From: Chitinophaga pinensis | Lineage (GTDB): Bacteria > Bacteroidota > Bacteroidia > Flavobacteriales_D > Crocinitomicaceae | DNA length: 64,000 nt | Reading direction: 5' to 3' | Assembly: GCA_945883825.1 (NCBI GenBank) | Contig: CAMCYF010000001.1 | Span: forward strand, 186,001-250,000 | Shown: positions 1 through 64,000 of the stretch, in pieces | Layout: every line of letters begins with the position of its first letter | Position numbering within the stretch: the stretch's first letter is position 1 | Notes under the pieces: model-generated | Database searches by the model: none | The model's input: only the letters and a program-made list of their open reading frames with translations | Told to the model about the DNA's origin: nothing | Position numbers and translations under genes: made by a program

Positions 1-1359
1 GCCCATAGCATGATCCAAATTTTTTGAGCTTTTTTGTATTGCATTAAAATGATTATTTAAGGAATATTCAATAGCCATTTTACCTTTTTCTCCTTTTTCC
101 ATGCAGTCAAAATAGGATTCTTTGATACTAAAAGTATCTAATAAAGAGGGATCTATTATCTTTTCAAATCCCTTAGGGAATTCAAATTCGATTTCAAATT
201 CCATATCTTCCAATTCTGAAATTCGAGATTCTAGAAAACGATCAGGGAACTTAAATGCGTCTTGCCAATTGATGTAATCTTGCCAATATCCAAAACGGCG
301 AACATTGTTTCCAAGGTCAATTATCTTGAAATCACTTTTGTCTGGAAGTTTTCGTGAACCACGACCAATCATCTGGTGGTACAAAGTTAAGGATCGTGTT
401 GCACGATTAATAATAATTGATCTAACAGTTGGTTCATCAAATCCAGTTGTTAAAATTCCAACGGAAGTAAGGATGGCATTTGGTGTTTCTTTGAACCATG
501 AAAGAACATCTTTTCTGTCTTTATCACTAAAGGTTGAGTCTAGATGTCGAATATTAAATTTTAATTTTTTAAACGATTCTTCAACACGACGTGAGGTTTC
601 AATTCCAGCATTAAAAATTAATGTTTTATCTCCAGCACAAACTTCTTCATAGGCGAAAATTAATTTTTCTTGCATAAAATAGTTACTATACAAAATATCT
701 GAACTTCCAATTGTAAAGTCACCGTTTGAACCAATTTTTAAACCATGAAGATTAATGTCATATGAATAGGTTTCAGCATTAGATAAATAGGCTCCTTCAA
801 TGAGATTTGAGATAGATTCACCTACTAAAAGCTTATTGTAGTTGTCTTTTAACGGAAGTGCTTTGTTACTACTTAAAGGAGTCGCAGTGACTCCAAGAAT
901 ATTGCACGAACTATAAAACTGAAATATTTTTCGGAAACTATTGTAGTGAGCTTCATCAACAATTACTAATCCGATATTTTTTATGAAGTTTTCATCTTCA
1001 TTTAGTCGGTTATTTAATGTTTCTACCATTGCAATAAAACAACTATAATCCTCTTGATCGTCTAGGTTTTTCACCTCTGAGTTTATAACTTTGTTTTCTA
1101 CGCCTATGGCATTTAGCTGCTTTGAAGTTTGTACAGATAATTCAATTCTGTGCGTTAGAATAAGGACTTTCTTCCCCCATTCTTCGATGTATTTTTTTGC
1201 AATTGCAGAAAAGATTACTGTTTTTCCGCCACCTGTTGGTAGTTGATAGAGTAGATTGAACTCATTCCCATTTTTACGCAATTCATTTAGAACATTGTTT
1301 ACGGTATTCTCTTGAAAAGGATAAAGTTTTTTTGCTTGGTAAAGATCTAAATCTATCAT
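1..1359 (-). CDS. DEAD/DEAH-box superfamily 2 helicase (restriction-type helicase), C-terminus cut by window edge
   Basis: Manual minus-strand translation from ATG at 1357-1359: MIDLDLYQAKKLYPFQENTVNNVL..LLYQLPTGGGKTVIFSAIA (Walker A), LVIVDEAH (motif II), GVTATP (motif III), QMIGRGSR (motif VI). Not in the ORF track because it runs off the edge. Confidence 0.9.
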   Translation of the reverse strand, partial: MIDLDLYQAKKLYPFQENTVNNVLNELRKNGNEFNLLYQLPTGGGKTVIFSAIAKKYIEEWGKKVLILTHRIELSVQTSKQLNAIGVENKVINSEVKNLDDQEDYSCFIAMVETLNNRLNEDENFIKNIGLVIVDEAHYNSFRKIFQFYSSCNILGVTATPLSSNKALPLKDNYNKLLVGESISNLIEGAYLSNAETYSYDINLHGLKIGSNGDFTIGSSDILYSNYFMQEKLIFAYEEVCAGDKTLIFNAGIETSRRVEESFKKLKFNIRHLDSTFSDKDRKDVLSWFKETPNAILTSVGILTTGFDEPTVRSIIINRATRSLTLYHQMIGRGSRKLPDKSDFKIIDLGNNVRRFGYWQDYINWQDAFKFPDRFLESRISELEDMEFEIEFEFPKGFEKIIDPSLLDTFSIKESYFDCMEKGEKGKMAIEYSLNNHFNAIQKSSKNLDHAMG

Positions 1360-1522
1360 TTGAACAATTAGCGATTTGCAAAAATACTCCCTTTATTTGA
1401 TACACCTCTTATCTTATTTAATATTTCTTTAAAATAGCAAGATTAATTAGCTTGATGTACGGTTTAAATAACTGTTAAAATAACTGTTAAAATATTGATT
1501 TATAATATTTTGAAAATTATAA

Positions 1523-2740
1523 TCAAGTAGCTGAACATACATTTTTTCCTGCGATAAATCCTGTGGTCCATGCAGATTGAAAATTAAATCCACCTGTTAT
1601 CCCATCAATATCTAAAATTTCCCCAGCAAAAAATAATCCGGGCACGATTTTACTTTCCATTGTTTTAAATTCTACTTCACTTAATAGAATTCCTCCAGCT
1701 GTAACAAATTCTTCCTTGAAAGTAGTTTTGCCACTTACTTCATAACGGTCGTTTAAAAAAGTGTTCAGTAACTTATTCAAATTCCGTTTTCCAAGGTCTT
1801 TCCAACGAATCTCAGTTAGAATATCAGATTTCTGCAATAAAAAATGCCATAATCTATTGGTTATTGGGAAAGGGTTTAAATTACCTACCATTTTTAGTCC
1901 ATGATTTAGAATAATATTATCAAGTTCTTTTCTCAATTCATCTTCCTTTTTATCATCAAGCCAATTTACAAGAATTGCAAATCTGTATTCCTTCGTAGCT
2001 AGAATCCTTGCTCCCCAAGCAGATAATTGTAAGATTGCAGGACCACTCATTCCCCAATGTGTAATAAGTAAAGGGCCTTTTCCAATTAATTTTGCCCCCT
2101 CAATTTTAACACTTGTTTTTTCTACAACATTCCCCATTAATTCTCGAATAGGATTTTCAGGCATGTTAAAAGTAAACAAAGATGGAACAGGATCAACAAT
2201 GCTATGTCCAATTTTTTCTAACCATTCTAATCCTGCACGTTTTGGCTGACCTCCAGTTGTAACGATGACTTTATCAAAAAGAAAACTGTCCTCTCGTGTT
2301 ACTATTTCAAAACTATTTTCTTTTTTTGAAATTCCAATAATTGCAGCGTTTAGATGAATATGAATCCCAAATTTCCTTGCTTCATTTTCAAAACAATCGA
2401 TTATAGTTTGAGAATCATTTGATAAAGGAAAAATACAGCCGTCAGGATATGTTTTCATTTCCACACCTCTTTTACTAAACCATTCAATTGTACTTTTAGC
2501 ATTAAATACTTCGAAGGCTTTTTTTAAATAGTTTTCTCCTCTTGGATAATGCTTTGCTAAAGTTTTATTCTCATAAGAAGCATGTGTAACATTGCAACGT
2601 CCCCCACCAGAGATTTTTACTTTGGAGAGTACTTTTCCTGTTTTCTCAAAAACTTGAACATCACATTCAGGAAAAGAATTTTTAGCAGATAATGCTGCAA
2701 AATAACCTGCGGCCCCAGCACCAATTACGGCTATTTTCAT
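1523..2740 (-). CDS. NAD(P)/FAD-dependent oxidoreductase, HI0933/YhiN family flavoprotein
   Basis: N-terminal GAGAAGYFAA dinucleotide-binding motif; KISGGGRCNVTH and C-terminal AGEILDIDGITGGFNFQSAWTTG are typical of this family. Confidence 0.9.
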   Translation of the reverse strand: MKIAVIGAGAAGYFAALSAKNSFPECDVQVFEKTGKVLSKVKISGGGRCNVTHASYENKTLAKHYPRGENYLKKAFEVFNAKSTIEWFSKRGVEMKTYPDGCIFPLSNDSQTIIDCFENEARKFGIHIHLNAAIIGISKKENSFEIVTREDSFLFDKVIVTTGGQPKRAGLEWLEKIGHSIVDPVPSLFTFNMPENPIRELMGNVVEKTSVKIEGAKLIGKGPLLITHWGMSGPAILQLSAWGARILATKEYRFAILVNWLDDKKEDELRKELDNIILNHGLKMVGNLNPFPITNRLWHFLLQKSDILTEIRWKDLGKRNLNKLLNTFLNDRYEVSGKTTFKEEFVTAGGILLSEVEFKTMESKIVPGLFFAGEILDIDGITGGFNFQSAWTTGFIAGKNVCSAT

Positions 2741-2816
2741 TTTGTAAAATTAAGTATTAATAGCAAGAATTCAGAATAGATTTTTTTCTTAACTTATAAT
2801 TACAGTATAAAATGAC

Positions 2817-2824
2817 TAACTTTG
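2817..2824 (+). promoter_or_regulatory. Bacteroidota-type -7 box (TAACTTTG) upstream of ndk
   Basis: Matches TAnnTTTG, 18 nt before the ndk ATG; no clear -33 TTG seen. Confidence 0.45.
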
Positions 2825-2842
2825 CACCCAAAAATAGATACT

Positions 2843-3262
2843 ATGACAACAAACCGCACTTTTACAATGTTAAAACCTGATGCAATTGAAAATGGGCATA
2901 TGGGTAAAATTATTGATATGATTATCAATGCAGGATTTCAAATTAAAGCAATGAAATATACAAAATTATCAGTTGCGCAAGCACAAGAATTTTATGCTGT
3001 TCATTCAGAGCGACCTTTTTATGGTGAATTAGTCGAATACATGACATCAGGACCAATAATTGCAGCAATATTAGAAAAAGAAAATGCTGTTACAGATTTT
3101 AGAAATTTAATTGGAGCAACTGATCCTGCGGAAGCAGCAGAAGGAACTATCCGTAAATACTATGCTGAAAATAAAGGAAGAAATGCCGTTCATGGTTCAG
3201 ATTCTGATGAAAATGCTGCAATTGAAGGTGAATTTCATTTTTCTTCTTCTGAGATTTTTTAA
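2843..3262 (+). CDS. ndk: nucleoside-diphosphate kinase
   Basis: [24 protein letters not shown]..., active-site region [19 protein letters not shown] at 2843 preferred over the upstream TTG in the ORF track. Confidence 0.96.
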
Positions 3263-3284
3263 TTAAACTCACAGAAATTTTGTT

Positions 3285-3310
3285 AAAGACTGCTACGGCG
3301 GTCTTTTTTA
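3285..3310 (+). terminator. Rho-independent terminator after ndk
   Basis: AGACTGC-TACG-GCGGTCT followed by T-tract; UNCG-type tetraloop. Confidence 0.8.
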
Positions 3311-3326
3311 TTGAATACAAATTGCT

Positions 3327-4919
3327 ATGACCAATCAAGAAGCACTTGAAAAAAGACGAACTTTTGGGATAATTTCCCATCCGGATGCTGGTAAGACAAC
3401 ATTAACGGAAAAATTGTTGTTGTTTGGTGGCGCAATTCAAACAGCAGGTGCCGTCAAGAATAATAAGATAAAAAAAACTGCTACTTCGGATTTTATGGAA
3501 ATTGAGAAGCAAAGAGGAATATCCGTTGCAACCTCTGTTATGGCATTTGAATACGAGAATAAGCAGATTAATATCTTAGACACTCCAGGACACAAGGATT
3601 TTGCCGAAGATACTTTTAGAACTTTAACAGCTGTTGATAGTGTTATTTTAGTTATTGACTGCGCAAATGGAGTAGAGGAGCAAACGAAAAAATTAATGGA
3701 GGTTTGTCGCATGCGTAAAACTCCTGTTATCATTTTTGTCAATAAAATGGACCGAGACGGTAAGGATCCCTTTGAACTCTTAGATGAACTTGAGCAAACA
3801 CTTAACTTAAAAGTTCGTCCTTTAACTTGGCCAATTGGAATGGGTGACCGTTTTCAAGGAGTTTATAATATTTATCAAAAAAGCTTGAATTTATTTTCTG
3901 CTAATAAAACAAAAATTGCAAGTGATTTAGTCTCAATTTTGGATATTCAAGATGAAGTTCTTACTGAAATAATAGGTTTAAAGCCAGCAGAAGAATTGCG
4001 GGATGAATTGGAGACTATTGAGGGGGTTTATGATGCATTTAATCGTGAGACTTATTTATCTGGTGATGTAGCACCTGTATTTTTTGGCTCTGCAGTAAAT
4101 AATTTTGGGGTACAAGAATTATTAGATACTTTTTGTGAAATTTCTCCTTCTCCTCGTGGAAGAGAATCAGATAAACGAATGGTAGAACCAACTGACGCTA
4201 ATTTTTCTGGATTTGTTTTTAAAATTCATGCAAACTTGGACCCAAAACACAGAGATCGTATTGCATTTCTTCGAGTTGTTTCTGGTAAATTTGAACGAAA
4301 TACTTTTTATCACCATGTTCGCTTGCATAAAAAATTGAAGTTTGCTAATCCCACTTCTTTTATGGCTCAGGACAAAAGTGTTATTGATGAAGCATATCCC
4401 GGAGATGTTGTAGGATTGTATGATACCGGGAATTTTAAAATTGGTGATACAATGACTGAAGGAGAAATCATGATGTACAAAGGAATCCCAAGTTTTTCAC
4501 CAGAAATTTTCCAAGAATTAGAGAATTTAGATCCACTAAAATCCAAGCAATTAGAAAAAGGGATACGACAGCTTATTGACGAAGGTGTTGCTCAATTATT
4601 TGTCCAACAGCCTGGAAATCGAAAAATTGTTGGAACAGTTGGTCAATTACAATTCGAGGTAATTAACTACCGTCTAATTCATGAATACGGTGCAAACTGC
4701 CGTTTTGTGCCTCGTAATTACTTCAAAGCGTGTTGGATTACTAGCAATGATAAAATTCAGTTAGAGTCATTTAGAAGAGCAAAAGCAAACTATTTAGCAG
4801 TAGATAAAGATGATAATCTTGTTTTTCTAGCTGAAACAATTTTTTTGTTGAGTATGGCTGAACAAGATTATCCTGAAATTACTTTTCATAAGTCATCTGA
4901 ATTTATGCTTGAGCTTTAG
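3327..4919 (+). CDS. prfC: peptide chain release factor 3
   Basis: GTPase motifs [34 protein letters not shown]; full-length 530 aa RF3. Confidence 0.96.
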
Positions 4920-4971
4920 GAAGAAAAAAAGCCATTATAAAATTGACTTAAGATATAGTTTGACTTACTTT

Positions 4972-5346
4972 TTAATCTTTTCTTTTTTTAAGATTTTTTT
5001 TCTTCTTCTTAATTTTCTTTTTTTGCTTTTCATCTAAAGTAGTCATTTTTTGTTTCTGCTCATCGTTTAAGATTGCTTGCAGCATTGATGTTCTGGCTTC
5101 ACGAATTGAATTAATTGAATTCTTTTTTTCTTCTTCATTCATTTTTGAGCTGCGAATCCCTTCTAATTTTTGGTTAATACCAGTTTGTATAATTAGAAAT
5201 TGCCCTTTTTGCTCTTCGCTAAGCTTAAGTTCTTTTGCAAATCGTTCTGTCTGAATTACTGCTCTTTCTTCAGGTGATTTCTCATTTTGAGAAAATACTA
5301 AAGAAGATAAAAATAAGGAGATAAATAAAATTTTAAGATGATTCAT
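4972..5346 (-). CDS. small secreted Spy/LTXXQ-like protein with lysine-rich C-terminus
   Basis: Signal peptide MNHLKILFISLFLSSLVFSQ; ELKLSEEQKGQ..ILNDEQKQKM; C-terminal KKKIKKKKKNLKKRKD. Confidence 0.65.
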   Translation of the reverse strand: MNHLKILFISLFLSSLVFSQNEKSPEERAVIQTERFAKELKLSEEQKGQFLIIQTGINQKLEGIRSSKMNEEEKKNSINSIREARTSMLQAILNDEQKQKMTTLDEKQKKKIKKKKKNLKKRKD

Positions 5347-5401
5347 ATTTTAAATTTAGTTATAATAGGATTAAAAGGATTTTAATTCAAAAAGAAATAC
5401 T

Positions 5402-6094
5402 TTAATTATTGATTTCTTCAATTTGAGCAGGCTCTGCAGTAGTTATTTTTTTTTCTTTAGGTACAGTAATTGGTTGCTCGGCTTTAATTTTTGCTTGATC
5501 AGCAAGGTACTTTTCATACGCGCTAAATTGCTCCGTATTTAAAACTTCTTTTAACATGGTTTTTTTTGCTTCTTGAGAACGAATTAGTGTAAATTCTTTT
5601 TCCTCAATAGTTATTTCTGAATTTTGTGCAGCTAGATTTTTTTGTGTCATACCCAAAATTATAGTGTAAACTGGAGAAACTTGCTCTCTATTAAGTTTTA
5701 ATTCGGTAGTTAAAATAGCTGTTTCTTTACTTGCAATTTCCTCTGCTGTTTCAGGTGTACTATCATTTTTTGGATTTGCTGCTAATTTCACATTTTTCTC
5801 ATAAGTCAAGAATTGTTCAGAAGTCAATATTTCTTTAAATAATTGAGTTTTTCTTTCTTCAATTTTTAAAATATTTGTAGTTTTTTCATCCTCAGAAATC
5901 TTAGACTTTTTAACATCATTAGAAGTTGTAATGACCATGAGATTTGCATTGTATAAATCTTCATATTGTTCAGCTTTAAGATTCAACTCAGAAATCATTT
6001 TTTTTGTTTCAGCTTTGGCGATATCCTCATTTGTTTGAGAATAAGATGTAAATGAAAATAGAAGACAAATCATTAAAAAATCAAGCTTTTTCAT
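5402..6094 (-). CDS. secreted protein with two tandem LTXXQ/Spy-like units
   Basis: MKKLDFLMICLLFSFTSYSQ signal peptide from internal Met at 6094; two copies of E(L)NLKAEQ..LTSEQFLTYEK / ELKLNREQ..LNTEQFSAYEK. Confidence 0.6.
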   Translation of the reverse strand: MKKLDFLMICLLFSFTSYSQTNEDIAKAETKKMISELNLKAEQYEDLYNANLMVITTSNDVKKSKISEDEKTTNILKIEERKTQLFKEILTSEQFLTYEKNVKLAANPKNDSTPETAEEIASKETAILTTELKLNREQVSPVYTIILGMTQKNLAAQNSEITIEEKEFTLIRSQEAKKTMLKEVLNTEQFSAYEKYLADQAKIKAEQPITVPKEKKITTAEPAQIEEINN

Positions 6095-6214
6095 AAATTT
6101 TAAAGTTAAGTTGTAAATAATACTGCAAATTACATTTTTTTTAAATAACCTCAAAAAAATAGTGCCTATTTTTGCTTATAAAATATTTTCAATTAATTAG
6201 CTCTTCACTGAAAA

Positions 6215-7126
6215 ATGAGAAATAGTAATGTTCAAATTATTAATCACAAAGAGCTAGATAAAGTTATCTGGGATAAAAAAATAGGTGCCTCTGCCACACC
6301 ATCTTTTTTCATGCTTTCTTGGGTTTTAGACATCTTACATCCTAATTGGGATGCTTTAGTTTATTTGAATTATGAAGCTTTTATGCCAATTCCGAAAGCC
6401 CAAAAATATGGCTTGACTTATGTTTTTCAACCAAAGTTTATACGTTCTTTATCTATTTTTAATGAAAATGAAGATCACAGATCAGCAATCATAGCTATTT
6501 TTAGAGAAACTTATTCTTTGGTCAATATAAATCTTGACTTTGAACTTAAGGAATCAAACAGTAATGGGGTTTTTCAGAAATTGAGTATTCCTAGTTCGTG
6601 TGAATTATTACACAATGATTATTCTAAGAATGCACTTCGAGTTATTTCCAAATTAGATAGAGGAATAGAATATAAATTATTTTATGACGCTGGAACTTTT
6701 ATAGAATTTTTCAAAAAAATTAAAAATATAAAGTCATTAAAGTCAAATTCTTATAGTAAATTACATCAAATAATTAATGAAACATTAAAAAGAGAGAATG
6801 GAAAGTTAATTGCCGCATTTTACAATGGGGAAATGATAGCTTGTGGTTTCTTTATTTTTTTTCAAAAGCAAGTATATTTCATGAAGGGAACCGTAAATAA
6901 AATTGGACGAGAAAAAGGTGCTTTTTACGGTTTGATTGATTTTGTTTTACAAAGTCTAATTGGAAGTTTTGAAAATTTTGATTTCATTGGCTCAAATGAC
7001 AAGGGTGTAGCAGGTTTCTATAAAAAGTTTGGAGCTCAAGATTTTAGTTATTCTATTTTAAAATACAATACTATAAAAACTCCCATAAAACAATTAGCAA
7101 ATCTTTATTTGCAGGTTAAATCTTAA
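6215..7126 (+). CDS. hypothetical protein, FemAB/GNAT-like acyltransferase fold suspected
   Basis: 303 aa ORF; C-terminal half (GKLIAAFYNGEMIACGFFIFFQKQVYFMKG...FDFIGSNDKGVAGFYKKFGA) resembles GNAT/FemAB-like proteins. Confidence 0.5.
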   Translation: MRNSNVQIINHKELDKVIWDKKIGASATPSFFMLSWVLDILHPNWDALVYLNYEAFMPIPKAQKYGLTYVFQPKFIRSLSIFNENEDHRSAIIAIFRETYSLVNINLDFELKESNSNGVFQKLSIPSSCELLHNDYSKNALRVISKLDRGIEYKLFYDAGTFIEFFKKIKNIKSLKSNSYSKLHQIINETLKRENGKLIAAFYNGEMIACGFFIFFQKQVYFMKGTVNKIGREKGAFYGLIDFVLQSLIGSFENFDFIGSNDKGVAGFYKKFGAQDFSYSILKYNTIKTPIKQLANLYLQVKS

Positions 7127-9210
7127 TAAGAGCCATACCACCTTCTAAGAAACCATTCTCCTGAAAGAAATAAGAAAATAAGGATAAAGATTACGATGTA
7201 CTCTATAAGATCGTCAAATGAAGTTTCTGCATAGCTAATGGTAGTAATATCTTTTCTATTCGATATATCTTCTATGGTTTTTTTATAATCTTTTAAAAGA
7301 TAAAATTTGCCATTTGATTGTTTTGAAAGTTGTTTCATCACACCTTGATTAGCGTTTGATTCCGTTTTTTCAATTTGAATATCTTCGACTAGAAAATTTC
7401 CTTTTTTGGAATAGGATTTCCCATTAAAAGTTGTCTTTGCACGCCAAGAATAATTCCCTGACTTTAGTTTACCGAGTGCTAATTTGTAACTTGTTCCTAC
7501 TAAACCAAATTGAGATTTATATTTTTTTCCTTTTTGATCTGTTATTTCAATTGAAATTTTTGGAGTAGTAATTGGTTCTAAAGATGAATTATAAAAAGAT
7601 GCATTCACTATAACTTCTTCATCAATTGTAAATCGATTTGGAAATTCAATTCTTAATCCAGCTCCTTGTTGCTTTACGAGAAGGTAATTTGTGATTTTAC
7701 TAAAAAATTCATTAAAGGCGTCTTGATTAGAATTTCTTAAATAGTCGTTTATTCGCCATCGCCAAAGACCTTCTCCATACAAAACTCCCGATTTAGCATT
7801 GTTTTGATTTAAGAAAAACAACAATGGCTCTTTTTTTGTAATTGATCCAATACGTTGATTTAACAATACTTCATTATTTCCATTGATACTAATTGTTCCA
7901 AATTTGCAAGTTAAAGGAGGGAAAAAATCAATTGCTTCAACTGTTTTGTCACTCAATTCAAAAGCAGAAAATGATTTATTTATCACAGCCTGGCTTTCAT
8001 CTGTCTGATTTCCTGCAGCAACTGTAATGCCGATATTTAATTTAGAAATAGCACCACTACTTGTATTCGGTCCAATTATAAAAAAAATCGGAATGTTTTT
8101 CTGCTTTATAAGCTGTAGCGTATTTTGATCAAAATTTATTCCTGGTTCATGCCAAATGATAAGATCTACTTCATCAAGAGATTTATTCCACTCAGAATAT
8201 AAACTTGTAATTACTTCACTGCCTTCATATTCATCTAAAACTGACTTAAGTGCTGATATATCTGGATGCGGGGCACCACTAAGCAATAAAACCTTATTTC
8301 TTGAATCAATTACTTCTACATAAAAACTGCGTTGATTATTTTTTAAGGTATACTCACCATCTATGGCTTCAAGTTTTACTGTGTAGGTTTGGAATCCAAT
8401 ATTATCTGCTTTTAAAATAAAATTAGCTTCTGTAAAATCATATTTCCCAGATTCATAATTAAGTACTTGACTTGCAATTTTTTGCCCATTCTTGTAAATA
8501 CTAATATTGGCATTTCTTTTTCCTATTTTGAATGCTTCGACATCAACCTCTACAGGAAATTCATTGTTTAAGAAAGCAATATCATTTGCCGTAATATGTT
8601 TAATAAAATGGTCTTTTTTTGGAATTGTATCCCCAACAGTTAATGTGAAAATTGGGGTTAAGCTTATTTTTTCTGCTGCATAACTAGGATTAGCTCCTAC
8701 ATTGTAATTCCCATCTGAAATAAAAGCAATTCCCCCAATATTTCGATTGTAATAATCAATATTTATTTTTTCAAACCCAAGTTCTAAAGCCGAGGTATTT
8801 TCATTAAATTTAAGGGGATCATTGGAAACTATTGTGCCAACATTTAGTTCTATTAATTCAAATCGATCTTTAAATTTTTCACTTAACTCCTTTTTGAAAT
8901 TTTGAATTTGACCTTTAATAATTGAACTGTCTTTGTAATTCAACATAGATGAAGAATTGTCAACTAAGCTTATGAAAACAGGTTTTTCTTCTCTGTAATT
9001 AGTAGCCTGTAAAATAATTCCTAAAAGAAGAAATAAGATTAAAAATAAAGAAGAAAATCTAAGGACTTGTAATGTCAATCGTTGATTTGTTTTTAATTCC
9101 TTTACCCAACCTTTGTTTTGATAAATCAGAAAAGTTAATCCAAGCGAAAGGAAAAATATGGGGATAAGCCAGAAAAATGAGTGATCAGTAATTAATTTCA
9201 TCGTTAACAA
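7123..9210 (-). CDS. VWA-like domain membrane protein (BatA-like architecture)
   Basis: Two N-terminal TM segments, VFISLVDNSSSML (MIDAS-like), GGIAFISDGNYN, C-terminal TM IVIFILIFLFLSGEWFLRRWYGSY. Confidence 0.65.
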   Translation of the reverse strand: MLTMKLITDHSFFWLIPIFFLSLGLTFLIYQNKGWVKELKTNQRLTLQVLRFSSLFLILFLLLGIILQATNYREEKPVFISLVDNSSSMLNYKDSSIIKGQIQNFKKELSEKFKDRFELIELNVGTIVSNDPLKFNENTSALELGFEKINIDYYNRNIGGIAFISDGNYNVGANPSYAAEKISLTPIFTLTVGDTIPKKDHFIKHITANDIAFLNNEFPVEVDVEAFKIGKRNANISIYKNGQKIASQVLNYESGKYDFTEANFILKADNIGFQTYTVKLEAIDGEYTLKNNQRSFYVEVIDSRNKVLLLSGAPHPDISALKSVLDEYEGSEVITSLYSEWNKSLDEVDLIIWHEPGINFDQNTLQLIKQKNIPIFFIIGPNTSSGAISKLNIGITVAAGNQTDESQAVINKSFSAFELSDKTVEAIDFFPPLTCKFGTISINGNNEVLLNQRIGSITKKEPLLFFLNQNNAKSGVLYGEGLWRWRINDYLRNSNQDAFNEFFSKITNYLLVKQQGAGLRIEFPNRFTIDEEVIVNASFYNSSLEPITTPKISIEITDQKGKKYKSQFGLVGTSYKLALGKLKSGNYSWRAKTTFNGKSYSKKGNFLVEDIQIEKTESNANQGVMKQLSKQSNGKFYLLKDYKKTIEDISNRKDITTISYAETSFDDLIEYIVIFILIFLFLSGEWFLRRWYGSY

Positions 9211-9360
9211 AATTAGTTAGAATATAGTAAATAATTCGCCAAAAGTCATAATCTTTATTGTTTAAGTATAATTTTAATATTTTCACCTTTTTTTGTTATA
9301 AATGATTGGTGTTTTTGGAATCAAAAGTGCTAACTTTATACTCTTAAATTATATATTATT

Positions 9361-10539
9361 ATGAGTAAAGAAGTTTATATTATTGCTGCAGTTAGAACAC
9401 CAATTGGAGCATTCATGGGGGGCTTGTCCACTATTTCAGCAACAGAATTAGGATCTATAGCAATAAAAGGAGCTATAGAAAAATCTGATCTTCCTGTAAA
9501 TTTAATTGATGAAGTTTTTATGGGGAATGTCTTGCAAGCGGGACTTGGTCAAGCACCGGCTCGACAAGCAGCTCTTGGAGCTGGATTGGGGCAAAATGTT
9601 CCTTGTACTACTGTTAATAAAGTCTGTGCATCTGGAATGAAAGCAATAATGCTTGGAGCACAAACTATTTTAGCAGGAGATAACCATATTGTTGTTGCTG
9701 GTGGAATGGAAAATATGTCACAAACACCTCATTATTTAGACGCTCGAAATGGAACAAAATTTGGAAACATTATTACGCTAGATGGAATTTCCAAAGATGG
9801 TTTGCTAGACGTTTATAATAAGGTTCCAATGGGGAATTGTGCTGAGATATGTGCAAAAGAACATGGTATTTCAAGAGAAGATCAAGATAATTTTGCTATA
9901 ACATCATATCAAAGAGCAAGTGCTGCTTGGATAAATGGAAAATTTAATGATGAAATTGTTGCAGTTTCAGTACCTCAAAGAAAAGGAGATCCAATCGTAA
10001 TTAAAGAAGATGAGGAATACAAAAATGTCTTTTTGGATAAAATTCCAGGTTTACGTCCTGCTTTTGATAAAGACGGAACAATCACTGCGGCAAATGCTTC
10101 TACGATAAATGACGGTGCCTCTGCTCTAATTCTTGCTTCCAAAGAAGCTATTGACAAATACGGATTGAAGCCACTCGCAAAAATAGTTTCGTATGCCGAT
10201 GCAGCGCAAGCGCCTGAATGGTTTACTACTGCTCCTTCCTTGGCAATTCCAAAAGCATTGGAAAAAGCCAATCTAAAAATCTCAGATGTAGATTTTTGGG
10301 AATTGAATCAAGCTTTTTCTGTTGTTGGTATAGCGAATACTAAGATTTTAGGTCTTGATCCATCAAAAGTTGATGTAAATGGTGGTGCAGTTGCACTTGG
10401 TCATCCTCTTGGGAATTCAGGTTCTAGAATTGTTGTCACTTTAATTAGCGTCTTAAAACAAAATGCGGGTAAATTAGGTGGCGCAGGAATTTGTAATGGT
10501 GGCGGAGGAGCTTCAGCAATTATTATTGAAAATATCTAG
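9361..10539 (+). CDS. acetyl-CoA C-acetyltransferase (thiolase)
   Basis: VRTPIGAFMGGLS, NKVCASGMKA, GGMENMSQTPH, GGAVALGHPLGNSGSRI, CNGGGGASA. Confidence 0.96.
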   Translation: MSKEVYIIAAVRTPIGAFMGGLSTISATELGSIAIKGAIEKSDLPVNLIDEVFMGNVLQAGLGQAPARQAALGAGLGQNVPCTTVNKVCASGMKAIMLGAQTILAGDNHIVVAGGMENMSQTPHYLDARNGTKFGNIITLDGISKDGLLDVYNKVPMGNCAEICAKEHGISREDQDNFAITSYQRASAAWINGKFNDEIVAVSVPQRKGDPIVIKEDEEYKNVFLDKIPGLRPAFDKDGTITAANASTINDGASALILASKEAIDKYGLKPLAKIVSYADAAQAPEWFTTAPSLAIPKALEKANLKISDVDFWELNQAFSVVGIANTKILGLDPSKVDVNGGAVALGHPLGNSGSRIVVTLISVLKQNAGKLGGAGICNGGGGASAIIIENI

Positions 10540-10550
10540 ATTTTTAGACA

Positions 10551-10582
10551 AAAAAAAGAGGTTGCAAAACAACCTCTTTTAA
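10551..10582. terminator. Bidirectional terminator between convergent thiolase and HU genes
   Basis: AAAAGAGGTTG CAAAA CAACCTCTTTT with A/T tracts on both sides. Confidence 0.85.
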
Positions 10583-10600
10583 TTCTCTTAAAGTGTGAAA

Positions 10601-10873
10601 TTAATTTACGCTTGAAGAAAGATCTGATCCAGCTTTGAAACGAACTGAATTCTTAGCTGCAATTTGAATAACTGCACCTGTTTTTGGGTTACGACCGTTA
10701 CGTGCATTTCTTTTAGAAATGTCAAAAGAACCAAATCCTACTAAAGAGATTTTGTGTCCACCTTTTAACGCGCTTGTTGTAGATGCTACAAAAGCGTCTA
10801 ACGCTTTTTTAGCATCTGCTTTTGACAAACCTGATCCAGCTGCCATTGCATCAATTAATTCTGCTTTGTTCAT
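10601..10873 (-). CDS. HU family DNA-binding protein
   Basis: MNKAELIDAMAAGSGLSKADAKKALDAF...GFGSFDISKRNARNGRNPKTG. Confidence 0.96.
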   Translation of the reverse strand: MNKAELIDAMAAGSGLSKADAKKALDAFVASTTSALKGGHKISLVGFGSFDISKRNARNGRNPKTGAVIQIAAKNSVRFKAGSDLSSSVN

Positions 10874-11105
10874 AATAATGTGTTTTAAAAAAAATTAATA
10901 ATTAATTATCCTAACAAATATATCTGAATAAGTAAGCGAAAATCAATATCCATCTAAAAAAAACAACAAAATGTTGAAAAATCACCTATTTTGTTAATAA
11001 AGTCACTTTAAAACACTATATTTATATAGGATTTACTTAAATTCCTCTCTTAAAATACCTTGTGATTTACCGAACAGAATTACTTTTTATATGTTTTGAA
11101 TTTGA

Positions 11106-12587
11106 ATGAAAGATAAAAAAGCACTTATTATTGGTTCAGGAATTGGAGGATTAGCTACTGCTATCCGACTTTCAAAACTTGGATTTTCTGTTCATGTTTT
11201 TGAGGCAAATGAATTTGCTGGTGGAAAAATAAATTCCAAGACATTTAAAAACTATCGTTTTGATATGGGGCCTTCAATTTTTACGGAACCCTATTTAATA
11301 GATGAATTACTTGAATTGTCGGAGCTAAAAACGATCACTTTTGATTATTCTCTTCTTTCTGAATCCTGCCGTTATTTTTTTGCTGATTCACACTCCTTTA
11401 CTTTACCGGTTGGAAAAAAGGAGGTTTCCTCTAAAATCGCAATCGAATTAGGTGAAGATGAAAAAAAGGTCTTCTCTTATTTAGATCGAATGGAAAAGAA
11501 TTACACTGCTGTTGCACCTGTTTTTATTCATGTTTCTTTGCATAAAATCAAACAGCTTCTAAATAAGCAAATGTTAAGTGCCTTAAAACGTTTGTTTAAG
11601 TATGGTTTAAGTAGTTCTATGAATAAAGTCAATACCTCTTATTTTAAGAATCCTAAAACTGTTCAATTGTTTAATCGTTTTGCTACCTATAATGGAAGTA
11701 ATCCTTACGAAACTCCTGGAATGTTAAATATTATATCTCATTTGGAATTAAACAAAGGTCCTGCATTACCAAAAGGTGGGATGTTTATGATTACAAAAAC
11801 ACTTTACGATTTAGCTGTTCAATTAGGAGTTACTTTTTCTTTCAATGAAAAGGTAGAACGAATACTTTATTCAAATAATAGAGCTACAGGCCTAAAAACA
11901 GCGAAAGGAGATTACTCATCTGATATTGTTGTAAGTAATATGGATGTCCATTTTACATATGAGAAACTTTTAAACGATTTTCCTTTTCATCCAAAAAAAA
12001 TATTAGCTCAGGAAAAATCAAGTTCAGCAGTTGTTTTTTATTGGGGAATTAAAAAACAATTCAAGCAATTAGGACTTCATAATATATTTTTTTCAGAGGA
12101 TTACAAAAAAGAATTTAAGTCAATTTTTGAAACGAAAGAAATGGATGATGACCCAACTATTTATGTGAATATCACTTCAAAAATTGAAAAAAAAGATGCG
12201 CCTGCTAATTCGGAAAATTGGTTTGTAATGGTAAATGCACCTATTAATGTTGGTCAAAATTGGGATGAAATTGTAAGTGCTACACGACAAAATATTCTTA
12301 AAAAGCTTTCAAAGCTATTAAAAACAGACATTGAATCTATCATTGAAGTTGAAGAAGTAATGGATCCTATAAAAATCGAATCTCTGTATTCTGGAAAGCA
12401 AGGTTCCATATATGGAAATGCATCAAATAGTAAGTCAGCAGCTTTTTATAGACATCCAAATTTTTCTAAAAAATTAAAAGGACTATATTTTACCGGTGTG
12501 ACAGTTCATCCTGGAGGTGGAATTCCACTTGCATTGAACAGTGCGAAAATCGTGGAACGCTGTGTAAAAGATGATTTTGAGTTGTAA
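11106..12587 (+). CDS. phytoene desaturase/CrtD-like carotenoid oxidoreductase
   Basis: IIGSGIGGLATAIRLSKLGFSVHVFEANEFAGGK N-terminus; C-terminal GLYFTGVTVHPGGGIPLALNSAKIV typical of CrtI/CrtD. Confidence 0.88.
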   Translation: MKDKKALIIGSGIGGLATAIRLSKLGFSVHVFEANEFAGGKINSKTFKNYRFDMGPSIFTEPYLIDELLELSELKTITFDYSLLSESCRYFFADSHSFTLPVGKKEVSSKIAIELGEDEKKVFSYLDRMEKNYTAVAPVFIHVSLHKIKQLLNKQMLSALKRLFKYGLSSSMNKVNTSYFKNPKTVQLFNRFATYNGSNPYETPGMLNIISHLELNKGPALPKGGMFMITKTLYDLAVQLGVTFSFNEKVERILYSNNRATGLKTAKGDYSSDIVVSNMDVHFTYEKLLNDFPFHPKKILAQEKSSSAVVFYWGIKKQFKQLGLHNIFFSEDYKKEFKSIFETKEMDDDPTIYVNITSKIEKKDAPANSENWFVMVNAPINVGQNWDEIVSATRQNILKKLSKLLKTDIESIIEVEEVMDPIKIESLYSGKQGSIYGNASNSKSAAFYRHPNFSKKLKGLYFTGVTVHPGGGIPLALNSAKIVERCVKDDFEL

Positions 12588-12590
12588 AAA

Positions 12591-13595
12591 TCACAAAATA
12601 TTTACTTCTCGTTCAAGTAAAACTCCAAATTTCTCAAAAACATCTTGTATTATTTGAGAAGATAAATCAAAAATTTCTTGTCCAGTACAATTTCCGTAGT
12701 TTACTAAAACTAAAGCTTGTAGTTTATGAACTCCATAATTATCGAATGTTCTTCCTTTCCATCCTGCTTTTTCAATCAACCAGCCTGCTGCTAATTTTCT
12801 TCCGTTTTCTGCAGGGTAATTTGGAATATCTGGATAATTTTCTTGAATTTTTTCAAGTAGGACATTATCAACTGTGGGGTTTTTGAAAAAACTACCCGCA
12901 TTTCCAATAATTTTTGGATCTGGTAATTTAGACTGTCGAATAGCAATTACAGCAGCACTAAGTTCTTTAATTGTTGGTACTTGAATTCCCATAACTTTTA
13001 ACTGCTCATTTATAGCACCATAAGATGAATTAATAGTGGGATTTTTTGTCAGACGAAAAGTTACTGTTAGAATAATGTACTCTCCTTTGACTTTATTTTT
13101 AAAAATACTTTCTCTATATCCAAATTCACATTTTGTTTTGTCAAAATAATGAATTTCACCGCTAGCGATATGATATGCTGATAAGGATTCAAATACATCT
13201 TTAATTTCTACGCCATAAGCACCAATGTTTTGCATTGGACTAGCACCAACACTTCCAGGGATTAAGCTAAGATTTTCAACGCCTCCAAAACCTTTATCAA
13301 TACAATTTAATACAAATTCATGCCAATTTTCACCTGCACCAGATTCAACAATAACTTTACTGACAGTTTCTTCGATAACTTCAAATCTTTTTATTTCATT
13401 TTTTATAACCAGTCCATCAAAATCTTGTGTTAGAAGTAAATTGCTCCCACCTCCTAAAACAAGTAGTTTTTTGTCATTTCTGAAACTTAAAATTTGTTTT
13501 AGTTCCTCAATTGATGAAAATACCGCAAACATTTCTGCTTTTACAGATATGCCAAAAGTGTTGTATTCTTTGAGATTTTTATTTGTTTGAATCAT
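12591..13595 (-). CDS. murB: UDP-N-acetylmuramate dehydrogenase
   Basis: LGGGSNLLLTQDFDGLVIKN, IPGSVGASPMQNIGAYGVE, NAGSFFKNP. Confidence 0.96.
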   Translation of the reverse strand: MIQTNKNLKEYNTFGISVKAEMFAVFSSIEELKQILSFRNDKKLLVLGGGSNLLLTQDFDGLVIKNEIKRFEVIEETVSKVIVESGAGENWHEFVLNCIDKGFGGVENLSLIPGSVGASPMQNIGAYGVEIKDVFESLSAYHIASGEIHYFDKTKCEFGYRESIFKNKVKGEYIILTVTFRLTKNPTINSSYGAINEQLKVMGIQVPTIKELSAAVIAIRQSKLPDPKIIGNAGSFFKNPTVDNVLLEKIQENYPDIPNYPAENGRKLAAGWLIEKAGWKGRTFDNYGVHKLQALVLVNYGNCTGQEIFDLSSQIIQDVFEKFGVLLEREVNIL

Positions 13596-14476
13596 TTTTC
13601 AAAAGTACTATTTATAGATATATTTGGTCCGAAAAATCCACGGTCTTCTTCTTTAATGTTATAAAACCATTGAAACCATTTAAGATGATGACTTTTATTA
13701 AACCCTTTATTCTTTTTTGGCCATGAAGTAGGTGGATAAATTCTACCACCTTTATTAATTGACACTTTTTCTAATCCTTTTAAAGTTTGTTGCGGTGCAA
13801 TACCATCTTGGTAAAAAATAACATCGCTTTCTTTTTCACCCATCTTACATCCATATTGCCAAACTTCATCAAATAAGTTCCAATCAGCACCTTGAAAACC
13901 ACCACTTTCAGGAGAAATAGCAAGCATTTTTCCAAATTTTACCTTGGTTTTTATTTGAGAAACGAGTCCCAAACTATATGCGTAGCCCATGCTGTGACTT
14001 ATAATATGAACTTTTATAGTTGAGTCGAAATAATTCTTTTCTAAATAATCTAAGACTTTTTGCCCTGCAATTATTCCATTTGAATATCGAAGTTCAAAAC
14101 CTTCAGGATTAAACTTATTCCTTAATACCCATCTGCTTTTTTTTGAAATCCAACAAAATCTCGAAAAAAGATAAGATGTAGCAATATTGAATTTTGTTTT
14201 ATGAACAGAGCTTGATATTGGATGGTGAGCGCTAAAATAAAGTGTTTGAATTGGTTTAAAACGATTTATAATCGTATCGTCATATTTGTACCAATATCCT
14301 GTTGGATCTTTAGTATACAATGTATTATCAACCGCTAACTTATTGAACTTAGGTCCACGATAACCATTTATGAAAATGAGAACGTGTTTTTCACTTGTTT
14401 TGGTAATAAAATTTTCTTGGGCAATAGAAAATAAAGGTAATCCAATAAGAAAGAAGACAAAAAAGCTATTTTTCAT
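13592..14476 (-). CDS. secreted alpha/beta-hydrolase-like protein
   Basis: Signal peptide MKNSFFVFFLIGLPLFSIAQ from internal Met (14476); VHIISHSMGYAYSLGLV resembles a GxSxG nucleophile elbow (HSMGYA). Confidence 0.6.
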   Translation of the reverse strand: MKNSFFVFFLIGLPLFSIAQENFITKTSEKHVLIFINGYRGPKFNKLAVDNTLYTKDPTGYWYKYDDTIINRFKPIQTLYFSAHHPISSSVHKTKFNIATSYLFSRFCWISKKSRWVLRNKFNPEGFELRYSNGIIAGQKVLDYLEKNYFDSTIKVHIISHSMGYAYSLGLVSQIKTKVKFGKMLAISPESGGFQGADWNLFDEVWQYGCKMGEKESDVIFYQDGIAPQQTLKGLEKVSINKGGRIYPPTSWPKKNKGFNKSHHLKWFQWFYNIKEEDRGFFGPNISINSTFEK

Positions 14477-15179
14477 ACTGATAAAAAATCCCTCCGGCAT
14501 CGGGCGTCCATAAACAAGCTTTTTGTCCACTTGCCTTGAGCCCGTTATTAATCCAAGTATTGCAAGTTAAAAGTAAGCTATAAGTTTGTTTCGCATCATA
14601 AAATGAATTGTTTTCAGTTAGCACTTTTGGATTTTTCGGAAGAATTAAAGATGAATTGTTTGTTTTGCTTCTTTTCAGACTTGTTTCAATGTATTTTACT
14701 AATTTCTTGTACTGATTATTACTTAATTTTAATGGCGTAATTTTTGAATCTTTTGGCAAAGTGTCAGTATAATATTTAACTTGAATAGCAGAAGACCCCA
14801 AGCCGAAATTTGAAATTAAAAAAATCTTTAAGGTCAAGTCATCCCAAGTAGGTGTATTCATATAAAAATCTTTTGAACCCCATCCAATTGCTATCTTTTT
14901 GTATGTAGAATCTTTAGAGCGAGTATTTGAAATCGGAAACTCTTCCTGCCAATCCTTAAATTCATCACATATTGGAAAAAGAAAATCTATGTGTATTCCA
15001 GACTTCATTAAATATACTGTGTGTATTGCGTTCTTTTCATACTGTTTATTAACTGTAATTCTTGAAAAGAAAAAAGCACAAGCAATATAAATTAAAACAG
15101 AGCTAATAAAAATAAGAACTAAGAAAATTAAAAAACGAAAGCTCTTTTTAATGAAAGAAGGTTTTTGTTTATTTTTCAT
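14466..15179 (-). CDS. DUF2459 family membrane-anchored protein
   Basis: AIHTVYLMKSGIHIDFLFPI...IAIGWGSKDFYMNTPTWDDLT..., CNTWINNGLKASG match the DUF2459 pattern. Confidence 0.78.
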   Translation of the reverse strand: MKNKQKPSFIKKSFRFLIFLVLIFISSVLIYIACAFFFSRITVNKQYEKNAIHTVYLMKSGIHIDFLFPICDEFKDWQEEFPISNTRSKDSTYKKIAIGWGSKDFYMNTPTWDDLTLKIFLISNFGLGSSAIQVKYYTDTLPKDSKITPLKLSNNQYKKLVKYIETSLKRSKTNNSSLILPKNPKVLTENNSFYDAKQTYSLLLTCNTWINNGLKASGQKACLWTPDAGGIFYQYEK

Positions 15180-15310
15180 TCTGGAATTCTTTTTTTTATA
15201 ACTTAAGACCTAATTATTTATAACAAAGTTAAACTTTCTTCTAATTAATCAAATGTGTTACTATTTTTGTAAAATAAGTTTCAATTATTAATAAACAAAA
15301 AACAAACTTA

Positions 15311-16900
15311 ATGAATAAGTATATTTTAATCTTCAGTATTCTAATTTCTTCAAAACTAGTTGCTCAATTTAATCCTGCAGATAATAATGTTTCTCAGAAA
15401 TATTATGAAGTTATGGATAATATTTCTAAATTTTATGTTGATTCGGCAAATGGTAAGTCCTTAACTGAAACTGCAATTGTAGCTTTATTAGAGAAGTTAG
15501 ATCCACATTCGACCTATATTCCAGCTGAGGAATTACAAGAAGCGCAATCTACAATTAATGGGAATTTTGTAGGTATAGGAATTCGCTTTCAAATCATAAA
15601 AGACACTTTAAATGTTATTGCAACTATTCCAGGAGGGCCATCAGAAAAGCTTGGAATATTGGCGGGCGATCAGATTGTATCTGTTGCAGATTTAAATGTT
15701 GCAGGAATTGGATTAAAAAATAATGAAGTCCGAGCTAAATTAATGGGGGATTTAGGATCAAAAGTTAAGGTTGGAATTCTTAGGAAAAAGGAAAAAAATC
15801 TAATTGATTTTACAATTACGCGAGCTAAAATCCCTGTTTATTCTGTAGATGCTAGTTACATGATTGATGCAGAAACAGGCTACATAAAATTGAATAGTTT
15901 TTCAAGAACAAGTGTTGAAGAAGTTCAAAGTGCTCTTATTGCTCTTAAGTCAAAAGGAATGAAGAATTTAATTTTTGACCTGCAAGGAAATGGTGGAGGT
16001 TTATTAGATGTTGCACATAGTTTAGCAGATGAGTTTCTTTCGGGTGACAAATTAATTGTTTATTCACAAGGAAGATCTCAGCCTAGAATGGACTTAAAAG
16101 CAGAGAAAAAAGGCTTGTTTGAAGAAGGAAAATTGATAATGTTAACAGATGAATATTCAGCAAGTGCAAGTGAAATTTTATCAGGTGCCATTCAGGACTG
16201 GGACCGCGGTTTAATTGTTGGTCGGCGAACTTTTGGGAAAGGACTTGTGCAGCGACCAATGCCGCTAAGTGACGGATCTGAAATCAGACTAACAATTGCC
16301 CGTTATTTTACGCCATCAGGCCGCTTTATTCAAAAACCGTATGACGATCCAGAACGTTACAAGAAAGATTTAGCTCAGCGTTTTTTGAATGGCGAATTTG
16401 TACATGCTGATTCCATTAAAATGCCGGATTCTCTATTATTTAAAACACTTAAAACAAAAAGAACGGTTTATGGTGGTGGTGGAATTATGCCTGATTTTTT
16501 TGTTCCATTAGATACGTCTCAAAGTTCTGAGTATTACAAAAAACTTATTCGAGGAGGTCATATCAGCACCTTTTCATATCGCTTTGTCACTGACCGCAAA
16601 GAAGAATTAAAAAATATTTATCCAACTTTTACTTTATTTGACAAAAATTTTGAGTGTACTAAAGATTTTATGGATGAGTTTTTTGCATATGTTCAAAAAG
16701 AAGACTCAACTCTAATTTTTGATGAAAAAGACTTCAATATAAGTCAGCGTAGCATTGAATTACGAATAAAATCAATTATTGCGCAAGATTTATGGGGTGT
16801 AAGTGAGTTGTATCAAGTTTTTAATGATTCAAATGAGATTGTGCAACGAGCAGTCAAAATTATCAGCTCAAAAGAATACAATTCTGTTAATTTGGATTAA
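15311..16900 (+). CDS. S41 family C-terminal processing peptidase
   Basis: PDZ region GIGIRFQIIKDTLNVIATIPGGPSEKLGILAGDQI; DLQGNGGGLLDVA; TDEYSASASEILSGAIQDWDRGLIVGRRTFGKG. Confidence 0.95.
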   Translation: MNKYILIFSILISSKLVAQFNPADNNVSQKYYEVMDNISKFYVDSANGKSLTETAIVALLEKLDPHSTYIPAEELQEAQSTINGNFVGIGIRFQIIKDTLNVIATIPGGPSEKLGILAGDQIVSVADLNVAGIGLKNNEVRAKLMGDLGSKVKVGILRKKEKNLIDFTITRAKIPVYSVDASYMIDAETGYIKLNSFSRTSVEEVQSALIALKSKGMKNLIFDLQGNGGGLLDVAHSLADEFLSGDKLIVYSQGRSQPRMDLKAEKKGLFEEGKLIMLTDEYSASASEILSGAIQDWDRGLIVGRRTFGKGLVQRPMPLSDGSEIRLTIARYFTPSGRFIQKPYDDPERYKKDLAQRFLNGEFVHADSIKMPDSLLFKTLKTKRTVYGGGGIMPDFFVPLDTSQSSEYYKKLIRGGHISTFSYRFVTDRKEELKNIYPTFTLFDKNFECTKDFMDEFFAYVQKEDSTLIFDEKDFNISQRSIELRIKSIIAQDLWGVSELYQVFNDSNEIVQRAVKIISSKEYNSVNLD

Positions 16901-16959
16901 TAAAAAATAAATTATTTGTTTTTAGGCCAACTTTGAAATTGTAATTCTTATTTTAAAAT

Positions 16960-16967
16960 TACCTTTG
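16960..16967 (+). promoter_or_regulatory. Bacteroidota-type promoter for ettA (-7 TACCTTTG, -33 TTG near 16939)
   Basis: TAnnTTTG with TTG about 18 nt upstream, just before the ettA start. Confidence 0.6.
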
Positions 16968-16987
16968 TAGAAAGCTAAAATCTAAAC

Positions 16988-18670
16988 ATGTCTGACGATA
17001 AAAAAATCATTTTTTCAATGGTGGGAGTTTCCAAATCTACACCTCAAGGAAAACAAATAATCAAAAATATTTATCTCTCCTTTTATTACGGTGCAAAAAT
17101 CGGGATCATTGGTTTAAATGGCTCTGGAAAATCTACGGTAATGAAAATCATTGCTGGTTTAGATCAAGCTTATCAAGGAGATGTTGTTTTTTCACCGGGA
17201 TATACAATTGGATATCTTTCTCAAGAACCTGAAATTGATGGCACAAAAACGGTGAAGGAAGTTGTAATGGAAGGCGCTCAAGACATAGTTGATATTTTGA
17301 AGGAATATGAGGAAATTAATGCCTCATTTATGGACGAAGATATTTTAAATGATCCTGATAAAATGGATAAGTTGATAGCTCGTCAAGGTGAAGTTCAAGA
17401 CAAAATAGATGCAACAGATGCGTGGGAATTAGATACAAAATTAGAGCGTGCTATGGACGCTTTGCGCTGTCCTCCTGACGATCAACTAATTTCAACACTT
17501 TCTGGAGGAGAAAAACGCCGAGTTGCATTGTGTCGCTTGCTTTTGAGGAATCCCGATATTTTATTATTAGATGAACCCACGAATCACCTAGATGCAGAAT
17601 CAATTGATTGGTTGGAACAACATTTACAGCAATATAAAGGAACCGTAATTGCAGTAACTCACGACCGTTATTTCTTAGATAATGTTGCAGGTTGGATTTT
17701 GGAATTAGATAGGGGAGAGGGTATCCCTTGGAAAGGTAACTATTCATTATGGTTAGAGCAAAAAGGTGCGCGTTTAAAAGGTGAAGAAAAAACTGAATCT
17801 AAACGCCAAAAAATGTTGGCGAGAGAATTAGAATGGGTAAGAATGAACCCTAAAGCGCGACAAGCAAAAAGTAAAGCACGACTTCAAAATTACGATAAAA
17901 TGCTTTCCGAGGACTTAAAAGAAAAAGAAGATCGCTTGGAACTTCCGATTCCAAATGGCCCGCGTTTGGGTGCGAATGTGATTGATGCTCTTCATGTATC
18001 AAAAGGTTTTGGAGATAAATTATTATACGATGATTTAAATTTTAAATTACCTCCTGCAGGAATCGTTGGTATAATTGGTCCGAATGGGGCAGGTAAGACC
18101 ACGATTTTTAAAATGATAATGGATGAATTAACAGCTGATAAAGGAGATTTCCTTGTTGGAGAAACAGTTAAAATTGGTTATGTAGACCAAACACACAAAG
18201 ACATTAAGGAAGATAAAACAGTTTATGACGTTGTTTCGAATGGTTTAGAATATGTAGAGGTTGGCGATCAAAAAATAAATTCTAGGGCTTACTTGTCTAA
18301 ATTTAATTTTAATGGGTCAGACCAAAACAAAAAAGTAGGGATTTTATCTGGTGGAGAAAGAAATCGTTTGCACCTTGCAATGACGTTAAAAACTGAGGCA
18401 AATGTTCTTTTACTAGATGAACCTACAAATGATATTGATATCAATACATTGCGTGCACTTGAAGAAGGTATTCAAAATTTTGCTGGTTGTGCCGTGGTTA
18501 TTTCCCACGATAGATGGTTTTTAGATCGTATTTGCACCCATATTTTAGCATTTGAAGGAGATTCTCAGGTTTATTGGTTTGAGGGTTCATACACTGAATA
18601 TGAAGAGAATAGAAAGAAGCGTTTGGGTGAAAGTTCTCCAAGAAGAATAAAATACCGAAAGATTGTTTAA
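16988..18670 (+). CDS. ettA: energy-dependent translational throttle protein EttA (ABC-F)
   Basis: Two ABC domains GLNGSGKST / [40 protein letters not shown]; 560 aa. Confidence 0.94.
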
Positions 18671-18693
18671 TGTAAATTCTAATAAATTAAATA

Positions 18694-19065
18694 ATGAGGA
18701 AAGGAACAAAATTATACAGCATAATAAAATTCAAATGTCCGAGTTGTCACGAAGGCAACTTCTTTATTTCACATCCTTATAATTTTAAAAATACTGGAGA
18801 TGTTTTGGATAAATGTCCAAAATGCAGTGTAAAATATATGCTAGAGCCTGGATTTTATCAAGGAGCATTATATGTTGCATATGGGCTTGGTGTAGCTTTG
18901 TTTCTATTAATATGGCTTCTTTGTACCTTATTTTTTCCTTTATTAAGCGTTTGGATACAAATTAGTTTAGTAGCAATTTCTTCCATATTATTGGGGCCGT
19001 TACTTTTTTCGCTTTCTAAAATTATTTATGCTAATATTTTTATTCCTTTAAAAAAGAATGTATAA
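18694..19065 (+). CDS. DUF983 family protein
   Basis: KCPSCHEGNFF...CPKCSVKYMLEPGFYQGALYVAYGL. Confidence 0.88.
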   Translation: MRKGTKLYSIIKFKCPSCHEGNFFISHPYNFKNTGDVLDKCPKCSVKYMLEPGFYQGALYVAYGLGVALFLLIWLLCTLFFPLLSVWIQISLVAISSILLGPLLFSLSKIIYANIFIPLKKNV

Positions 19066-19095
19066 AAAAAATCCTGCTTAGCACAGGATTTTTAA
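19066..19095. terminator. Bidirectional terminator
   Basis: AAAAATCCTG CTTAGCA CAGGATTTTT between convergent genes. Confidence 0.85.
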
Positions 19096-19113
19096 AAGGT
19101 AATTTGAATTTAA

Positions 19114-21261
19114 TTAACGAATAATCGTCATCTCATCAACAATGTGTTTTGCGCCAGCATATTTATCAATAATAAACAAGACATAGCGAATATCGACATT
19201 GATTGTTTTTTGAAGTTTTGTGTCAAAAATCACATCACCTGCCATTGCCTCAATATTTCCATCAAAAGCTAATCCAATTAACTCTCCTTTTCCGTTAAGC
19301 ACTGGTGAACCTGAATTTCCACCAGTAATGTCATTGTCTGTCAAAAAATTTACAGGCATATATCCATCTTTATCAGCATATTCCCCAAAATCTTTTTTGT
19401 CATTCAATTCCATCAAACGAAGTGGTAAGTCAAATTCCTCATCTTTAGGCTTATATTTATTAATTGCACCTTGTAAAGTTGTGTAATAATTAACTGTTGC
19501 ATCGTTTCTCTTATCTGCTGGTAACGCGCTTACTTTTCCGTATGTTAGTCGCAGTGTACTATTTGCATCTGGGTAAGTAATAGGACTTAAACCAGAAAGA
19601 CGCATGCCATCAACTAATAAGCGAAAAGCTCTAGAATATTCTATCTGTAGTGTCTTCAATTCCTCTGTACGGTAACCTAGATGGGTTATCATTTCAGCTG
19701 AAAATCGCATGAGAGGATCTGTTCCAAGTTGACCTTCGCTTGGTAATTCTATAAATGAGAGAAGTCTTGATTTAGATGTGAAGAGACTTAGTTCAAATAA
19801 ATTAGAAACGTAAGAGGTATAGTCGCCATTGTACTTTTCTTTTGTTAAGGTTAATGTGGAAACTAGTGGATATCCCGCTTTCTTAACATATAGATTCAAG
19901 CCATCTACAAGGATGTCTTTTTCTGCAGGAAGATAAATACTATTAAAAAAATCATTTACTGAAGAAATCAAGCCAGCTTTCATTGTTGCTCTTTTAGCCT
20001 CATCAGCTTTAACATACGCTTCAATTTGAGCGCCTAATGATCGAGATATTACTGCATAAGCTGAACCTCTCAATAAAATATTTAAATAATTATCATGTCT
20101 TGATTTTTCATTTGTTGCAGCGTAATATGCATTTATTTTTTCAATTACTTTTCCGTATTTTTCTACATTTTCCTTTTTATTTGCCCATTTATTAAATTTT
20201 GCTTCATTTAAAGCTTTGGAATCTGCAGTTTTAAATTTAGTTAATGCGTCAATCATTCCTTGACGGTTTTTCCAATAGTTAGCTGTTGATGCATATTTAG
20301 CAGCATAATTTAAACGAACGGCATCATCTTTATCCATGTATTTTTTCATCCCATCCATAACTGTTTTTGCAGCTTCTACCCAAGCTGGGTATGCAAATTT
20401 TACATTTTGATCAATTCCACTAGCTGGTAACCAACGATTTGTTCTTCCGGGATAACCAAGAATCATCGCAAAATCATTTTCTTTAAATCCTTTGATATTA
20501 ACAGGTAAATGATGCTTTGGCTTGAGAGGTACATTTGATGTAGAATAATTTGCGGGATTACCATTTGCATCAGCATACACTCGAAACATAGAAAAATCTC
20601 CGGTATGTCTTGGCCACTCCCAATTGTCTGTATCGCCACCAAATTTCCCTACACTATTTGGGGGTGTTCCTACCAAACGAACATCTTTAAAATCTTCATA
20701 AACAAAATAATAATATTCATTTCCTTGAAAAAATGGACGAACACTAACAGTATATTTACCTCCGCCATTATTTTCATTTTCTATGATTGAAATCTCTTCT
20801 TTTATAAGAATTTCGCGTTCAGATTCTGACATAGAGTCATTTAACTTGCCTAAAATTCGTTTAGTTACATCATCCATTCTCACAAAAAAGCGAACGAATA
20901 ATGAGCTTGGTTTTAACTCATCTGCTCTTGTTGCAGCCCAATATCCATTTGTTAAATAATCTTTCTCTGGACTTGAAAGTTCAGCAATTGCATCAAATCC
21001 ACAGTGGTGATTCGTCAATACTAAGCCATCTTTGGAAATTAACTCTGCGGTACAACCACCATTAAATTGAACTATTGCATCTTTTAAGCTTGAATTATTT
21101 ATACTGTATATTTCTTCTGCTGTTAATTGCAGTCCCATTTTTTGCATGTCGCGGTGATTCAATCTTTCAATGAACATTAAGAACCACATTCCTTCATCTG
21201 CTCTTACAAAAAAGCCAAGGAATAAAGAAATAGCTACAAGTGTACTTTTTAATCTAGTCAT
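19114..21261 (-). CDS. S46 family dipeptidyl-peptidase (DPP7/DPP11-like)
   Basis: GGCTAELISKDGLVLTNHHCGFDAI, GGDTDNWEWPRHTGDFS, DNDITGGNSGSPVLNGKGELIGLAFDGN. Confidence 0.95.
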   Translation of the reverse strand: MTRLKSTLVAISLFLGFFVRADEGMWFLMFIERLNHRDMQKMGLQLTAEEIYSINNSSLKDAIVQFNGGCTAELISKDGLVLTNHHCGFDAIAELSSPEKDYLTNGYWAATRADELKPSSLFVRFFVRMDDVTKRILGKLNDSMSESEREILIKEEISIIENENNGGGKYTVSVRPFFQGNEYYYFVYEDFKDVRLVGTPPNSVGKFGGDTDNWEWPRHTGDFSMFRVYADANGNPANYSTSNVPLKPKHHLPVNIKGFKENDFAMILGYPGRTNRWLPASGIDQNVKFAYPAWVEAAKTVMDGMKKYMDKDDAVRLNYAAKYASTANYWKNRQGMIDALTKFKTADSKALNEAKFNKWANKKENVEKYGKVIEKINAYYAATNEKSRHDNYLNILLRGSAYAVISRSLGAQIEAYVKADEAKRATMKAGLISSVNDFFNSIYLPAEKDILVDGLNLYVKKAGYPLVSTLTLTKEKYNGDYTSYVSNLFELSLFTSKSRLLSFIELPSEGQLGTDPLMRFSAEMITHLGYRTEELKTLQIEYSRAFRLLVDGMRLSGLSPITYPDANSTLRLTYGKVSALPADKRNDATVNYYTTLQGAINKYKPKDEEFDLPLRLMELNDKKDFGEYADKDGYMPVNFLTDNDITGGNSGSPVLNGKGELIGLAFDGNIEAMAGDVIFDTKLQKTINVDIRYVLFIIDKYAGAKHIVDEMTIIR

Positions 21262-21333
21262 AATTTTAAGTTTTTTGATTTTTGAATTGCTAAAATAGCA
21301 ATAAAAAAAGAATTTAAAGCTATTTTTACAGCA

Positions 21334-23676
21334 ATGAAAATTTACATTTCTCTATTTCTTGGATTATTATATTGTGCTGACTTTTGCTACTCGCAGTTAG
21401 ACTTAAAAGAAATCATGAAGGGGCCGGACTTTGTTGGACATCTACCTGAAAATCCTTACTGGTCATACGATGGAACAAAAATTTATTTTGATTACAGAGC
21501 GGAAAGTGATCGTGGTACTTCTTTGCATCAATTTGACCTTAAATCTAAGACGATTCAAAAGCTAGATTCAATAGCTAGGGTTCAAACAATTGCTTATGAT
21601 TTGAGTCAAGATGCTTACAATCTTTTGTATTTTGAAAGAGACAACACCCTTGCTTCAGTTGATAAGATGAATAAGCAAATTTCTTTGTGTTATCAGGGAA
21701 TGCAAGATATTCAGAATATACAGCGATTAAATGATGAAAATAAACTTGTTTTTGAGCAAGGGATTAATCTCTTTGAATGGCAGAATAAGGATGGAAAATC
21801 ATCAATGCGGCAATTAACAAATTTCATCTTGGGAGAAAAAAAAGATGAGAAAATAGATTCTAACTTTTTATTCAAGCAACAGGAAGAGTTATTTGAGTTT
21901 TTTAAAGATAAAGATAAAAATAAGGCGTGGAAAAAAACTCAGGGAGAATTTCAGTTGTTTCCTCGACCGCACTTAAATTATTTAGGGCTTTCTACGTTAT
22001 CAAGTGTTCAGATAAATCCAAGTGGAAAATTTGTTGCTTTAATTATGCGTAGTGAAGAACTTGAAAAAGAAACTTTAGTTCCTGAATTTATAACACGTGA
22101 TGGAAAGGTTAAAACATCAAATGCTCGTGCTAAAGTTAGTAAAAATGAGCCCAATCAACGCATATATATTCTGTCTTTAAACTCAGCAGATTCATTGGTA
22201 TCAATAGATTTATCTGGATTGACAGATATTCGAAAAAAACCAAGTTATATGGACACATTGACTTCCTCACGCTATGAAAAAGATAGGAATTTGTTTATTC
22301 ACCCATTGAAATTCTCCAAAACGAGTAATTTGGCTTTGTGTGATATTCGCAGTGCTGACAATAAGGATCGTTGGATTGTATTAGTTGATTTAGAAAAATT
22401 AACTACTAAGGAATTGAATCATCAACATGATGAAGCATGGATTGGTGGTCCAGGAATATCTTCTTGGAATGAAGAAGTTGCTGTTATAGATTGGTTGGAA
22501 GACGGAAAGTCATTTTATTTTCAATCAGAAGAAACAGGGTATTCTCATCTTTATTCTTTTGATATAGAAACAGGAACTAAAAAAGCAATAAGTTCTGGGG
22601 ATTTTGAAATACACCAAGTACAACTTTCAAAAGATAAAAAGCGCTTTTTTATTACAGCAAACAAATCTCATCCTGGAAACCGAGATTTTTATCATTTGGA
22701 TATCAAAAGTTTAGCTTGGACAACAATTCTTAATGCAGATGGATTTCACGATGTTCAAGTTTCGCCTGATGAAAAATCTTTATTGATTCGTTATTCTAAT
22801 TCAAATACTCCGTGGGAATTATACCTTGCAAGTAATTCTCCAAATACTAAAATGACCCAAATAACGCATTCTGTTTCCTCAAAATTCCAGTCTTATTCAT
22901 GGCGGAAACCTCCTGTTATTCAATTCAAAGCAAGTGACGGTATTTCTGTAGCAGCTCGAATTTATGATCCAAAGACAGAAATTAAAAATGGCTCGGCTGT
23001 ATTATTTGTTCATGGTGCCGGTTATTTACAAAATGCTCATAACTATTGGAGTAATTATTACAGAGAATATATGTTTCACAACTTACTCTGCGATCTAGGG
23101 TTTACTGTTTTAGACGTTGATTACCGAGCGAGTGAAGGCTATGGGCGAGATTATCGTACCGCAATTTATCGTTTTATGGGGGGCAGAGATTTAGAAGATT
23201 TCATTGACGCCAAAGATTTTTTGGTAAAACAGCATGGAATTGATTCTAATCGCGTGGGAATTTATGGAGGTTCTTATGGTGGATTTATAAGTTTAATGGG
23301 CTTACTCACAAAACCAAATGAATTTAACTGCGCTGCTGCTTTGCGTTCTGTTACGGACTGGGCGCATTATAACCACGAATACACTAGTAATATTCTTAAT
23401 TATCCAGAAACAGATCCAGATGCTTATCGCAAAAGTTCTCCTATTTATTTTGCTGAGAATTTAAGTAAACCTCTCATAATGCTTCACGGAATGGTTGATG
23501 ATAACGTGCAGTTTCAAGATGTTGTTCGCTTAAGTCAGCGATTTATTGAGCTTGGGAAGAAAGATTGGGATTTGGCAGTTTATCCTGTTGAAGCACACGG
23601 TTTTAGAGAAGCATCTTCTTGGTATGATGAATACAGAAGAATATTTGAGTTGTTTGAAAAGAATTTAATAAAGTAA
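21334..23676 (+). CDS. S9 family prolyl oligopeptidase/DPP-like peptidase
   Basis: Propeller N-terminus; GIYGGSYGGFISLMGLLTKP nucleophile, HGMVDDNVQFQD, catalytic His EAHGF. Confidence 0.93.
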   Translation: MKIYISLFLGLLYCADFCYSQLDLKEIMKGPDFVGHLPENPYWSYDGTKIYFDYRAESDRGTSLHQFDLKSKTIQKLDSIARVQTIAYDLSQDAYNLLYFERDNTLASVDKMNKQISLCYQGMQDIQNIQRLNDENKLVFEQGINLFEWQNKDGKSSMRQLTNFILGEKKDEKIDSNFLFKQQEELFEFFKDKDKNKAWKKTQGEFQLFPRPHLNYLGLSTLSSVQINPSGKFVALIMRSEELEKETLVPEFITRDGKVKTSNARAKVSKNEPNQRIYILSLNSADSLVSIDLSGLTDIRKKPSYMDTLTSSRYEKDRNLFIHPLKFSKTSNLALCDIRSADNKDRWIVLVDLEKLTTKELNHQHDEAWIGGPGISSWNEEVAVIDWLEDGKSFYFQSEETGYSHLYSFDIETGTKKAISSGDFEIHQVQLSKDKKRFFITANKSHPGNRDFYHLDIKSLAWTTILNADGFHDVQVSPDEKSLLIRYSNSNTPWELYLASNSPNTKMTQITHSVSSKFQSYSWRKPPVIQFKASDGISVAARIYDPKTEIKNGSAVLFVHGAGYLQNAHNYWSNYYREYMFHNLLCDLGFTVLDVDYRASEGYGRDYRTAIYRFMGGRDLEDFIDAKDFLVKQHGIDSNRVGIYGGSYGGFISLMGLLTKPNEFNCAAALRSVTDWAHYNHEYTSNILNYPETDPDAYRKSSPIYFAENLSKPLIMLHGMVDDNVQFQDVVRLSQRFIELGKKDWDLAVYPVEAHGFREASSWYDEYRRIFELFEKNLIK

Positions 23677-23677
23677 A

Positions 23678-24118
23678 ATGTTAACTATTAGAGAATTAAC
23701 AGCTAAGCAAGAAATGATGGACAATATTGCAGTTCTTCATGCTATTTATCCCAGTTTAACTGTTGAAGAATACGATCGTGAGTTAGATCAAATGTTACCT
23801 CACAATTATGGTCAAGTTGCTGTCTTTGACGATGAAATTTGTATTGGTATTAGTGGATTCTGGATTGGAACAAAATTATGGTGCGGTAAATACTTGGAAT
23901 TAGACAATATTGTTGTTTTGGAGAAATACAGAAGTAAAGGCGTTGGTAAATTACTTTTTGACTTTCTTCACAAAAAAGCTGTGGATCATGATTGTACAAT
24001 GTTATCTTTAGATTCGTATACGCATAATTTTAAAGCACATAAATTCTTTTATAATCAAGGATTTAGTCCAAAAGGATTTCATTTTATTAATATATTAAAA
24101 CCTAATAAAGTCAGGTAA
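23678..24118 (+). CDS. GNAT family N-acetyltransferase
   Basis: LELDNIVVLEKYRSKGVGKLLFDFLHKKA; HKFFYNQGFSPKGFHF. Confidence 0.88.
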   Translation: MLTIRELTAKQEMMDNIAVLHAIYPSLTVEEYDRELDQMLPHNYGQVAVFDDEICIGISGFWIGTKLWCGKYLELDNIVVLEKYRSKGVGKLLFDFLHKKAVDHDCTMLSLDSYTHNFKAHKFFYNQGFSPKGFHFINILKPNKVR

Positions 24119-24171
24119 GCTCTAATGAATTTAAATGGAGACATCACTAACAACTATTTCATAAAATATAG

Positions 24172-25158
24172 ATGAAACTTATTTTAATATTATTTTTATT
24201 AATCCCGTATTTTTCTTTTACTCAACAAATCATAGAAGTTCAAAATAAAGCGGATTATCCCTTCTTACTTTCTTTACCAGATCAGGTTGTTTTAGATAGT
24301 ATGCCTCCGATTTTAATTTTTCTTCACGGCAGAAGCTTGTCCGGCAACAACTTAAATTTAGTTAGAAAATATGGTGTTATTGATGCAATCGAAAGCGGTC
24401 GTAAAATTCCTGCTATCGTTATTGCTCCGCAAGTGAATTCCGGAAGTTCTTGGGAACCATCAAAAATTTTAAGTGTATTGGAATATGTTCAAGAATATTA
24501 TAAAACAGATACAAATAGAGTTTATGTAGCAGGGATGAGTCTAGGAGCTTATGGAACAACTTATTTTGCTGGAGCCTATCCTGAAAAAATCGCGGCGGCT
24601 GTAGCTCTTTGTGGTGGAGGTAATTTATCTGATGCTTGTAATCTAACAAAAACAAATATTTGGATTCAACATGGGAAACTCGATAAAGCAGTAAAACACA
24701 GTGAATCTGAAAAAATGTATGAAGCAATAAAAGCCTGTGATTCTGATGCAATTTGTTATTTCACTTCGTATCCAAATGCAGATCATGGTGATTTAGCATC
24801 TGAATTTTACCGCGATGAAATTTATGATTGGATGTTTCAATTTGCCTTAAATCAAGATTCAAAAAAAATGGATCAGTTGAAAATCGAATCGTCCAAAATA
24901 TTTTCAAAAAGTGGAGTAGATTATGGTATTGCATTGTATAAAACTATAAAATCAAACGCTAATGAAGATTTTGATGAAGAGTTAAATCTAACATCTTCAA
25001 TTATTAAAAACAATATGACTCTGACATATGTGGTAAAAAAGGGAGATACTTTATATCAAATAGCAAAAAAACATGCTACAACAGTAGAAGAAATTCAACT
25101 TTTAAATAAATTAAAAACAACAACGATTCAAATAAATCAGATTTTAAAAATAAAATAA
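24172..25158 (+). CDS. secreted predicted esterase with C-terminal LysM domain
   Basis: Signal peptide; YVAGMSLGAYGTTYFAGAYPEKIAAAVALCGGG; HADHG-like region NADHGD; C-terminal LTYVVKKGDTLYQIAKKHATTVEEIQLLNKLKTTTIQINQILKI LysM. Confidence 0.85.
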   Translation: MKLILILFLLIPYFSFTQQIIEVQNKADYPFLLSLPDQVVLDSMPPILIFLHGRSLSGNNLNLVRKYGVIDAIESGRKIPAIVIAPQVNSGSSWEPSKILSVLEYVQEYYKTDTNRVYVAGMSLGAYGTTYFAGAYPEKIAAAVALCGGGNLSDACNLTKTNIWIQHGKLDKAVKHSESEKMYEAIKACDSDAICYFTSYPNADHGDLASEFYRDEIYDWMFQFALNQDSKKMDQLKIESSKIFSKSGVDYGIALYKTIKSNANEDFDEELNLTSSIIKNNMTLTYVVKKGDTLYQIAKKHATTVEEIQLLNKLKTTTIQINQILKIK

Positions 25159-25163
25159 GTTTT

Positions 25164-26159
25164 TTACTGCTTTAGCGCTTTCATTTTTAAAATACTTCCA
25201 TTTACACTTGAGAAATAAATAAAGTCATCGTGCGCAACAATTGCAAAACAATTGTTTGTGGAAAGTTTATTCCAAGTTCCCCCATTGTTTTTTGAATAAT
25301 CTATACCATTTGTGCCACAGCAATAAGTTATTCCTCTGTAATAATAAACGCAAGAACGGTAACCATTTGCTTCTTGTTTGGGTTTCTTCCATGTTTTTCC
25401 ACCATTTTTAGTATAAAAACTAGTATTTTGTTTCTCGTTTGGCTGTGTGTAATCGCCACCAACAACAATTCCATTCTTTCCGTCAATCATAGCAAGTGAA
25501 TATGGGCCAGAAGATTCTGAAGATGGAAAGGGCAGGGGACTTATCGTCCAGGAAATTCCCTTATCTGAACTTCTAAAAAAGCGAGCTTGTTTGCCTCCGC
25601 TTACAAAAATGAACTCTCCATTACTAATTTTTACAGTGGTTCCACTTGCAGCAAAAGCAGCTTCTCCATCAATTGCAGGAATTTTTGTTAAACAGGATTT
25701 CCAACTTAATCCATTGTCCTCAGAATAAAACAAGGAGAAAAAACCATCAAATGGATCTCCCATAAGAAAGCCTAAGTTGTTTTCAAAATCCATTCCATCG
25801 AGAAATAGTGTTTTGTTAGAATCAGAAGAAGTGTAATAGGGCTCTTGCTTTAAAACTCCTTTACTGTCAATTTTAATTAATGAGGCGAAATCTCCAGTTT
25901 GCATTAAGGTAATTCCATTTTTATCGCAATGAATATCACGAATTTCAGGAAATAAGCGATTTAGGAAGTAAGGTTTTGCTATACTTGAATCGTTTAATGG
26001 ATAAACGAATAGCTGACCATTGTTTGTTCCTATATAAAGTTGTTTGTTGTAAATAGTAAGCGCACGAGAATGAATCGGATCTTTTGAATACTGAATTAGC
26101 TCAAATTCTTGTGAGAGAAGTAAAACTGGAAAAAGGAATATAAAAAGTAGGATTTTCAT
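25164..26159 (-). CDS. secreted BNR/YCF48-like beta-propeller protein
   Basis: Repeated SEDNGLSWKS, SSDKGISWTISPLPFP, TKNGGKTWKKPK, SKNNGGTWNKLST. Confidence 0.8.
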   Translation of the reverse strand: MKILLFIFLFPVLLLSQEFELIQYSKDPIHSRALTIYNKQLYIGTNNGQLFVYPLNDSSIAKPYFLNRLFPEIRDIHCDKNGITLMQTGDFASLIKIDSKGVLKQEPYYTSSDSNKTLFLDGMDFENNLGFLMGDPFDGFFSLFYSEDNGLSWKSCLTKIPAIDGEAAFAASGTTVKISNGEFIFVSGGKQARFFRSSDKGISWTISPLPFPSSESSGPYSLAMIDGKNGIVVGGDYTQPNEKQNTSFYTKNGGKTWKKPKQEANGYRSCVYYYRGITYCCGTNGIDYSKNNGGTWNKLSTNNCFAIVAHDDFIYFSSVNGSILKMKALKQ

Positions 26160-26164
26160 CTTAT

Positions 26165-27094
26165 TTATTTAGCCTGAGAACGGAATCGCTTTTCGAAATG
26201 CTCTTTTTGCTGTTCTTTTAAGATTTCTAAATTCTCTGGAATTTCTCGTTTCCAACGCTTGTGTGACCACAGCCAATGACTTGGATTAAGTAGAATATCT
26301 TTCTCTAAAAGAGTAGTGTAAGCACTCGTTAAATATCCGTAATCTAATGTTTTAGGTTTATCTGATAAAAGTTTTAGTTCAAGTGAATAATATCCTCTTT
26401 TTACTTTGTGGATTGTAAAGTAAACAACTGCTAAATCAAATTCATTTGCCATAAATTCAGTTCCAAATGAAACAGGTGTTTTTTGATTTAGGAAATCAGT
26501 CCAATAGCTTTTAGTTGAATCTCCCGGTGCTTGATCAGATAAAGTCAATACAGCAAAAGGTTTTTCAGTGTAATTCATCAATTCAGACTTATAGTTTTTA
26601 GCATGAATTACGCTCATTCCAAATCGGGATCTTCGTTCCATTAATTTTTTATCCCAAAATTGATTTGTAAGTGGCATACCAATTCCAAATGCTTTGTGCG
26701 GAATCAAAAAACTTTGAGCAGTAATCAACCATTCCCAATTATTAAAATGTCCAGAAACAAGTATTACATTTTTGTTTTTCTCGAATAAACCCTTCATTAT
26801 TTCGGGATTCTGAAGAATCATGCGTTTTTCAAGCTCCACTTTTGAGATACTTAAATTTTTCACGCCTTCAATAATAATATCTGCAAAATGCCTATAAAAA
26901 TCGCGTTTAAGTTTCGTTCTTTCAGATTTATCTAGTTCAGGAAAAGAACGAAGGATATTTTCTTCAATTACTTTTTTCCGATAAGGAATAAGCGTTATTA
27001 ATAGAATGTAAAGTAGATCACTTATGCGATAAAGTATGCATAAAGGCAAGTGCGAAAGAGGAGCTACAAATAAAAAATAGAACTGGCGTGCCAT
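26165..27094 (-). CDS. lysophospholipid/lipid A acyltransferase (LpxL/HtrB-like)
   Basis: NVILVSGHFNNWEW (HX4E-type), TLSDQAPGDSTKSYWTDFLNQKTPVSFGTEFMA, NPSHWLWSHKRWK. Confidence 0.88.
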   Translation of the reverse strand: MARQFYFLFVAPLSHLPLCILYRISDLLYILLITLIPYRKKVIEENILRSFPELDKSERTKLKRDFYRHFADIIIEGVKNLSISKVELEKRMILQNPEIMKGLFEKNKNVILVSGHFNNWEWLITAQSFLIPHKAFGIGMPLTNQFWDKKLMERRSRFGMSVIHAKNYKSELMNYTEKPFAVLTLSDQAPGDSTKSYWTDFLNQKTPVSFGTEFMANEFDLAVVYFTIHKVKRGYYSLELKLLSDKPKTLDYGYLTSAYTTLLEKDILLNPSHWLWSHKRWKREIPENLEILKEQQKEHFEKRFRSQAK

Positions 27095-28374
27095 TAGTTT
27101 TCATATTTTTTATTCCAAAGAGCTTGAATTTTTTTTGCTATTTCTTGCTCCTTGGCATTTGATCCAGCATTAAAAAAATTCATTCCTTTTAATTCTTCAG
27201 GTAAAAATTCTTGTGCTGCGAAATTACCCGGGAAATCATGGCTATAAAGGTAATCCTTACCGTAATTCAATTCTTTCATAAGCGCTGTTGGAGCATTTCT
27301 CAAGGGTAGGGGGACACCAAGATTTCCAGTTTCTTGAACTGCTTGCTGTGCTTTATTGAGTGCCATATACGCCGCATTTCCTTTTGGAGAAGCCGCTAAA
27401 TAAATGGTGCATTGCGCCAAAACTATTCTTGCTTCTGGCCATCCGATAGATTCTACTGCCTGAAAACACGCGTTCGCCATTAAAAGTCCATTTGGATTTG
27501 CAAGTCCAATGTCTTCCGAAGCAGAAATAAGCAAACGACGAGCAATAAATTTGGGGTCTTCACCTCCTTCAATCATTCGAGCAAGCCAATATATTGCAGC
27601 ATTTGGATCACTTCCACGAATTGACTTAATCAATGCAGAAACAATGTCGTAATGCTGTTCTCCATCTTTATCATAACGCGCCAAGCTTTGCTGTGCATTT
27701 TTCATGACAAGGTCGTTTGTTATTTCAATATCTTGCTCATTTTGAAATGTTCCAATAATAATTTCAAAAATATTGAGTAATCTTCTGGCATCTCCACCTG
27801 AAATACGAAGAAGCGCAGAAGTTTCAACTAAATTGATTTTTTTTAATGAAAAAGCTGAATCTTGTTGAATAGCATTCTTGAGAATTGCTAACAAATCACT
27901 TTTTGTATGTTCCACTAAACTATAGACTTGGCAGCGAGAGAGTAGGGCGGAGATCACCTCAAAAGATGGATTTTCTGTAGTTGCACCAATTAAAGTAAGC
28001 GTACCCTTTTCTACAGCACCTAACAATGAATCTTGCTGTGCTTTAGAAAAGCGATGGATTTCATCGATGAATAAAATTGTTCCTTTCGCTTGAAAAAGCC
28101 CGCCTTTATCAATATTGGAAATAATCTCTCGTACATCTTTAACGCCAGATGAGATAGCTGACAGGGTGTGAAATGGACGATTGAGGTGCTTGGCTATCAA
28201 GTGTGCCAATGTGGTTTTTCCAACGCCTGGAGGTCCCCACAATATCATTGAGGGAATCATTCCTGAATCCAATGCGCGTCGTAAGGATGCATCAGTTGAT
28301 AAAATATGCTCCTGCCCGATGTATTCATCTAAGGTTTTTGGTCGCATTCGTTCAGCAAGAGGAGCAGAAATCAT
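27094..28374 (-). CDS. rarA: replication-associated recombination protein RarA (AAA ATPase)
   Basis: [74 protein letters not shown]. Confidence 0.95.
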
Positions 28375-28461
28375 CTTGTAAAGTTACATAAAACTTTAAT
28401 GAGTAGAATCCTTTAGATTAGTTTACAGAACGTGGTTCCGGTTATCTAAATAACCTAAATT

Positions 28462-30261
28462 TTAGTTTTTAACGACATTTATTTGAGAAGTCTGTCCATC
28501 ATTTGTCCTAATCTTCAACAAATACACACCAGATTCTAATGTTGATATATCTATCTCAGCTTTTTCATTTAAAAGTAGCTCGGTGCTATTTAGAACAATC
28601 TTCCCTGAGATGTCTGTAACGGTTAATGCAATTTTTCCGCTTGCTTTTAATGCGATTGTGACACTATTCATTGCAGGGTTAGGATAAGCAAGTATTTTTA
28701 CATTCGTTAGCTCATTAGCACTAGTAACTGGTTCCATCACTTTTATCCCTAAAGCATTCGGGATATCTAATCCAAAGCCATTGGTATAGTAAGCACCATC
28801 ATTTTCATTCGGGCAAATCGGCTGTAAATAGTAGTCAGTATTCCAGGTATAATTTGTGTTATCATGACCAAAATAAACATTCGTATTTACAGTTTGAACA
28901 CACGCTAAGTAACGATCATTATCTGTTAATACAATTGGTTCGTTAAATGGTGCAAAAACAGTTTCGTAACCCAATTCACTTGGATAGTAATAGTATGCCT
29001 GTGCAACTTCTGTTAATGTTCCAAAGCCAAAGCTAGGATCATTTAAATCAACAAAAACATCTTCCCATTTGTAAAGATATACAGATATTTCTTCACCAGT
29101 CAACAATGAATCTCCAGGAACAGCAGTACCTTTCACCGCTGCAAAATACAATCCTTCAACAGCCAATCTACTTGCATTTGGATCACTTATTACAGAACAA
29201 ATAGAATACGTTTGATTGTTGGTGCTTGGTCGATAGAATATTTTTGCATTTGGTAAGCCATTTGCAGTATCTACTTTTGCAGCTGAGTAAATCGAATCGC
29301 TTATTGTAAAACTATAAGAAATCGAATTATCTGAAGCGTATTCATCAACTATATTCGTCATATTTAGATCCATCATACTTGCAGTATATGTCAAAGTGTA
29401 AGTTCCTACAGGATAGGTTGACAAAGAAAAATCTGCTAAAGTAAAATTTTCGCCTGGAGCAACATCAATACTGTCATTTATGTCAATGTACATAGCTGAT
29501 ACACTGTTGTCGTAAACAAGATTTCCAGCTGGATTTGTAACTGTAGCTCTTAGAGAAATATTTCCTTGTGGTAGATTGCCTGGATTATATATTCGTGCTC
29601 CTAAATCGAAATTAAATTCCGTTTCATTTTGTGCAAGTAAGGTGGGAAAAAATCCTTTCTTTGGTATTAATGCAGCCTCTGTTCTAAGAGCTAGATCATT
29701 GGCAAATAAGCCTGTTTTGTTTCCTAAGAACATGGTTACAGGTCCGTTTTGCATTTCAGCGCGTAAGATTTCACCATCATTAAAATTCAGTAAAACTACA
29801 GGAATAGTAACGCTTGGGGCTACAGTTAAACCGCCAGTTCCGATATCTGCACCAGCGGATGGACGATTTACAATAAGAACAGCAATTGCACCTGCATTTT
29901 GTGCTATCAAAGCTTTTTCAGACATATAGCAAATTGTTGATGCTGTGCCACCGTCATATCGGTATACTACTGCAATTTTGCCTGAAAGATTATTTATCAA
30001 AGTCCCACAACCATAATTTGCTAATGGAACTCCAGAAATAATACTATTTCCAATACTGCCGTCATCAACTAACATAAGTGTGTCTTGTACATAGGTTCCA
30101 GGGATATTGAAGTCTGGACTTCCCCAAGTGTTTGCAGGAGTTCCCCAAGAAAATGCATAGTTTCCAGCGATGGATGCCGGAGAAACACCAGAACAGACAA
30201 CCTGTCCTTTTACAAATTGAATGGAAGATAGAAGAATAAATAATGAGTAAAAATACTTCAT
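28462..30261 (-). CDS. T9SS type A sorting domain protein with PA-like domain
   Basis: Signal peptide; PA-like IAVVYRYDGGTASTICYMSEKALIAQNAGAIAVLIVN; C-terminal ILAYPNPAMNSVTIALKASGKIALTVTDISGKIV...LESGVYLLKIRTNDGQTSQINVVKN. Confidence 0.88.
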   Translation of the reverse strand: MKYFYSLFILLSSIQFVKGQVVCSGVSPASIAGNYAFSWGTPANTWGSPDFNIPGTYVQDTLMLVDDGSIGNSIISGVPLANYGCGTLINNLSGKIAVVYRYDGGTASTICYMSEKALIAQNAGAIAVLIVNRPSAGADIGTGGLTVAPSVTIPVVLLNFNDGEILRAEMQNGPVTMFLGNKTGLFANDLALRTEAALIPKKGFFPTLLAQNETEFNFDLGARIYNPGNLPQGNISLRATVTNPAGNLVYDNSVSAMYIDINDSIDVAPGENFTLADFSLSTYPVGTYTLTYTASMMDLNMTNIVDEYASDNSISYSFTISDSIYSAAKVDTANGLPNAKIFYRPSTNNQTYSICSVISDPNASRLAVEGLYFAAVKGTAVPGDSLLTGEEISVYLYKWEDVFVDLNDPSFGFGTLTEVAQAYYYYPSELGYETVFAPFNEPIVLTDNDRYLACVQTVNTNVYFGHDNTNYTWNTDYYLQPICPNENDGAYYTNGFGLDIPNALGIKVMEPVTSANELTNVKILAYPNPAMNSVTIALKASGKIALTVTDISGKIVLNSTELLLNEKAEIDISTLESGVYLLKIRTNDGQTSQINVVKN

Positions 30262-30382
30262 AAGAATTTGAATTAATTAAGGATTAAAATTACGAAAAAA
30301 ACTTAAGCTATAAAACCAAGAGAATTTTATCTACTCTTTTAAGTTAAACTAGAATAGATCTATTTTGATTGAATATTAATCA

Positions 30383-30390
30383 TATATTTG
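30383..30390 (+). promoter_or_regulatory. Bacteroidota-type -7 box (TATATTTG) upstream of umuDC
   Basis: TAnnTTTG 26 nt before the umuD ATG; -33 spacing not ideal. Confidence 0.45.
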
Positions 30391-30416
30391 CGTAATAAAT
30401 AATCAAAACAAGTTTT

Positions 30417-30878
30417 ATGACGCACGACAATTCATATAGTCCATTATTTGTAAGAATAAAAGGTCGTATGGAAGAGCAATCAATTCAGATGCCCTTTATT
30501 TTTCCTCCGATAAGTGCAGGGTTTCCTTCTCCAGCATTAGATTTTATGGATAAGGGCATTGACTTAAATAAAATCCTGATAAAGAATGTTTCAGCAACAT
30601 TTTTAGGTCAGGTAGCAGGGAATTCTATGATGAAAATTGGAATCTCAGATGGAGATTACATCATTATCGACAAGAGTTTAACACCTTTAAGCAATGACAT
30701 TGTTGTGTGTGTCTTGGATGGAGAATTTACGCTAAAAAGAATTCAACTTGAAAAGGAATACTGCTTGTTACATCCTGAAAATGATGCATATAAAACGATA
30801 AAAGTTACCAAAGACAATGAATTTTCCATTTGGGGAGTTGTAATCCATGCCATAAAAAATTTCAAATGTACGCGCTGA
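30417..30878 (+). CDS. umuD: UmuD-like S24 family peptidase (translesion repair)
   Basis: GFPSPALDFMDKGIDLNKILIKN, VAGNSMMKIGISDGDYIIIDKS, VVCVLDGEFTLKRI. Confidence 0.92.
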   Translation: MTHDNSYSPLFVRIKGRMEEQSIQMPFIFPPISAGFPSPALDFMDKGIDLNKILIKNVSATFLGQVAGNSMMKIGISDGDYIIIDKSLTPLSNDIVVCVLDGEFTLKRIQLEKEYCLLHPENDAYKTIKVTKDNEFSIWGVVIHAIKNFKCTR

Positions 30879-32125
30879 TAGATTGCAATAATTTTTATGC
30901 TTCCTGCGAGCGTTTATTTATGCCCAAGCTTATCGGGAAGCCAATTGTCGTTTTATCCAACAACGATGGTTGTGTTATCGCTAGAAGCAATGAGGCAAAG
31001 CAACTTGGAATTCCAATGGGAGCCGCAGCATTTGAGTACGAGAAATTCTTTATAGAAAATAGTGTTTCTGTCTTTTCTGCAAACTTTGCATTGTATGGTG
31101 ATATGAGTAATCGGGTTATGTCGATCTTGCATGAATTTAGTCCTGAGTGCGAAGTGTATAGCATAGATGAAGCATTTCTCAAATTATCGGGTTTCCAATT
31201 GTCTAATTTAAAGGAATTTGGTGCAGCAATTTATAAGAGCGTAGTAAGTAGTACAGGTATTCCAATAAGTATTGGTATTGCTCCAACAAAAGCGCTTGCT
31301 AAAGTGGCAAATAGAATTGCTAAAAAATACCCTGGTCAAACAGAAAACTGCTATTACATCGAAAATGAAGCACAAAGAATAAAAGCTCTAAAATGGCTAC
31401 AAGTTGAAGATGTTTGGGGTATCGGAAGAAGGCATTCTTTTAGATTGAAGAATTTAGGAGTAAAAACGGCCTATGACTTTACGCAGATGAACGATAAATG
31501 GGTTGCGAAAAACATGTCCATTATTGGTTTAAGATTAAAAAGAGATTTAGAGGGAATTCCTACATTGGGAATCGAAGATATACAAATCAAAAAGAATATT
31601 GCTACTACGCGCTCATTTGAAAGAAATATCACTAAGTATTCCGAAGTAGAAGAACGCATAATCACATTTTCAGTTTTGTGTGCGGAAAAATTAAGAGCTC
31701 AAAAATCATCTTGCACCTCATTAATCGTATTTATTCAGACAAATTTTCACCGGCAAGATTTAGAGCAGTATCGAAAAAGCGTTACGCTAAAACTGCCTTT
31801 CCCTACAAATTCTAGTATAGAAATCTCCAAGTTTGCCTGTGAGGGATTAAAAATAATCTTCAAAGAAGGAATAAGCTATAAAAAAGCTGGCGTAATTATT
31901 ATGGATTTCAAGCCAGAAGAACAGCTACAGTTGTCTTTATTTGAGAATAGCAACCCGAAACATACTATCCTAATGAAAGTCATGGATCAATTAAATGCAG
32001 CATTTGGTAGGCAAAAGGTAAAGCTAGCAAGTCAAGATTTGAAAAGGGTTTGGAAAATGAAGCAAGAAATGCTCTCTCCACACTATACCACGAATATAAA
32101 GGATGTTATTAAAATCCAGGTTTGA
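30866..32125 (+). CDS. umuC: Y-family DNA polymerase UmuC
   Basis: MYALIDCNNFYASCERLFMPKLIGKPIVVLSNNDGCVIARSNEAK, YSIDEAFL; overlaps umuD by 13 nt. ORF-track start is 36 nt upstream. Confidence 0.95.
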   Translation: MYALIDCNNFYASCERLFMPKLIGKPIVVLSNNDGCVIARSNEAKQLGIPMGAAAFEYEKFFIENSVSVFSANFALYGDMSNRVMSILHEFSPECEVYSIDEAFLKLSGFQLSNLKEFGAAIYKSVVSSTGIPISIGIAPTKALAKVANRIAKKYPGQTENCYYIENEAQRIKALKWLQVEDVWGIGRRHSFRLKNLGVKTAYDFTQMNDKWVAKNMSIIGLRLKRDLEGIPTLGIEDIQIKKNIATTRSFERNITKYSEVEERIITFSVLCAEKLRAQKSSCTSLIVFIQTNFHRQDLEQYRKSVTLKLPFPTNSSIEISKFACEGLKIIFKEGISYKKAGVIIMDFKPEEQLQLSLFENSNPKHTILMKVMDQLNAAFGRQKVKLASQDLKRVWKMKQEMLSPHYTTNIKDVIKIQV

Positions 32126-32144
32126 CGAGATAGAGGGAGATGAA

Positions 32145-32172
32145 CAAAAAAAAAGCACCCCTAAGGATGCTC
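32145..32172 (-). terminator. Minus-strand terminator left over after a truncated T9SS gene
   Basis: Minus-strand AGCATCC-TTAG-GGGTGCT-TTTTTTTTT. Confidence 0.6.
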
Positions 32173-32219
32173 TGTATAAAATTAATTTTTTATTCCTTCA
32201 CAATCTTTAGTACTTCTTG
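32166..32219. repeat. 54-bp direct repeat copy 1 (T9SS gene 3'-end scar)
   Basis: GATGCTCTGTATAAAATTAATTTTTTATTCCTTCAyAATCTTTAGTACTTCTTG, one mismatch to 34501-34554. Confidence 0.9.
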
Positions 32220-32283
32220 CTAGATTTTTTTTGTAATATTGTTTGAAAATCAACTAAATATATTGAATACAGCTTATCTATTA

Positions 32284-32796
32284 ATGAAAAACGCCATTTA
32301 TACTCTCTTTCTATTTACTTTATTTGCTTGCAATAATGAAGTATCAATTACAGCTATTGAAGTATCTCCAAGTTGGAGGGGCACGCCAGGGAAATTAGTT
32401 ATAAAGAAAGGGGATTTGGTTGATACTATTTATGATGGTCATTTTGGAAATACTCCTGAGTATAAATTATGGAAATATTTAGGTGAAGAATATTTATATA
32501 CTAGTTGTGAAACGTTTAATGGAGGAGATAATTATCAAACATTTGGTTTATGGTCATTAGATGATGATGCTTTTTTAGACACCCTTTTCTATAAAGAATT
32601 AAATACTAGTAAAGAAATTCAAATTAGGGGCAAAACAGCAGGCAATTTCAATTGGATCAGTAGAAAAGGTAAGCTAAAACTAGTTAAAAACACTATAGTT
32701 TTTGAAATGGATTCTATTGTTACCCTTGTTGAAAATGATGAAATAATCGATACTATTTCATTTGGAAAGAGTTTTAAAAGGATTAAGTTGAAGTAG
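32284..32796 (+). CDS. hypothetical lipoprotein
   Basis: MKNAIYTLFLFTLFACNNE lipobox from internal Met; no family recognised. Confidence 0.65.
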   Translation: MKNAIYTLFLFTLFACNNEVSITAIEVSPSWRGTPGKLVIKKGDLVDTIYDGHFGNTPEYKLWKYLGEEYLYTSCETFNGGDNYQTFGLWSLDDDAFLDTLFYKELNTSKEIQIRGKTAGNFNWISRKGKLKLVKNTIVFEMDSIVTLVENDEIIDTISFGKSFKRIKLK

Positions 32797-32818
32797 CTTT
32801 TAATCTAAATTATTAATT

Positions 32819-33478
32819 ATGAACCAACTTATCAAAAATATTGAATTATTATCAAACCAAAAAAGTTTTAGGTTGGGAATAAGAAATACTGCCGAGAATT
32901 TATGGTTTTTAATGCACTTTAAAGAATTGGAAATTCTTAATACAGTAATTTGTCACCAACAATATAGTGAGTTTAGAACTGCAAAAACCAAGTATCCTAG
33001 TAGGCGGTTAAAGAAAAAATTTGCTAATACAGCTGATTTTCTAGACTATTTAAGCCCTATTTCTGGGTCCACAAAAAGAATTTTTCTTTATGAAATAGCA
33101 TTTACCAATGGCTGGAAAATTAAAGAGCATTGCTACACCCATTTTACTATATATACAAATTCATTAGACGAGAGAAACACACTAATAAATCACCTTATTA
33201 ATTCAGTAGGGTATGACCCAATTGCTATTGAATCACTGGAGCCTAATATCACTTATTATTTTAAGGCTTCTGGTTCATTAAAGGATTATAAATTTGATGT
33301 TTCACCAGATGAGTTTTGGAGTGAGGAGAGATTACAGAAATGGAAAGATGCATACATAAAAAAACAATATACAGAGGAAGAAGTAGTAAAGGGAGAGCCC
33401 TTTATAAATTCCAACAATCTTTTACTAGATTTTCCTTCTATTAAACTTAAAGGGTGGATTGAAGGATATCCTTTTTGA
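32819..33478 (+). CDS. hypothetical protein
   Basis: 219 aa ORF 22 nt after the preceding gene; no family recognised. Confidence 0.6.
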   Translation: MNQLIKNIELLSNQKSFRLGIRNTAENLWFLMHFKELEILNTVICHQQYSEFRTAKTKYPSRRLKKKFANTADFLDYLSPISGSTKRIFLYEIAFTNGWKIKEHCYTHFTIYTNSLDERNTLINHLINSVGYDPIAIESLEPNITYYFKASGSLKDYKFDVSPDEFWSEERLQKWKDAYIKKQYTEEEVVKGEPFINSNNLLLDFPSIKLKGWIEGYPF

Positions 33479-33706
33479 AATTTTACAATTCATAATACTC
33501 AAAACACATGAATGGTTAGCTATATAAGATATATTATATAGGAAGTACGGAAATTATTTATTTACTTATTTTCTTAGTATTAAGCTGTAGAAAGATAGGC
33601 TGTGTCTTTTTCAGACACAAAAATATGTAGGGGGTGGATACCTGTATTATAAGTTGGTGAGGGTAGTTTATGGAGGAGTTATGAGAGGGGAAAATACAAA
33701 AAAGGA

Positions 33707-34396
33707 CTATTCTCCAATTGGGTCTGTAATACCATATTTACTTTTTAAAGCAGTACAATCAAATTTATTATCACCACACTCCAAATATGTTAAAGAATTA
33801 TTTCTACTTAGATCCAAGCTGCTAAGTTGATTTTCATCACAATTCAACCAAGTTAAAGAAGTATTTTTACTTAAATCAAGGCTACTGAATTGATTATTAA
33901 AACAACCCAATTCAGTTAAAGCACTATTTTTACTTAAATCCAAACTGGTAAGTTGATTTCCCCCACAATTCAACCAAGATAAAGCAGATGCACCACTTAT
34001 ATTCAAGCTGATGAGTTGATTAGCATAACAAAACAAGGAGTATAAAGCACTATTTTTACTTACATCTAAGCTTGTGAGTGAATTATAACTACAATCCAAA
34101 ACAGTTAAAGCAGTATTTTTACTTACATCTAAGCTCGTGAGTTGATTACCTTTGCAATCCAAATAAGTTAAAGTAGTAAAGGCTTCTATACCTTTTAAAT
34201 TAGAAATACTCATATCTCTACAATCAATAGTATCATTAAAGGCACTTGCTTCACTAATTTGAATTTCCTTATCTCTATTGGTATTTATAGCTTTATTTCC
34301 AACTAAATATGCTTTAAAGCTAGAATCTGGTATGTTTACAATTTGTCCAAAGCCAAATATTGGTAAAGGGAGCAAAATAAGCAGTAGTTTTTTCAC
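33707..34396 (-). CDS. secreted leucine-rich repeat protein, no recognisable T9SS domain
   Basis: Signal peptide; repeats LTSLDVSKNTALTVLDCSYNS; paralogous N-terminus to 34525..35583 (NIPDSSFKAYLVGNKAINTNRDKEIQISEASAF). Confidence 0.85.
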   Translation of the reverse strand: MKKLLLILLPLPIFGFGQIVNIPDSSFKAYLVGNKAINTNRDKEIQISEASAFNDTIDCRDMSISNLKGIEAFTTLTYLDCKGNQLTSLDVSKNTALTVLDCSYNSLTSLDVSKNSALYSLFCYANQLISLNISGASALSWLNCGGNQLTSLDLSKNSALTELGCFNNQFSSLDLSKNTSLTWLNCDENQLSSLDLSRNNSLTYLECGDNKFDCTALKSKYGITDPIGE

Positions 34397-34500
34397 AGGT
34401 TTTTTTTATCAAATATAAAGTAAAAAGTTAAATCACAAGGGATGGTAGTTTATGGAGGAACTTTGTGAGGGTTAAACAAAACAAAAAAAAGTACCCCAAA

Positions 34501-34554
34501 GATGCTCTGTATAAAATTAATTTTTTATTCCTTCATAATCTTTAGTACTTCTTG
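34501..34554. repeat. 54-bp direct repeat copy 2 (3' end of T9SS LRR gene)
   Basis: Matches 32166-32219 with one mismatch; spans codons KIMKE* of the LRR protein. Confidence 0.9.
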
Positions 34555-35583
34555 TTTATTTCCGGATATTATATTCAAGAAATAAACACCAGGTTTTATT
34601 GAAGCCATACTAAATTTAGTAGCTTTTGTATCTAAAACTTTTACCACTTTACCATTCATATCGGTAAGACTTAAAGAAGAAACTATTCCTAATAATTCCA
34701 AACCTGTAATGGTGAAATCACCATTTGTAGGATTAGGGTATAACATTAGGATATTTCTTTCATTAATATCTAAAATACCTGCTCCACTGCAGTTTAAACT
34801 AAAAGATGCTGTAGCATCTATATCATCAGACCAATTAGCATTACTAAAAGCTACATTATCTACTTCTATGCAGCTTAGATTTGGGTTAACTTCAGCATTA
34901 AAATAAACCATATTAATGTTGTTACCATTTTTTACATCTAAACTTGTTAAATTATTACCAGAACAAGACAAATAGTAAAGTGTAGTACAACCCGATACAT
35001 CTAAACTTGTTAATGAACTATAACCACAATCCAAATAAATAAGTGCAGTACAAATAGATACATCTAAACTTGTTAAATTATTAGTACCACAATCCAAATA
35101 AGTAAGTGCAGTACAAGTAGATACATCTAAACTTGTTAATTGATTATAATAACAAGCCAAATTAGTAAGTGCTGTACAAGTAGATACATCTAAACTTGTC
35201 AAATTATTAGTAGAACAATACAAATCAGTAAGTGCAGAACAAGTAGATACATCTAAACTTGTTAATTGATTATCCGAACAATACAAATCAGTAAGTGCAG
35301 AACAAGTAGATACATCTAAACTCGTTAATTGATTATAAGGACAAGACAAAGTAGTAAGTGATACAAAAGCCTCAATACCTGTTAAATTAGAAATATTCAT
35401 ATAACCACAATCAATAATGCCATTAAAGGCACTTGCTTCACTTACTTGTATCTGATTATCTCCATTGGTATTTATAGCTGTATTGTTAACTAAATATGCT
35501 TTAAAGATAGCATCAGGTATGTTTACATTTTGTCCAAAGCCAAACAATGGTAGAGCAAGAAGTAGTAGAAGAAGTAGTTTCAT
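34525..35583 (-). CDS. secreted leucine-rich repeat protein with T9SS type A sorting domain
   Basis: Signal peptide; seven or more LTSLDVSTCTALTxLxCxxNx repeats; CTD ILMLYPNPTNGDFTITGLELL...IKPGVYFLNIISGNKQEVLKIMKE. Confidence 0.92.
   Translation of the reverse strand: MKLLLLLLLALPLFGFGQNVNIPDAIFKAYLVNNTAINTNGDNQIQVSEASAFNGIIDCGYMNISNLTGIEAFVSLTTLSCPYNQLTSLDVSTCSALTDLYCSDNQLTSLDVSTCSALTDLYCSTNNLTSLDVSTCTALTNLACYYNQLTSLDVSTCTALTYLDCGTNNLTSLDVSICTALIYLDCGYSSLTSLDVSGCTTLYYLSCSGNNLTSLDVKNGNNINMVYFNAEVNPNLSCIEVDNVAFSNANWSDDIDATASFSLNCSGAGILDINERNILMLYPNPTNGDFTITGLELLGIVSSLSLTDMNGKVVKVLDTKATKFSMASIKPGVYFLNIISGNKQEVLKIMKE
34935..35350 (-). repeat. In-gene tandem 63-bp (21 aa) LRR repeats
   Basis: Repeated ACATCTAAACTTGTTAATTGATTA..AAATHAGTAAGTGCWGTACAAGTAGAT blocks. 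Confidence 0.9.
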
Positions 35584-35631
35584 AATTAAATTTTTATCAA
35601 AGGTAGTGTAATAAAAATATAATTAGTTGTT

Positions 35632-35818
35632 TTACAAATATTTAACCACAGAATTAATAAGATTTTGGTTCATCTTATCTACTATATCATTATCAAACTG
35701 CTCTAAATAAATACCTGTAACACTATTTCCATACTCATGTCCTAGTGCTTCTGCTATTAAATCTTTAGAATACCCAAGTTGTTTTGCAACATTCGCGTAA
35801 CTATACCTGAAAACAGAT
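35632..35818 (-). pseudogene. Tyrosine recombinase (integrase) C-terminal remnant
   Basis: Minus-strand translation ASVFRYSYANVAKQLGYSKDLIAEALGHEYGNSVTGIYLEQFDNDIVDKMNQNLINSVVKYL*: R..H-x-x-G..Y catalytic tail of a Bacteroidota phage-type integrase; in-frame stop just upstream. Confidence 0.85.
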
Positions 35819-35823
35819 GCCTT

Positions 35824-35857
35824 CTTCGGCTACATTTCATTTCACTCAAGATAAACT
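35824..35857. repeat. 34-bp dispersed direct repeat copy A
   Basis: CTTCGGCTaCATTTCATTTCaCTCAaGATAAACT; 3 mismatches to 37457-37490. Confidence 0.85.
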
Positions 35858-35953
35858 CCGAATAGATAGAACAGGATTTGCATCAATGAAATAAATTAAT
35901 TTTACCAAAATTACCCTCTAATTTCACAGGACTTTTTTCTTTAATTAATTAGG

Positions 35954-35961
35954 TATATTTG
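35954..35961 (+). promoter_or_regulatory. Candidate -7 box TATATTTG upstream of yhcG-like gene
   Basis: TAnnTTTG match; no good -33 TTG seen. Confidence 0.35.
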
Positions 35962-36078
35962 TTCAAATCAAACTACTTAATTTGATAACTGGAGAAATGG
36001 AATCACAAATAGATAGGATATGGGAGTCCTTTTTACCTGCAGTATCATCAATTTTGAAAACTTATTGAAATAAAACAG

Positions 36079-37068
36079 ATGGAGTTACAAAAACAGTTTA
36101 CAGAAATTACTTCCCTCATTGCTTCTGCAAAGTCCAGAGCTTACCAAGCTGTAAATAAAGAGTTAGTTACCTTGTATTGGCATGTTGGAGAATATGTTAG
36201 CAAACAAGTTAATTCAAAAACTTGGGGTGAATCTGTGGTACAAGAATTAGCAGATTACATTCAAAAATATGAGCCCAATATTAAGGGATTCTCTGCTCAA
36301 AATATTTGGAGAATGAAGCAGTTTTATGAAACGTATGCTGAAAATACAAAACTCTCACCACTAGTGAGAGAATTAACATGGACAAATAATTTAATCATCT
36401 TAACATGTGAATCTGAACAAGAAAAAGAGTTTTACCTTAGGATGTCAAGCAAAGAAAAATGGTCAAAATCTGAATTGCAAAGACAGATAAACAGCTCTTA
36501 TTATGAAAGGGTTATGTTAGCAGATGCAAAACTCTCACCACTGTCGAGAGAATTGCCACAAGATGTAAGCAACACATTTAAAGATACCTATGTTTTTGAG
36601 TTATTGCACCTACCAGAGGAACACCAAGAAAAGGATTTACAGAAAGCAATAGCCCGCAACATAACCAAGTTTTTACTGGAATTTGGTAGAGATTTTGCCT
36701 TTATGGGTGAAGAATACCCATTACAAGTAGGAAACCAGGATTTTGCAATAGATTTAATGTTCTACAATAGAAGTCTAAACTGTATGATAGCCATTGAATT
36801 GAAAAATGAACGGTTTAAACCTGAGCATTTAGGACAACTTAATTTCTATTTAGAAGCATTGGATAAAGACATTAAAAAAGAGCATGAAAACCCAAGTATA
36901 GGAATACTTTTATGTAAGGGAAAAGATGATACGGTGGTAGAATATGCATTAAACAGAAGTCTTTCTCCAACTTTGGTGGCAGATTACAAAACCAAACTAC
37001 CAAACAAAGCATTGCTCCAACAAAAATGGGAAGAAGTATTGGCTAACCTTGAAAATGAAGAGAAATAG
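36079..37068 (+). CDS. YhcG/DUF1016 family PDDEXK nuclease domain protein
   Basis: N-terminal SAKSRAYQAVNKELVTLYWHVGEYVSKQV...FSAQNIWRMKQFYETY; C-terminal FAFMGEEYPLQVGNQDFAIDLMFYNRSLNCMIAIELKNERFKPEHLGQLNFYL nuclease core. Confidence 0.94.
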   Translation: MELQKQFTEITSLIASAKSRAYQAVNKELVTLYWHVGEYVSKQVNSKTWGESVVQELADYIQKYEPNIKGFSAQNIWRMKQFYETYAENTKLSPLVRELTWTNNLIILTCESEQEKEFYLRMSSKEKWSKSELQRQINSSYYERVMLADAKLSPLSRELPQDVSNTFKDTYVFELLHLPEEHQEKDLQKAIARNITKFLLEFGRDFAFMGEEYPLQVGNQDFAIDLMFYNRSLNCMIAIELKNERFKPEHLGQLNFYLEALDKDIKKEHENPSIGILLCKGKDDTVVEYALNRSLSPTLVADYKTKLPNKALLQQKWEEVLANLENEEK

Positions 37069-37104
37069 GCTTAAGAAATAGGGTAGTGGGATTGCTTGAA
37101 TCAA

Positions 37105-37268
37105 TAGACTTAGCTACAAGGCTATGAGATAATCCTTCGGTAGGTACTCCAAACTTATAAAGCCATTATACAAGCTTGTTTTCTGTTTGCAGTCAGTCGA
37201 AAGACTACAGGATAAGTACAATCCTTTTTTACTCTACGCTTGTCTAGAACTAGGTTTAATGTTGCCAT
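37105..37268 (-). pseudogene. Tyrosine recombinase (integrase) N-terminal remnant, frameshifted
   Basis: Minus-strand ATG at 37266-37268: MATLNLVLDKRRVKKDCTYPVVFRLTANRKQACIMAL* (stop at 37155); the next frame continues GFISLEYLPKDYLIAL*, resembling the arm-binding domain of Bacteroidota integrases. Confidence 0.8.
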
Positions 37269-37337
37269 TTGTATTAAAATTATGGCATCCTACTCACATA
37301 AATTTGCATACATATTTGCAAGCATTTGGTCTTTTTT

Positions 37338-37377
37338 AGTGCTTTTCAGTACTTTTTTAGCACTTTTTGGTAGTTTT
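37338..37377. promoter_or_regulatory. Four helically phased 9-bp repeats, candidate integrase arm-type sites
   Basis: AGTGCTTTT(37338) AGTACTTTT(37348) AGCACTTTT(37359) GGTAGTTTT(37369): spacing 10/11/10 bp. Confidence 0.5.
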
Positions 37378-37395
37378 CACCCAAAACTAAAACCC

Positions 37396-37434
37396 ATAAA
37401 AAACCCAGTAAAGTCTTATCTATACTGGGTTCTG
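37396..37434 (-). terminator. Minus-strand terminator next to the truncated tRNA-Asn 3' end
   Basis: Minus-strand AACCCAGTA-n-TACTGGGTTTTTTAT. Confidence 0.75.
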
Positions 37435-37437
37435 TTT

Positions 37438-37454
37438 GCTCCTCCTCTTGGACT
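37438..37454. repeat. att-like 17-bp direct repeat of the tRNA-Asn 3' end
   Basis: GCTCCTCCTCTTGGACT identical to 37544-37560 in the tRNA. Confidence 0.85.
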
Positions 37455-37456
37455 TC

Positions 37457-37490
37457 CTTCGGCTTCATTTCATTTCGCTCAGGATAAACT
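37457..37490. repeat. 34-bp dispersed direct repeat copy B
   Basis: CTTCGGCTtCATTTCATTTCgCTCAgGATAAACT; see 35824-35857. Confidence 0.85.
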
Positions 37491-37509
37491 TCTCGTCCAA
37501 ATCGATCCA

Positions 37510-37543
37510 AACAAAAAAGCCGATCAATAATGACCGGCTTTAC
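37510..37543 (-). terminator. Terminator of tRNA-Asn
   Basis: Minus-strand AAAGCCGGTCA-TTAT-TGATCGGCTTTTTTG. Confidence 0.8.
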
Positions 37544-37544
37544 G

Positions 37545-37618
37545 CTCCTCCTCTTGGACTCGAACCAAGGACCCTCTGATTAACAGTCAGATGCTCTAAC
37601 CGGCTGAGCTAAGGAGGA
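37545..37618 (-). tRNA. tRNA-Asn (GTT)
   Basis: Minus-strand TCCTCCTTAGCTCAGCCGGTTAGAGCATCTGACTGTTAATCAGAGGGTCCTTGGTTCGAGTCCAAGAGGAGGAG; full cloverleaf, anticodon GTT, G discriminator. Confidence 0.95.
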
Positions 37619-37715
37619 ATTTCCCTCAAAAATTGAGAGTGCAAATATAAAAAATTATTTTAAAAATTTGAAATAAAAGCTAAAAATTATTAGTCTTCTT
37701 TTTATTCTAATTTAT

Positions 37716-38222
37716 TTAATGGTGGTGGCCATGTTCTCCGTGCACGTGTCCGTGTGCTATTTCATCTTCATTTGCTGCACGAACGGAAATAATTTCACCT
37801 GAAAAATGTAAAGCTGTTCCTGCAAGAGGGTGATTGAAATCCATTTTTACATTCTCATCATCCACTTCGATAATTCTACCACGCAACTGATTTCCTTCAT
37901 TATCACTCATAGGAACAAGCGCTCCAAGTTTGAACATTTTAGTATCAAAAACCCCTTTTTCATCATGAAAAATAGTTGTGGGAATCATTGCAATGTGTTG
38001 CGCATCGTGTTCACCATAAGCGAGTGCTGCAGGAATTTGGAAATCAAAAAGATCACCACTCGTTTTTCCTTCAATATTTAACTCAAAATCTGGCAACATT
38101 CCACCAACTCCGTATAAAAATACAAGTGGGTTTTCATTTGTCGTTTCTTCAATGTGTTCTCCGGTTTCTTGATCTGAAAGTTTGTATTTCAAAGAAACAA
38201 CTGAATTTGCTGTAATTTTCAT
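37716..38222 (-). CDS. FKBP-type peptidyl-prolyl isomerase, SlyD-like
   Basis: VVSLKYKLSDQETGEHIEETTNENPLVFLYGVGGMLPDFE, C-terminal HGHVHGEHGHHH. Confidence 0.92.
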   Translation of the reverse strand: MKITANSVVSLKYKLSDQETGEHIEETTNENPLVFLYGVGGMLPDFELNIEGKTSGDLFDFQIPAALAYGEHDAQHIAMIPTTIFHDEKGVFDTKMFKLGALVPMSDNEGNQLRGRIIEVDDENVKMDFNHPLAGTALHFSGEIISVRAANEDEIAHGHVHGEHGHHH

Positions 38223-38252
38223 AAGTAGTTTTAGCTTAGTAGATTCGTATTA

Positions 38253-39539
38253 TTACTTTTTGCGCACCAATTCTTTCACAAAGTTAGGTAGCGCAAATGT
38301 ATTGGCATGAATGTCTTCGTTGTAATACCGGAGGCCTTCTTTTGAGACAAATTCTTGTATTTCAGTCTTGTTTTTTACTTCTTTTAAAGTAATATCACCT
38401 TTAATGCCATACTGAAAACTCCACATTCCTGTAGGGTAGGTAGGGACAAAAAACAAGGAGATAGGGGCCTTATCAAGACCAAAAATAGATTGTAAGGTTT
38501 GATTTAATTCAACAAATGCTTTCTCATTAAATTTTGGAGATTCTCCTTGAGCGACTAAAATTCCGTCGTTTTTTAAAGCAGCATAACAGTTTGTGTAAAA
38601 TTCCACAGAAAATAAACCCTCAGCTGGACCAACAGGGTCAGAGCCATCAACAATAATAATATCATAAGAATTTGGAGTAGCATTCTTTAGGAATTCAATT
38701 CCATCATCAACAAGCAAGGTTAATTTTGGATTATCGAATTCTGCAGCGATTTTTGGCAAATGAATTTTACATGCTTCAATTACTTCACCATCAATCTCAA
38801 CCATTGTAACCTGCTCAATGTTTTTGTGTCGCAGCACTTCTCTTGCTGTTCCACCATCACCGCCACCAATAATTAGTACATTTTTGGCATTTGGAAGTGA
38901 AAAAAGTGCAGGATGTGAAATCATTTCATGGTAGTGGAATTCATCTTTTTCCGTTGTCATCACCATATCGTCTAAAGCCAGCATTTTGCCGTATTTATAG
39001 GATTCTAGAATTCTAACACGCTGAAATGGAGATTGCACATCAAATAAAACATCTCCCGTAAACCTTAGTGAAAGCGCTTGTTCTTCGTCTTTGTCTGTAA
39101 ACCAAACATTTCGCGTATAAAAATCAGGATTTTTCCATTCTGCAGCTTTTTGACGCATGCTGGTAATATCAAAATCATTTCTTTGTAATAAATTAACAGA
39201 ACCGCGCTTTAATTCTAGTGCAGAATAAGATTTCGCTCCAAAGCATTCTTTTAAATGATCAAAAGAAATCCATGCGTTCATTTCTCCACACGTAAATAAA
39301 TCAACTGCAGCATAGCCGTATTCTGGCCAAGTATGAATTGCTAGGTGACTTTCTTGAATAACTACAACGCCAGAAACACCATAGGGCGAGAAATGGTGAA
39401 ATGTAGAATTTATAACAGTAGCGCCGGCTTTTTGCGCAGCTGCAACCATGTCTCTTTCAATTGCGCTCACATCGTTCATGATGTGTGGATCACAATTCAT
39501 AAATTCCACCAAAATATGATTTCCTAAAGCTGTACTCAT
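38253..39539 (-). CDS. Fused S-adenosylmethionine decarboxylase (N) - spermidine synthase (C)
   Basis: N-term ...[28 protein letters not shown] (pyruvoyl-type AdoMetDC cleavage region); C-term [40 protein letters not shown]...[37 protein letters not shown]. Confidence 0.94.
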
Positions 39540-39660
39540 TTTATTAATTTATTTTTTTTGTGAGCGCAAAATTACGAATTATATTTAAGCTAAAAAATGA
39601 GCTTATGACTTCGAGTTCACTGAATCTAAAGATTGTTGAAATCCTTTGAAATCAATTTTC

Positions 39661-41760
39661 TTATTCCAAAAGAGGTGATAGTTTAAATAGTGGGATTTTT
39701 AATATCAAAGCGCGAACGGAAACGGTAGCTGTGTCGCCTTTTACAGATTGCACAATTCCGCTATCACGAATTCCGGAAATGCGCACCTTATCACCTTGAA
39801 CCCAAGTCCAAGTTTGAGCCTTTGGATTTGTGGCTTTATTAGAAGATTTAGATTTTATTTGTGGTGCTTTTTTAGGGCTTTGACTGCGTTTAGCACGTTC
39901 TTTTAAAAGATACGTTTTAAACTCTTCAAATAAAGTGGCATGAATATCCTTTCTTTTTGCGTTGGCATTGAAAACATCCATCCACTTTTGTAATTTAGAA
40001 CCCAGCTGAATCAGTTTAGCTTGTTCCTCAATTTGCATTCTCAGTTGTTTGGTTTTATAAGCAAAATTTTCTTCAGCACCAGATGAATTAGATAGTTGTT
40101 CCTCCAAATTGTTCTTTAGTAATTTTGTTTCCTCCATTTTTAATTGGAGCTTATTCTTTTCCTGCTGCAGGTCAACTAAAATTTGATTAAATCTCAATGT
40201 TTCTTGAGAAAGTAAATTTTTTGCTCTGTCAATCCAAGAACTTGGAATTCCATTCGATTTAGCTACTTCAAAAGTAAATGAACTTCCTGGCTGTCCAATC
40301 TGAAGCTCAAATAATGGAAGCCAATTTGACTCATCAAAGCGCATTGAACCATTTATAGCGCTTGGGCATTCCGTTACTTTTCTTTTGATTGAAGAGTAAT
40401 GAGTCGTTAAAATCACAAAAGCGTTAGTTTTCAATAACTCCTCAAAGAAAACCTCTGCCAAAGCGCTTCCTAATTCAGGATCGGATCCACTTCCAAATTC
40501 ATCTAATAATAAAAGTGTATGGTCGTCAGCTTGACTTAAAAAGAAGTTCATCCTTTTTAAGCGATAAGAATATGTACTTAATTCATTATCAATAGATTGA
40601 TTGTCTCCAATATCTGTATAAATTTGACTAAAAACACAGGCTTTACTAGTTGGTTCCACGGGAATTAGCAAGCCAGATTGAAGCATACATTGAAGTAAGC
40701 CACACGTTTTCAAGGTAAGACTTTTTCCACCAGCATTTGGACCAGAAATAACCAATACACATGCCTCAGGATTGAGATTTATAGATTGAGGAACTGTAGT
40801 TTTGCCATTCAACTTATTTTTATCGCGAAGAATAGGGTGGAAGGCCGTATTCCAATTCATCAGTGGATTTTTCTGTATTTTGGGCATACAAGCATCCATA
40901 GATTCAGCCAGTTTAACTTTGGCATTAACAATATCTAAGGATACAAGTGACTGTTGATAGGCTTTGATAAGCGGAAAAAACACCCTCAATTCTTGGGTTA
41001 AAGTCCATAAAATTCTACGAATTTCCTTTTGTTCATCGTCTTGTAAGGACTCAATTTCATGATTCAAAGGGACATTAGCCTGCGGTTCAATATAGGTAAG
41101 ATTTCCAGTTTTACTAGATCCTAATATCGCACCGGAGACGCTTCTTTTATAAGAAGACTGAACACTTAGAACACGGCGTTCTTGAATAAAACTTTCAGAA
41201 GTTTCCCCTAAATATCCTGACTTTAGAAAACGACGCATTTCTCTATCAAAATTTCTATTAATTTGATTGCGTATAGTTTTAATGGAAATTCTAATTTTTA
41301 ATAAATAGGGAGACGCATCATCCTTAATTTTACCTGCTTTATCAAATATCTTTTGAATCGGCTGAATGAGTTCTAATGAGTAATAACAGGACTTAAAGAG
41401 CCTTGATACATGAATAAATCTTGGATTTTTCTCTAAAAATTGAAGAATGGCATTTACCATATTACTAGCTAACAAAATACGCTGAACACCTTCGACAGAT
41501 AGAACCGAGTTTTCAATAGGAAGAATTTTTAATTCATGTATCAATTCTTCAAATTCAAGCGCTGGAAAAACTAATCCTTTATTCTTGATATATAATTTTT
41601 CTTGAACTGTTTCAAGCGCTTCTAAAACCTCATTATATTTTCCTGACGGTTGAAGCGTGAAAATTTTATTTTGCGCGCTTTTACAAATAGCATAGCTAGC
41701 CAATTGTGAAATTACTTTTTGGAAATCTAATTCTTGTAAACTTTGATTGTCTGTAACCAT
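39661..41760 (-). CDS. mutS2: MutS2-family ATPase lacking a visible Smr domain
   Basis: LVISGPNAGGKSLTLKTCGLL, DEFGSGSDPELGSALAEVFFE, TTHYSSIK; 699 aa. Confidence 0.9.
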   Translation of the reverse strand: MVTDNQSLQELDFQKVISQLASYAICKSAQNKIFTLQPSGKYNEVLEALETVQEKLYIKNKGLVFPALEFEELIHELKILPIENSVLSVEGVQRILLASNMVNAILQFLEKNPRFIHVSRLFKSCYYSLELIQPIQKIFDKAGKIKDDASPYLLKIRISIKTIRNQINRNFDREMRRFLKSGYLGETSESFIQERRVLSVQSSYKRSVSGAILGSSKTGNLTYIEPQANVPLNHEIESLQDDEQKEIRRILWTLTQELRVFFPLIKAYQQSLVSLDIVNAKVKLAESMDACMPKIQKNPLMNWNTAFHPILRDKNKLNGKTTVPQSINLNPEACVLVISGPNAGGKSLTLKTCGLLQCMLQSGLLIPVEPTSKACVFSQIYTDIGDNQSIDNELSTYSYRLKRMNFFLSQADDHTLLLLDEFGSGSDPELGSALAEVFFEELLKTNAFVILTTHYSSIKRKVTECPSAINGSMRFDESNWLPLFELQIGQPGSSFTFEVAKSNGIPSSWIDRAKNLLSQETLRFNQILVDLQQEKNKLQLKMEETKLLKNNLEEQLSNSSGAEENFAYKTKQLRMQIEEQAKLIQLGSKLQKWMDVFNANAKRKDIHATLFEEFKTYLLKERAKRSQSPKKAPQIKSKSSNKATNPKAQTWTWVQGDKVRISGIRDSGIVQSVKGDTATVSVRALILKIPLFKLSPLLE

Positions 41761-41898
41761 TACTTGTAGTTGACAAATTTAAAACAATTCGCCAGATGTA
41801 TTGTTCCAAATTCAGATACATGATATTGTTTTATAATTAATGTTATGTTAAATAGATTATCCAAGTAATGATAATGCATTACTATAGTAACGAAAAGG

Positions 41899-42311
41899 TT
41901 AAAGTTTAATAAAGCGTTGGTATCTGCCTCCTATCTTAAGAAGGTATCCTTGCGGATCAAAATCAGAAAGATTTATTTCGTTCGTATTCATTGAAATAAA
42001 TCCTGATTTTAAAAGTTTCCCATACAAAGTATAGATTTCATAAAAAGAAGATTCAGCGGTTTTTAAGTCTACATGTATAGATTCGCTACATGGAATTGGA
42101 AATCCCCATAAAACATTTGTTCATTTGAATTACTCGTATATCCATGGAAATTCAGCAAAAGTGGAACAGGCACATTTCCTGAATATATAGCGGGGACATA
42201 TAATTTATATGTGCGAACAATGCCATCATGAATAATTGTTCCGTTAATGGTTTGGGTATATCCTTTTATATAAAACCCTATAAAGATTGATAAAATGACT
42301 AGTGCTTTCAT
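41899..42311 (-). pseudogene. PHB-depolymerase/LpqC-like T9SS esterase with internal deletion
   Basis: N-term ...NGTIIHDGIVRTYKLYVPAIYSGNVPVPLLLNFHGYTSNSNEQMFYGDF; then in +1 frame PIPCSESIHVDLKTAESSFYEIYTLYGKLLKSGFISMNTNEINLSDFDPQGYLLKIGGRYQRFIKL* (T9SS CTD). Confidence 0.85.
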
Positions 42312-42373
42312 AAAATTTAAAATTATTAGATTTGATTAAATTAAATAATAAATTTAAATGGCTCTACCCTTTT

Positions 42374-43522
42374 TTAAGGTCTTTGTTCATAAGAACCAAT
42401 TGTTGAATTATAATCAAAAACCGCGAAGTCGCTCGCGTCAACATAAGAGTCGCCATTTAAGTCGCCATCTAGTAAAAATAAACCACCGTAAGCTGATGAA
42501 TATACATTGGATTCAAAAGTCGAATAATCTACTCCATCTAAATACCCATCACCATTCAACTCTCCTAATCTTGTTCCATATAAACCTGAAACTAATGTTT
42601 TCATTGGAGCTACAGAACCATCAGTAAAAGCATTTGCACTATTGTTTGAAAAATTAAGAGTTGTTGAACCTGACATAGTTACAGGATTTGCACTCCACAA
42701 AGGTATAGAAGATCTATGTTTAACTACAATGTAATAAGAATTTCCAAATGCACCAGCAGGAAACGTACACTGCAGACTACCATTTGTTTGTAAAATAGAA
42801 GAAACACTGTAAGCGACAACATTAAGGTTTGCTGCGCTTCGTAATTCAACAGTAATAAGATCAACATCTGTATTCGCTCCTGGATTTGCAGATCCAGACT
42901 CTATGAGATTAGTATGTCTAGCCGCTCTCATACTTGCAGGATTTGAACCATAAATGTAATATCCATCCAAAAATAATTGAAGTGCAAGTGGAGAACTAGT
43001 TACTAAGGGTGTAAATGTTGCATTTACAACTCCACGATTAGAGCTACCATGATAGCCATAACTGAAAGAATTTGAACTTCCCCTAGCCCAAATTAGTGAT
43101 AGTGTACCTTCTTCAGCTGAAAAGGTGTAATCGTTTGCATCTCCAGTGTCCAATGGGCGTGTAGCAACAATAGTTCTTACTCCTGAAACCACTTGATTTG
43201 AGGTGATTGTCCAGTTTTGAAGTGCATCTGCTACAGGAGCTGCATAACCGATTAATTTAGCATCGAAACTAGACAAGGTCCCTGCAGAATGAACACCAAC
43301 TACGTCAGTTTCAGCTTCCATGTTTCCAGCACCAAAGCCAAGAGCAAACCATCTTCCAGACGGACCTACTAATGTCATTGTAACGTTGCTACCAATGTCT
43401 AATTTAACTGACATAGCTAAGCCAGGTGTAGAAGATAAATTTACAACTCCAGTAGTAAAAGATTGTGCCAAAGACAAATAAGAAAATCCTAGAATGAATA
43501 AGAATAATGATTTTGTTTTCAT
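42374..43522 (-). CDS. secreted DOMON-like protein with C-terminal dockerin-like Ca-binding repeats
   Basis: Signal peptide; VTMTLVGPSGRWFALGFGAGNMEAETDVVGVH (DOMON-like); C-term GELNGDGYLDGVDYSTFE / DGDLNGDSYVDASDFAVFDYN. Confidence 0.75.
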   Translation of the reverse strand: MKTKSLFLFILGFSYLSLAQSFTTGVVNLSSTPGLAMSVKLDIGSNVTMTLVGPSGRWFALGFGAGNMEAETDVVGVHSAGTLSSFDAKLIGYAAPVADALQNWTITSNQVVSGVRTIVATRPLDTGDANDYTFSAEEGTLSLIWARGSSNSFSYGYHGSSNRGVVNATFTPLVTSSPLALQLFLDGYYIYGSNPASMRAARHTNLIESGSANPGANTDVDLITVELRSAANLNVVAYSVSSILQTNGSLQCTFPAGAFGNSYYIVVKHRSSIPLWSANPVTMSGSTTLNFSNNSANAFTDGSVAPMKTLVSGLYGTRLGELNGDGYLDGVDYSTFESNVYSSAYGGLFLLDGDLNGDSYVDASDFAVFDYNSTIGSYEQRP

Positions 43523-43673
43523 ACAATTTAAATTTTAAGAATTTAGTTTATTATAAAAAAAACAATTAGAATATAGAAAGGTTTAAGACAGTCTTAATAA
43601 AAAAAATCTGTTTTTAGCTTGAACAACAAAAGTTAAGTGCTAATTTCTTAAAATTAAATAAATAAATTCAATT

Positions 43674-43952
43674 TTAGTTCATCATAATTTGATCCTCTGA
43701 ACTTTGAGCAATTGCTGATTTGTCAAAACGAAGTTTTGTGCCTTCTGCTTGTACCAAAACTGTTGTATCAGAAACCTCAAGTATTTTTCCATGAATTCCA
43801 CCAATTGTAACAACTTTATCACCAGCTTTTAAATTCTCTCTAAAATTCTTCAACTCTTTCTGCTTCTTCATTTGAGGACGAATCATAAAAAAATAAAAAA
43901 TTAAGACCATTAGACCTAACATTAATAAACTTTGCATTCCTTGACCACTCAT
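43674..43952 (-). CDS. yajC: preprotein translocase subunit YajC
   Basis: [47 protein letters not shown]. Confidence 0.96.
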
Positions 43953-43980
43953 AACTTACTTTATTTAATTGTTTATACTA

Positions 43981-44376
43981 TTATTTTATTTTTGCTTTAA
44001 TTTCTAATAGATGAATATTAGGTTCAGTATTCGACATTGTTGTTACTGATTTAATAATTTGCTTAGAACTTAGGTTTGCCGTGTTTACTTCTGCTGTAAT
44101 TTGACTTGTTTCTCCTGGCTGAATTGGTTTTTGTGGTTTACTAGGAACCGTACAGCCACAAGAAGCCCTTACTTCACCAAAAACCAAAGGATAATCTCCT
44201 GTATTTCGGACTTTAAATGTTGCATGTATAATTTCACCTTTCACAACTGTCCCAGCGTTAAAAACAGAATCGATTTCCATTGTTGTTTTCTGCCCTACTT
44301 CAAGTGGTTTATTCTCCGAACAACCAAAGAATACAAGACTTAAATTTAAAAGCGTATAAAAAATTATTTTCTGCAT
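43981..44376 (-). CDS. DUF1573 domain lipoprotein
   Basis: FFGCSENK lipobox; FKVRNTGDYPLVFGEVRASCGCTVPSKPQKPIQPGET. Confidence 0.92.
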   Translation of the reverse strand: MQKIIFYTLLNLSLVFFGCSENKPLEVGQKTTMEIDSVFNAGTVVKGEIIHATFKVRNTGDYPLVFGEVRASCGCTVPSKPQKPIQPGETSQITAEVNTANLSSKQIIKSVTTMSNTEPNIHLLEIKAKIK

Positions 44377-44386
44377 CTCTTATTTT

Positions 44387-45334
44387 TTAACTTACTAATC
44401 CCCTACCTATTTTTTTAATCTTTTTTTCCTTTGTTAACTGTGAAATAGCCTTATCTAAAATCCCATTTATAAACAAATTACTCTTTGGAGTACTGTAAAA
44501 TTTTGAAATCTCAATGTATTCATTCATAGTAACTTTTGTAGGAATACTCGAACATGTTTGCAATTCTACAAGTGCCAATTTAAGCAATAAGACATCCATT
44601 TTAGCAATACGATCCACCTCCCAATTTACGGCTAAAGTCTCAATTAGCTTCTCATTTTCGACGTCCATTTCAATTGTATTGCGGCACAAATTTAAAATAA
44701 ACTCTTTTTCATCATCATCTTCTTTGTACAAGGATAAAATTGAGATTTCTTTATCTGGAGCTGCCGTTTTTAAAGTTTTTAATGCCATAGAACAACATAA
44801 ATCGATATCATCCAGCCAATAAATACTCTTGTCTTCTATGTAATTGTGTAAAAATTCAGAATTTATGATTTCGTTTTTGAAAAGCGCTAAAGCGAACTTT
44901 TTATCTTCTTCAAAATCCTTCAAGCCATTTTCCATGAACTCAAAATAAGTCTCACTGTCTTTAACTTGAAGAAACATTTTTCTGAAAATCTCTTGATTTT
45001 CTGCGCCCAACCAATTTACCTTTCGTGCTGAAGAAACCATATTTAATTCTTTTGATTCTTCAATTTTTAAAACTAAGCTATTTTCCACCCATTTAAGATT
45101 AGGCATCAAATCGCTTTCATTTGGTCGCAATTTATTTTTTCTGTTTTCATTGTTTGTTTCAGCTGCTCGCTTTAGTTCAGGAATTGTAAGGAGTAAATAA
45201 AGGTACAAATCGTACATTCTTTCTACTGAAAGCAATAATTCATTCTGTGCTTTTACAACATCAATTTCTTTTGACTGAAAAAAAGCATAAAGAATTTGCA
45301 GTACCTTGATTCGTAAATGACGTCTGTTTAGCAT
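44387..45334 (-). CDS. nusB: transcription antitermination factor NusB
   Basis: MLNRRHLRIKVLQILYAFFQ; C-term TKVTMNEYIEISKFYSTPKSNLFINGILDKA. Confidence 0.93.
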   Translation of the reverse strand: MLNRRHLRIKVLQILYAFFQSKEIDVVKAQNELLLSVERMYDLYLYLLLTIPELKRAAETNNENRKNKLRPNESDLMPNLKWVENSLVLKIEESKELNMVSSARKVNWLGAENQEIFRKMFLQVKDSETYFEFMENGLKDFEEDKKFALALFKNEIINSEFLHNYIEDKSIYWLDDIDLCCSMALKTLKTAAPDKEISILSLYKEDDDEKEFILNLCRNTIEMDVENEKLIETLAVNWEVDRIAKMDVLLLKLALVELQTCSSIPTKVTMNEYIEISKFYSTPKSNLFINGILDKAISQLTKEKKIKKIGRGLVS

Positions 45335-45335
45335 T

Positions 45336-46436
45336 TTAATATAGGGGTAATTCTACTATTCTTTTAGCTTTGATCCTTTCTTCAGCTATTTTATTTGCTA
45401 TTTGATATGTTGGAATATGTTCTTCTTGTGATCGTTTTACGATATTCAAAATAGTCGTGTAAATTTCCGCAGCCTTTTGCTGTGCCCATTCTGCTGGAAG
45501 TCCTTTTACTTCTGAAAAACAATTTATTACACCACCGGCATTGATTGCATAATCTGGAGCATAAATAATTCCTTTTTTCATTATTTCTAAGCCATGAACA
45601 GCTTCCACTTTTAATTGATTATTTGCCGCTCCAGCAATAATTGAACATTTTAGTCTACTCAATGTATCATCATTAATTGTAGCACCTAAAGCACAGGGCG
45701 CATAAATATCCATATCAAAATCATAAAAATCATCTTTATCAATAATATGAGCTCCATATTTTTGAGCTACTCGATTCAATGATTCTGAATTTATGTCGGC
45801 AATGTAAACGCTTGCATTTTCTTTTTTCAAATATTCTACGAGGTATTCACCAACATGCCCTACTCCTTGCACAACAATCTTTTTTCCATTTAAGGAATCA
45901 GAACCATATTGGATTTTAGCGCAAGCTTTCATTCCCATGTAAGTGCCATAAGCAGTTACAGGCGAAGGATCACCACTTTTGCCGGGTAAACCAACAACGT
46001 AATTTGTTTCTTTGTTTACATGCGTCATGTCAATCGGAGAAACGCCAACATCTTCTGCTGTAATGTAATTTCCTGCTAAACTATTTACAAACCTTCCAAA
46101 TCTTCGAAATAAAGCCTCAGATTTAATGGTTTTAGCATCACCGATTATAACGGCCTTCCCTCCTCCTAGATTTAATCCTGATATTGAATTTTTATAAGTC
46201 ATTCCGCGAGAAAGTCGAAGAACATCATTTAAGGCATCCATTTCGTTGTTGTAAGCCCAAACTCTTGTTCCACCTAGTGCAGGCCCTAAAACTGTATTAT
46301 GAACAGCGATAATAGCTTTTAATCCAGTTGCTGCATCATTACAAAAAAGAATTTGTTCGTGACCCATATTGGCCATTTGACCGATCACGGGATTCATGGA
46401 AAGATCGTTCACTATTTCAGTTGTTATTTCAGACAT
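45336..46436 (-). CDS. Glu/Leu/Phe/Val dehydrogenase (leucine dehydrogenase-like)
   Basis: ALGGTRVWAYNNEMDALNDVLRLSRGMTYKNSISGLNLGGGKAVI; VVQGVGHVGEYLVEYL. Confidence 0.94.
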   Translation of the reverse strand: MSEITTEIVNDLSMNPVIGQMANMGHEQILFCNDAATGLKAIIAVHNTVLGPALGGTRVWAYNNEMDALNDVLRLSRGMTYKNSISGLNLGGGKAVIIGDAKTIKSEALFRRFGRFVNSLAGNYITAEDVGVSPIDMTHVNKETNYVVGLPGKSGDPSPVTAYGTYMGMKACAKIQYGSDSLNGKKIVVQGVGHVGEYLVEYLKKENASVYIADINSESLNRVAQKYGAHIIDKDDFYDFDMDIYAPCALGATINDDTLSRLKCSIIAGAANNQLKVEAVHGLEIMKKGIIYAPDYAINAGGVINCFSEVKGLPAEWAQQKAAEIYTTILNIVKRSQEEHIPTYQIANKIAEERIKAKRIVELPLY

Positions 46437-46519
46437 ACTTATCTTATCGTTCGTTAACTTTAGTTCTGAATGCTTACATTTGCAGCATATTTCAACAGCG
46501 CAAAATTAGAAAATAATCA

Positions 46520-48268
46520 ATGAAGTCACTTCAATACTTGAATAAATATTTTTTTAAATACAAATGGCGTTTTTTATTCGGTATTCTATTTACAATTATC
46601 AGTAATTACTTTGGAGTTCAAATGCCTTTGTATGTTAAATCTACAGTTGATGATTTAATGGGGAGCACGACCATAAGCGGCTATGAAGATGCTTTATTTC
46701 TATCTTACAAAATTGGTGGTATTTACATCTTATTATCCATTGGAAAAGGGTTTTTCTTGTTCTTAATGCGTCAAACGATCATTGTAATGTCTCGTTTTAT
46801 TGAATTTGATTTAAAAAATGAGATTTATGCACATTACCAAAAATTAGATTTAGGATTTTTTAAGCGGAATTCTACGGGAGATTTAATGAACCGTATTTCT
46901 GAAGATGTGAGTCAAGTGAGAATGTATTTAGGTCCTGGAATCATGTATACCATAAATTTAGTTGTCCTTTCTTCGATGATTATAGTTCAAATGGTGAACA
47001 TAAGTCCTCAGCTTACTTTATTTGTGCTAATGCCACTTCCTTTAATGTCGTTTTTGATATACAGAGTTTCAAGTAAAATGAATACAATGAGCAGGAAAGT
47101 TCAAGAAGAACAATCCAATCTTTCAACCATTTCACAGGAAACATTTTCGGGAATCAGGGTGATAAAAGCTTACAATCGTGAAACTGAAATGGGCAGTAAA
47201 TTTGAGCATGCCGCAAACGAATACAAAAACAAAAGCATGAAATTAGTTTTAGTCAATGCTCTTTTCATGCCTACAATAATGTTTTTAATTGGAATAAGTA
47301 CTCTAATTGCTATTTATATGGGTGGATTGATGACCTACGACAAACAAATTTCCTTGGGTGGAATTGTAGCATTCATTTTCTTTGTAAATAATCTAACTTG
47401 GCCTTTTGCAAGTTTAGGCTGGGTTACATCAATTATTCAGAGAGCAGCAGCTTCGCAAAAGAGAATAAGTGAATTTTTAGAAACTGAACCTACAATTGTC
47501 AACACAAACCATTCTGATTTTGACTTTAAAGGAGGAATTGAATTTAAAAATGTAAATTTCACTTATGACAATACTGGAATTCAAGCCCTAAAAAATCTTT
47601 CTTTTAAAATAAAACAAGGAGATACTTTAGCAATTATTGGAAAAACAGGAAGTGGAAAGTCAACTATTTTAGATTTAATAGTGCGACAATTCGATGCAGC
47701 TTCAGGATCTGTTTTGATTGATAATAAATCGATTCAGAGTATCAATACGGATGCATTTCGCGAACAATGTGGTGTCGTTCCTCAAGATGTTTTTCTTTTT
47801 TCTGATACGATTGCAAACAATTTAAAATTTGGCGTTAAAGATGGTGAGGTTTCAAGTGAGGACTTGGTTAAAGTTACAGAATTAACGCACGTTTACCATA
47901 ATATCGATGAATTTCCAGATAAGTTTGAAACCTTATTAGGAGAGCGCGGTGTCAATCTCAGTGGTGGGCAAAAGCAGCGTATTAGTATTTCACGTGCCTT
48001 ATTACGAAATCCTAGTTTATTATTACTAGACGATTGCTTGTCTGCAGTTGATACTGAAACAGAAGAAATTATTTTATCAAATTTAAGGCACTTGAAGCAA
48101 AATTTAACAACTATCATTGTTAGTCACCGAGTATCAACAATTCGAAATGCAAATTACATAATTGTTATCGATCAGGGAGAAGTTATTGAAGAAGGAACAC
48201 ACGAAACTCTTCTAAAGTCCAAAGGTTATTATGCGGAGCTTTATCAAAAGCAATTGACAGAAGAATAA
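46520..48268 (+). CDS. ABC transporter, fused permease/ATPase (MsbA/MdlB-like)
   Basis: TM domain plus GKTGSGKSTILDLI, NLSGGQKQRISISRALL, LDDCLSAVDTETE. Confidence 0.95.
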   Translation: MKSLQYLNKYFFKYKWRFLFGILFTIISNYFGVQMPLYVKSTVDDLMGSTTISGYEDALFLSYKIGGIYILLSIGKGFFLFLMRQTIIVMSRFIEFDLKNEIYAHYQKLDLGFFKRNSTGDLMNRISEDVSQVRMYLGPGIMYTINLVVLSSMIIVQMVNISPQLTLFVLMPLPLMSFLIYRVSSKMNTMSRKVQEEQSNLSTISQETFSGIRVIKAYNRETEMGSKFEHAANEYKNKSMKLVLVNALFMPTIMFLIGISTLIAIYMGGLMTYDKQISLGGIVAFIFFVNNLTWPFASLGWVTSIIQRAAASQKRISEFLETEPTIVNTNHSDFDFKGGIEFKNVNFTYDNTGIQALKNLSFKIKQGDTLAIIGKTGSGKSTILDLIVRQFDAASGSVLIDNKSIQSINTDAFREQCGVVPQDVFLFSDTIANNLKFGVKDGEVSSEDLVKVTELTHVYHNIDEFPDKFETLLGERGVNLSGGQKQRISISRALLRNPSLLLLDDCLSAVDTETEEIILSNLRHLKQNLTTIIVSHRVSTIRNANYIIVIDQGEVIEEGTHETLLKSKGYYAELYQKQLTEE

Positions 48269-48277
48269 ATTTACATT

Positions 48278-49489
48278 CTATTTTAAGCCAAATTTCTTCT
48301 CTGCTTCAAGCGCAATATATTTTCCAATTGCTAGTGATGCAGTTGCTGCAGGTGAAGGTGCATTTAAAACATGAATTGCGTTTCCTTGGTGCTCAATTCT
48401 AAAGTCATCGCGCGTATCACCATTTTGGGAAAGTAATTGCGCCCTCACTCCTGCTCTACCAGGTTCAATATCATCCATTGTCAAAGATGGAATCATCTGC
48501 TGTAATGATTTTAAAAACATTTTTTTTGAAAAAGCACGACGATATTCGTTGATGCCGTAGGATATATTTCCTAGAAACAACTTCCAAGTTCCACGGTATG
48601 AAAGTGCGTCAAAACTATCTTTAAAAGAGAAATCTGTTTTGTTGTAACCTTCTCTTTTAAAGGAGAATACAGCATTTGGACCACACTCCACTCCTCCCCC
48701 AACCATTCTTGTAAAATGAACACCTAAAAATGGAAATGCGGGATCTGGAACTGGGTAAATAAGATTTTTGACCTTGTACTGTGCTTGTGCTGCTAATTCG
48801 TAATAATCACCTCGAAATGGAACAATCTTCTCCTTTAGTTTTAAACCGTCTTTTTTCGCCATTCTATCTGCTTGAAGTCCAGAGCAAAAAACTATGAATT
48901 TTGAGGTGAATTCCCCTTTATTTGTATGTATTGTTGTCTCATCTTCATTTCTTGTAATTGAAATTACTTCATGAGCAAGGAATAAGCGACTTTCAGCTTG
49001 AAGTGCAAGGGCTAATTCAATCATTTTTTTTGTGGCTGAAATAAAATCAATAATTCCTGTAGACGGAACCCAAAGACCTGAAAGACATTCAACAAAAGGT
49101 TCAATTTCTTTCACTTGATCTGAAGAAATCCGTTCAATATCATCTATTTTATTTTCGATACCAGTTTGATGGATTTTTTCCAAGCGAACTATTTCTTGTT
49201 GATTCGATGCCACAACAACCTTTCCGCAAATATCGTGTGCAATGCCATATTCTTTTGCGAAAGCAATCATCTCTCGTTTCCCTTCTATGCAATTTTTTGC
49301 TTTTAGAGAACCTGGTTTATAATATAAGCCAGAATGAAGCACACCAGAATTGTGACCTGTTTGGTGCTTTGCTAGGATATTTTCCTTTTCGAATAAGGCA
49401 ATTTTTAAAGTTGGATTTTTCTTCTGAAGTTGATAAAATGTAGCTGCTCCAACTATTCCCCCACCAATAATCGCTATATCAAATTCCAT
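48278..49489 (-). CDS. lhgO: L-2-hydroxyglutarate oxidase
   Basis: DIAIIGGGIVGAATFYQLQKKNP, HNSGVLHSGLYYKPGSLKA, GPNAVFSFKREGY. Confidence 0.93.
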   Translation of the reverse strand: MEFDIAIIGGGIVGAATFYQLQKKNPTLKIALFEKENILAKHQTGHNSGVLHSGLYYKPGSLKAKNCIEGKREMIAFAKEYGIAHDICGKVVVASNQQEIVRLEKIHQTGIENKIDDIERISSDQVKEIEPFVECLSGLWVPSTGIIDFISATKKMIELALALQAESRLFLAHEVISITRNEDETTIHTNKGEFTSKFIVFCSGLQADRMAKKDGLKLKEKIVPFRGDYYELAAQAQYKVKNLIYPVPDPAFPFLGVHFTRMVGGGVECGPNAVFSFKREGYNKTDFSFKDSFDALSYRGTWKLFLGNISYGINEYRRAFSKKMFLKSLQQMIPSLTMDDIEPGRAGVRAQLLSQNGDTRDDFRIEHQGNAIHVLNAPSPAATASLAIGKYIALEAEKKFGLK

Positions 49490-49525
49490 TTTTAAATTTT
49501 AGTAAAAATAGCTTTTTTTTGAAAA

Positions 49526-50218
49526 TCACTTTTTCTCAAAAATCGCATCATTAATTCCTTTATTTATGATGTAATTAGATAATTTTATTGTGATAATTCC
49601 TTTTTTATTTTCGTTTTTCTTTTTTGATTTGTCTTTTGGTTTATAGTTATTGATATCAGCAGCTACGCTTTTTGGCATTTTAAATTTCTTAATGTCAATT
49701 TCAAAAATTAATTCACTTGGAAGTCCAAAAGCAAGTTCTGAGCTATAAAAGTAGTCGACATTTACAGTGCCGCTAGATCGGGTAGTAATTTGAGATGAAA
49801 TAATCACTGCATTTTTTGGGTCTATCCACAATTTCGCAAGAACAAATTCGCTGTTTTCACTTGTTGGAATAACCGTAATCAATGAGGTTTTCAATTCACC
49901 GATCATTTTTGTACCGCCATCAACAGCCATGTATGAATTTGTTTTGCTTAAAAAAGTATTTACATCTGTAAACCCCTGTTTTGGAAGGATCACAATTCCT
50001 TTAGAAACAATTTTAAATTTATCTTTTTGCTTGAAATATATCTTTGCTTTAACCGGCAATATCTTGATGAATGGTATATCTGTCTTTATTGATGCGTCAA
50101 CAGAATAATCTTTAACACTCGTGATTTTTGCAACTACTCTTTCGAGTAATTGGTTTGCCTCTTGCGAAAAGGAAGTAACTTGAATAAAAAAAAGTGAAAG
50201 AAAAAGGAGTTTTTTCAT
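49526..50218 (-). CDS. LolA-like outer-membrane lipoprotein-sorting family protein
   Basis: Signal peptide; IKILPVKAKIYFKQKDKFKIVSKGIVILPKQG fold-like pattern. Confidence 0.6.
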   Translation of the reverse strand: MKKLLFLSLFFIQVTSFSQEANQLLERVVAKITSVKDYSVDASIKTDIPFIKILPVKAKIYFKQKDKFKIVSKGIVILPKQGFTDVNTFLSKTNSYMAVDGGTKMIGELKTSLITVIPTSENSEFVLAKLWIDPKNAVIISSQITTRSSGTVNVDYFYSSELAFGLPSELIFEIDIKKFKMPKSVAADINNYKPKDKSKKKNENKKGIITIKLSNYIINKGINDAIFEKK

Positions 50219-51060
50219 TAGGAAGTGATGTCTTTTTTATTGAATTTAAAAATTGCAATGGACACAAGTATAACATTGTGAACTACTAGTATAATAATTG
50301 AATTAAAGATTTTAGAATACGGCACAGGATCTTCAAAGAAACTTCTCCAAGATGCCATATGAGTTGTAAATAAAAAGGGCTTAATATTTTGGAAAACAGA
50401 AACTTCCATTGAGCCAATTATTGTAAATAAGATAATAACTGCCATTGTTGAAACAATCGGACCTATTGAATTCTCCGCAAAAGCTGAAAAGCAAATTGAA
50501 ACTGAAGAAACTGTTAAAAGAGACAAAAAGGCAACAATGAAACTTAAGCCATAACGCCAAAGAATATCTTGTTCTTTTAAAATAACTAAGCCCTCACTAT
50601 TTAGAACAATTAAATCTCCAGATCCAAAGATAAACTTGGAAACAAAAAGCGATAGAAAAATAAGCCAAAGGGTAAGAATAAAAGTGTAAACCGCACCCGC
50701 TATAAACTTTGATATTACAATCTTTGTTCGAGAAATTGGTTTAGTTGCCAACATTCTTACAGTTCCCATGGCTGCTTCCCCAGAAATTAAATCACCTGTC
50801 ACTAAAGCAACTAATAATGGAATATGGACAATTAGCATTTGAAGAATAATGAAAGCGATTAAATTTCCATTTAAAATAGTGCCATTGAATGAAAGTGTTT
50901 GTTCAAAAGAAGATGTTACAAAGGATATAAAAGAAGAACCATCAGCTTTCATTGCAAATAAAATAATACAAATCAACAATGTTAATGCACCAATTCCTAT
51001 GTAACTTCTTGGTTTTGCAAGAATCTTAATAAATTCGTTGTAGATATTTTTAAGTAACAT
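50218..51060 (-). CDS. ABC transporter permease (ABC-2 type)
   Basis: Six hydrophobic segments; GDLISGEAAMGTVRMLATKPISRTKIVISKFIAG. Confidence 0.9.
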   Translation of the reverse strand: MLLKNIYNEFIKILAKPRSYIGIGALTLLICIILFAMKADGSSFISFVTSSFEQTLSFNGTILNGNLIAFIILQMLIVHIPLLVALVTGDLISGEAAMGTVRMLATKPISRTKIVISKFIAGAVYTFILTLWLIFLSLFVSKFIFGSGDLIVLNSEGLVILKEQDILWRYGLSFIVAFLSLLTVSSVSICFSAFAENSIGPIVSTMAVIILFTIIGSMEVSVFQNIKPFLFTTHMASWRSFFEDPVPYSKIFNSIIILVVHNVILVSIAIFKFNKKDITS

Positions 51061-51061
51061 T

Positions 51062-51973
51062 TTAAGACTGAACTATTTTCATGAAAAAATCTTCTAATTT
51101 TCGTTTTGGCTCTAAAGCATAAACAAGAATGTTATTATCACCTAACATTTTATTAAGGTGGGGAACTTGTTGTTTTTCTATGCTCAGTGAAATTTCAACT
51201 TCATTTATACGAGTGATTTCTACATTTGCAAAATGCTGTTGAATTAAAGGAATTGCTTTGTTTACATCAGATAATTCCAATCTCACTGTCAATTCTTGTG
51301 CGTTTAGTAATTCTTGCACATTTCCTTCTACCAATGACTTCCCTTTCGTAATGATTACCATTCTATTTGCAATTAATTCGATTTCAGAAAGTTGATGCGA
51401 GGATAGTAAAATGGTTTTATTTTGCTCGTTTTTTAATCGTAAAATAAGATTTCTAATTTCGATAATTCCCTGCGGGTCTAAACCAGTTGTCGGCTCATCT
51501 AAAATGATTAATTCTGGTTTATGCAACAAGGTTTGTGCGATTCCTAAGCGCTGTTTCATGCCATGAGAAAAACCCTTTGTTTTATCTTTACCTCTGCCGC
51601 CTAAACCTACAAATTCTAACATTTCATGAATTTCTTTCGTTGAAACTGTAGCCCCAGAAATCCGAGCAAAAATCTCTAAATTTTTTTGAGCAGACAAATA
51701 GTTATAGAAATCTGGTTTTTCAATAATGCTTCCAATTTTTGAAAGTATTTCGTTGCGATGAGTAGCATAACTTTTACCAAACATTTGGATAGTTCCAGCA
51801 TTCAATCTAATAAGTGAAAGTAAGCAGCGAATTGTTGTGCTTTTTCCTGCACCATTTGGACCGAGAAATCCAAAGACATCGCCTTTATTTACGGTAAAGG
51901 AGACATCGCGAACCGCTTCAAATGAACCGAAATTCTTGGCTAATTTCTCAACTTTTATTACCACCTCTGACAT
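51062..51973 (-). CDS. ABC transporter ATP-binding protein
   Basis: GFLGPNGAGKSTTIRCLL, FSHGMKQRLGIAQTLLHKPELIILDEPTTGLDPQG. Confidence 0.95.
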   Translation of the reverse strand: MSEVVIKVEKLAKNFGSFEAVRDVSFTVNKGDVFGFLGPNGAGKSTTIRCLLSLIRLNAGTIQMFGKSYATHRNEILSKIGSIIEKPDFYNYLSAQKNLEIFARISGATVSTKEIHEMLEFVGLGGRGKDKTKGFSHGMKQRLGIAQTLLHKPELIILDEPTTGLDPQGIIEIRNLILRLKNEQNKTILLSSHQLSEIELIANRMVIITKGKSLVEGNVQELLNAQELTVRLELSDVNKAIPLIQQHFANVEITRINEVEISLSIEKQQVPHLNKMLGDNNILVYALEPKRKLEDFFMKIVQS

Positions 51974-52029
51974 AGCCCCAAAATTAATAATTCAATACCG
52001 ATTAATTTGATTAAAATTCAAAAAGAATG

Positions 52030-52479
52030 TTAAGCAAAAATTTCATCGACCATTTTTATTCGGAAATTGAAAATTCCTTCTAATTGCTTTTTTACAAAAA
52101 GTGCATGAGCAAATTCCCCAAGAATTCCCAATGGTAATTCATAAGATACTATATCTGTCATTTCCACTCCTCCTTCAACTTCTTTGAAATGGTGTTCGTG
52201 ATGCCATATTTTATAGGGCCCTTTTCGCTGTTCGTCAACAAAAAATAAATTGTCCTTCACCGTTTTTATTTCCGTAATCCAGGTCATTGGAATTCCTAAA
52301 ACTGGCTTAACAGAATATTCAATCATAAGTCCTTCATACATTTTTTCTGGCAGGTCGAATTTTATGTTAAAACCCATGTATGGAGGAGTAATTCGTTTTA
52401 AATTTTGAGGGGAAGAAAAGAAATCCCAACAGGTTTTCAGGTCTGTTTTTACAAATTGTTTGCGCTTAAGTTGATACAT
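52030..52479 (-). CDS. SRPBCC family protein
   Basis: KTDLKTCWDFFSSPQNLKRITPPYMGFNI..., typical cyclase/dehydrase-like START fold. Confidence 0.88.
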   Translation of the reverse strand: MYQLKRKQFVKTDLKTCWDFFSSPQNLKRITPPYMGFNIKFDLPEKMYEGLMIEYSVKPVLGIPMTWITEIKTVKDNLFFVDEQRKGPYKIWHHEHHFKEVEGGVEMTDIVSYELPLGILGEFAHALFVKKQLEGIFNFRIKMVDEIFA

Positions 52480-52587
52480 ATAAATAAAACAGATAGTTTA
52501 ACTATTTTGTTCTCATAGAATAACATTTTCAAGATTAGACTTAATTCAAGCTAGTAAATGTTTAATTTCGCTTAATAATAAATTTCT

Positions 52588-53166
52588 ATGGACTTAAAAT
52601 CTGAAATTAAAAAGCAATTTGAAGAGGCACAACTCATTCTTAGTCAATTTCAAAATACTGAAAATTTTGAAAAAATTGAGACTGCAATTGAGATGATGTG
52701 TACTGCTTTAAAAGCTGGAAATAAAATCATAAGCTGTGGAAATGGTGGATCAATGTGCGACGCCATGCATTTTGCTGAAGAATTAAGTGGGCGCTTTCGC
52801 AATAATCGTAGAGGTTTAGCAGCGCTTTCAATTTCTGACCCCTCACATATTTCTTGTGTTGCGAATGATTTTGGTTACGACTTTGTTTTTTCGCGCTACA
52901 TCGAAGCTATTGGTCAATCAGGTGATGTTTTACTTGGAATTTCAACTTCTGGTTCTTCAAAAAATGTAATACTAGCAATAGAAGAAGCAAAAAAGAAAGG
53001 ATTAAAGACGATTGTTCTGACTGGAAAAGACGGCGGGAAATTAGCAGGACTTGCAGATTTAGAAATTCGTGCCCCCTACTCTGAGTTTGCTGATCGAGCG
53101 CAAGAAATTCATATTAAAATCATCCATAATTTTATCCTTGGAATTGAATTAAATCTTGGACTTTAA
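52588..53166 (+). CDS. gmhA: D-sedoheptulose 7-phosphate isomerase
   Basis: [56 protein letters not shown]. Confidence 0.94.
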
Positions 53167-54647
53167 TTTTTCTCAAGCACATCTTTTTTCGCCATTTCCT
53201 CCATTTCTTCTGGCGTAAATCGCTTGATTTTAATGTTCATGTAAGCATAAAAAACGGTCATTAAAGGACTAAGCAAATTAAAGAAGCAGTACATCCAATA
53301 AGTTCCGGTAGCAACACCTAAAACACTTGCTTGAGCAGCTCCACAAGTATTCCATGGAAAAAGAACAGAAGTTACAGTTCCAGAATCTTCTAAGGTTCGA
53401 CTTAGATTTTCTGGTTTTAAACCACGATCCCGAAACTCTTTTGCAAACATTCTTCCTGGAACGACAATTGCTAAATATTGGTCGGATGCAGTTGCATTAA
53501 AAAAGACACAAGTTCCAGCAGTAGTTGCAATTAAACTTCCCGTTGATTCTACTTTTCGCATAACAGTTTGCGTTATCTTTTTTAATAAACCACAAACTTC
53601 CATCGCGCCACCAAAACACATAGCGCACAATACCAACCAAATTGTATTCAGCATACCAAACATTCCTCGAGTACTTAATAATTTACTGATACTTTCATTA
53701 TTTGTTTGAATCTTAACTTCACCAGTCATTGCTTGCAAAACTGCTTTGTAAGCAGCTGTTGCATAATTACCAGTAGTTCCAGAAATTTCTTTTATCAATT
53801 GAGGTTGAGCAAAGCAAGCGACAACACCTCCTAAAACTGCCCCAACAAATAAAGCGGGCAAGGCATCTACTTTTAATGCTATTAAACCAAAAACTGCCAA
53901 AGGAACAAGAAATAAGATGGGAGAAATATAAAATTTAGAATCCATTGCTTTAAGTAAGTCATTCACTCCTTGTTGGTTGTTTCCAGGATTAATATAAAAA
54001 CCGAGTATTCCGAAAATTATAAACGTGATAATCAAAGTTGGAATAGTCGTATACATCATGTAGCGAATATGTGTAAATAAATCACCTCCAGCCATCGCCG
54101 GCGCAAGATTTGTAGTGTCAGATAAAGGCGACATTTTATCTCCAAAATAAGCACCTGATATAATCGCTCCTGCACACATTCCAAGTGGTACACCCATTAC
54201 AGTTCCAATTGCCAATAAAGCAACTCCAACAGTAGCAACAGTGCTCCAAGAACTTCCGGTGGCTAAAGAAACAATACAGCAGATAATGCAGGCAGCCAAA
54301 AGAAAATAACTTGGGTGCATCAATTGAAGTCCATAATAAATCATAGTTGGAACGACGCCAGATATCATCCAAGTACCGCTTAAAGCCCCAATGATTAATA
54401 GAATGAGGATTGCTGACATGGCTGAATTGATGCTTTTTACCATTCCTTTTTGAATCTGTTCCCAAGTGTAACCGAGTTTAAATCCAATTAATGCAGCAAC
54501 AACTGCTCCTACTATTAATGCAATTTGATTTGGGCCATAAGTTGCTGAATCTTTGTATATTATTACATTCAAGGACAATAAAGCAATTAAAATAATTATC
54601 GGAATAAGCGCTTCAATTAGATTTGGAGTTCGATTGTTTTTTTGCAT
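53163..54647 (-). CDS. Na+/H+ antiporter NhaC family protein
   Basis: [57 protein letters not shown]. Confidence 0.93.
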
Positions 54648-54767
54648 TCTTCTTATGTTTTTTACCAAAAATAAGGATAAAATGTGGATTCATTATTTTA
54701 GAGATTTAAAATGAATTTCTTTTGTTAATTCTGAACAGCATTCTCTTTCACTTGTTAAATTTGTACG

Positions 54768-57554
54768 GTGAAGCAAGAAATAGAAATTAAGGGAGCAAAA
54801 GTTCATAACCTGAAGAATCTTTCAGTAAATATACCTCACGGAAAAATTACGGTGATAACAGGAGTTTCAGGCTCTGGCAAATCTAGTTTGGCTTTCAATA
54901 CTATTTATGCTGAAGGACAACGCCGTTTTATTGAAAGCATGTCTTCTTATGCACGACAATTTTTAGGGAAATTAAATAAACCTGAAGTTGACTTCATCAA
55001 AGGACTTTCACCTTCCATTGCGATTCAGCAAAAGGTAATTACCAGTAATCCTCGCTCAACCGTTGGTACGACAACAGAAATTTATGATTATCTCAAATTA
55101 CTTTATGCGAGAATCGGAAAAACAATTTCCCCAATTTCAGGAAATACTGTAAAAAAACACAGTGTTACAGATTGTATGGAGTATTTACATTCGCTAAAGA
55201 AAGAAACTAAAATTGCTATTGTCTGCCCCTTAAATATTACTTTAAATAATAGTTTAGATAAAATAATTCAAATTATTTATAAACAAGGCTTTACTAGAAT
55301 TTACTATTCTAATTCTTTTCATTTAATTGAAGATAATTTAGAGCGCAAGATACCAGCAGACACCCTCTTGGTTATTGACCGTATTCAAACTGATTTCTCA
55401 GATGATGGAGCTATTTCGCGTGCTACGGATTCTATTTCTATTGCTTTTGCTGAAGGAAACGGAAGTTGTGGGATTTTAGATCCCGAAACGAATAAAATCA
55501 AATGGTTTAACAATCGTTTTGAATTAGACGGACAAGTATTTCAGGAGCCAAGTTCGCATTTTTTTGCTTTTAACAATCCTGTTGGAGCCTGCAAAACCTG
55601 TGAAGGATACGGGCAAATTCTAGGAATAGATGAGGAACTGGTTTTTCCAAACCGAAAGCTTAGTGTTTTTGAGGGTGCAATTGCTCCTTGGAGAGGCGAT
55701 ACAATGGGGGAATACCTTAACGAACTAATTTTAAACGCTAAGAAATTTGATTTTCCAATCCATAGACCAATCGATGATTTGACTGAAGAACAAATTCAGA
55801 TATTATGGAAAGGGAACCAATATTTTACTGGTTTACAGCGCTTTTTTAAATTTCTAGAAAGTCAAACGTATAAAATTCAATACCGTGTTTTACTTTCGCG
55901 GTATCGCGGAAAAACAAGCTGCCACGAATGCCATGGAACACGCTTAAGAGGCGATGCTGCATTTGTCAAAATTAATGGTATGTCAATTCAAGAATGTGTT
56001 TTACTTCCATTAGATGAATGTTTTAATTTTTTCAATTCTTTGAAATTAGATAAGTACGAAACGCAACTTGCAAATCGAATTTTACCTGAAATTCAGTCAC
56101 GACTCAGATTTTTATTAGATGTTGGACTGGGTTATTTAACACTTAATCGTGCTGCAAATTCACTTTCAGGAGGTGAATCACAAAGGATAAATTTAGCAAC
56201 ATCATTAGGGAGTAGTTTGGTTGGCTCTATTTATGTTTTAGATGAGCCATCAATTGGCTTACATCCGAAAGATACAGCCCGTCTGATTAGCGTACTCCAA
56301 GAGTTAAAATTACTGGGAAATACTGTAATAATTGTTGAGCACGAGGAAGAAGTAATGAAAGCCGCTGATCAAATTATTGATATTGGCCCGAAAGCTGGAG
56401 TTTTTGGTGGAGAAGTCGTTTTTCAAGGCTCCTTTTCTCAACTTAAAGATGCAAAAGAAAGTCTAACTGCAGAATATTTAATGGGACTTCGAGAAATTCC
56501 TGTTCCAAAAAAGCGAAGGGTCACAAAAAATAAACTTCTAATTCAAGGAGCTCGCCAATTTAATTTAAAGAACTTCGATTTAAAGATTCCATTGAATAGT
56601 TTGGTGTGTTTTACGGGTGTTTCTGGTTCCGGAAAGTCTACTCTAGTCCGTTCTATTCTTTATCCTGCTCTTAGAAAAGAATTGGGTTTGAGCAGTGAAT
56701 TAATTGGAAAATTTAACGGTCTTACTGGAGATTTAAAAGCGATAAACCTCGTGGAATTTATAGATCAAAACCCACTTGGTAAATCATCGAGAAGTAATCC
56801 AATTACGTATGTGAAAGCATTTGATGATATCCGGGAACTTTATTCGCGCCAAGCTCTTGCTAAAATGCGAGGTTACAAACCTGGGTTTTTTAGTTTTAAT
56901 GTTGAAGGTGGACGCTGTGAAATGTGTGAAGGAGAAGGAACAATTACTGTTGCGATGCAATTTATGGCGGATGTTCATTTGACCTGTGAAACATGTAAAG
57001 GGAAACGCTATAAGTCTGAAACATTAGAAATTGAATACCGTGGAAAGTCAATTTATGAACTTTTGGAAACAAATTTAGCCGATGCTTTAGCATTTTTTAA
57101 AGCTGGAACAGATCGCTTGGACCAAAAGATTGTTGATAAAATTCAACCATTAGTTGATGTTGGCTTGTCTTACTTAAAAGTTGGACAATCTTCAAGTACA
57201 ATGAGCGGCGGTGAAGCGCAAAGGGTTAAATTAGCATCTTTTCTATCGAAAGGAAACAATGCTCCCTCTACCCTATTTATTTTTGATGAACCAACTACCG
57301 GCTTGCATTTTTATGACATCGAAAAATTGGTTATCGCTTTTAATGCTCTAATCGATAAAGGACATTCAATTCTTGTTATTGAGCACAACATGGAAGTTAT
57401 AAAATGTGCAGATTACATTGTCGACTTAGGTCCAGTTGGTGGAGATAAAGGCGGCTATATTTTATTTGAAGGTTCACCTGAAGAGTTAGCAGCTTTAGAC
57501 GGAAATTCAACAGGATTCTACCTTCGAGAAAAATTAGGACTCAAGAAGCTTTAA
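54768..57554 (+). CDS. uvrA: excinuclease ABC subunit A (GTG start)
   Basis: EIEIKGAKVHNLKNLSVNIPHGKITVITGVSGSGKSSLAFNTIYAEGQRRF; zinc-finger CKTCEGYGQ / CEMCEGEGTITVAMQFMADVHLTCETCKGKRY. Confidence 0.97.
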   Translation: MKQEIEIKGAKVHNLKNLSVNIPHGKITVITGVSGSGKSSLAFNTIYAEGQRRFIESMSSYARQFLGKLNKPEVDFIKGLSPSIAIQQKVITSNPRSTVGTTTEIYDYLKLLYARIGKTISPISGNTVKKHSVTDCMEYLHSLKKETKIAIVCPLNITLNNSLDKIIQIIYKQGFTRIYYSNSFHLIEDNLERKIPADTLLVIDRIQTDFSDDGAISRATDSISIAFAEGNGSCGILDPETNKIKWFNNRFELDGQVFQEPSSHFFAFNNPVGACKTCEGYGQILGIDEELVFPNRKLSVFEGAIAPWRGDTMGEYLNELILNAKKFDFPIHRPIDDLTEEQIQILWKGNQYFTGLQRFFKFLESQTYKIQYRVLLSRYRGKTSCHECHGTRLRGDAAFVKINGMSIQECVLLPLDECFNFFNSLKLDKYETQLANRILPEIQSRLRFLLDVGLGYLTLNRAANSLSGGESQRINLATSLGSSLVGSIYVLDEPSIGLHPKDTARLISVLQELKLLGNTVIIVEHEEEVMKAADQIIDIGPKAGVFGGEVVFQGSFSQLKDAKESLTAEYLMGLREIPVPKKRRVTKNKLLIQGARQFNLKNFDLKIPLNSLVCFTGVSGSGKSTLVRSILYPALRKELGLSSELIGKFNGLTGDLKAINLVEFIDQNPLGKSSRSNPITYVKAFDDIRELYSRQALAKMRGYKPGFFSFNVEGGRCEMCEGEGTITVAMQFMADVHLTCETCKGKRYKSETLEIEYRGKSIYELLETNLADALAFFKAGTDRLDQKIVDKIQPLVDVGLSYLKVGQSSSTMSGGEAQRVKLASFLSKGNNAPSTLFIFDEPTTGLHFYDIEKLVIAFNALIDKGHSILVIEHNMEVIKCADYIVDLGPVGGDKGGYILFEGSPEELAALDGNSTGFYLREKLGLKKL

Positions 57555-58058
57555 CTTTTCATTGATTTCTGTACAAATTTCGTTGATTGATTTATCGCCA
57601 TTAATTTTGATACTTGCTTGCTCGTAAAACGGACGTCTTTCAGCTAATTTGACAGATATATACTTCTTTAATTCAGTTTCATTCAAATTCTCAATCAATG
57701 GGCGAGAATCATCATTTAAAAGACGATTAAACAAAACCTCTTCGGGTGTATCAATAAAAACAAGAATCCCATTCTCTATCAAGAGCTTTGTATTTTCTTC
57801 AAAACAAGGCAAACCGCCACCTGTTGCAACTACTGATTTCTGTTGTGAAGCAATAACTTCTTTTAGGACTTCTCTTTCTAAAAGTCTAAAAGAAATTTCT
57901 CCACTTTCAAGCATGAAATCTTTTAGGTTCTGTTGGATTTTTTCTTCAATCAGTAAATCAGTATCTAAAAAAGAATGATTTTTCAATTCGGCAAGGTGTT
58001 TTCCAATGGAAGATTTACCACTCCCCATGAATCCAATTAGAAATATATGCTTCTTCAT
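57534..58058 (-). CDS. aroK: shikimate kinase
   Basis: MKKHIFLIGFMGSGKSSIGKHLAELKNHSFLDTDLLIE; VVATGGGLPCF; DDSRPLI. Confidence 0.93.
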   Translation of the reverse strand: MKKHIFLIGFMGSGKSSIGKHLAELKNHSFLDTDLLIEEKIQQNLKDFMLESGEISFRLLEREVLKEVIASQQKSVVATGGGLPCFEENTKLLIENGILVFIDTPEEVLFNRLLNDDSRPLIENLNETELKKYISVKLAERRPFYEQASIKINGDKSINEICTEINEKLKLLES

Positions 58059-58153
58059 CTTATGAGTATTCTTAGCAATCAATGACTTGAGTTACGATTA
58101 GAAATAAATTCAAATTTAGGTATTAATACTTTGCACTACTAAAATTATATGAG

Positions 58154-58161
58154 TATATTTG
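58154..58161 (+). promoter_or_regulatory. Bacteroidota-type promoter of tRNA-Lys (-7 TATATTTG, -33 TTG about 20 nt upstream)
   Basis: TTGCACTACTAAAATTATATGAGTATATTTG directly upstream of the tRNA. Confidence 0.75.
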
Positions 58162-58177
58162 CACCCTTAAAATCAAC

Positions 58178-58250
58178 GATTCCGTAGCTCAGCTGGTAGA
58201 GCAATACACTTTTAATGTATGGGCCCTGGGTTCGAATCCCAGCGGGATCA
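58178..58250 (+). tRNA. tRNA-Lys (TTT)
   Basis: GATTCCGTAGCTCAGCTGGTAGAGCAATACACTTTTAATGTATGGGCCCTGGGTTCGAATCCCAGCGGGATCA; anticodon TTT. Confidence 0.96.
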
Positions 58251-58255
58251 CAAAA

Positions 58256-58290
58256 GAAACCCATTTCCAAAAGGAAATGGGTTTTTTATT
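58256..58290 (+). terminator. Terminator after tRNA-Lys
   Basis: AACCCATTTCC-AAAA-GGAAATGGGTTTTTTA. Confidence 0.85.
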
Positions 58291-58433
58291 TTTAATGACG
58301 TTCAAAATACATTTTGATAAGTTAGAAAAAATAAAAAACCAAAAAATGTGAAGCAGTTTGGGTTTTATGCTTGGATTGAGCCCAAAAAAAATGGTTCATG
58401 GAATACTCTCAGCGGCTTTTTTTTAAGTCAATT

Positions 58434-60143
58434 TTAAAAATAAGTAATGTAACCAAAATGAATTTTTCCATTTCGAAATTCGAATGGATTATTCTCTTGT
58501 TTTCCTAGAGAATACGAAATTGAAAAAATTCCTATTCTTGAACCAAAAGAAATACCTGCTCCTACCCCAAATGGATTGTCTATCTTGTAGGTCAGAGTAT
58601 TATCCTCATAAATTCCCTGATCGTAAAAAATAAAAGCATTTGAATTCTTATCTAATAAAAATCTGTATTCAAGACTTGTAATCAACTTTGTACTTGCAAA
58701 TAATTCTTCCTCATTAAAACCACGAAGGGAGTTTAAACCACCAAATCTATAACGTTCATTTTGAAATATGCTAGAACTAGTATAACTTTCGAAATTTACA
58801 CCAACTTTAATGATGTTTCTCTTTGTAATTGGAATATAGCTTACATACTGAAAAATACTTTTGTAAACATAAGATTTTTCAAGTATAGTATTATCTTTTT
58901 TTATAGTTCTATTGCCTATTGATGTTTCAATAAATAATGAAAAACCTTTACTTGGATTAGGTAAAAAATTTATGCGTTTATATTGAAGAGATAATCCGTA
59001 TGAATTTAGTTTAATGGGAGCTAAATAAGAAAACAAAGATGAAGGATTTGGAGTCTTACTTAAGATTTCAGAGGAATTAACTTGATAAAAACCTTTCAGC
59101 TGAACGTTATTCTTGAATGAATACTGAATACCTATAAAAGATTTTAAATCTAGAAATGTAGAATCACGCTTATAAAGATTGAATTTTAAATCTATTCCAA
59201 ATGGTGATTTAAATAAAAAAGGATAATTCAATTTAGCCTGTAGTGCTTGTGTTTGTGGCTCAATACTTCGCCAATTAAGATCGATTAACTCTGCTTTTTT
59301 AAAAACATTTTGCAATTTAATTTGAACATCTCCAGTAAGCCCTATTTTTTGTGATTTGGGGTTTGGTTGGAGTCCTACAGCACCATTCATAGAACTCATT
59401 TTTTGATTTTCTAAATAAACATATAATTCAACTCCATTTTCAGTGAAAAGAAGTTCTGATTTTTTTAGAACGTTTATAAAATTTGTTTGCTGTAAAATTC
59501 GATCTATACTTGATATTTTTTCTTCGCTATAAATATCATTAATTTTAATCCCAATAAGATTTTGAACAGTGCTCTTAGAAATACTTGAGTCACCTTTTAC
59601 AATAATATCCGAAAACCTATAAAATTTTCCGCTTGAAATATTCATCTGAATTTGAATTTGCTGCTCAATTATTTCCTGTTCAGCAAAAAAAACCTGTGCA
59701 AATGGATATCCATTATTTGCGTATGCTTTAAGCGTCTTGTCAATAAAGAGCTTAAAAAGAGACGGACTAGTTTTCAGTGAGTTTTTTGGTATGTTTTCAA
59801 TGCCAAAAGACCTTAGTTGAGACTTTATTGAATCATTTATTACAATGGCAACATTTGGAAAATGAGAGCCAATTTCAACAAGTACCTCAATTTCAGTGGA
59901 AGATACATAAAGTGGTTTAAAAGATGCTAAATAATACCCTTTTTCTAACCACTGATATTTATTGTTTTCTAAAATACTATTTAACTCCTCAATCTTTTTA
60001 ATTTCAAATGGCTTAAAATCATTATTTTTTTTGAGAGATGTATTATTCAATAGGGTATAATGAACTTGAATACTTTGACCAAAAAAGAAAAAAGTTAAAA
60101 AAAATATGAAAAAAAAGAGGAATAACAATTTCATTTTAAACAA
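58434..60143 (-). CDS. BamA/TamA family outer membrane protein
   Basis: POTRA-like N-terminus; RYRFGGLNSLRGFNEEELFASTKLITSLEYRF, FYDQGIYED, FGVGAGISFGSRIGIFSISYSLG...HFGYITYF C-terminal aromatic. Confidence 0.88.
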   Translation of the reverse strand: MFKMKLLFLFFFIFFLTFFFFGQSIQVHYTLLNNTSLKKNNDFKPFEIKKIEELNSILENNKYQWLEKGYYLASFKPLYVSSTEIEVLVEIGSHFPNVAIVINDSIKSQLRSFGIENIPKNSLKTSPSLFKLFIDKTLKAYANNGYPFAQVFFAEQEIIEQQIQIQMNISSGKFYRFSDIIVKGDSSISKSTVQNLIGIKINDIYSEEKISSIDRILQQTNFINVLKKSELLFTENGVELYVYLENQKMSSMNGAVGLQPNPKSQKIGLTGDVQIKLQNVFKKAELIDLNWRSIEPQTQALQAKLNYPFLFKSPFGIDLKFNLYKRDSTFLDLKSFIGIQYSFKNNVQLKGFYQVNSSEILSKTPNPSSLFSYLAPIKLNSYGLSLQYKRINFLPNPSKGFSLFIETSIGNRTIKKDNTILEKSYVYKSIFQYVSYIPITKRNIIKVGVNFESYTSSSIFQNERYRFGGLNSLRGFNEEELFASTKLITSLEYRFLLDKNSNAFIFYDQGIYEDNTLTYKIDNPFGVGAGISFGSRIGIFSISYSLGKQENNPFEFRNGKIHFGYITYF

Positions 60144-60255
60144 TAGCTCGTGGAAATGTATTTTTATTGATTAACATCCTTTATAGAATTTAATTGTAAC
60201 TTTATAATGTAATTGTTATTAATATTAGATTAAATACTCAATAAACTAGTTCGAA

Positions 60256-60396
60256 ATGAAAAATAAATTCTCCATTATTTTAATTATCGCTTTTGTTTCA
60301 GTTGTCTTAGCATCTTGCGGCGCTAAAAAATCAGCAAATTGTGATGCTTATGGTAGCCTTCAACAAAAAGAAAACAGGGACTTAGCGACAAAGTAA
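60256..60396 (+). CDS. 46-aa small lipoprotein (not in ORF track)
   Basis: MKNKFSIILIIAFVSVVLASCGAKKSANCDAYGSLQQKENRDLATK*; clear lipobox LASC. Confidence 0.75.
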   Translation: MKNKFSIILIIAFVSVVLASCGAKKSANCDAYGSLQQKENRDLATK

Positions 60397-60398
60397 AC

Positions 60399-61217
60399 TC
60401 ACCAGTTGAATTGCTCGACATACAATGCCATCTCTATTTGTATATTTAAAGCTTCTTTTCTTGCTTCATAGCCAAAATCTACTCCATTGCTTGCATAAAT
60501 AATTCCACGCGAAGAATTTACGAGTAATCCACATTCATTATTTGAGCCGTATTTAACCACATCCTCTAATTTTCCACCTTGAGCACCAACTCCTGGCACT
60601 AAGAAAAAATGATTGGGTGCTAATTTTCTTACTTTCTCTATTTCCTTTGCCTTTGTTGCACCAACAACAAACATTAAAGATTCATCAGTCCCCCAATTCA
60701 TTGATTTCTCAATAACACTTTCGTATAGTTTTCGACCATCTTTCATTTCTTGAAATTGAAAATCTGAAGCACCATCATTGGATGTTAAAGCTAATAACAC
60801 AAGCCATTTTCCAGGATTCTCAAGGAATGGCAAAACACTATCCGAACCCATATATGGAGCAACAGTTACAGCATCACATGAATAAGTTTCAAAAAAAGTT
60901 TTAGCATAATACCGAGATGTATTTCCAATATCGCCACGCTTTGCATCAGCAATAATAAAACAATCTTTTGGGATATAATTAACCGTTTTTTCAAAGGAAT
61001 TCCAACCCTTTGAACCATAACACTCGTAAAATGCAAGGTTCGGCTTGTATGCAACACAAAGGTCATTTGTTGCATCAATAATAACTTTATTAAATTCAAA
61101 AATTGGATCTTCAGAATCTAATAAATGTTGAGGGATTTTAGATAAATCAGGATCTAAACCAATACACAGAAAGGATTTTTTTGTCCTAATTTGTTGAATA
61201 AGTTCTATTTTTGTCAT
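60399..61217 (-). CDS. pyrF: orotidine 5'-phosphate decarboxylase
   Basis: [55 protein letters not shown]. Confidence 0.95.
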
Positions 61218-61218
61218 G

Positions 61219-62289
61219 TTATCCTTTTAATTTCTCTGCATTTTCAGCCATTTTCAAGGCGTCAATCATTTCTTGCAAATCACCATTCATAAATGAACTT
61301 AGATTATACATAGTTTTATTAATTCGATGATCTGTAATTCTTCCTTGAGGGTAATTGTAAGTACGTATTTTAGCAGAACGATCTCCCGTTGAAACAAGTG
61401 TTTTTCTATGTGCGGCTCGTTCGTTGTGAACACGATCAAGCTCTGCTTGGTACAAGCGTGAACGAAGAACTGAAATTGCTTGCGCTAAATTTTTATGTTG
61501 TGAACGACCATCTTGACATTCAACAACAACTCCTGTTGGAATATGAGTAAGACGAATTGCAGATTCTGTTTTATTGATATGCTGACCTCCGGCACCTGAA
61601 GCACGAAAGGTATCTTTTCGAACATCGTTCATATCGAGGTTAAAATCGACTTCTTCTGCTTCTGGTAAGACAGCAACTGTTATAGCAGAAGTATGAACGC
61701 GGCCTTGCGATTCTGTTTCAGGAACTCTTTGAACTCGGTGAACTCCAGATTCGAACTTCAACATCCCATATATTCCGTCACCAGCTATGCTCATTGAAAT
61801 CTCTTTATATCCTTTAACAGAACCTTCAGATGAATTTATTATTTCGTAGTTCCACCCTATTTCTTTAAAAAACATGGTATACATTCTAAAAATATCTTCC
61901 ACAAAAATACAAGCTTCATCTCCACCTGTTCCTGAACGGAGTTCAATAATTGCATTTTTATCATCTTCTGGATCTTTTGGAATGAGTAATAATTTGATCT
62001 CATCTTCCATAAGAGGACGATTCTGTTCCAATACATCAATTTCCTCTTTTGCCATCTCCCGCATTTCAGAATCCGTCTCAGTTATAAGTAATTCTCTAGA
62101 GCTTTTGATATTTTCAATAAGATTTCGGTATTCTTTATAACGATCATCTAAAATTTCAAGATCTCTATATTCCTTATTTAACTTTACATATCGATCCATA
62201 TTTGAAATAATTTCAGGATCAGTGATCATTGTTCCAACCTCTACAAAGCGAAAATGAATGGCTTCTAATTTTGATAATAAATCGGACAT
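61219..62289 (-). CDS. prfA: peptide chain release factor 1
   Basis: [62 protein letters not shown]. Confidence 0.96.
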
Positions 62290-62379
62290 TACTTTTACTA
62301 GTTATTTTGAATGCTAAAATACTCAGTATATCTGAATAGCAGACTAAAATTTAGGATTTAAGAACAAAATAAGAGAGCT

Positions 62380-62634
62380 TTAGTCGATGGAGCCGGTAAC
62401 TCTTTTCATGAAATTATTCAATGCATCTCGTTGAGAAGCACCACTTTTAATTTCATTGTGAACTTCAAGAGCACCTGAATAATTAGAAAGCAATTCACCA
62501 ATTACGTCTAACTCCTCGTCTTTAAGTCCTGGAGCTTCGATTAAATTTTCAAGCGTCTCAATTGTTTCAATGACGAAATCCTCGTCATTTTCTTGAATAT
62601 AACTTACGATATGTTTAATGAGTGGTAAGCGCAT
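62380..62634 (-). CDS. small conserved hypothetical protein (DUF6952-like)
   Basis: 84 aa, overlaps the thioredoxin gene; likely same operon. Confidence 0.65.
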   Translation of the reverse strand: MRLPLIKHIVSYIQENDEDFVIETIETLENLIEAPGLKDEELDVIGELLSNYSGALEVHNEIKSGASQRDALNNFMKRVTGSID

Positions 62635-62929
62635 CTAAAACTGCTTGAATTGTTTCTATTTTATTTCCTTGAGCTTCATTTACTAATTTTTCATTTTTGA
62701 AAGCTGCAAAAGTTGGAAGGTTACTTACATTAGCAAATTTTCTAGAATTCGGAAGTTTTTCTGCATCAATATAATAAAATGCTATTGAAGGATTTTCTTC
62801 AGCCATTCTTTTAAATTTTGGCTTCGTAATTTTACAATTGCCACACCAAGTTGCTCCGTATTGAACCATTACGAGAGAGTTTTGAATTAAAAGTTCACCA
62901 AGATTATCTTCAGAAAGATCGAGAAACAT
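62615..62929 (-). CDS. thioredoxin family protein
   Basis: VQYGATWCGNCKITKPKFKRMA. Confidence 0.93.
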   Translation of the reverse strand: MFLDLSEDNLGELLIQNSLVMVQYGATWCGNCKITKPKFKRMAEENPSIAFYYIDAEKLPNSRKFANVSNLPTFAAFKNEKLVNEAQGNKIETIQAVLDALTTH

Positions 62930-62932
62930 AAA

Positions 62933-63562
62933 TTAGTTTTTACTTAAATATTCAGCAACACCAGAACGAGTTGCATCCATAGCATCTTTTCCTTCATCCC
63001 AATTAGCAGGACAAACTTCTCCATGCGTTTGAACATGTGTAAAAGCGTCAATTAATCGAATGTATTCTTGGACATTTCTACCAATTGGAAAATGGTTGAC
63101 TGATTCATGAAAAACCTGACCTTTTTCGTCGATTAGATAAGTGGCACGGTAAGGAACATTGTCGCCACCCATATCCTCTTCTTCTTCATCGTACATATCA
63201 TAATCCAAAATACCTAACTCATATGCTAAAACACGAGTAGAATCTGCAATTAATGGGAACTTAACACCTTCAATTCCACCATTTTCTTTTGCTGTATTTA
63301 ACCAAGCGAAATGAACTTCTGCTGTATCACAAGAAGCGCCAATTAAGATTGTATTGCGTTTTTCCAATTCAGCAGAAATCTCTTGAAAAGCATGAATTTC
63401 AGTTGGACAAACAAAGGTAAAATCTTTTGGATACCAAAATAGAAGTACTTTTTTGTTATTGTCTGCCGCTTGATCTAATACATTTATTTGAAATGCATCT
63501 CCCATTTCGTCAATTGCTTTAACCGTGATATCTGGAAATTGTTTTCCTACTAAAGTTGCCAT
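62933..63562 (-). CDS. peroxiredoxin (AhpC/TSA family)
   Basis: LLFWYPKDFTFVCPTEIHAFQE, GEVCPANWDEGKDAM. Confidence 0.95.
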   Translation of the reverse strand: MATLVGKQFPDITVKAIDEMGDAFQINVLDQAADNNKKVLLFWYPKDFTFVCPTEIHAFQEISAELEKRNTILIGASCDTAEVHFAWLNTAKENGGIEGVKFPLIADSTRVLAYELGILDYDMYDEEEEDMGGDNVPYRATYLIDEKGQVFHESVNHFPIGRNVQEYIRLIDAFTHVQTHGEVCPANWDEGKDAMDATRSGVAEYLSKN

Positions 63563-63669
63563 GTTTTTTATTTTTTTATTGTTATAATTAATTCTTTTTT
63601 CTTGTTAGACTAACAATTATAAATCAGTTTATGTTCATAAATGTACTATAAAATTTCAGAAAATCAGTG

Positions 63670-64000
63670 CTATTTTGATGCTATTGCAACAAAATCATCG
63701 TAGGAAACTTCTTTCGTCTTTAAATTTACAGTTGACTTAAAGTAATCCGTTAATTTTTTCTCTGCCAATTGATCGTAAATGGTATTTGCTTGTTCTTTAT
63801 TTGTAAGCAATCGTTTTGCGGTTTCAACTAATTCAGCATCATCAGGTGCAGGCATTCCATATTGTGCATAATTTCCAATTAGTAGACCTTTGGTGTGATT
63901 TAATGCATCCTCTTGCGAAACTTGAATATTATTGTCTTTAAAAATACGCGTTTGAATTAATTGCCATTTTAAAGATTTTAGGTAGGCTTCGAATTCAGTA
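63670..64000 (-). CDS. tig: trigger factor, C-terminal part (runs off right edge)
   Basis: Reading past the ORF-track Met: EFEAYLKSLKWQLIQTRIFKDNNIQVSQEDALNHTKGLLIGNYAQYGMPAPDDAELVETAKRLLTNKEQANTIYDQLAEKKLTDYFK..., typical trigger-factor C-terminus. Confidence 0.85.
   Translation of the reverse strand, partial: TEFEAYLKSLKWQLIQTRIFKDNNIQVSQEDALNHTKGLLIGNYAQYGMPAPDDAELVETAKRLLTNKEQANTIYDQLAEKKLTDYFKSTVNLKTKEVSYDDFVAIASK

Follow-up and report, generated by a model that had tools for sequence, protein, structure and literature searches.

The window, i.e., the whole 64,000-nucleotide stretch of DNA analysed, is part of a 278-kb contig in a genome of 2.16 Mb, assembled in 46 contigs with a completeness of 99.8%; judging by its relatives, the genome belongs to the Flavobacteriales. 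Along the window, a C-terminal piece of an integrase is followed by yhcG, an N-terminal integrase piece, an att scar and tRNA-Asn.

Integrase remnants and the attachment scar at tRNA-Asn

The features of the locus are as follows:

35632-35814, minus strand: C-terminal integrase fragment, from about residue 341 to the stop (81% identity to the integrase of the sister genome G008, 90% to those of G085 and G167)
35824-35857, plus strand: left copy of the repeat D6, 34 bp, bordering the yhcG module on its left (91% identity to the right copy)
35954-35961, plus strand: TATATTTG, a promoter-like -7 box (same box in L007)
35982-36033, plus strand: 5' remnant of hsdM (type I methylase), about 16 codons (80-82% DNA identity over 51 bp to the hsdM starts of G008 and G011)
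36079-37068, plus strand: yhcG, intact, 329 aa (DUF1016_N and YhcG_C PD-(D/E)xK nuclease, by domain matches)
37069-37166, plus strand: downstream end of the yhcG module, common to L007 and L009 (by alignment)
37268-37167, minus strand: N-terminal integrase fragment, residues 1-34 (by translation and match to intact integrases)
37294-37431: element end between the integrase start and att (a copy with 96% identity lies next to tRNA-Val on contig C9 of this genome)
37438-37454: att scar, where the 3' end of tRNA-Asn is repeated (17 bp, identical to 37544-37560; 0.02 matches expected)
37457-37490, plus strand: right copy of D6, 34 bp, adjoining the att scar
37544-37618, minus strand: tRNA-Asn (gtt), the integration target

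An earlier note on this DNA had described integrase ends flanking an intact yhcG on the opposite strand; both fragments translate as described, and the 329-aa frame is intact. The N piece (minus strand, 37268-37167) reads MATLNLVLDKRRVKKDCTYPVVFRLTANRKQACI, and the C piece (minus strand, 35814-35635, about 60 residues) reads VFRYSYANVAKQLGYSKDLIAEALGHEYGNSVTGIYLEQFDNDIVDKMNQNLINSVVKYL, beginning at VFRYSYAN (approximately residue 341). Both pieces are homologous to one full-length family of Bacteroidota tyrosine recombinases (Arm-DNA-bind_5, Phage_int_SAM_5, Phage_integrase). In single-locus tblastn comparisons with the 398-aa integrase of G008, the N piece matched with E 8e-9 (60% identity over residues 1-30) and the C piece with E 3e-30 (81%), in agreement with the earlier assignment of both fragments to one integrase family and to an integrative element at tRNA-Asn. 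The C piece was also recovered at E=4e-26 in a whole-genome protein search; the matches of the fragments to integrase ends are not due to chance. Other integrases of the same genome were considered as the source of the fragments and rejected, being poor matches. About 306 central residues (approximately 35-340) are absent from the window, and the locus contains neither a complete core-binding and catalytic domain nor a functional integrase. The second Arg, the His and the Tyr nucleophile of the tyrosine recombinase should fall within the C piece, with the first Arg outside it. The N piece stops at about residue 34; beyond this point (37166/37167), the sequence resembles the yhcG module found in other genomes.

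The tRNA 3' end is duplicated, as in mobile elements integrated at tRNAs, and the integrase is located at this 3' end, in the same position as in sister genomes. The 17-bp att copy and the several tRNA 3' copies that are found inside 900 bp in L009 are independent signs of repeated integration. The L009 copies of the tRNA-Asn 3' end (7581-8160) hold short palindromes, such as TCCCGCAAGTGCGGGA, in their tRNA-like part. Between the integrase start and the scar, the element end (37294-37431) contains the direct repeats AAATTTGCAT/ATATTTGCAAG, which are possible arm sites, and a terminator-like hairpin.

The two D6 copies at this locus are the only ones in the genome, and the D6 core occurs in the genomes of L007 and L009 at this locus only. 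The core is absent from six sister genomes and from the genomes of L008 and L010, and viral contigs hold no copies of D6. Given the two copies and the absence of the core from the six sisters, a genome-wide interspersed repeat was rejected. The simplest reading is that D6 is the left end of these elements; it is the least explained part of the locus.

Several observations concern the surroundings and other sites of the same genome. The left (distal) boundary of the tRNA-Asn island was searched for and not found. Window positions 37619-37715 lack ssb, which lies between FKBP and tRNA-Asn in several sisters (L117, L119, L121, L133). Two adjacent leucine-rich-repeat genes (33707-35583) have a 300-bp stretch in common at 77% identity, and the longer one ends in a T9SS sorting tail; similar genes occur in the tRNA-Val island. 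At that tRNA-Val (L123 4500-7853; G000:C9:42500-45853), the 96% copy of the 138-bp element end is found without an integrase of this family and is followed by serine-hydrolase-like and leucine-rich-repeat proteins. The element-end sequence found at tRNA-Asn and tRNA-Val also occurs as two direct copies (~95 bp) around a cluster of ~9.6 kb (L124 5080-14863; G000:C10:41079-50862), which encodes a large helicase matching MkoA in PADLOC, a DarT-domain protein of 1708 aa and a macro-domain protein, and has the appearance of a defence element with components similar to DarTG.

The yhcG gene and the remnant of hsdM

The protein encoded by yhcG matches DUF1016_N (1.8e-42) and YhcG_C (1.2e-56), and the D...ELK motif is visible on reading the sequence. 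The earlier view of YhcG as a candidate defence nuclease is borne out by a full-length PADLOC match to the candidate defence family PDC-S02 (1.3e-126). Window positions 35845-37166 are 86% identical to L007 and L009, two metagenome-assembled genomes in which the module is also located at tRNA-Asn. At four-fold degenerate sites, the identity is 72% in yhcG, compared to ~33-35% in FKBP and speE; therefore, yhcG was shared horizontally after these lineages split. The dN/dS of yhcG between the window and L007 is 0.05, and the protein is under strong purifying selection despite its decayed surroundings. It is the only gene at the scar that is kept under selection. Judging from its family, neighbourhood and selection, the most likely role of YhcG is that of a restriction or anti-phage DNA nuclease, acting alone or with restriction proteins encoded elsewhere. 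Among plasmid and phage records, yhcG has distant matches only. To the left of the module, L007 and L009 carry other integrase C-terminal remnants (in L009 a very short one, identified by eye), and the N piece is absent in both.

Upstream of yhcG, positions 35982-36033 encode ITGEMESQIDRIWESF, which corresponds to the type I methylase start in G008 and G011. This 5' remnant of hsdM is all that the locus has of a type I restriction-modification set (hsdM, hsdS, hsdR). The short stretch past the hsdM start, PAVSSILKTY, does not match the end of HsdM in the Flavobacterium bernardetii locus (L010), in which hsdM is directly upstream of yhcG. The -7 promoter consensus of Bacteroidota is TAnnTTTG, and the box TATATTTG also precedes hsdM in two sister elements (L125, L126). 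The module looks like an hsdM-yhcG restriction locus in which nearly all of hsdM was deleted, with yhcG left behind the old promoter; we infer that yhcG took this promoter over after the loss of hsdM.

The integrase family in sister genomes

We surveyed 60 relatives by DNA search and 86 genomes of the genus by protein search. These surveys found a tyrosine recombinase of ~398 residues whose two ends match the window fragments. The intact gene lies directly beside tRNA-Asn in five sisters (G008, G011, G078, G080, G088), with the same FKBP beside the tRNA, and with speE as well where the stretch extends that far; an intact integrase without yhcG at the sister loci is the state that the earlier note had in mind, and the checks that it put forward had a positive outcome. 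The family is also found at tRNA-Val (G085, G094, G015, G078) and, as fragments, at tRNA-Arg (G100, G034). Besides the window, broken tRNA-Asn copies are present in G024 (residues 1-192), G094 (approximately 1-168) and G030 (~22 recognisable residues); therefore, a broken integrase beside a tRNA is common in the genus. A type IIG restriction-methylase directly follows the broken integrase in G024, and an open reading frame with a type I methylase-like start, identified by eye, is within a few kilobases of it in G030. Across the genus, breaks are frequent in the integrases of this family at tRNA-Asn, tRNA-Val and tRNA-Arg, and some of the breaks have restriction genes nearby. At tRNA-Val of G078 (L145 1489-2916; G078:C7), integrase residues 1 to ~299-313 are in frame with an unrelated C-terminal sequence, and the fused frame is open over 476 residues.

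Origin of the locus

The locus is an ordinary decayed defence island, and we consider it fairly probable that elements integrated serially at tRNA-Asn and that deletions then left the present scar. In this scheme, elements of a single tyrosine-recombinase family would enter at the 3' end of tRNA-Asn, with the integrase coming to lie beside the tRNA and the cargo, in this case yhcG together with type I restriction genes, placed towards the far att' end. With at least two such elements stacked at this tRNA, the tandem order would be integrase A, att', hsdM, yhcG, cargo, integrase B and tRNA. A deletion of the N-terminal part of integrase A together with att' would bring the outer C-terminus up against the inner element's left end, and a deletion of cargo together with the C-terminal part of integrase B would join the inner yhcG end to its own integrase N-terminus. 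Transcription of yhcG would probably start from the former hsdM promoter, and selection would have retained the gene, most likely for a nuclease activity directed against phages or serving DNA restriction.

The organisation of related elements is consistent with this sequence of events. In L008 (yhcG 89% identical), att' (a partial copy of tRNA-Asn) is followed by yhcG, other cargo, an XRE regulator and an integrase C-terminus leaving the locus; in G008 and G011, the order is att', radC and hsdM, with hsdM oriented as in the window. Two such elements in tandem, with two deletions, would yield the order and strands of the pieces in the window. The hsdM start ahead of yhcG, the adjacency of hsdM and yhcG in L010, and the other C-terminal remnants beside the module in L007 and L009, where the N piece is absent, also speak for this origin, as do the horizontal sharing of yhcG and the selection on it. 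It should be noted that at least two deletions are required, which counts against serial integration; that a search for a remnant of att' between the C piece and yhcG gave nothing better than shuffled sequences; and that no intact stacked pair of elements was seen in the sister genomes.

Two integrases probably contributed the N and C pieces, as suggested by their identities: compared to the integrases of G085 and G167 (L132, L147), the C piece shows 90% identity and the N piece only 59%, whereas in all four intact integrase pairs with a C identity of at least 86%, the N identity is at least 82%. This comparison supports two source integrases, short of proof, given that the fragments are short and that the support comes from close pairs, the correlation between N and C identities over all references being uninformative.

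The earlier note had proposed that yhcG was cargo that inserted into, and immobilised, an integrative element. Mobility by the element's own integrase is indeed lost; insertion into a single integrase is not established and is the less likely part of that proposal. The version in which a yhcG module inserted or recombined into one integrase gene, replaced its centre and immobilised the element would be in keeping with two pieces of one family, in matching orientation and the right order, at a site where sisters hold one intact integrase. We nonetheless regard it as rather unlikely: ~306 codons were lost, which a plain insertion would not remove; the edges of the module have neither terminal inverted repeats nor a target duplication; in related elements, yhcG (L008) and hsdM occupy the att' end, remote from the integrase; and the integrases closest to the N piece are not those closest to the C piece. 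A search for transposon-like ends flanking the yhcG module was also negative.

D6 invites another reading, in which yhcG and its promoter form a minimal cassette bounded by D6 that lands, independently of tyrosine recombinases, where integrase genes next to tRNAs have their 3' ends. Three genomes have D6 or its core at the borders of the module and lack it elsewhere, and the left neighbours are differing C-terminal integrase remnants. The right copy, however, also adjoins the att scar and hence can be read as an element end, the cassette has no transposase or other recombinase of its own, and viral contigs yield no further copies, so that we hold this origin to be improbable. Still more improbable is a misassembly of unrelated pieces. 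The genome is a draft in 46 contigs, with a short repeat at the left junction, as such an artefact would have it; against this, the contig is 278 kb long, D6 occurs only twice in the genome, and in the separately assembled L007 and L009 this tRNA is accompanied by the same module, again with integrase remnants to its left.

Our literature search yielded no paper that deals with this integrase family or with this locus. SGI1 is known to form tandem island arrays at its attachment site in thdF (PMC2297512), and CGI48 is described as a composite island at tRNA-Trp (PMC8978831). Both resemble our locus in being tyrosine-recombinase elements with a duplicated attachment sequence and repeated integration at one site; those islands are intact and large, whereas nearly all of our locus is deleted and the integrase ends are remnants. 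Under serial integration with deletions, the locus is a clear worked example of a defence gene outliving its carrier mobile element.

Within the genus, the closest parallel is the tRNA-Asn element of G024 (L122 6585-12320), which has the same tRNA, the same integrase family and a broken integrase followed by a restriction gene; it differs in keeping integrase residues 1-192 and att', in carrying a type IIG enzyme in place of yhcG and in having no C-terminal piece. The type I restriction locus of Flavobacterium bernardetii (L010) shares the adjacency of hsdM and a yhcG that is 78% identical to that of the window, whereas its hsdM and hsdS are complete and the window keeps the hsdM start only. 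Compared to PDC-S02 (YhcG/DUF1016, PADLOC), which the protein matches over its full length, the gene here is alone beside a tRNA, outside any intact restriction operon. A stand-alone, strongly selected YhcG, severed from its type I restriction neighbours, is a useful case for asking whether YhcG can act on its own.
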